Source: Apostichopus japonicus (taxonomy: Eukaryota; Echinodermata; Holothuroidea; Aspidochirotida; Stichopodidae). From it: a stretch of 64,000 nucleotides of DNA. Below are positions 1-64,000 of this stretch, piece after piece. Location: assembly GCF_037975245.1 (NCBI RefSeq), contig NC_092580.1:24321001-24385000 (forward strand), given 5' to 3'. A program made the position numbers and the translations under genes. Below the pieces are notes generated by a model, which worked only from the letters and a program-made list of their open reading frames with translations, was not told where the DNA came from and searched no databases. The first letter of the stretch is position 1; each line of letters begins with the position of its first letter.

Positions 1-289
1 GATGCTTGAATGCTAGCAAACAATAAAATGGTGTTAGGAGGGAGTACAAAGGTATCACATGAAAAGACATTAACAAAGTAAACAAACACACAATAAACAA
101 ATACAATTTTGTTAATTACAAACAGAAAAGATTGTAAATTAACAACCTCTGAATTCAGCAATAAATTAAGAAACATTCTGATTCATTATATTTAACTTAC
201 AATTTAAAATAAGACAGTGGCTAAAATGTAGATGAATTTTAGTGAGTAAACCCTAATTTTGTTTGCTTGCATGGATCTGTTATACTTAC

Positions 290-22819
<22,530 letters not shown>

Positions 22820-23128
22820 ATTGGAGCGTGGTGTAAAATTGGCTATGGCACCGGACTCGTGACCCAAGAATTGCTCGTTCGATTCCTGCCTTGTTCATTA
22901 CGTTGTGTTCTTGGAAAGATGCTGATGCTTTATCGCAATTTCTTCTCTCCACCCAAGGGCTAAATGGGTACCTGTGAGGTAACTTGTCATTGGGCGCAGT
23001 ATAAAACTGCAGCCACCTGGAGGGATTGTCTCTGGGATAGGTTATCATTGACCAGTGCTAATGTAACGTTTGAGACTTATTGCTGGTATAAATTAGCGCT
23101 GTATAAAAATCGAATATTGTTATGATTA
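22820..23128 (+). mobile_element. tRNA-derived SINE
   Basis: The head has both internal RNA polymerase III promoter boxes: a box A-like TGGTGTAAAATTGGC at 22829-22843 and a box B GTTCGATTCC at 22877-22886, at tRNA-like spacing, with an anticodon-loop-like ACTCGTGAC between them. A tRNA-unrelated body follows, and the 3' end runs into ATT-rich sequence (GATTATCATTATTAG). That layout is typical of SINEs and not of a working tRNA gene, because no acceptor stem closes. Confidence 0.75.
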
Positions 23129-23272
23129 TCATTATTAGTTCACGCGCCGTATGTTTAGAGAAGGCTCGGGGATGGAATGGTGTCGGAAGGTATGTGTTTG
23201 TGCGGGAGGGAGGGAAAGGGGTGGTGGACAGGTAAACGTTCAAGGGGCACGTGTAACATATTTCAAATGGAA

Positions 23273-23314
23273 GATCCCATCAGTATAACTGCTGTACGTT
23301 ATACTGATGGGATC
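23273..23314. repeat. Perfect 17-bp hairpin
   Basis: Arms GATCCCATCAGTATAAC (23273-23289) and its exact reverse complement (23298-23314) flank an 8-base loop. It lies between the SINE and the 3' end of the glycosyltransferase gene. It may be a small inverted-repeat insertion; the stem is too short for a normal animal miRNA precursor. Confidence 0.8.
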
Positions 23315-23488
23315 GATCGATTGACCTAAACCTACGTGACAGCGAAGTCATTGGTTACGTGAACAATATACAAACAAACAGGTCCTGAGAGAATCAAATA
23401 AACAAACAAACGTACAGGTAAATCCAGCATATAGAAATGCCACATCGATGAAAAGAAATAATGAAACTATCAGCCAAGAGATGACGAA

Positions 23489-23494
23489 TTTATT
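23489..23494 (-). promoter_or_regulatory. Possible polyadenylation signal AATAAA
   Basis: AATAAA on the minus strand, about 300 bases past the glycosyltransferase stop codon. Only the hexamer supports it; no cleavage site is known. Confidence 0.4.
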
Positions 23495-23657
23495 GAACAG
23501 GACTGATTTGAATATGAACATATCCATGACCTATACGGTAGCTGTACAATATGTCTATTTCAGTGTTATATAGCACGTCCATTAGTAAACATTCATATTA
23601 CGTAATGAATATCAACGATTCTTAATTTTCAAATTAATTAACCAAGTAAACTTAGAC

Positions 23658-23663
<6 letters not shown>

Positions 23664-23736
<73 letters not shown>
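23664..23736. repeat. (TA)n microsatellite in probable 3' UTR
   Basis: An uninterrupted alternating AT run of 73 bases. It lies between the glycosyltransferase stop codon (23797) and a possible polyadenylation signal, so it is probably transcribed in the 3' UTR. Confidence 0.95.
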
Positions 23737-23741
<5 letters not shown>

Positions 23742-23796
23742 ACAGAGAATCGACACAGAATATCTCCTCCATATGATTCGTTGGAGATTACATTTT

Positions 23797-24722
23797 CTAA
23801 TCTGTCTCCAAATACCACAGTCCATATTTCTTATATCGTTCAAGCTTTGGTTGTAATCCTACAATCCAGTTATTATGTATCATCACTGGTCGTATCGGCC
23901 GATCTTCCAAGGGCGTCGAAGAATTAAAAAATTCAAATCCAGCTTGAAATAAATTTCTAGGTAACACTTTTAATTTCAGTTTCTGTTTACCTGATCGTCC
24001 CTTCCCTTTCTTCAGAGCTTTATTAAATTTACCTTGCTGTTCCGATCCTTCCTTTCTCTGTGGCGAAACGAGTTGTCGTTGCCATTGGTACACAACGAAT
24101 CTACTAGCAGCTGTATTTCTAAAGAAAGCATAACCAGCACAGTATATGATTTTATTTTCCTTATTTTCAGGATAATCGTGTATTACTGCTATATCCAAAT
24201 TTCCTGATACATAAGGGAATGGATCAGCTAGCCAAACAATGTCCGTGTCCATAAAGAAGACATCTTTTCCGTTCTTTAACAATTCTATAATGTAAGGCAC
24301 CCTTTTGTCTACAAGTTGGTTGTAGGCCTTTGATCTCCAGTTTTCGGCGTCGGAATTTGAGAGTTGAAGGTGGGTCATTACTGTGGTGATATTTTCCCAC
24401 TGACTCAACACATCGTAAGATTTTCTGTCTTCGCATACGATAACAATTGTAGGGGTTAGATTTAAACGGCGAATACTGAGAATAAAATTAATTGTAATAT
24501 CGATGAAGGCTTGGTTGATGGCAGTCAAAACGACTGGTGACCGGACCGAAGAGGCAATATCTAAGAGTGTCGGAGGAGGTTTGTTGTCTGTTTTCTGCAG
24601 TTTCGTTGAAGTTTGTTGTTTATCACCTGGATGGCTGTTCGATACCACTGGCTGGTTATGAAAGTCTTCACTTCTCACATACTGCCCTCCTTCCATGACG
24701 TCATCTGTTTTCTGGAGCATGG
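23797..24722 (-). CDS. Glycosyltransferase exon 2: catalytic domain
   Basis: A single large exon holds the stem, the DxD motif and the stop codon. Such single-exon catalytic domains are common in expanded glycosyltransferase families. The intron (24723-26020) has no feature that I can identify. Confidence 0.92.
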
Positions 24723-26102
24723 CTGGTAATCGAGGATGAAAAACATCTTAAAATGATGTCGTCTTTTTTTTTATTTATTTTTTATTATTGTCATCTTTAA
24801 TGAGGGTAGTCCTGCTCGGTGCAGAAGCACTGCTTTCCAGCGGAGCCCTCAATATAAAAATACATAATGTAGTAGAAAACGGTAAACATCCAAAAGCACA
24901 AAAAGAACGGCAAGAAGATAGACAAACAAAATTATCAGACATCTAAACAAAATATATATATGAGTTTCCGTCTGTTTCTTTTACATCACAACGCATAAGC
25001 AAGTAAACCATCTCAACAAACCATTTCCTGTAGGTTCAGCTCGCATTGATCTTCGAAATTTCACCTATAGTAAACTGGATACAGTCAAAGGAAGGGGTGG
25101 ATGAGAGGGGTAGGTGAGAGGGTTATAGGGAAGACAATGACGAGGTTATTAACGATATAATGCATCTAATGAAGGGAAACCGATTATTTAGCCCTTCATT
25201 TACCTCAGTATGCCCGTAACCTGACGGTAGTTTAGAGAAAAATATATATCTAGACGAATTATTCAAATATTTTCTAGAGGATATATAGTGAATTATGTAC
25301 AGGTTAGAGGACATTGTATCTTTACGTCCGAACACATGTCGGACAGAGATAAGTCTTTGGGTATGGCCTATTTATTAAGAAAGAAAAAGGTTGAGGGCAA
25401 ACTATCGAGAAACGGTGACGCGACTGCGCAAAGAGTGTAAACAAATGGTACCAGTTCTGCTCTCTGAGACTCTGTGCATGGAGTTAACAATGTCAGTCTT
25501 ATCTTCGAATGATATATTTTCCATCAAGTCTATTTAATATGGCGCCAATTTTCCCAGCCTATTGATCCAACAGATTGAAGGCACGGTAATGATATTTTCG
25601 ATCATTTGTTGCCATCTTCTAATCAGTATTCTGTCAAATTGAAACTTTCTCAACCAAGAGTCAAGTTCAATCGAACTGCCGGAAACATTCAGTGAGAATG
25701 AATAAAATAGAGTGCATTGCAGTGCTTATTACAACCGGTCATATAAAATAATATAAACTAATATAAAATATAAAATAATGGTTCCAAACATTTTGAAAGA
25801 AAAAGAAGAAAGAAAACAGAACCACCGACAATTTGGAGCCACTTGTAATAAGCTGGATGGAAGTTTAGAAGGAAGTTGTCTTCTTTCATTCTGTATATTG
25901 CTGCTGTACCAAACACGTTCTACAATCACTTACTAAACAAATATAATACCAAAGCTCAGGCCTATTCAGTAATTCAGTAAACCAAGGACATTAAATGAAA
26001 ACAAAAATTAGTATACTCACCTCCGCGGTACTGATAGTACGTTAAACAGCAGACGGTAAAACATATACACACTGTGAATGCGTACAGCATACACTCACGC
26101 AT
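23797..26102 (-). CDS. Type II membrane glycosyltransferase, GT77/Nucleotid_trans-like (xylosyltransferase-like), 2 exons
   Basis: Exons 26102-26021 and 24722-23797 join in phase 1 across a GT-AG intron (donor GTGAGT, acceptor ACCAG) into a 335-aa protein. Residues 1-5 are a short cytosolic tail, then a membrane anchor (LYAFTVCICFTVCCLTYY, about 6-23), a Ser/Thr/Pro-rich stem, and a lumenal catalytic domain. Its key motif is DVFFMDTDIVWLADPF, whose DTD is the metal-binding DxD site that contacts the nucleotide sugar. The C-terminal MIHNNWIVG followed by K-x3-YKKYGLW also fits Pfam Nucleotid_trans proteins such as plant UDP-xylose:fucose xylosyltransferases. Animal members are often annotated by that name, but donor and acceptor here are unproven. 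It probably acts in the Golgi. The first ATG is chosen because it opens directly into the anchor; a start at 24720 would lose it. Confidence 0.9.
26021..26102 (-). CDS. Glycosyltransferase exon 1: membrane anchor
   Basis: Twenty-seven codons plus one base, ending at GTGAGT. It encodes MREC and a Cys-rich hydrophobic helix. The split codon with exon 2 gives Ala before Met-Leu-Gln. Confidence 0.88.
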
Positions 26103-27352
26103 GGTGTCAGAAATACATATATGTGAGGACTGGCCGCGCTGAAAAATTATTTGCTTTAAACTAAACTTAAACTCACATACTCAGATTATAACACACGTAC
26201 AGTAACACCCGATTCACTACTTAGTCGTTCTGAAATGCATAACACTATAACTGCTACAGTTTTAGTTTATACTAAGACTGCACCTTTTGTTCAATCTTCA
26301 TGCTTCGACGACGACGCTGAATACTATCCTAATGCATGCGTCACTATAGGAAAGGTGACTATGTATAAGTATATAGCAAGAATTTAATAGCTTTTCTGCT
26401 ACCGTGAGGATAGTCAACATTTCTGACAGGCGAAAACAACTTGCACGATTTCGAATGAAAGACGCAAATAGACAAAGCTGGTTTGAAGATAATATTACTT
26501 TTGTTATTGTCTCAAGTATATAAGTAAAAAAAAGAAAAAAAAGACAAGAGTTGCATATCTCATCGCAAGCAAACACTGATTTGAACAAACATATGTTTTT
26601 TTTTCCGGGGAGTCTATGAGACACCAGGGTTCACTCTGAGGTATACCTTCCACCAAGCTTGAAGAAAATCGACACAGCTGTTTATTAGGATGAGTGTTTG
26701 ACACAAAATTATGCTGAAAATATATATTTGACCTTTAACCACGTGATGCATTGACCTCGGTTTCCACGGAAATCACATATTTTGCTGGAATTTGACAGTT
26801 TCATTGTACCTGTGAAGGTTCCATGTCAATTTAATGTTCCCCTTGGAGTTATAGCAAAAACTTGATTTTGACTTAATTTGACCTTTGACCTCTGACCTAT
26901 GGTTCAGGGAGCCTGCCAGATACAAGGGCTCACCCTGAGGTATACATTCCCACCAAATTTGAAGACAATCGGCCCAGCCGTTTAGGAGGATTTATTTTTA
27001 CACAGAATTGGACACATACACAACTACACATCGATACAATGACACACCAACCCAAATCCACACACACATGAACACGTTTTGACCCCTCCCTCCGTCATGG
27101 ACTTCCGGTCACCTTGGGGTACCCCACCATAGGTGACCCCCTGAGAGTAGCTGCTCAGAAAAATGAACTGTTACCATGGCAACTGACATGGCAGTGTATG
27201 GCCCAACTGGCAAAGAAACTTCAACATGCATGGCATCCTCCCTATGGAAGCAATGAGATAAAAAGATATAACCCGTGTGAACTGTTCATGTTCATCAATA
27301 TTTGAGGATTATTGTTCCTTCTCTTGTCGATATTAACTCTCATTTTCTCATT
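26103..27352. other. Intergenic, with a diverged direct repeat
   Basis: Two related segments, about 26625-26720 and 26905-27010, share the words CTGAGGTATAC, CCACCAA, TTGAAGA, AATCG and GGA in order. They look like copies of a dispersed repeat containing TGACCTTTGACCTCTGACC. No gene is seen. Confidence 0.5.
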
Positions 27353-27459
27353 AATGTGTAAAAGTAAGTTGGCCGGACGATTCGTCTTGTCATTTAGCCT
27401 CTGAATTAGAAGATCCTGCTATAGGATCGAAACGTCAGGCCAACTAACCTTTACACATT
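27353..27459. mobile_element. 107-bp inverted-repeat element (AATGTGTAAA...GTTGGCC family)
   Basis: The arms at 27353-27374 and 27438-27459 are inverted repeats, reading AATGTGTAAAAGTAAGTTGGCC-like inwards, with two mismatches in 22. The centre contains GAAGATCCTGCTATAGGATC. Related fragments occur at 16612-16672 and about 48013-48050. Its size and ends fit a very short MITE or foldback element. Confidence 0.7.
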
Positions 27460-27828
27460 CTCCTACATAGGCTCTTAGTGGATAAGCAGTTTTCTAACAG
27501 TTTTATTTTACTTTGATTGTCTAATTAAGTCTAATTGCAGGGCCGTAGTCTGGAATTTATATGCCCAAACAACAGCGGCGCTACACAAAAGCGCTTATCG
27601 GGAGTGTTAGATGTATCTATAGAAGATACCATGCATCGGAGCCAAGGTCCTTCAAGATGAAAGAGATTGAAGCAAAACGAGATGTAACGCGACTAGATTA
27701 TATGATGTCATCGTTATGTTGGGAATGCCCCTCAGGCTGGAAGCCGCAGGCACCCGTATTTCGGGGCCGTCTCCTGTTTCTCGGGAGCCGTTTCGAAAGC
27801 ATTCGTCTTAGCTTGTGAGAGTCATATA

Positions 27829-28615
27829 CAAGGGCGGCGGAACCGGGGGGGGGGGGGCACAGGGGGCACGTGCCCCCATTTTTCCTCAGGTTAAATATGT
27901 GCCCTTTTCTACATAAATATTTCTAAATAAAAAAAGAGTTTACAAAGCGAAACCCACGTCGAATGAATTATTTCGGGAAGTTTTAAATGTTTACTGCCAC
28001 AGGCGTAAGAGCCAAACTTGATTTGGGGGAGGGGGGCTGTAACGACTTGCCCGAAAAATATTACCAAAATTTTTCGCGCGCTACGCGCGCGTTCAACATC
28101 TTAATGTGCATATCATATAGGCATGCGTTGGTTATTACATCGCATGCCAATAACATACAATCATTTGCCGTGTTATAACCCTTCCAAATTGGTTAGAATT
28201 ATTGGCAAAGTCGTTACAATCATAATGATCATAATAATATCAGTTTAACCATTGAAAAACACATAGAAAATTATTTTTCTTTCAGTATTTTCACATATTT
28301 CATTTGCTTCCATGCATGTATCGATCGCGTACGTGTGCAGGGACTTGGACTTTATAATGATTTCACCTCATTTTGTCTTTTTCCTTGTTTCCCAATTTGC
28401 ACATTAGATATTGCAGTGCTAGTATGCATTGTTTCCTTGAGGGGGGGGGGGGGGGTGGGTGGCGTTGATGGAGTGATGTGTATACGCAAATAAGATAATA
28501 CAATAAGAGTTATAAAGGGTACTAAATATCAGGCTGCATCAGTCCAATCGAATTTCTGCAAAGTGCCCTTCGACGTTGGTCCCCCCCCAGATTAAAAGTG
28601 CTTCCACCGCCCTTG
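27829..28615. mobile_element. hAT-like MITE, copy 1 (787 bp)
   Basis: The terminal inverted repeats are CAAGGGCGGCGGAA and, at the far end, TTCCACCGCCCTTG (one mismatch in 14). A perfect 8-bp duplication, GTCATATA, flanks it (27821-27828 and 28616-28623). An 8-bp duplication with CA...TG ends is the hAT superfamily signature. Long G-runs lie near both ends and no transposase frame is present, so it is non-autonomous. Copy 2 is at 30358-30992. Confidence 0.85.
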
Positions 28616-29811
28616 GTCATATATAGGTATTTATATAAATATAAAAGAGTACTTGCTAAAGTACATATCTTCCTAGGTATTTATATAAATATAAAAGTAT
28701 ACGTGTATAAGTATATATTGTAAAGCAACGACAATATATTTCAGTAACTTTAAAACCTGAACCAATAGGATTTGCAGAACGCTAAGCGCTTTTGTTTAGT
28801 GCCCGCTTGACCGTTACGTAAGTTGTTTGGGACAGTTCACGCAGGAGTATACATTCTGGATATTACGTGCATTGGCATGTCTGGTCGAATTATCTGTGGA
28901 CTGGCTGACATCAAATTCGTGTCTCTGTATGAAAGAAGCTCCCCATTCCAATTAAATCTTATTTTCCTATCTAGTTCATTGTTGGTATTTGCCTTTGTCG
29001 TTCATTCTTTCTTTTCTTTTCTGAGTATAACATTGTTTTACTTATTGTCTGGTAAAAGCCTGCTTTAAGTTGTATAACACCTAATTTGATAAATAAATAT
29101 ATGTTCATAGGCCTATATATACTTAAACAAGTATACATAAAGACCTATATAGGCCTATATATACTTTTATAAATATATAAATACGTTTATATACTTTTAC
29201 ACTATGTATTGTCAATGACTGCCCGAATGGGGCGCTATAAACTTTCAGTTCACCCACCACATTTACCCACCACTTTTACCCACCACAAAAAAGGTGTGAA
29301 ACCACATATATACTATACTACTAAATTATACGTTCTGGATATTAGTTAGTGCATTGGCAGGTTTTGCAACTATTGCTGGTTTGGTGCTATGACTTCATTT
29401 ACAAACGTGATCCTAGCGTGTACGTGTATATATTCCCTTCTGCAGGTTGTGTACTATGTCATGTGGAACTAATGTACTGTCTTGGAATATCCAAAAATGG
29501 AAAAAAGGTTGTGGGATTCAATAAGACTCCCAAAACAGATCAATAGCAAACTCCCGAAACGCCCCCGAAAAACAGACTATATACTACATATATATACTAC
29601 ATGAACTGTCATCTGCACGTCGGCCGTAAGAAAGTCTTTTGCACAGTTCACGTAAAAGAAAAAGAAAACAAAGAAAATTAAATTAAAAGGTTGTGTGCCC
29701 GCTTTAAAAACAAAACAAAACATACGGAGGCTCCCCGGCAAAACTACGCCCGAATTGACCCCGTTTGTGTCCCGCGATGGAGGGGGGGGGGGGGTAAAGT
29801 AGCACTTAAAA
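28616..29811. other. AT-rich spacer with local duplications
   Basis: About 50 bases starting TAGGTATTTATATAAATATA occur twice in tandem (about 28624-28725). TATATA and GGCCTATATA blocks recur near 29100-29200. CACCCACCAC-like words repeat near 29255-29285. No gene is seen. Confidence 0.5.
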
Positions 29812-30180
29812 TACTACCTGTGGTCCACGGATGGAACTTTGTGGGACCCCACAAGATATGGGAGAGAGATCAGAGTTTGTATCATTGAGTAACACAAATT
29901 GAGTACGTTCAGATAAATAACTTGTAAACCATTTAAACATGGAATACCATGCAATGTGCCAGAAACTCTCTCTTTTCAAAAGCTACAATTATCTGATCAG
30001 TAACATGTACGAGTGCATGTGCCTTCGACCGACCCGGTAAGAAACTAAATTGATAATGATATAATATATTGTTATTGTTTAAGAAGGTATTAAGTATATT
30101 AATAGCTACTCTGTCGAAAATGTAAGAGATACCTGGTAAAGTGGAAATATATCCATCGTTCTTATACCTTTAGAGAATCC
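29812..30180 (-). pseudogene. Broken non-LTR retrotransposon reverse transcriptase
   Basis: On the minus strand this reads reverse-transcriptase blocks of the Jockey/CR1/L2 type: NILYHYQFSFLPG and then HVTDQIIVAFEKRE, and in another frame WFTSYLSERTQFV and CGVPQSSIRGP, a variant of the usual GVPQGS motif. Frame shifts and stops separate the blocks, and both ends of the element are missing. It is a dead 5'- and 3'-truncated fragment, next to the second MITE. Confidence 0.8.
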
Positions 30181-30357
30181 ACCTTCTTAAACATTGACAT
30201 AGCACGAGCAAAATACCTAGTAGACTAAACGACAAATTAACAACATGGGAAAGTGGTAATAAATGTAATATTTCTTTTGAAAAGTATCCTTTACTAACAT
30301 TCTCTTGAGCTAGTTTGATATAGTTTGATTAACACAACGTTTTGTGGTATTCAGTCT

Positions 30358-30992
30358 CAAGGGCGGCGGAACCGGGGGGGGGGGGCACAGGGGGCACGTG
30401 CCCCCCACTTTTCCTCAGGTTAAAAATGTGCCCTTTTTCTACATAAAAATTGAGGTGTCTCAAGTTAGCAAGAGGCCAGGGAACCAGAATGAACACTCGG
30501 GAAGGGCCGTTTCCGGCCATCTGAGGGGTTTGTAAAACCAAAAATGTTCTTGTACGCTCCGCGCCAACCGATGGTGGCGCTCCGCTCAGATAGTCGTGCA
30601 TACAATTTTGCAAATCCTGGCTACGCCTGTGGGTCAAACTCGAAGCTATTTCGAATGGAAAAAATTTGTTAAGATATTAACAAGAAATAAACTCTAATTC
30701 GGAAGATTCCTACAGTATAGCAACTGGCATGATTTCACCTCATTTTGTCTCAAAAGAAAATTTGTTCCTTGTTTCCCAATTTGCACATTGGATATTGCAG
30801 TGCTAGTATGCGTTTTTCCTTAAGGGGGGGGGGGGGGGGCGTTGATGGAGTGATGTGTATACGCAAATAATATAATACAATAAGAGTTATAAAGGGTACT
30901 AAATATAAGGCTGCATCGGTCCAATCGAATTTCTGCAAAGTGCCCTTTGATGTCGGTGCCTCCCCAGATTAAAAGTGCTTCCGCCGCCATGG
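30358..30992. mobile_element. hAT-like MITE, copy 2 (635 bp)
   Basis: It has the same CAAGGGCGGCGGAA start as copy 1 and the same internal 3' part (GATTTCACCTCATTTTGTC, GTTGATGGAGTGATGTGTA, CTGCAAAGTGCCCTT). A perfect 8-bp duplication, TTCAGTCT, flanks it (30350-30357 and 30993-31000). The last four bases have changed (CATGG for CCTTG). The middle differs from copy 1 and contains a block with CCGTTTCCGGCCATCTGAG. Confidence 0.85.
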
Positions 30993-31414
30993 TTCAGTCT
31001 ACAATAAATCGAGTACGTCAGTACGAGTACAAGGCTGTAGAAGCCAAAGTAAGAGGACTTAGTATTATACTATAGTATACCTATATACGTTTCCAAAATG
31101 CACGGAGTATGAGTATACCGGTATAAATGGTTGAATGTGAGTACGATTACATTATCTATAAGTATGCTCGAATTACATTATATAAAAGTATGCTCGATTA
31201 CGAATGTACTGACAAGTATACAGACTCACTACTATACGGTAACGTTAACCAACAATTTAAGGGCACCCACATGAAGATTTATCGTCACGCACCCCTGCAG
31301 TTAATGAAAATCGCGAGCGGGAGATTACAACTCATTTCGACCGGTAGAGAGAAAGAGAGTGATATTTGGTGCGATTGTAATAGTGGTATTCGTTTCTATT
31401 GACAATACACTATA

Positions 31415-32499
31415 ATGGCGGAGAATTCCAGATTAGAGGCCAATCAAAAGAATGAGCCGCATTGTCTTCAAACTGGATTTCTTAAAAGTCAGATGTTTTT
31501 TCGAAAAAGAGCTGATGAGAGCAATAAAGGAAATGCAGAGGATTCTCAGCGATGTGATCAACAGGGTAAGATCATAATATTACATCACGATCGGTATGCA
31601 GTTAATTTTAATGTATATTTGCACTATAATTATATACGGGTAGCTGATCATATATCGAAACTATTTTTAATGGTATATGGACGATAACCTGGAACATCTA
31701 AGATGTCTGCCACAAAAATCTCATACATCATATCGAAAAGAATGTAATGATCATCCTGGGCAATAGTGCAAGACTTTTTCCAAAGTTCAATTCAAAAATC
31801 TCTACTGCAGTTTACACATAATTATCTAACCTCATTGGCATTGCATATAGGCCTGTATAGTTTCGAATGACTAAGGAATATATCCCGTCCATCAATTGAA
31901 CATTTATCTTACCCAGTATAGAGCTTACATTAGTTCTTTGTCTCTTTGTATAGTATATGGTTATCAAGTGGAGATCCATGAACAAGTAGAGACAATTAAA
32001 GCATTTGATGCGAAGCTTAAAGTTTCCGTTAAGTTCAGACAAATTTTCTCTATTTAATGTTAACCACATGTTAAAAACAAAATTGCATTAATATCATTGC
32101 GCCAATCTCCTTCTCATCTTCAGTTCTTGGTCAAGGGTTGATAAATCATCTGTGAGATCACATACATTAATACATTTGAATGACTTGTTTACGATTCGAT
32201 ATCTTTCGATATATCTTTCGTAATATACAATCTGCACGCACTCGAGATCAAACAGGTTTAACATTGACATCCATGATACTCAGCTAGTCTTACAAAAGTC
32301 CCCTATAGTCCTCCAAGGGCAGGATGAGAAAGATCGCATAGATACTTGTCCAACACCAGAGACATTCAGGCGCACCGTACCACCACAGCATGCGGATAGA
32401 ACAGGGAGTTTCCATGACAACCCCCTGGATATAGACACAGTAGTTTGCGAAATGACAAGTTTAACGAGGGCCCCTTCTTCGGCAGACGATCTATCGTAG
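31415..32499 (+). CDS. Small three-exon gene of unknown function (140 aa)
   Basis: I do not recognise this protein. Exons 31415-31565, 32124-32151 and 32256-32499 join in frame: exon 1 ends in phase 1 at GTAAGA, the 28-base exon 2 (acceptor TCTTCAG, donor GTGAGA) ends in phase 2, and exon 3 (acceptor AACAG) completes the codon and stays open for 80 codons to TAG. Residues 1-50 are polar with an FLKSQMFFRKR patch; the last 80 are hydrophilic, with DTCPTPETFRRTVPPQ and a Ser/Asp-rich tail. No signal peptide, membrane helix or known domain is visible, so it is probably a small soluble or disordered intracellular protein. The three-way phase match and the codon-like third exon support it. The start codon is the first ATG in the exon. 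Confidence 0.6.
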
Positions 32500-32703
32500 C
32501 GCGTATCAAAGCAACTGCATATATGATGTGATCAGTGTACGATCGCTTTTAATGTTTAAACATTCATACCGTACTTCACATGGTATTTTCGTTCTTCGAA
32601 CTTTTACGCTTTGTCTTAATCGTCATTCGACTATGACGTAGAAATCGAGAGGATTGGTTTTAGTAAGGCAAATGATAAGCTTCACCGTAGAGATTCTGTT
32701 TAC

Positions 32704-32917
32704 CTTTATCTTCAAAGTTGGGAAATCCTCGGGAGCGGGTTGCCCTCGTGGTCTCGGTTTATCATATCCTCCGTCCATCCAACGATTCATCTCTCTCAAA
32801 CGGTCGGGGTTACGGATCAGTTTATGAGGCATATTGGATTTTGCCAAACCTTTAGAGAAATCGTCAATTCCGACGGGAGTTGTGCTTTTCCTTTTCGCAT
32901 GATGCCATCGACCATGC
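32704..32917 (-). CDS. Possible internal exon of an unknown minus-strand gene
   Basis: An open frame between a TGTAG acceptor and a GTAAAC donor encodes 71 residues rich in Arg, Lys, Asp and Pro, including HKLIRNPDRLREMNRWMDGG and PRGQPAPEDFPTL. The composition looks like real protein. I do not recognise it, and I found no partner exons on either side. It lies tail-to-tail with the small three-exon gene. Confidence 0.4.
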
Positions 32918-34787
32918 CTACATGAGGGATCACATGTGGCAAACACATGTGGCAAACACACGTACATGGATCTGCTCCGAAAAGAAAATTCTGGTGAACA
33001 TTAAAAATTGGGAGGCGTCTCTGGGATATTTGAATAAGATGAGATATGCGAATTGAGACTAAATGGTTCTACATTCTCGGCCTTGGTGGAACAGGGTTTG
33101 ATTGACCAGGATCACGGACAAGTTTACATTGCTTAATATCTGTTTGTCCTTTTCAACATACTTTTTCATTTCTGGTTTGATGACGGTTTGTAAACGAGTT
33201 AGCTGAAATGTACTACGCTGAATCGGTATCCATATTGCGACATTAGAAATCTGCTGGGTCAAAATATTTTTCCACTAAGTCGTAATAAAGTTTCAGCATG
33301 CGTAACCAGAACTTTCCATTTGTCGAGGACTCTGTGGGCGTATAAGTTACTTGATACAGGATAAACAATAAACAATATTTAATCACCCCACCTCTAAAGA
33401 TTGAAGACACTATTGCTGAGACAGCCTACTTTGAATGTTATCATCTTTCGATTTAGAATATATATATACATTTAGCGTAACTACATACTATTATCATGAA
33501 GCTATACAGGCTATCTTACTTTCTAAACGCGACCGAGCCTACAGTCGGAGTATACAATTTGCCTACCGTCACTATTTCCAAACCTTCGCCCCAGCTAACA
33601 CCATAAATATTTTCAATATTCATTTCCTTTGGAAACGCGTCATTCGTGAAGCTTGGTCCGAGGCTACAATCCGTCCTCATCTAATTTACCTTGAACTCAC
33701 TCTTTCCAAAAATTCGCTCCAGCTAACACCATAAAATTTTTCCATATTCATTTACTTTATAAAATGTGTCCTCCGTGAATCTTGGTCCGAGGCTACAATC
33801 GGTACTTACGGTACATTTAACTTCGGCGCCTGGTACGTTTGAACAACGTAACAAAAAAAAAAAAAAAAAAAAATATAAAAATAACGAGGCAAAAGAATGC
33901 TTCTTATAAAATTTCATCTCAGGGTACTTGCATTATAAAACTCATAAGCAATCATATAATTTTCAAATGGCACTAAACGCTGCGGATGTAATACAACAAG
34001 TGTAAGAGCTAAATCAACTGAGCGATCGAGGTTTAGACTCGTGAAAGAACTCCATCCGTTTTACCCTACGTTCCTTAGATACAGAACTTATTTTGTTATA
34101 TTAAAAGTTGAATACGAAGACATATCTACAACGAGCTTTTCCGACCATGATCTTCCTTAATTTTGAAACTCATTCTGATCGTATAGTATATACGGCCAGT
34201 GACCTCATGTCACCAATTTACCGAACTCGCGATTTCGGACTGAATTGAAATCAAGGTTATTCATGACCTCTGGGTTATTTGTAACCCGGAATATGCACCC
34301 GACTATAATATTCAGGTAATGGAAGTATTTATTGTATCATTAAAACAAAACAAAAAACTAACATACAACTAAGAATAATCCTCACTGTCTTACCTTCTTT
34401 TCCGGAGAAGTTCGCTTTGAATGGAATAGCATTTGCACTACGTAATTTTCGAAATTCGCTTGAAACGGACAATATATTGATAGCTCGGTTGATAAGTGCA
34501 ATAAAAAAATAGGCTGTACGATCATTGACAAGATATTATATACCTACTTATCATAAGTTACGTCATCATATTTTCCAGGTCATCTTAAATTCGATGACTT
34601 CACATGACCCTCCATGATTGCCTTGTACGTTTTTGTACTGTGGAGTGAGCCTTCATGTCATCTTAAATTCGCTGGTCCTTAGTAGTTATAGTAGTACTAT
34701 TTTGTTTTCCCCTGTATAATATAGAGGAACTCTAGTTTAATACGGCCGCCTGTGTCACCATGCTTCTTAATTCCATAAACCCACTGA
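32918..34787. other. Intergenic, with a 129-bp tandem duplication
   Basis: About 33584-33712 is repeated at 33713-33820, with shared words CCAGCTAACACCATAAA and CTTGGTCCGAGGCTACAAT. An A-run of about 22 bases is near 33852. No gene is seen. Confidence 0.6.
33284..33289 (+). promoter_or_regulatory. Possible polyadenylation signal AATAAA
   Basis: A plus-strand AATAAA about 0.8 kb past the stop codon of the small three-exon gene. It is supported only by the hexamer. Confidence 0.25.
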
Positions 34788-36126
34788 CAGGGGCGTATCC
34801 AGGATTTTCCAATAGGGGGGCGCCAGGCATGAATGATCGCCGTCCTGGGGGATGGGTCTAAGGGGAGGGGTGTACAATTTTTGCTTTCAAAGAAGGGCTG
34901 AAATGCAAAAATGGTGTCATATGCATGAGCGGCGATCCGTACTTCCGAGTGGGGGGGGGGGGGGGGATATGACCTTGTTGACTATCTAAGCGTAGCGCCA
35001 CCATGAGTTGGCGCGAAGCGTACAAGAAAATTTTGGGATTAACAAACCCTCTAGATGGCCGGACACGGCACTTCCCGAGGTTTCCAAGCGGCATATACCC
35101 AACTTTAAAATAGGGATGTCATGTCCGAAATATCTCATAATCAGGATCCAAAATACTTTTTTTTTAATTTCGGGTGTTATTTTGGGAAAATTGCCCATGT
35201 CAATCTTGTTTCAGGCGCAACGTTAGAATGTTCGAGAGCTCTGTTATATTATTCGATGAAGAAAATGGCCTCATGCAGGCTATTATAGGCCTATACACAT
35301 GCAATACACAATTACACATAGTTACATTCCTAGGTACCGATTGCTAGGGCATCCAGGTGAAACGTGTATTAAGCATTATCCTGGTTACATGAGATTCTCA
35401 GCTGTTCGAGGGAACATGTACGTGTGTAGGCCTACTATAAGGCCTATATGAATACTATGAGGGTGCATATATGTACTATATCAATACCGTGGGCGCAATA
35501 ATACATTTTGTTGCTATAGGGCCAATGAAGCCTACAGTCAACTATTTTTGCTTTATAAAGACGCTTTATTTGAAAAGATCGCACTGCGTTTATGGTAGGC
35601 GAGAAATGAAGCTAAAAAAGAGCCGTACATTAACGAAGATGCATAAATGTAGGCATGAAAATATTCTTATCCCTGGCATTTGGTGGGGGGGGGGATATGG
35701 TGCATTACATCCCCTCCACCCATTTTCATGGGGGGATATATCCCCCCCTCCACCCAGGATCGCCGCCCATGGCCATATGTGATCCATTTTTCGACCTTAA
35801 TAATAAGCAACATTTCCAGTAAATATGGACACAAAATGCACAATTTAGTATGGCTGGCATGTCATTTAGTGTTTATAGTGACAATACAAACACAATTACC
35901 ATCTATTTTTCTAAAACTATTATGCCGCCGAACTTCGCCAGAACCTTTTTTTGGCAAACAAAAAATAAAGCATACGGGAGGGGGGGGGGTGAGCGATCAC
36001 CGACGTCTCACATAAAGGTCGTCATCAATTTTTTTTTTTTTTTTTTTTTTGCTAAACTTTTTTTTTTTTGGTGACGGCCAATAGGGGGGGCGCGCGCCTG
36101 TTGCGCCCCCCCTGGATACGCCCCTG
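34788..36126. mobile_element. 1.3-kb inverted-repeat transposon (CAGGGGCGTATCCAGG ends)
   Basis: The ends are CAGGGGCGTATCCAGG and its reverse complement CCTGGATACGCCCCTG. A 6-bp direct repeat, CACTGA, lies directly outside both (34782-34787 and 36127-36132). The interior has G-runs, a T-run near 36030-36070 and no transposase. Blocks near 34940-34975 and 35690-35765 resemble each other (GATCC... next to GGGGGGATAT), which suggests nested or duplicated segments. It is probably a hAT-type MITE or a chimera of two. Confidence 0.75.
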
Positions 36127-37509
36127 CACTGAAGTAAAACGTTATTTTAGTTAAACACGTTGATCCTGTTTGCTCAGAACGGATACAGCCAACCGAGGTA
36201 CTATAGAGGGCGGGCTGGCAGATATTCGAGATCGTGAGCTCAGTAATTTCTGTGGTATATACCACACACGGAAATTAGTGTATTAATTTCTGTGATACTC
36301 ACGGCAACAGAGTGGTATATACTGAAAACAGATACCCACGGACAACAAGATAATAACTAGTGGTACCATCACTTCCAATATTCAGAATTTTGAAAATTCG
36401 AAATGTAATGGAAGAAGCGCAGGTAAGAGAGATTATGCAAACGTAAACGATTACTTGTTTTCACGATTCGTCATACTTTTGGATCCTTGAAACTGAAGTT
36501 GAACTAAGTTAGAGCTTACATGCTCGAAGAAGGCTACTCTAATCTTGAATTGTTATCATGTTGGCACTGGTTCACACCACTGATCTGTACACTAACAGAT
36601 CAGTGGTTCACACTGACGAACTAGGATATGATGAGTAAAAGGGGAACTCTAATACTAAAGGGATGAGTTCTGCGAAATAAATTAAACATCGGCTACAGTG
36701 CTAGGCTAAAGCGAAAACAAAACGGTCAAAACATGTTTGCATCCGGGTGAAAACAAGACAAGGTCCATTATTCACTCGGCAGCTAGACGGAGATTAATTC
36801 CCACATTGAAAGCCGTTAAAGTTTAACTCTTAATAGGCAAGCAATTTTGATACATTAATCTGCTAGTGCTAAGGCCTAAACACCAGTAACAGTAACACTG
36901 CAGCCTAATTTAAGGACCTAACTTAAGTTACAGTAACACTATCGCTACCAAATTCCACAGGGCACTGGTTATGCTAAGTATCGATTGCCTTTCCTTCTAA
37001 ATTGAACCGAACAAGAATAAATATGATTGTGAAAAACAAAACATAAGCACTGTAAATTTTCAGAGGAAAAGAAAAATGAAGTCAGTGAATGGTTCAATGT
37101 TAGATGATGGAGCAACAAGAGCTGCTAAATTTAGACCTAGCCTAGTGATGATTAGCCCTGAAACAATTCACAACATTTTCACTAAAACAAGTTAACCAAG
37201 AAACTGCCTGACTCCTTCTTGTCATTGAATTCCTATTTTACTGATATCAGCCAGAACAGGACTCAAAGTGCCATTGATCTCTACCAACTGAGCTCTCCAG
37301 CTCTTAGTTGATGGCAATCATTATATAGCCATTTATTTCCTTGGGGATGCCAATCAGAAACCACAATACCTTGCATACCGCATAGCCAGGGTTCTTGCCC
37401 CAATTTCATTAGATACAACACACTTCCAATAAATGTCACTAAACTTTATTGAATCTATATATCCATACAGTCATCCTAAGTGAAAGAAGATACATGTCTT
37501 TGAATGGAT
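36127..37509. other. Spacer between the MITE and the copia element
   Basis: It holds a perfect 12-bp inverted repeat with an 8-base loop (ACCACTGATCTG at 36576-36587, its complement at 36596-36607). It also holds a possible first exon: ATGGAAGAAGCGCAG at 36408-36422 followed by a GTAAGA donor. The phase of that ATG does not match the next downstream exon (41999), so if it is an exon of the GalT-like gene it is untranslated or carries a short upstream frame. Confidence 0.3.
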
Positions 37510-37669
37510 TGTTGATATTTGTTAACTTAGTTGTGTGCACCCTTTTCTCTGTTACCACATTTACGTTATATATACCGCGTGGCTTACTCTCTCGCCTTAA
37601 CTGAATAAATGTTACACATTCAACTTTTCTTGTTGGAATCATCTTTCCACCGTCATGGCATCTACAACA
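37510..37669 (+). repeat. copia 5' LTR
   Basis: 160 bp, starting TGTTGAT and ending CTACAACA. It contains GTTATATATACCGCGTGGC, a likely TATA-type promoter, and AATAAATG, a likely polyadenylation signal. It matches 41495-41655 along its whole length with a number of substitutions and small indels. Confidence 0.92.
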
Positions 37670-38848
37670 GGTTATGGGCCCAGGTATCGGCTTTTATTTG
37701 AGGGTGATTAGGAGAAGTACGAACTGTGGGAGATAAAATTTGTAGGCCAATGCGATTGCAAAAGCTTCACAAAGTAATTTTACTGTCGGACGACGAAGTT
37801 GATGAAGAGAAGAATGCAGAAGGTTTCGCAAAACTAGTTCAATGCCTAGATGATAGAAGCCTATCGTTAGTTATTCTTGATGCGAAAGACAACTGTAGAA
37901 GACTGTAGAAGACCCCTACAGATTCTATGTCAACATTACCTATCGAAGGGGAAGTCAAGAATTATTTCTCTTTATGCAGAGTTGACCTCCTTAAAGAAGA
38001 CAAATGAAGAGAGCGTGACTGACTACATGAGAAGAGCTGAAACGGCAGCGACTTCACTCAAAACGTCTGGTGAGGTTATTTAAAAGTGACAGTCTACTGA
38101 TTGCAATGGTTCTGAAAGGGATACCAAGTGAGTTGAAGTCCTTTTCTACTGTGGTCACACAAAAAGACAAAGTTCTAAAATTCAGCAAATTCAAGGTTGC
38201 CCTAAGAAGTTTTGAAGAAATGGTCGACAATCCAGGGATGATAGTGTCATGAAGATGATGGGAGGCACATGGACATCAAATACTAACAACAGACAGCTGA
38301 TGTCCAGGAAGCATGGAGGATTCAACGGTGCATGCTATACATGTGGAAGGCTTGGACACAGAGCAGCAGACTGTGGAGTGAATGACCAAATGATTAAGAG
38401 AAGATGGTGTGATGTATGCAAGAAAAACAACCATGACACAAAATGGTGTAGGAGGAAAGATTCAGTTATGACTTTGGACAACTCCCAAAATGATGTTAAA
38501 GGTGAACACAATTTTCTCTTCAAGGTGGGCTTTGATACCGATCAACTAGAAAGGGTACATGAAGCAAAAGGTCTGTTAGTAGATTGTGGGGCAACAACCC
38601 ACATAATTAACAATGAGTCAAAGTTTGTAAGATTTGAAGATAACTTCAATCCCGGTGACCATTACGTTGAATTAGCTGATGGCAGTAGAAACAACAATGT
38701 TGCCATTAAGAGAGGTGATGCTCAAATTTCACTAGTAGATTCCACTGGTAAAACCCAAACAAGCATCTTAGAAAATACATTATATTTACCATCCTTCAAA
38801 CAAAATATCTTTTCGGTGCATGCTGCAACTGAAAAGGGTTCCTGGCCG
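37655..38848 (+). pseudogene. copia gag and protease remnant
   Basis: Gag-like blocks lie in at least three frames: a start at 37655 inside the LTR, an early stop near 37709, a middle part with SLYAELTSLKKTNEESVTDY, then a C-terminal part open from 38249. The last has a zinc knuckle CYTCGRLGHRAADC, a second CDVCKKNNHDTKWC, and a protease motif LLVDCGATTHI, where the usual D-S-G is D-C-G. The frame ends at 38870 after NIFSVHAATEKG. Confidence 0.85.
37670..37683 (+). promoter_or_regulatory. copia primer-binding site (half tRNA-iMet)
   Basis: GGTTATGGGCCCAG follows the 5' LTR with no gap. It is complementary to the anticodon-stem region of initiator tRNA-Met (CTGGGCCCATAACC), the half-tRNA priming known for Drosophila copia. 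Confidence 0.85.
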
Positions 38849-39530
38849 ATATTGCACCACATGGATCTATAAAATGTATTAGAAGTGATCAAGGGGGTGA
38901 ATTTGTGTCAAAAGCTTTTGAATCTTTGCTTGTAAGGAATCGTATCAAACACAAAAAGTCAGCGCCACATTTGCCACATCAAATGGTACTGCTGAAAGAG
39001 CATGACGTTTCACTGTTTGAGATGGCAAGATGTTTACTATTACAGTCACAGTTGCCATAGGCACTGTGGACTAATGCTGTTATGTTTTCAGCTTATGTTC
39101 GTAACAGATGTTACAATTCAAGACTGTTCGTAACAGATGTTACAATTCAAGGCTTTGGAAAAAACCCATTTGAGTTATCTACCAGCAAAAAACCCAACAT
39201 CAGTGGTATGCATGCTTTCGGTACCATCTGTTATGCCTTCATACAAAACAAGACTTAATTAGATGCTAGAAGTGAAAGTGGAATTTTCCTAGGCTATGAC
39301 AAGGGAAGTCCAGCTTATCTTGTCTATGATCCTGATAGCCAACTAATGAAGAGAGTCAGGTTTGTTAAGTTTCCAAAGAGAGCTGACATTGTTTCTAATG
39401 GTGATAAGTCTTGTGGTCTACCCAGTAACCCAATTGACGATGATGGTCTCATTATGAGAAGTAAACCAGAATCCGTCACAGATAAAGAGCCACCTTATCA
39501 AGCTAGTGATAGAAGAGACAAAGGCTGTTA
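38849..39530 (+). pseudogene. copia integrase remnant, N-terminal part missing
   Basis: Starting at about 38861 it reads integrase core blocks IRSDQGGEFVSKAFE and later GIFLGYDKGSPAYLVYD, the usual copia integrase C-terminal motif. The HHCC zinc part and the first catalytic Asp region are absent: protease-linked sequence runs directly into the second Asp block, so an internal deletion removed them. Stops and a small tandem duplication (about 39096-39146) break it further. Confidence 0.8.
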
Positions 39531-39709
39531 ATCAAATTGTCAACTCTGAGCACAATATAAGGGAACAGTCTGATCAAGAGAGTTATGGTTCTGGTAGGTT
39601 GTACCCACGTAGGGAGCCAAAAAGCCCTAACAAGCATCTTGAAGATTACAACCTTGACAATGATGACAGTGTAAACTATTAAATACATTATTGCTACAGA
39701 TTGGCTGAT

Positions 39710-41234
39710 GTACCAAAGCACATACCAAGATGCTGTCACTTGCCCTGCCTCAAGTAAATGGCAGAAAGCTATGAAGGATGAGATCAGTGCCATCAGAGAG
39801 AATGACACTTTCAAATTAAATCCCCTACCAGAAGGTAGGAATGTAGGGGGGTAGGGGTTTAAACTACGAAACTTGGCCCAAATGATGAAGAGCAATGTAA
39901 AGCTCGCTTTGTTGCTAAGGGGTTTTCCCAATTACCCAATGTGGACTACAATGAGACGTTCTCTCCGACCGCATGAATCTCATCCATCCGAGCGTTGATG
40001 CAACTGACCATCAAACTGATGTCAAGACAGCTTATTTAAGTGCTCCAATAGATTGCGAACTGTAACTTGAACAACCAGAAGGTTTGCAGTAAGTGGCAAG
40101 AATGGTGAAAAGTTGGTCTGTAGACTGAAGACCAAGTCTACACCAGCTGTAGCACAATGTTGTATGAGGTCTGTATCCTAAGTGGAGTGGCTGCTGAGTG
40201 CTAATACCTTGCACAGCCTATCAAAAGTGTATGGTCTTAAGCAAAGTGGTCATAGTTGAAATAGCCTGTTGCATTCCTACTTTGTTGAGGAGGGTTACTC
40301 TCAATCACTTGTAGACTCTTGTGTGTATACCAAACATGACGAGATTGATATGACCATAATTCTTCTCTGGGTGGATGATATCATCATCACAACCAATAGA
40401 GACTCTACACTAGAGGATATCAAGAGGGATTTAACCCTCTAGATTCAAAATGAAAGACTTAGGTGGAATTTTGATGTTTCTAGGGGTATGCGTTTTATCT
40501 GCGAAGGTGACATGATCAAAATAAACCAGTCAAGGTATATAGAGAAAATGTTGCTGTAGTATGGTATGAAGGACTGTAAAGCATGATCAACTCCATGTGA
40601 AATGAATGTAGACAAAGTTGTTGAGAATCCTGAAGATCAGATAGAGTTAACTGATGCTAGACTCTATAGAGAGATAGTTGGTAGTTTGATCTAGACGTGA
40701 TGACATGAACCGGGCCAGATCTGTGACATTATACTGTGACAAAGTTGGCATAGCACATGTCAAACTCAACCATGGCAAAGCATGCTTTAAGCTACCTTAA
40801 AGGTACAATCAATGAAAGTTTAAGCTAAAGAAGTCTTTGGAACCTCTAAGTTTAATTGGTTTTTGTGATTCGAGTTGGGGCATATTCAGAAGACCATGGT
40901 AGCATTACAGGTTATTGTTTCCAACTTTCTGAGAACGGTCCACCGATATCGTGGAAAAGTACTAAAACAGCTTACAGTTGCTTTGTCCACATGCAAAGCT
41001 GACTATATGGCGTTAGCAGCTGCTACACAGCAGGCTAAATTTTTAGTACAGCTATGGAGAAGCATGACAAATATCGACTCGGTGAACTCTGTTTTGCTGC
41101 ATTGTGACAACCGAGGTGCCTTAGCTCTAGCTAAAAATCATGATATAAGGTACCACTTTATTAGGTTGGAAGTCCAGAAAGGTGTCTTACAACCTGTTTA
41201 TATTCCATCAGAACAAAATGTTGCTGACATATAA
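39710..41234 (+). pseudogene. copia reverse transcriptase and RNase H remnant
   Basis: Broken frames contain copia reverse-transcriptase blocks: WQKAMKDEISAI, FVAKGFSQ, DVKTAYLSAPID and the catalytic LLWVDDIIIT (a variant of YVDD). RNase H follows with LSTCKADYMALAAATQQAK, HCDNRGALALAKN and IPSEQNVADI. Stops and frame shifts separate them, so no active enzyme is made. Confidence 0.85.
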
Positions 41235-41480
41235 TTACCAAACCTGTGAGCGGGTCCACACTACAGAAGTTAAGCTGTCAGATCATGGGTAACTAGGTAG
41301 CTGAGTTATTGAGGCAGAACTAAATGTTTTCAACTCATTTACAGTTTGAAATGGTTACCATTTTATATTCCATATATCAATTTTTATGGAAGGTTTAATT
41401 ATTCTCAAAGTTTTTCTTAATATTCTTGATTTTCAAAAGCATATATACTGTTTTCCCATGTTTATTATGTAACCACCATA

Positions 41481-41494
41481 AGTTTAAGAGGGGG
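41481..41494 (+). promoter_or_regulatory. copia polypurine tract
   Basis: AGTTTAAGAGGGGG-like purine-rich bases abut the 3' LTR, the normal position of the plus-strand primer. Confidence 0.65.
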
Positions 41495-41655
41495 TGTTGA
41501 TGTAAACTTATTTGTGTGCACCCTGTTCTCTGTTACCACATTCTATGTTATATATACCGTGTGGCTTACTCTCTTGCCGTAAGTAACGGAATAAATGTTA
41601 CACATTCCAATTTTCTTGTTGGAATCATCTTTCCACCGTCATGGGGTCTACAACA
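41495..41655 (+). repeat. copia 3' LTR
   Basis: 161 bp, starting TGTTGATG and ending CTACAACA, with GTTATATATACCGTGTGGC and AATAAATG as in the 5' copy. It lies about 340 bases upstream of the first identified exon of the GalT-like gene, in the same orientation. Confidence 0.92.
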
Positions 41656-41998
41656 TGGAGAACCTTAAAAATTTCAGTTGACTGTAATAAAATGTGTTTT
41701 TAGCATCTTTTAAGTTGTCTTTTGACATATAGTAACTTGAAACTATGATTAGAGTACTTGTAAGTAAGATTTTATAATAGAAACTTTAATTGCACGTCAC
41801 AGAGAGAATGGTATGAATTAGTAATTATTAAACAGTGGATTAAAGATCAGAAAAATCACAATGTGCAATAAGAGGTTAAAATGACATCCTTTGGTTCAGT
41901 TTGGGATTGAAGAACAATTGACAATGTCTCTCAGAATTGTGAATGTTGTTATTTCACTTACAACAGCTTGATGTATCTTTGTAATTATATTTTAACAG

Positions 41999-42162
41999 GG
42001 AGACCTGTGCAGGAGATTGTCTCAAGCATGCGATTTCATATGAAAAGACCAGGACGGGCCCTAATCTTTGTTTTTACTTGTACGGCTTTTATCCTCGCGT
42101 TGATGTACAGGACTTCATTTTACGGAGAGACTGGAGCTCTTCACCCTTTTTTTGATCCAAAG
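41999..42162 (+). CDS. GalT-like gene, first coding exon (signal anchor)
   Basis: The exon begins after TTTAACAG, so an untranslated exon must lie upstream, probably beyond the copia insertion. ATG at 42028 is chosen because it is followed at once by MRFHMKRPGR and the membrane helix; a second in-frame ATG four codons on is also possible. The upstream frame is open but has no better start within the exon. Confidence 0.8.
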
Positions 42163-45100
42163 GTTTGTAACTTTTTCTTCAGTTGTTAAAATTGGCCCTA
42201 GAGCTCTGTTCTGTTAATATTGCAACATTCAATATGACAGTTTGAATCACATGTTTTATTTCATGTTTGCTATCATCAAGTTGGAAGTGGGATATGCAAT
42301 GTTTCTTTGTCCACCTCATCAGATTGTCTAAAGTTCGTCTCTTTCCAGCCTTTATGTTACCCCAAGATACCACAGTTATAAATTTGGCAATGAAAGGTTT
42401 TCAATACTGTGAATGTTGCAATCTATAAGTGAAGCGTTTACATTATCCTTGCAGCTAGTCCTTGCAAAACATGAAAACTAATGCTCATGATTTTTCCTAT
42501 ATAATTTTCCTACACTCCAAGGATAACTGATACAGCCTACAGTAACATCACATTGGCCAGTGTTCAATAGTTATGATTTTCATTTCTATCCAGGACAGTC
42601 AACGGTATGCGGGTTGCCATTATCTACATGGCCAGGCCCAATCAATATTTTCCTTGGAGGACACTGTTCAGGCGTGGCAAAAGGCCTCCACGTGCAGGTA
42701 TAAGTTTAATGTTGCAAGTTGTGTTGATTTTAGTGTCTCATGCTTTTATAGATCAGGGAACTGTTTACACGTGAATTGGCAAGAATGGTTTAAGTTGAAT
42801 GTTTTTGATGTTCTTGTAAATGTATTTTATGGTAGCATATGCCCATTAAAAGCCCCATTGACTTACACACTAAATCACAAAAGTAATGTGGTCTCTAAGT
42901 CTAGATAGAAGTTTTCACTAGCTAAACGCTACCCATCACCGGATAGCTGTCAAGTTGGCCTTTCATGGTACCATCAATTTTCTGTATCATGACCATGTAG
43001 ATTTTTTGCAATCCGAGCCGGACGTTTTCGTCACTTGTAAACAAACCTCTTCACGCAGTAGTAAACAATTTTCCTACGTTACTCCTGGGAGGCCTAAAGG
43101 GGTCTAAAATTGCCTCAATTGACCCAATATTCTCACCACATGTACTTCCATTCATGCTCTTCAACATGCAAGCCACAAAAAACTAGATCATGATTGATAA
43201 CAGGTCAAAAAAGATGTTCTCCTGCTGCTTTCCTGAAGGAGAACAAACGAGCGGATAGATATAGACTCTAATTGGAGTTTGCCACCTTATGGTACTGGAA
43301 TGCACATCAGTGTTAGAACCTGGAGTATACAAAATGCTTGTCATATATGATGGCCAGTGAGATTTTCATTTGAATGGGGAAACCCAATGAAGGAAAAGTG
43401 TAATACCATTACAAGTTAATATTTTCTGTAAATGGGTATATTTGCAAATTAAGCTGTCTAGATAAGTGATTTATGGATGATAAACTTTTCAACAGTTGTT
43501 TGACAGTTTGGGGTATGCATCCTTGAAGAAGTTTAATAGCTCTTGCTCTTCCATGTTTGATAGTGGAATTAAGTAGAAAACAGATTAAATATATGTTGAG
43601 ACCTTGAATGCACAGGTTCCTGTGAAACCATAATAGAATGATAAATTCTTTGTTTGTGAATGATAAAGGTAAAAAAATTGAGATGTTAAAGAAAAGACAG
43701 CCTCTGCATTGGAACTAGTTGATTTGCTTTTGGTATATGATGCAAGCGCAATGTCTGTACATATAGAACCTGGAAAATATTGATTACGTTGCATCTCTAA
43801 AACAGACAAACACTGACATACTTAAAACTGATTCTTAATACCATGACTACTGGAGACAGGTAAATAAAGTATTGGTTCTTGAAAATAACCAAAACCAGTA
43901 AGTTTTTGGAGATTTATTCGTTTCATTAGATAGATGTAAAAAGGGTAAAAATTCTCTTATGATTGATTCTTTCTCCTTAGGGGTTTATACAAGAAGTTCA
44001 GTGCAATTTACAGAGTTTCAACGGCTACAAGCGATGTAGTTGTGAAAGAGCCGTTCTTAGCAAAGGTGCAGTCCTGGCTTCCAGGGGTACCGCAAGATCA
44101 ATTTCAACGCCAGGCAAGTAATGAACATGTCTAGTAAACAGTTTAATCACAGAATCCTGAGACTGTGTTCCACATTCTCTCAGTTCAGAAATGCAATGTA
44201 TAATATCTATAAATGTCAGCAGTCTTGCATCATTCAAACTGAGCTTGCTTAAAGTAACTGGCAGCAGTAAAATACTGGTCTCTGGTTTTATGGTGTTTCT
44301 GTCTTCTTAGTTAATTACCAGCTATTGAGGGAGTTTTAAAGTAGAGTAAGTGTCCCAGAGTGGATAATGCTGCCTGGAGGATGGCACAAAGACATGCCAT
44401 GAATTTGGAACACCCGCCATCATTACAACAGATGACCTTTAGTCAGAGGATTGGAATGAGTTTTAGTATATATTAAAGGTATTGCAATGCAAATCAACAA
44501 TAAAAATCATCATTCTGATCTTTATTCAACTATATCTGCAACTCTAAGAAAATTCTTGCTTTAAAGATGTTAAACTCTCCACGTACAACCTTCCTTTCTT
44601 TGGTTAACAACCCTTCATGCTTCCACTCTGACCCCATCTCCCTTCTCCCTTGACCCCTCCCCCTCCTGTCACCCTCAAACTGAAAAGCAAGGGAGAGGAT
44701 ATTTTGTACTATAACATAGTTTAATACTCTTTTTTTATTCTACTCTCAGAAAATTATTTCTGTGTTAAACAAGTACACCTATGAACAGAGTATCATTAAT
44801 CCAACTCGGTCCAAGAGACCTGGCATCACGGCAAGAGTAGACCTCGACAACTACATCAATGACCTGGTTGAAAAGAGCTCCAAGAATTGTGATTTTTGCC
44901 AGTATTCTGAGTAAGTCTTTCTTTTGATATGTCATCATGCATTTGTTATTTTGTGTTTGTTGTTACTTGTTTTTTTCTAATTAGTAATATATTTGGACAC
45001 AGTCAATAGCTTTCTTTACCTGCAAAATGTTTATCTTTTTCGAAATCTGCAATTTTGAAACTTTGCCTTGGCAATGATCGTCAAAGTTTATGTCCTGTAT

Positions 45101-48100
45101 TGTTTTCCTTTATTTCCAAACTCTTTCTTGTTTAATCCTTCCTTGTTAAATTTTTGATAGACAAAAGTGGTATACTAACATTTTTACATATATTGAATCT
45201 TTCCTTTACTAAGGGAACATCAGATTGTGGCAAACTCAAGACAAAATGCCTTTTTAAATTATCCTTATCATGCCTGGTTGGTCAGTCATGAAATATAAAG
45301 TATAATAAGATGATCCAAGACTCCTAATTGTATCAAATATCCCTTTGGGACAATTTAAAGACAACAATTTCAATTTTTACTGCATAATTTTAAAATGTTG
45401 AATTGTCAAGCTGTTGAGCAACACTTTGCATCGGATTTCATTATAAACAGACACCTTTTTAAACATGGAACTAATTCCACCAAAGAAGTAACTTTAGAGT
45501 TAGCCTTGATGATATGTCCTGTACATTTCCTCTATTCTCTTTCACCAGGAACACAGCTGAGAACAGCTTTGGTAGGATCGAATCAAAATATACTTATACA
45601 GCAGCCAATGTCTTTCCATTTGATGGTTTCCATGGAGTAATCATCTTTAAAAATCACCATCCATTACATTTCACTTTAGATGAATTTTTAGATGCCATGA
45701 GTGTAGCTAGGAGGTGGTAAGTATTAAAAGAAAGAAAGAAAAAAATACAACAGATTTGAAAGAAATGTAAAACTGGTCTACCCTTCCCCTTCCCCCACCC
45801 TCCCCCCACCAGCCATATACAAAAGACAAAAAAAAGAGAAGGCTAGAAAAGGCAAATGCTGTTTGGGTCATGGAGTTGAGTGACAGTTGGAACAAAGCTG
45901 ACACCACACTTTTACCCCAACTGCAAAATTTTCTGGATTAAAACTCATTCAAAAGAAACCATGGAATTCCCATACAAAGGGAAGTGTAAGCAATCACACA
46001 ATATTGCACACATTCATGTGGCTGCTCAACAACATAAAGTAAAAGCTTTCCGTGCTGAGAATTGCTATCTTGTTTTATAATATAAATAAAACTTTCCATA
46101 TTTGTATGGTCTTCCATCACTCCCACAAACTGTGAGCCGTTGCTATGGATATTTAACACCTTGAGAAGTTTATCTTGCCCGAAAAAAAAATCAAAATGGC
46201 TGGAAGTAAGAAGGAGTACTTCGTACCTTAAGTACATTAAAAATATTGAAATATAAGTGGACATCAAAAGAAAGAGAGCCATAGATGTTAGACTTGATTT
46301 AGCTGAGTAATGATATATATGTAGCTGTCTGTAGTATCTTATTGTTGATAAATGTCACCATGTTGACTTGATTTAACTGAGTAATGATATATATATATAT
46401 ATTAGCTGTCTGTAGTATCTTATTGTTGATAAATGTCACCATGTTGACTTGATTTAACTGAGTAATGATATATATATATTAGCTGTCTGCAGTATCTTAT
46501 TGTTGATAAATGTCACCATGTTGACTTGATTTAACTGAGTAATGATATATATATTAGCTGTCTGTAGTATCTTATTGTTGATAAATGTCACCATGTTGAC
46601 TTGATTTAACTGAGTAATGATATATATATATATATTAGCTGTCTGTAGTATCTTATTGTTGATAAATGTCACCATGTTGACTTGATTTAACTGAGTAATG
46701 ATATATATATATATATTAGCTGTCTGTAGTATCTTATTGTTGATAAATGTCACCATGTTGACTTGATTTAACTGAGTAATGATATATATATATTAGCTGT
46801 CTGCAGTATCTTATTGTTGATAAATGTCACCATGTTGACTTGATTTAACTGAGTAATGATATATATATTAGCTGTCTGTAGTATCTTATTGTTGATAAAT
46901 GTCACCATGTTGACTTGATTTAACTGAGTAATGATATATATATATATATTAGCTGTCTGTAGTATCTTATTGTTGATAAATGTCACCATGTTGACTTGAT
47001 TTAACTGAGTAATGATATATATATTAGCTGTCTGTAGTATCTTATTGTTGATAAATGTCACCGACTACGTTCTCTCTTGTCAGGATGAAACGTGCTCACG
47101 GAGAGAACTCTAATTACAAGTATCCACATTTGACCTGGGACTGTCTTCCGAAGGGAAGTACCAGCCAGGTACACTCGCATGCTCAGGTCACTCTCAACTC
47201 CATCTCACACTATGGTAAGATGTCTGTTTATTCATACTTGTTACAAATCCTAGAATCTGATTGGCCTGTTGTTGTCAGATGACTGTGCATTTAACCTAAT
47301 GGATCATTTGTGATAATTAAAACTCATTGATGGATGAATATAAGTTGCAGAACAAGTAAGTGTCTTGGCAAGCTTAATTACAAAGTTCTTCCTAAGTTAA
47401 TCCAAAACACTCAAAGTAGATCAAATATGGTATCACAACTAGCCCCTCATTGTAAACACCCCGTGGCAAAAAGGATGACCAACATTTATGAGCAAGCAAA
47501 CATTCAGCCTGAAGAATACTAACCATAGGGTGTGATAACAACAATAACCTCATTTAGCAATGCTGGCATCAAAACTAGTATTAATGTTATTAATATAATG
47601 GCCTTAAGCAGCCATCAGAACAAAAAATTGACCAAATGTTAGTGTCAGAAGTTACTGGAGGCTTCAAATCAGCAAAACAGTCTCCCAAATTGGATAAAAA
47701 AAAAGAAAAAAAAGGAAAATCAGCTAAAACTGCATGCCACAAAATTGTCCCACATGTAACTGAGGCTGGTAGGCATTGTGAAATAACTGTCTCCAAGGCT
47801 GATCTCATGAACTATTTAGTGTGAAGGAAATTACAAAATTTTTGATACAAAGTTATTGATTTTCTCTCTGACTATATTCTCATTGTCTATTGTCTTCCTT
47901 CCTGTTATCATTAATTCACGACCATTTCACTTCCATTTCCAATTAAACAAGTCTGTCTGTCTCGTTTATTCAAGTTTCTTCTACCCGTTTTCCCTTTTAA
48001 GTGTGCCTTTGTAGAAAATCCTACTAGGGTCCGAACATCAGGCCCTTCATACTTTGATAACAGTTATTAACCATTTTTACCTGATCATCTGTATGTTAGT

Positions 48101-51100
48101 GCAATTTTACCTTTCTTTCTTGTTGTTGATTATTGATTATTGAAAATGATCCATCCTTGACCTTATTACAGGTCAAATGCAGCTACTAACCTCAGCAGCT
48201 TTAAAGTTTGAGAAAGACTTTCCTGGTGAAAGCTACTTTCAGACACTTTTTGAGGTAAGCATATATAACAAACTGTTAGTAACAAACAAATCATCCCCAA
48301 CCACAACCACCTCCCCCCATCCCGCCCCTCCCAAATATTTCACTGAAGTGGTGGCCCATTACACGTTGGATATTGCAGTGCAATGTGTCATCCTGTCAGT
48401 TCGTATGAAGCACAATATGATTATTGTTCATGTTAACATTTCTAACAAATAGTGTTATTTACATAAAAAAGAGAAGAAAACAAAGGTAATAGGACAACAG
48501 GCTTGGTTTTGAATGAAAGACTGGATGTTGGTCCTGCAGATTCATCGTCATTAGTGTGTGTTTCAGGACAGGTGGCATGCCCTCATTTATTGCCTTTGCC
48601 AAAACTTGTACTTAGCTATACTACCATACTTGGTATATCTTGTTGGGAACTCACTTGTTGCTGCTGGTTTTCAATTAGTGTCCTGTATAGTCAGGTTACA
48701 TGTAAAAGGGTTCCAATCCAACATTTTTAGTGTCTCTTTTACAATTTGGACCAATTAAGGTCTATAATAAACTTTAAAGCATTTGTCTATAATGAATAAT
48801 AAATTATGCTCATAGAGATGACTTTGCTCAAATTGCTACTTGTGTTATAACCCCCCTCCCGAATTGGCATTGATAATACCAAGCAAGGAGATTTTACAGG
48901 TAATTATAACTGATTCTTTAAAGTATTGTATCTGACCCCAAGACCGAAACTTAAAGTTTTTAATCCCATTGGGATGATTACCTTTAGCTCTTTGTAGATT
49001 TGTTTGATTAGCTGTTCTTAAAACTTTAAGATTTTAATGTCTATAATGAAAAATACATTATCCTCATACAGATTGCTATACCCTAATTCTTACTGGTGAT
49101 ACTATCCCTTCTCCCCCTTCTTCCTACCCTCTTCCCCTTCTACCCTCCACAACAAGAAGAAGTGATGCACAGGGCAACTGGAAAAACAGAACTGTCACAA
49201 ATTAGACTTATTATTGATAGATCCTGTAACTGACCCACAAACAACATCCAAAAGGGGCTTCAATTTATCAGAAACTGATCTCAGTTTTGATAATGCCAAT
49301 AATGACTGTATTTCATCATACTAATTAACAGTAATGAATTAATTACTTGAGATACTGCTCTCTTTTCTTCTAGATTCATCGAGGGTTGAACCTCTCAGTC
49401 TGTTTAGGGGACGCTAAGGCCTTTACTCTGATAACGCCGAAGAAAGATGATGATATATTTGTCATAGCACAGAAACCAACCAAGGATTTTTATAGGTAAC
49501 TTGTAACTGATTTTAAAGAGCACTTTATCTGACCCCATGGTGGACACCCATTTGTTTGAAGTTTGAGAGGGGTTGGGGAGGGGGTTGGGGGAGGGGGCTG
49601 GGGAGGAGGAGGAGGAGGAGGGGGAGTAGTTTGTTTTATTTAATGTGATTATGATAATGTAAAATAAAAATTTAATGAACATGTGATGGTTCAGTAGATG
49701 AGCAGTATGTGAAATACTTTTCATTCTATATTTCCACTTCACAATGACAATATTACTCGTGGTAAACAAAATATCACTTTGGTGTATGCTTATTGAACAA
49801 GATGTACTAGTCATGGACCGTACATTGGATGTGTCTAAGTGCTTGCAAAACATTGCAATATTTTTTGTTATTTTGAAGTACAAGCAAGCCATATAAACTT
49901 GTGAAAGAGTGTTTCAAAGTTTCTGTTATGTTTAGCTATTATTTGCAGTACAAGCAAGCCATATAAAGTTGTGAAAGAGTGTTTTCAAGTTTCTGTTATG
50001 TTTAGCTATTAGTATAAGAGCACGGGACAAAAAACTTTACCAATCACCACTTAAAGTATATTTTCAAGTGGCCGTTGAGTTTGTCAGAGCTCTGTTAAAA
50101 TTACATACAGTTTATGGATACAATATTGTCTTAATGATTAAGCTCTCTTACAACCACAATGAGTAGTCCAGTGGAAAAATGAAACAGAAACTATCAAAAA
50201 AATCTATAAATGATGTAGAACAATAGATTTATCAAACAATACATAATGACACAATAGATTTATAACACAATAGGTCTATAACTTGACACAACAACATTTT
50301 ATTGATTGCGTAGATAAAGCTCTCGTGAAACAATAGTAGTCTGGTGGGAAAATGAAAACATATCAAATCTAAATTTGATATTTCTCTCTCAGACTTTGTC
50401 CTGTAGATTAACCTGTGTGCTTTCCCCTAACAGCCTACTATATCATGTGCTACGAGCCTACATTGATGAGATGAAACTATATGCATGGAGCATGGTTATC
50501 TTCTTCCCGACACTGGTGAGTTGATGACTAATTATGTAAAAAGAATGTTTTGGCAGTAACATACATTATGTGGCACTCATAGATTAGACATATGCCAAAA
50601 CTGCTAGTCAAACACATCAACTTGCCATCTTGTTCCTAACTCAAGAAATTGTTATTTCAACTTATCATTTTCTTATTGCCAAAATCCCTTCTGTTGCCCC
50701 AGAGTGTTCCAGTGGTGGATCACTGTATGGCCAGTAACCTAATTATGCCTACTCTAGAAATTATTATTTCAAGGTGACTTATGTCAAGGTAACCCCAGGG
50801 AGTCAAAAGGGGTGTGACCACTGTGTGGCCACTGACCTAATCATGTTCAAGGCTTTATCTCCCTATATTCAAGGAAGTCAATAACAGTTACTGTAAAGCC
50901 ACTCTCACAAATGTCTGTGTCAATTTGATTGTTCTTATGGTTGTATTGTTTAAATATTGAATTTCATCAAGTGACAGGACTTAACTTAGGTCTTCCTCAT
51001 TTGACATGTCACAATTTCAATATATAAGAACAGCTTTTACATGGGTAATGTGTTTCCTTTTCATTTCTTTGTTTTGAATATGAACTACGCAGTTTTCAGA

Positions 51101-53055
51101 TGAAGTTTGTTTGTATTTGGGTCCAAAACAGTTTCTCCATATTGTGGATGACTGGTAACATTGGTTTTAAATTCACTGGGAGTTGCTCTCTTCATTTTAT
51201 GCTGAAGTAATATGCTTATTTACATTAACATACTTACATTTACTGAAGTAATATGTCTATTTACAATAACATATTAACATTTACTGAAAGCAGTCAATAA
51301 TTAGTACTGTACTGATGCTGTTAGTTCATTGTATGTAATGGCTATTATCCAAACCAGGTTAAGGAAATGAGCAGGTAAAGGAAATTTGTTGAGAGACCTT
51401 GTGTACAGTACATAAATATGCAACTTGTATGGGCAATAGAAATTAAACAGTCAAAATTCCTTCAAACAGTGTATCAAATGTTGCAAATATACAATGTTTT
51501 CATCTAAGTACCCTCTGTTTTACCACAATAATGGGAGGGCCACCCCTCATTTTAGACTCCTCACCTGGAAGACATAACATCTCAACCCTTCCAGTTACCA
51601 AAAATCATGGTTGCACCCCTGATTATGAGTTTGAAATTTCCGTTACCTCTGTCAGGATTCATTTGGTAGTTGGGACGAAGGCTCCATTCCAGTCGTAGCA
51701 AGGTTGATAAGTCGAGGTCCTCCAGATATTCAGAGGTCAGACATAAGCTCTTTGGAATTGTTTGCGGTAAGTAAATCAAAATGTTTAGGCGGGGGTGGGG
51801 GGGGGGTCGGGATGGACCCTGGAGGAATCTGCACCCTAACTATCGGAGGGCCTTTTGTTACAAGCGATAGAACTCCAGGAATTAGCAGATTGGGTTTTCC
51901 TGAAACTTCAAAGGGCTCAGCCAGTTGTCATTGCCTCATAATTTCTTTAAATACACAATTCACTCGATTGGAAAATATTTAATTTATTTTGTTACTTTCA
52001 TGTTTTAGCAGATTTCGAAATTTTTGAAAAAGTTTGATAATTATTTTCAGGGAAACAAACATCCCAGGTGCTTAATTTTAACAAGGAGTGACTGCATCTA
52101 ACTATCATCAATTAATTGGATTTGTTATTTTATATTGCAGCAATTTTTCAGTTGATATTGATCATTGTTTTGATGCCATTTTATAGTTTAAGGTTTAACC
52201 AATAATTAGATCACAGGCTTGACTAGTCACATTTTATTGTGGATAGTAAAATAAAAATGAAATAGTTATGCTATTTTTTTTACGTGATTAACACTTATAT
52301 GGAAAGAGTCTTGGTGGCAAAATATTGAAAATTGAATCAAATTCGCTTATTAATTTATTAGTCATGATAAAGAAATAAATGATGAATTGCATCCTTTTCT
52401 TTTGAGATACAATCTGTATGGTTTGGCGAAATATTTGACCTTAGGGCAAAGAAGCTACTTTAGAGCCATGTAGCTATGCAATAAAATTGAAAATGTTATA
52501 ATCTTATGATATTACATTAGTTTTGCGCTTACCTTTACCAGCATCATTTGAGATAATCAAGAACTGTTATTTGTTTTTGATATATCATACTTATGGTTAT
52601 GCATGCGAATAAAAAGTTATTTAACTTGAAGGACACAAATGTACCAGGATTGAGTGGAACAGTTGGGTATTTGTTTATCACAAAATAGATTCTATATTCT
52701 ATGAGCCTTTCTTAGGGGTGGGGGTGGGGGTGGGGGTGGGGCAAGGGTTGGGCATAGGGATGACTGCAATCATGAATAAATGAATGACACCATAACAAGA
52801 ACAGCCATTTGTATGTGTTTTATTATTTTGTTTGGATTTGCATGTGATTAAAAAAGTTATGGAAGAGAAATTTTCCAGGATTTGGTGGGTTTTTTCTTTC
52901 TTTCTGAGGAGGCAATCAAGCTGTCATTTCTGGAATTTAAGAATCTTTCATAAATGATTTCATTTCAGGCTTCAAATGTCAACACGGATCCATTCAAGGT
53001 GATACCTAGCATCAAGAAATCACTCCGTCAAGACGGAATTGACAGCCAATGCTAG
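42028..53055 (+). CDS. Membrane-anchored galactose-1-phosphate uridylyltransferase-like protein (GalT/HIT superfamily), 11 exons
   Basis: Coding exons 42028-42162, 42594-42697, 43981-44113, 44750-44910, 45549-45716, 47084-47214, 48172-48254, 49374-49495, 50434-50515, 51656-51766 and 52969-53055 agree in phase and give 438 aa. Residues 1-10 are basic, followed by a single membrane helix (ALIFVFTCTAFILALMY, about 11-27), so this is a type II membrane protein with a lumenal body. The body shows GalT landmarks in order and spacing: CDFC (C171, C174), ANVFPFDGFHGVII (about 197-210), NHHPLHFTLDE (H214), then HSHAQ (H264, H266, Q268). In bacterial GalT the CxxC, the later His and the first His of HxHxQ bind zinc, and the second His is uridylylated. 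GalT is normally soluble and about 350 aa. Substrate unknown; a nucleotide-sugar phosphorylase or transferase is possible. Confidence 0.88.
43981..44113 (+). CDS. GalT-like gene exon 3 with GC donor
   Basis: The exon (start CTTAG|GGG) encodes GLYKKFSAIYRVSTATSDVV and ends CGCCAG|GCAAGT. The donor is GC, not GT, but otherwise a strong match, and phase 0 into exon 4 is exact. GC-AG introns are a minor but normal class in animals. Confidence 0.82.
46290..47062. repeat. Minisatellite in intron 5 of the GalT-like gene
   Basis: Ten units of 76-82 bp, each with TAGCTGTCTGTAGTATC, TTGTTGATAAATGTCACC and TTGACTTGATTTAACTGAG, followed by a (TA) run of variable length. The CTGCAG variant and the TA lengths recur every four units (about 314 bp), a higher-order pattern. 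The open frames on the minus strand here are a by-product of the repeat. Confidence 0.95.
47084..47214 (+). CDS. GalT-like gene exon 6: HSHAQ active-site exon
   Basis: It encodes KYPHLTWDCLPKGSTSQVH and then SHAQVTLNSISHYG. The HxHxQ motif marks the GalT branch of the HIT superfamily. Its acceptor (TCTCTCTTGTCAG) begins only about 20 bases after the end of a 0.77-kb tandem repeat array. Confidence 0.92.
48013..48050 (-). repeat. Degenerate GTTGGCC-family fragment
   Basis: TCCTACTAGGGTCCGAAC and then ATCAGGCCC is a mutated match to the right half of the element at 27353-27459 (TCCTGCTATAGGATCGAAAC, GTCAGGCC). It lies in intron 6 of the GalT-like gene. Confidence 0.5.
49560..49626 (+). repeat. 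G-rich stretch in intron 8 of the GalT-like gene
   Basis: Many runs of 4-6 G separated by T, A or CT, then (GGA)n. On the sense strand it could form G-quadruplexes in the pre-mRNA. It begins about 65 bases after the donor of exon 8. Confidence 0.7.
49877..50014. repeat. 70-bp tandem duplication
   Basis: Two adjacent copies share AGTACAAGCAAGCCATATAA and TTTCTGTTATGTTTAGCTATT, with few differences. It lies in intron 8 of the GalT-like gene, so it is a recent local event with no sign of function. Confidence 0.85.
52715..52741 (+). repeat. Intronic G-quadruplex motif
   Basis: Five runs of four or five G separated by single T bases, in intron 10 on the sense strand and about 230 bases before the last exon. 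Single-base loops make this one of the most stable parallel quadruplex designs. Confidence 0.85.
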
Positions 53056-53811
53056 GGGAGGAGGGTTAACCTTGTAAGTAATGTGCAATCTGGTCTCCAA
53101 TGAGAAAAAAAAAACAACCTTGGTGCTGGTAGAATCTGACTGTTAAGTCAGGTTTATTAAGATTAATTATGACATTTGTTTTAAATTCCTAGATCAACTC
53201 CTTGTAATCAGAACTATTTTTTATGCACTGTACACAGCATATTACAAAAAGAAAATTTTATTGCAACAATGATATATGAAAGTAAATTTTAAACTTTTTA
53301 TATACAATTCACAATTTGAAAATTCAGAATTTTTTGGTGTGATTTAGGGTTGTATGTTACACAGTTTGAGTAGTGATAAAGGTTTTCATTAGGTTTGGGT
53401 TTTGAGAGTAAAAAGTATTGTTCAAGCATTTTGTAAGTTCCAAACTCTCTTTAATATGAGGTATGTTTTTCTTTCTGTCTTAGTGATAGATAAAGTGTAC
53501 ATACAGTTTATCTGGTCAATGTAACTTAAACTTGTTCAAATGTATTTTACATAACAACATACTGATGGCATGGATCAAAATTTTACTTACAACTTTTACT
53601 CATGTTTGCTTTTGGTTTATTTTACAAGGTGACCATCAATATATTGATCTATAGATTTCTATTGTAAAATTGGGACATTTATGAAGAAATTGCCATTTTA
53701 GCCTTCTACAAAATTGTGATAATATGATTTTTTGACATTTAATGTCACAGTTAACATCAGACAAGTGAAGACCATAATTCAAACCGTATGCTACATTTGA
53801 AAGTGTTGCAG

Positions 53812-53817
53812 AATAAA
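53812..53817 (+). promoter_or_regulatory. Possible polyadenylation signal of the GalT-like gene
   Basis: AATAAA about 0.76 kb past the stop codon at 53055; I saw no earlier clear hexamer. If correct, it implies a long 3' UTR. Confidence 0.35.
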
Positions 53818-53972
53818 CTGAGGGCTCATGGCTTACATACCACATAGAGCGGCAATCAACAGTTTTTATTTCATTTTTATCGATGTCAATATTTATAGAC
53901 ACTATTGAGAATGTTCAGTACTTGGGAAAGTTCAAAGTCGGGTCTAGTGAAATAACCGACAGCCAGCATCTC

Positions 53973-54277
53973 TCACATTTGTACACGGAGGTCTGTGAAA
54001 GTGGGAAAATTTTCTGATTTCTGGTGAGCAATTTGCTCGACTATTCCCCGCCACCTCATGTCATCAAATGTATGAGTAACTTTCAAATAATCTCCATATG
54101 GGATGAGAGGATAGGGAGAGAGAGAATGCCATGACAGTCGGAATGTATCAGAGAATGGCTCACCTATGATATCACATTGTACATGTGCTGTTGAAGTTCT
54201 TGGAAGATCAATGTAAATGTAAAACCTAGGATTGTTGATGACTGAAGCAATGGTGTTGTTCTGACATGTTCTACGGT
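53973..54277 (-). CDS. Possible terminal exon of an unknown minus-strand gene
   Basis: After an ATTCAG acceptor the frame is open for 101 codons to a stop at 53973. The product looks protein-like: NNPRFYIYIDLPRTSTAHVQ, GEPFSDTFRLSWHSLSPYPL and a DDMRWRGIVEQIAHQ segment. I do not recognise it. No ATG lies near its start, so it would be a last exon, with earlier exons to the right (54.3-59.8 kb), none of which I could identify. A gene fragment is also possible. Confidence 0.4.
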
Positions 54278-54299
54278 CTGAATATGTCACTTAAGAACA

Positions 54300-57180
54300 A
54301 GAGAATATTTTGCTACTCTTTGCCAGTACTAGCACCAATGTATAGTGATCTGTTATGTAGTGATTATATGGTGATACATATATGCAATTTTTGTTTCATG
54401 CTTGTTTAAATGCTCACTAAAATGAAGTAGTACTTGTAAAATAATGTTATATTTTCTTATCAAAGAGCCATCCATTATACCAAATATGCAGAAGGCTCAT
54501 GTGGATTCATATACACTATACAAAGTCATGAAAGTACTGTATGAGTGGTTCAATAGTCGAAGGTCATGAACAATATTTTTGTAATTTACATTTTCAAATT
54601 AACCCAGATTGCATACATATTTTCTTTGCTTAAAATTAGCTTAAAATTTCATATTTTTCAAAACAAAAAAAAGTGACAATTCATTCTAGGATTTTAATAA
54701 GGTCTCATCCAAAATAAGTGCAATTTTTGTTTTGAGGAAATGATTCTTGCCAAATACAGTCAGCATGTAGCTTTCACTTCATTTGAATTTTGAATATATT
54801 TGCAAGACGTTAACAGATGTTTGTGATTTCCCCCACCAAAACCAATCATAATTCTCTGGCAGCATATTGTCATCTTTTGTGAATAAAAACGAAAAAAACA
54901 AAACAAAACAGAAAAGTGATTGTCTGCAATTTTAAATTTACATGGACTTTATAAGTGACATAAAAATTTATAGGTATGCTAAAATGGTCACAATGTTTCA
55001 AAGCCTCAACAAACATTCAAGCATGTTTTGAGTAACATATTACAGTATTGTTCACAATTTTGTGAAAGCCTTTGTGATCACAAGTTTCCACGGCGACATA
55101 AACTTGTCAGGGAGACTCCGCTGAAATATAATACCAACAGGTATTCGCACATTTTGCTTCACTTTATAAATCTCATTTGGTATTTTAGCAGTCAGTTCTC
55201 ATCATTACACCCACTCATCTTATATGTTATGTCATATTTTGACAACTTAGTTTAGAAATTATCAATAAATTTTGTAAGAGCAAAGAAAGATTATTGGAGA
55301 GAACAGTATTCATCAAACCAGTGACATTAGGATTACAATTTCTAAATTCTAGTGTATGAGGTTCACAACTTTCTTTTCAAACATTTCTTTGCTCTCTTGA
55401 ATCAGGGGCGTCGTAGCCGGTACATCAATATTCACAGCGCAAAAAAAAAAAAAAAAAAAATAGGACTAAGAAAAAAAAATACAGAACCAAAATGAAACAA
55501 GCAAGTAGGCTAAATGTGACTACTCTGGCATGGCAGGGGTCTTGTTTTCAAGCACGGGAAGTGCCATTTCCTGCAATCTGGGAGGCATTATTTCAAAATT
55601 TTCTCCATTATGCCAACCATGGTGGTGCGTAGCGTAGTTTGACCTACCAAACGTCCCCCCGATAATTATGATAGATGGCCACACTCTGATCTGCCGTACC
55701 AATCCCAAATAGCATCCGACGCCCCTGTGAATAATGTATTTTCATGATTGTTTGACTATGGTCATATGTGCATATGGCGGCTGGGAGGGGGGGGGGGTAT
55801 AATTGTATTAAAGGTGCTTATGAAAACCAAAGGCAGTGTTGTTGTCATTAATATTGCTGCATAGTTATACAAGAGCTTGTGTAGATCTAGTAAAAATACT
55901 TCTAATGAATGGCTAGTGAACTCCACAGGTGGTTGGTATGAATGTTGCTTTAACTTGTAAAGTAAATTCAAGGTATGTCATTATTTTATGTTCAATCTTC
56001 TTTTTTTCTTCTGGTGTATATGGCTAGCTTTTACAATTTGAACAAAGTCACAAATAAATATTGCTTTCTTTCATTCTGAGGATGTAGTTTTTAATTCCTT
56101 TTTATGTCTGTGCTTCATTTTAAAGTTTGTTTCTTTCCCGATTCCATTCTTTACCTGGAATCATGTTGCATCCACACTAAACAGTAGGCAACATCCTTCT
56201 AATTAAGGAAGAAGGACATAACCCCCTCCATTCCCCTGCAACATTTAGTACCAAAAATGGGCAATAAACAATTTAACCCACTCTCAACCTCAGTTCACCT
56301 TAAATCAAGACTATATAAACTTTGTAATTATTACAAGAAGGGAATAGGTGCTACACATGAGGTTAAAGGTTAGTGATTTCCTGAACACTGTTTATAGTAG
56401 ATACTACACTTAAGCATAGCCAAAATGTAAGTTTAGGTTAGATCTGTCCTACAGCCACTGTTCTTGTTGACACCTGTGTTGGGAAGTTGATTTGCTAACT
56501 TGAAGCCAGACATCAGACCCACCCCAACACCACTACCAGGGGTAAATAATTATTTTTTTGTTACATCCATTAATAAGAATTGTCATATATAAGATTTAGA
56601 AAAAATGCAGTCATATTCACACAATAAAGCAAAACACAGAAATGTCACAAATATCTTTTATGTAAAGAACTGTTTCAACTAAAGTGTATTTCAAAAAAGA
56701 CATTTCTGCAACATTAAAAAGATAATAGGATCAAAAAATTGTCAGGATCTATCTTCAGTTCTGACGAAAGACATCAAAATCTGTGTAAAAAGGAATATGG
56801 AAAGACAAAAAATATAAATATATCGGTATAAACTACAAATACAAAGACAGTATCAAAAGATGGGAACAATGACTAGTATAAAAAAGTTATGATGGGTGGT
56901 GTCACCTAGAACCTTTGTTCTGTAAACTTTCAGGCCCCTGAAGCATTCATGAGAATTGAGCCACTACCCCACCAGTCCTCACCCCTTAGAATGGATGCTC
57001 AGAATGATGCAAGCCAGCCCTGCACTATGGATGTCAGCAAGACCCCAAAACAGCAGATAATATATCAACTCTCCAAAAACATGGAACCTGATATCAAAAT
57101 GATTGAGACAAGACATCACTCTGCAGGTCAACCTGTCATTTTGATGAAAAATAAATTATAAAAAATGAAGTATCAAATAA
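54300..57180. other. Intergenic sequence
   Basis: AT-rich spacer with an A-run (55441-55460) inside a small MITE (55403-55727). No other feature is seen. Confidence 0.5.
55403..55727. mobile_element. 325-bp MITE (CAGGGGCGTCG ends)
   Basis: The ends CAGGGGCGTCG and CGACGCCCCTG are inverted repeats (11 bp, one difference at most), and the direct repeat TGAAT flanks both (55398-55402 and 55728-55732). The interior has A-runs and no open frame of note. The ends resemble those of the element at 34788-36126, so the two may be mobilised by related transposases. Confidence 0.7.
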
Positions 57181-57720
57181 TATGATAACAGCTCTCCAAT
57201 CATATGACAACTGATATCTAAATGAGTGAACCCAGATATCAATCAGCATGTACATATATCCTTGTCATGGAACCGAGTATCAAAAATAAATGATATCAGC
57301 TCTTTAATCATATGACAGTTGATATCTAAATGAGTGAGCCCAGACATTCACTCTGCCTGTGCATATATCCTTGTCATGGAACCGAGTATCAAAAATAAAT
57401 GATATCAACTCTTTAATCATGTGACAGTTGATATCTAAATGCGTAAACCCAGATATCAATCTGCATGTACATATATCCTTGTCATGGAACCGAGTATAAA
57501 AATAAATGATATCAGCTCTTTAATCATATGACAGTTGATATCTAAATGCGTAAACCCAGATATCAATCTGCATGTACATATATCCTTGTCATGGAACCGA
57601 GTATCAAAATTAAATGATATCAGCTCTCTAATCATGTTGATATCTAAATGAGTGAACCCAGATATCAGTCTGAATGTCAAGATATCCTTTTTGATAAAAA
57701 AACAACAAGTATCAAATAAT
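57181..57720. repeat. Tandem array, about 108-bp unit
   Basis: About five diverged units (GATATC at 57213, 57321, 57430, 57537, 57639), each with GATATCTAAATG, CATATATCCTTGTCATGGAA and AAATGATATCAGCTCT. The frequent GATATC words make each unit partly palindromic. Confidence 0.85.
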
Positions 57721-58058
57721 ATGATAAATGATATCAGCTCTCAAATAATGCCAGATATCAACATGCATAGAAACAAATAATTTACTCATCACGAAACCAA
57801 GTATCAAATGTGGAAGGAAACAAGACTCAAGGCCAGCAAACTTGATGATATAACATGGAAAACAGGATCCCTTTAAAAGATGCCAGATACCTACATTTAC
57901 ATAGATTTACAAACATATTCCACAATTGCATTCCTCAATTTCCTCCTTAAAGGGGGCCATCAGTATTGAGCCCAAATTTTAGCATATGAAAACTTCCTAG
58001 AAGATTTTCTAAAGTCAATTTGTGTAGACTATGTTTTTCTTAACTATTCCCAGCCATT

Positions 58059-58400
58059 GGGAATTATTAAAATAGACAATTAAACATCCCTGTCTGGATA
58101 ATCGTAAAATACTTGGTGAAATGTTAGCATGGGAATTATTAAAATAGACAATTCAACATCCCTGTCTGGATAATTGTAAAATACTTGGTGAAATGTTAGC
58201 ATGGGAATTATTAAAATAGACGATTAAATAACTCTGTCTGGATAAACTTTTTTTTTGAGTGACAGTAAAATACTTTTGTGAAATGTTAGCATGGGAATTA
58301 TTGGGACTTATTGAAATAGACGATTAAATAACTGTCTGGATAAACTTCTCTTTTGAGTGGGAGTAAAATACTTGGTGAAATGTTACCGTGGGTGACCATT
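58059..58400. repeat. Tandem array, 72-90-bp unit
   Basis: Four units starting GGGAATTATT (58059, 58131, 58203, 58293) with AAAATAGAC, CTGTCTGGATAA and ACTTGGTGAAATGTTA. Units 3 and 4 are longer because of inserted TTTTTTTGAGTGACAG-like and similar bases. Confidence 0.85.
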
Positions 58401-59807
58401 ACCTGGCATTCTAGCATATTTGGGGTAATACAATTGACCTTTAAACCTACATCATGACTTGTTTATCAAATTACATATTATGAAGTACTGGGAAAGGAGG
58501 CCTCTTTTTGCCTATGAGGTATTCTTGTTATGGTACTTTACATGAGGGAGGATGGTAGGCTATGTGATCACCTTTAATACAATTTGTTTACAATTTAGCA
58601 ACAACATATTTAAATTTTAATGTCAAACACATATTTAAATGCATATCCTTACCCTGTTGAACTATCCAATGCCATTTCTTAAGTCTATTCATTGAAATAT
58701 TTCATAAAATAATTCTGTTTGCCAGTTTTGACAGATATGCCTTATGAATCTCTTCAATGATATATCAACCCATCTCCACCATTTTTTTTCACTATACCAT
58801 TATCCACCATTATCATTTGATGAAAAAACAAATTCTTCCCAGAATATTATATACAAATGAGGCTAAACTACATCTGATACAGTCCTATTATAGGCCTGGT
58901 CTGGCTGTTGTTAATTGTTTTGAAAATCAACAAGAAGCTCTCAAAGAAGTAAAAACTTCAATTATTATAACAATGAATGAAATAAATAAGATTATGGATG
59001 ATGCTTCTCTGGACACCAAACGTCCAGTCACTTAACTTGGCAGCCATTTCCAATAAAATCATTTGCAGAAGGCTACATACGATGATATTAAAAAACAAAA
59101 AAAATTCATATGCATTACTTCAAAGCATACTTTTTGCTTCAATACAAACTCACTACAATATTTCTCATTGCTTCTGTTTTAGCCATTGATAACAAATGCT
59201 GCATGCATATGTGGCAAATAATGAACTTTGACCTATCCAACAGTTCAACCTTCATATTATCAATAATTATATAAAGATACAAAACAATTTTTTCAATATC
59301 ACAATATCCACCATTTGGTTAATTTTTTTCTAAACACCAATGCAGAGTTAATCATTGTTATTGTTGTTTACGGACAACAACATAAGTCACTTGATGTTTG
59401 TTTGTTTCCTTACTTAGATTTTGTCACAGCTTAAATCTCCATTGATGAAATCAATAAACACTAAATGCATTTAATAATATGTTGCTGAATCACAATAACA
59501 AACCCGTTATTTTGACAAACAAATAGAACGTGATGAGTGATTATACACATTTGTTAATAGTATATAGACTCATTCAATTCTTGAATCACAACTCGACGCA
59601 TGAAGTACCACCGCAAATGAAATGACTGTGTCAGGCTTAACTCTAGTAACAGTATAGCAGTTTCTTTGTCAACAATAAAGTGTTATTGACCCTCGTCTTG
59701 TTGGTAACTTGCGATGTAAGAAAACAACAAACAATGATCGATTAAAATGCATAAAAGTTCAAACTGTCGTGTAAAGTGAAGGCACCAATTTCTTACTCTC
59801 TGCAATG
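58401..59807. other. Downstream region of SLC35C1
   Basis: AT-rich. It should include the SLC35C1 3' UTR next to 59807. I could not identify its polyadenylation signal and see no other gene. Confidence 0.45.
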
Positions 59808-62443
59808 TTACGAAGACACACCTCCTTGGTTAGATTCAATGTCTTTTGTTTTGGTCTCTAATGCGTGTGCTGCCTTCATTTCTCTTTGACGGACATTTGT
59901 GTAAGCTGCAGAGCCGAGGAGGACGCAGAAGTTCCCCAACCACCACAGGGCAGTCTTGATGTCTTCAAAGTGGATGACCGCTATGATGGTTTGAACGCAG
60001 GCCTTGGCTGTTCCACTGACGTTGTGGGTGAGCGGACTTGTGACTTTGATCTGGAGACCAGAAATGTAGCCGATGGAAAAGCCAAAAAGACCACTGATGG
60101 TCATAATGGTCCAAAAATCACTGTCGTACAATTTACTGAAATGGTAAATGGTGGAATATTCTTGCTTGAAAAGCATGATGGGAATGAAAAGTACAGACGC
60201 GTTGATGTTGTTGTAGAACATGAGCTTCCATATATTGCCCTCCACCGCTGGTAACACTTTCTTGGTGAAAATGGAATTCAGGGAGACGCAAAGACTCGCG
60301 AGGATTCCAAATGCCACACCCAAGTACGAGAGCTCACCTAGGGGTAGAACAGCAGGAGACAGATGAGTATAATAACCAGAAAACGAAAGCCTTTAGTGGT
60401 TACGATGGCCAAATGTTATCATAGTGTGGTATTAAGCCATACATGTTAATATTCATGAACTTGTGCAAAGCAAAACAAAGAGGATTATCTATTGGCTAAT
60501 GCGGAAACATATAAAGGAAGGTATCAGGAATCAGTCATCATGTTGACAAAGTCGGTTTAGTGACATAGTATAACAAGCACCCAATGGACACTATGGTTCC
60601 TTGCTTAAAGGAAATAAATGTGTTGTATGTCAGTCATGCCACTAGGATAGTCATGAGATGGGAACCAAAAACCATAAAGGAAGCTAATTCTAATAAATAC
60701 CTTCCTCACTACCAGAGAGGAAGATATAATCACTGTAATGTAGTTTATGGTTATGACGAAAGCTCAGGAATCCTTTGCAATCGCAAGTGTGTGTGTATGT
60801 GACGGCCAGATAGTAAATCCAATATCTCAGAAAAGCACAAGTTGAGTCAATGTCATGCTTGGTAAGTAGATGCCCCATGATGTGTAGATATCTGCTACTG
60901 TTTGTGGTTCCCATCTCATGCATATTGATGAGTGGGTGGGCTTAATGTAAAGTTCTTATAATGGCATCTCTTTAACCCTTTGTCTGATTTAGTTCATACT
61001 TGGTATGGTGATGTGTTGTTGATGATAGGTACATGGTCATATAATCAAGAAATCAGCCTCATTGTTATTCATGAATGGGCGTGGCTAGAGTGTTATCACA
61101 GAGAAACACTAGTAAACATGATATCTCAAGACCAACAAGTTTAATCAATGTCATACTAGATGTGCCCTATTGATTGTATAATATTACATGAATATTAATG
61201 AGTGGTCCAGGTTTAACATAAATTTTTTAAAACGTCAATATCTCTTCAACAGTGTGTCCGATTTAGTTCATACTGGGTATGGTGATTTTTTTACATAGTA
61301 AGTATATGCTCTTTGCAACAACAACTTTAATTAATATCAATGAGTTGGTGGGTCTTTATTGGAAATAGTCAAAAACAGCTTGTAAACATGATATCTCACC
61401 AACCACAAGTTGAATCAATGTCATACATGGTAGACAGATGCCCCATGATTGACACTGGTAGAGGTCAAAAGTAGTCAACATATGTCAAACTCTGAAAACC
61501 ATTTAAAGATGATAACTCCAAAATTAAAGATGCAATAGATCTGCCAATTCTCAAATGGTATGAATTTCTTTTGGTGAACATAGTTTGGTCAAATTCAGTT
61601 CAAGTACAGTTTTCTGAAGGGGCTCTACCAGTCTTTAGCAGAACATAGAGTCATCCAGGAAAGTTAAACAAAAGTTGATATGTAGCATTGCTTTAAGCAC
61701 TCTCAAACCCTGTTTCACCCTCTGAGCTTCAAAGGTGTCAACATGTTATCTCAAATGGTGGAAAAATTGACTCAAGGTGTCAAGAGATTATCTAAATTGG
61801 TCTCAAATTGGCAATTTGTTTTGTGATTTATACCAGATGACTTGTAGGTTGTCAAAATATCTCACAGTGCAACAACCACTGTTGAGTTCACCTGTACATA
61901 GGATTTTCTATGTGGTGGTGTGTTTCTGAAGGTGAGGACCTTTTGTTGTGAAAAACATCCTGGGTGAGAATTCATATTTGTGTAATTCAGGGTGCTTAGA
62001 ACAAAGTGGTACAATACTTTTTTTGTGGTGACATGTTGCACTTACTGTAAACATTACACACAACATGAAATATCTTTTCTACCCAGGGTAAAAGTGGACC
62101 TTTGAAAATTTGGGTAACAGTTGTGTACACAACCAATCACACTCCAATCTCAGTCTCTATTATCTTCTTCACTAAACACAGACAATAAACAATAGAATAA
62201 AATCAATAGAATAAAATCAAAGAATGAAACCAATCACTATAACAGAAACCAATCACTATAACAGACAATAAATCAGTAGCTGCACAGAAAAAGTCTTGTA
62301 GTGTATTTACAGTAGAGAAGACAACAATGCTAACACTCTTTAACACTAACCTGTGTTGCCCTCCTGGTTGACACCAAGAATGAAACCAATCACTATAACA
62401 GCACAACAGGCGATGGCAGGCACTGAGGTAGCTTGCTTCAAAA
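59808..62443 (-). CDS. SLC35C1: GDP-fucose transporter SLC35C1 (last two exons)
   Basis: SLC35C1 exchanges GDP-fucose for GMP across the Golgi membrane and so feeds all Golgi fucosyltransferases. Exons 62443-62351 and 60337-59808 join in phase 1 across a GT-AG intron. The first encodes LKQATSVPAIACCAVIVIG, a transmembrane segment, then GVNQEGNTG. The second has GVAFGILASLCVSLNSIFTK, KVLPAVEGNIWKLMFYNN, FGFSIGYISGLQIKVTSPLT, HNVSGTAKACVQT and a hydrophilic tail of about 25 residues. These are strongly conserved SLC35C1 blocks; the NVSGTAKA segment is typical of the nucleotide-sugar transporter fold. About half the protein is here; the N-terminal exons lie beyond the right edge, past a satellite array in the intron. 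Confidence 0.95.
60820..61460. repeat. Diverged tandem repeat in SLC35C1 intron, about 270-300-bp period
   Basis: Two and a half units share CAAGTTGAATCAATGTCAT (60838, 61136, 61406), AGATGCCCCATGATTG-like words and TTTAGTTCATAC, GGTATGGTGA (60992 and about 61268). Mismatches are many, so the duplication is old. A possible dispersed repeat family. Confidence 0.7.
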
Positions 62444-62780
62444 CTGTGTATGACAATACCTTATGGTTCAAATGAAAGAAAAAGTGAGTTTAAACAGGGT
62501 AGGGAACATGAAAGACTGGTGACATTCATTAAGAAACATTTAGTCAAAACAAATCCCCCATGTTAAACGCTCAAAAATGCCACAATTGTGTTAATTTTTT
62601 TTGAATACTGCATTACTATGTGTCAACACTGATCTGTTTCTTATAGATTTGAATTGGACCTGATTCCAAATGTTGTCTTTGGTGTCAAGTTCAAAATGTT
62701 GGGCAAGATATTGAGTCTAAACTACCTCAGCTTTAGGCATTGGTACAAAAGCAGAACATCACTTACATATGAAAATGGAA

Positions 62781-64000
62781 ATTCCCATTTGGTACTGTAT
62801 TCATGAGTACTAGGAGTAGTACAGTATGAGTACAAGGCTCTCTCTATGCATGAGTACTAGTCACTATACTAGATATGCAACTGTACTAGTAAGATGGCAT
62901 TTATGCATCATTGCATGTAGAATTCCTATTTGGTACTGTATTCATGAGTACTAGGAGTAGTATGAGTACAAGGCTCTCTCTATGCATGAGTACTAGTCAC
63001 TATACTAGATATATGCAACTATACTAGTAAGATGGCATTTATGCATCATTGCATGTAGAATTCCCATTTGTTACTGTATTCATGAGTACTAGGAGTAGTA
63101 TGAGTACAAGGCTCTCTCTATGCATGAGTACTAGCCACTATACTAGATATATGCAACTATACTAGTAAGATGGCATTTATGCATCATTGCATGTAGAATT
63201 CCCATTTGTTACTGTATTCATGAGTACTAGGAGTAGTATGAGTACAAGGCTCTCTCTATGCATGAGTACTAGTCACTATACTAGATATATGCAACTGTAC
63301 TAGTAAGATGGCATTTATGCATCATTGCATATAGAATTCCCATTTGTTACTGTATTCATGAGTACTAGGAGTAGTATGAGTACAAGGCTCTCTCTATGCA
63401 TGAGTACTAGTCACTATACCAGATATATGCAACTATACTAGTAAGATGGCATTTATGCATCATTGCATGTAGAATTCCCATTTGGTACTGTATTCATGAG
63501 TACTAGGAGTAGTATGAGTACAAGGCTCTCTCTATGCATGAGTACTAGTCACTATACTAGATATATGCAACTGTACTAGTAAGATGGCATTTATGCATCA
63601 TTGCATGTAGAATTCCCATTTGTTACTGTATTCATGAGTACTAGGAGTAGTATGAGTACAAGGCTCTCTCTATGCATGAGTACTAGTCACTATACTAGAT
63701 ATATGCAACTGTACTAGTAAGATGGCATTTATGCATCATTGCATATAGAATTCCCATTTGTTACTGTATTCATGAGTACTAGGAGTAGTATGAGTACAAG
63801 GCTCTCTCTATGCATGAGTACTAGTCACTATACCAGATATATGCAACTGTACTAGTAAGATGGCATTTATGCATCATTGCATGTAGAATTCCCATTTGGT
63901 ACTGTATTCATGAGTACTAGGAGTAGTATGAGTACAAGGCTCTCTCTATGCATGAGTACTAGTCACTATACCAGATATATACAACTGTACTAGTAAGATG
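62781..64000. repeat. 138-bp satellite array, continues past the right edge
   Basis: Nine unit starts (62781, 62922, then every 138 bases to 63888). Each has GAATTCCCATTTG, TACTGTATTCATGAGTACTA, CTCTCTCTATGCATGAGTAC and AAGATGGCATTTATGCATCA. Sequence variants recur every third unit (414 bp). It lies inside an intron of SLC35C1. Confidence 0.97.

Follow-up and report, generated by a model that had tools for sequence, protein, structure and literature searches.

A gene of 11 exons in the 64-kb stretch of DNA analysed here (hereafter the window) encodes a 438-residue animal protein with a conserved HxHxQ motif, a hydrophobic N-terminus and a body that belongs to an uncurated protein family shared with Chloroflexota. 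With slightly less than even confidence, we take this gene to be functional and its product to be a type II membrane protein that has an enzyme of the GalT/HIT superfamily as its body. The GalT-like protein may split nucleotide sugars, at a site where such an enzyme would not be expected.

The gene was rebuilt independently from the raw sequence, which reproduced the 11-exon, 438-residue model proposed in an earlier sequence-only reading. The exons span 42028-53055 on the + strand, comprise 438 codons plus a stop and are consistent in phase. Nine of the ten introns are of the GT-AG type, and the remaining one, with the exon 3 donor, is GC-AG. The earlier start at 41999 proved to be the end of a splice-acceptor-like CAG (41997-41999) located 5' of exon 1, and the start codon lies at 42028. 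The exons of the rebuilt model are as follows.

42028-42162, + strand: exon 1, residues 1-45, with the start codon and the predicted signal anchor; the sole exon without homology support
42594-42697, + strand: exon 2; bacterial homology begins near residue 62, as judged from the model and the alignments
43981-44113, + strand: exon 3, with the GC donor; its start coincides with five residues that are inserted with respect to the 10 bacterial rows in alignment A4
44750-44910, + strand: exon 4, with the NPTRSKRP and CDFC motifs
45549-45716, + strand: exon 5, with N198 (GalT N77) and H215 (GalT H115)
47084-47214, + strand: exon 6, with D253 and HSHAQ
48172-48254, + strand: exon 7
49374-49495, + strand: exon 8
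50434-50515, + strand: exon 9
51656-51766, + strand: exon 10, with R389, R393, D402 and E407
52969-53055, + strand: exon 11, with the stop codon TAG

Repeats were observed in and near the gene. Copia-like retroelement remnants lie in several frames upstream of exon 1 (37871-41300, + strand), with a zinc knuckle and a Pol beta-barrel domain in 38216-38872 and the remainder assigned by eye. A minisatellite of 10 copies of an ~81-bp unit occupies 46285-47062 in intron 5 and ends 21 bases before exon 6.

Bacterial proteins encoded by single open reading frames (ORFs) are collinear with exons 2-11 of the animal protein (residues ~62-433). All splice junctions except the first (nine of ten, junctions 2 to 10) are backed by this collinearity, with the caveat that junction 2 is located at the five-residue insertion of the animal protein, and a chance assembly of exons is thereby ruled out. 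The junction between exons 1 and 2 lies outside this homology and shows a phase-0 splice fit of exon 1. Searching the animal's own genome with the GalT-like protein (E 0.001) gave 11 matches, all of which fall within the gene itself, ruling out a retrocopy or duplicate. Bacterial contamination was ruled out by the 10 introns, the 35-Mb contig and the presence of Wnt genes in the same assembly (41 Wnt matches in its 671.6 Mb, compared with 0 in 14 control genomes).

Residues 124-425, used as a query against Chloroflexota, matched 60/301 genomes with E values no higher than 0.01, and the best match (E 3.4e-57, 34% identity) covered nearly the whole query. The family itself is present in 47 of these 60 genomes (one by a partial match); the other 13 gave weaker best matches, down to E 0.0086, some of which may be chance. 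A profile built from 10 bacterial rows and the animal protein (A4) detected 59/301 Chloroflexota genomes at 1e-10, including 46/301 with near full-length matches at E below 1e-100. No match was found in the second sampled phylum, Pseudomonadota, either with the protein query (0/398 genomes, E 0.01) or with the profile (0/398, E 0.001); this empty set has no internal positive control, and the profile is the one that matched 59/301 genomes in Chloroflexota. Genome-wide presence counts cover these two phyla, and the bacterial alignments contain 35 or 10 of the 47 family proteins.

The animal protein and the bacterial family aligned in hhalign with P 1.4e-56 over residues ~62-433. The homology is thus collinear and nearly full length, and it covers the ~70 residues ahead of the first GalT-like motif. 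Since homology starts near residue 62, only the anchor and a short stem are extra; as judged by these alignments, the body is one inherited unit, and the additional part amounts to ~60 N-terminal residues, encoded by exon 1 and the beginning of exon 2. In a phylogenetic tree, the branch uniting the animal protein with 35 bacterial rows, as opposed to the three bridge rows introduced below, received a support of 100/100. The animal protein itself sits on a long branch (length 1.88) with no resolved place among the 35 bacterial rows. A recent transfer from the sampled Chloroflexota was not supported, given this placement, the long branch and a CxxC motif that is kept in the animal protein when 0/35 bacterial rows have Cys at C171.

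The bacterial members were found to have no curated family in Pfam (four members searched) or NCBIfam (one member), and one of the four gave two sub-threshold Pfam matches to unrelated models. Searches of plasmids, viral contigs and phages with the animal protein, and of prokaryote genome contigs with six of its exact peptide patterns, yielded no close relative, and no match came from profile scans of viral contigs or from a plasmid search with a bacterial query. Among the collections searched (plasmid, viral, prokaryote and phage), the closest relatives by sequence similarity are unnamed bacterial proteins.

Within HMMER's filters, and with E values up to 10 allowed, the animal protein had no match among Pfam or NCBIfam models, PF01087, PF02744 and the GalT models of NCBIfam included. 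The only chain returned by phmmer from the PDB was an adenosine 5'-monophosphoramidase, at a non-significant E of 0.27. Three bridge proteins (L125, L126 and L127), which are other uncurated GalT-like proteins of Chloroflexota with CxxC and HPHLQ or HPHSQ, were matched directly by the animal protein, with E values of 2.0e-7, 2.4e-7 and 6.6e-4, respectively. L125 matched the NCBIfam model galT_1 with E 3.4e-6, below the model's cut-off, and neither L125 nor L127 matched Pfam. In hhalign, the animal protein aligned with a profile of the three bridge rows (P 2.3e-15; 281 columns, 286 after realignment). This bridge profile aligned in turn with a GalT profile of 79 rows (P 5e-13) over its own first ~281 positions, short of its end.

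Direct comparison of the family profile with GalT gave P 1.6e-4 with the animal row and 2.7e-3 without it, and the animal row alone gave weak values of 0.044 against the 79-row profile and 0.043 against two GalTs. The corresponding scores against GalT were 32.3 for the bacteria only, 41.0 with the animal row and 22.7 for the animal row alone, and the bacteria scored 190.8 against the bridge. In 30 decoys, obtained by shuffling the columns of the bacterial profile, the highest scores were 23.9 against GalT and 22.5 against the bridge; the animal row alone is therefore not above the decoy maximum for GalT. We assign the GalT-like protein to the GalT/HIT superfamily because of the chain of profile homology through the bridges, not because of a direct GalT match. 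The earlier term GalT homologue holds in this superfamily sense, together with the two-His-plus-Gln motif. A reading as GALT with an anchor added is not supported: the protein is a member of a separate family that has no Pfam or NCBIfam model.

Alignment with E. coli GalT placed the motifs at the following positions.

44798-44821, + strand: NPTRSKRP, residues 141-148, aligned with GalT SPHRAKRP (R28, R31)
44888-44899, + strand: CDFC, residues 171-174, aligned with GalT C52/C55
45655-45660, + strand: H214-H215, with H215 aligned to GalT H115
47172-47186, + strand: HSHAQ, residues 264-268, with H266 as the predicted nucleophile

The last three are the CxxC, His-His and HxHxQ described previously, and NPTRSKRP is an additional motif that the earlier account lacked. 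That account had also measured a spacing of 50 between H214 and H264; the equivalent of GalT H115 is, however, H215, and the distance from H215 to H264 is 49, as between H115 and H164 in E. coli. By alignment, R28, R31, C52, C55, N77 and H115 of E. coli GalT correspond to R144, R147, C171, C174, N198 and H215, and S161, H164, H166 and Q168 correspond to S261, H264, H266 and Q268. The pairing of R31 with R147 rests on the direct GalT alignment and on L127, as L125 has a gap there.

Most of these residues are shared with the bacterial relatives. R144, R187, N198, H264, H266 and Q268 are invariant in 35/35 bacterial rows, R147 is kept in 34/35, and the position of S261 holds Ser in 32/35 and Thr in 3/35. 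The H, H and Q of HxHxQ are also kept in all three bridge proteins, each of which combines CxxC with HxHxQ. Towards the C-terminus, R389 (34/35), R393 (35/35), D402 (35/35) and E407 (31/35) are retained. Conservation is lower at C174 (Cys in 19/35), H214 (His in 25/35) and H215 (His in 8/35). Two replacements are found in the animal protein: D253 occupies the position of GalT N153, which is Asn in 35/35 bacterial and 3/3 bridge proteins, and S259 replaces a Gly found in 35/35 bacterial rows. D253 departs from the active-site set of GalT proper, the other aligned residues of which are kept.

Owing to D253 and S259, the GalT-like enzyme may be altered in activity. These two replacements at otherwise invariant positions, along with the long branch, are what would be expected of a catalytically altered or dead member (a pseudoenzyme) kept for nucleotide-sugar binding or structure. 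We consider this unlikely, as the protein has retained the nucleophile, its partner His, the Gln, both Arg residues and the CxxC/His set, and its reading frame runs uninterrupted through all 11 exons.

The placement of the protein in a membrane depends on one N-terminal feature.

42058-42108, + strand: hydrophobic segment, residues 11-27, behind the basic N-terminus MRFHMKRPGR, defined by hydropathy; a helix at 9-27 in a low-confidence model

This segment is the most hydrophobic stretch of the protein, with a mean Kyte-Doolittle value of 2.36 compared with a best value of 1.15 beyond residue 40. It is preceded by four Lys/Arg residues; positive residues before a hydrophobic stretch favour an N-in/C-out topology. 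A hydrophobic segment and charges that would suit an uncleaved type II anchor are present, in an exon that no homologue covers. Among 226 ATG-led open stretches of 45 codons in the window, 10 are at least as hydrophobic, and two of the 226 also have a net charge of +3 or more ahead of the stretch, the real one being counted in both cases; on its own, the segment is thus weak evidence for an anchor. A single-sequence AlphaFold model (mean pLDDT 41.5, pTM 0.25) showed at most the helix at 9-27, and the protein contains a single sequon, at N311. Met residues occur at positions 1, 5, 26 and then 228. With no Met between 26 and 228, translation of this exon set cannot start in the body before M228, and a protein begun there would be shorter by over half its length. 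A first exon located further upstream, or a different first exon, is conceivable.

Collectively, an N-terminal signal anchor is plausible, not proven. The sequence-only reading had proposed about 150 added N-terminal residues with a signal-anchor helix; the predicted anchor with its basic residues was retained, and the added length was reduced to ~60. A cytosolic enzyme, arising from a main transcript with an anchorless first exon or from an anchor on the cytosolic side, is in our view about as improbable as a pseudoenzyme. It would agree with exon 1 being the only exon without homology support, with the chance occurrence of comparable hydrophobic stretches and with the cytosolic, nuclear or mitochondrial location of known GalT/HIT enzymes. 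The phase-0 splice fit of exon 1, the gap between M26 and M228 and the four basic residues, by the topology rule given above, argue against it.

The bacterial relatives recur in particular gene contexts. We inspected 34 neighbourhoods of the 47 family hits (13 were left out), with no selection rule set beforehand, and measured distances between the ends of tblastn matches. In 22 of the 34, the gene lies directly after glgA (13), glgC (1) or purH (8) on the same strand, within 160, 311 and 409 bases, respectively, so that 14/34 loci have a glgA/glgC neighbourhood. All eight purH loci have purM and purF upstream. Of the 12 loci with neither context, one lies on a contig that stops ~330 bases before the gene on its upstream side, and in two glgA is found on the opposite strand at a distance of ~4.3 kb. 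pyrR and pyrB follow within ~5.3 kb downstream at five glgA loci and at one locus without glgA. One representative each of glgA, glgC, purH, purF and nicotinate phosphoribosyltransferase (NAPRTase) was checked in NCBIfam, where the glgC piece, a fragment, stayed under the cut-offs, and purM, pyrB and pyrR were named by eye. At four of the 34 loci, all of the purH type (L128, L131, L138 and L160), a NAPRTase match touches the gene or lies within ~530 bases.

GlgC and GlgA have ADP-glucose as their shared metabolite, which makes ADP-glucose phosphorolysis an obvious candidate reaction for the bacterial enzyme; an adenine-nucleotide role would suit the purH position, though less specifically. The position after glgA, glgC or purH suggests that adenylylated sugars or nucleotides undergo chemistry of the phosphorylase type and not that of classical GalT. 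Animals are not known to make ADP-glucose, so the bacterial context is not directly transferable. A strict galactose-1-phosphate uridylyltransferase moved to the membrane could account for the potential zinc ligand set (C171, C174, H215 and H264) and for the Arg-rich NPTRSKRP at GalT positions. It is nevertheless very improbable, because GalT models fail to match the animal protein, its own similarity to the 79-row GalT profile is weak, N153 is replaced by Asp and the bacterial relatives often follow glgA or purH (galK and galE were outside the genes looked for). Moreover, an ordinary GALT gene, in which both GalT domains are matched, is located elsewhere in the same genome, on contig C13.

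For the preferred type II enzyme, we propose that H266 would attack a nucleotide sugar, or a dinucleotide, at its alpha-phosphate, giving a nucleotidyl-histidine and releasing the sugar phosphate. The HxHxQ form of the motif, as opposed to HxHxH, makes phosphate or a sugar phosphate the favoured acceptor: where hydrolases have their third His, the motif has Gln, and the nucleotide would be handed to one of these acceptors and not to water. A HINT/FHIT-like hydrolase of nucleotide sugars or dinucleotides, to which the non-significant monophosphoramidase match would point, is the least probable alternative, as Gln at the third motif position in 35/35 bacterial and 3/3 bridge rows is the transferase/phosphorylase pattern. 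The bacterial context and the motif make nucleotide-sugar phosphorolysis the leading idea, and the likeliest reaction would be NDP-sugar + Pi → NDP + sugar-1-phosphate. The likeliest place of action would be the lumen of the secretory pathway, where the protein would be held by residues 11-27 with its basic N-terminus in the cytosol.

It is possible, though doubtful, that the protein is a lumen-facing nucleotide-sugar phosphorylase of this animal lineage, in which a GalT-family enzyme known otherwise from bacterial glycogen/purine gene groups is combined with a signal anchor and splits nucleotide sugars, or bacterial ADP-sugars entering the secretory/endosomal lumen, with phosphate. To our knowledge, nucleotide-sugar phosphorolysis has so far been placed in the cytosol only, and we know of no current model of Golgi glycosylation that includes it in the lumen. 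Among the papers listed by open-licence PMC searches, none dealt with a membrane-anchored or lumenal GalT-superfamily enzyme.

Two other ORFs in the window resemble nucleotide-sugar genes. A 194-residue ORF at 59808-60392 (- strand), downstream of the GalT-like gene and convergent with it, is of the triose-phosphate/nucleotide-sugar transporter (TPT) type, with matches to PF03151 (E 3.7e-10) and, in the PDB, to GDP-mannose transporter 1 (E 2.8e-7); it resembles the GDP-fucose transporter SLC35C1. A 316-residue ORF at 23797-24747 (- strand) contains a nucleotide-diphospho-sugar transferase domain (PF03407, E 1.3e-29). Three genes related to nucleotide sugars in a stretch of 64 kb are at most suggestive; the order of genes in animals seldom mirrors pathways.

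A family of enzymes for which Pfam and NCBIfam have no model thus spans an animal and Chloroflexota, and its recurrent bacterial context (glgA/glgC or purH) offers a testable substrate class. If the animal member faces the lumen, the nucleotide-sugar pools there would be open to phosphorolysis.

Among known systems, the nearest is the Chloroflexota GalT-like family (L089-L118 and L120-L124), with near-full-length collinear homology at 28-36% identity and the same HxHxQ, Arg, Asn and C-terminal RG...D...E motifs. In contrast to the animal protein, its members have ~360 residues and no anchor exon, lack the first Cys of CxxC in all 35 rows and carry Asn at the D253 position. GALT, represented by the copy on C13, is a distant homologue via the bridges, and ten E. 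coli GalT residues are matched; it is soluble and is encoded by a separate gene, whereas the animal GalT-like protein leaves N153 unmatched and is not recognised by GalT models. The Arabidopsis ADP-glucose phosphorylase At5g18200 (PDB 1z84), which has no membrane anchor, shares the two-His HxHxQ motif, and the genes for its substrate often adjoin the bacterial relatives of the animal protein. It was the best PDB match of the family profile, at a non-significant E of 0.49; two motif blocks aligned in matching order, of which one scored 0.5 bits. PMC6329318 names At5g18200 as the Arabidopsis protein most closely homologous to GALT. GDP-glucose / GDP-L-galactose phosphorylase (GDPGP1, VTC2), likened here by published description, is presented in PMC11066809 as a case of phosphorylase chemistry performed by a HIT protein that lacks one His.
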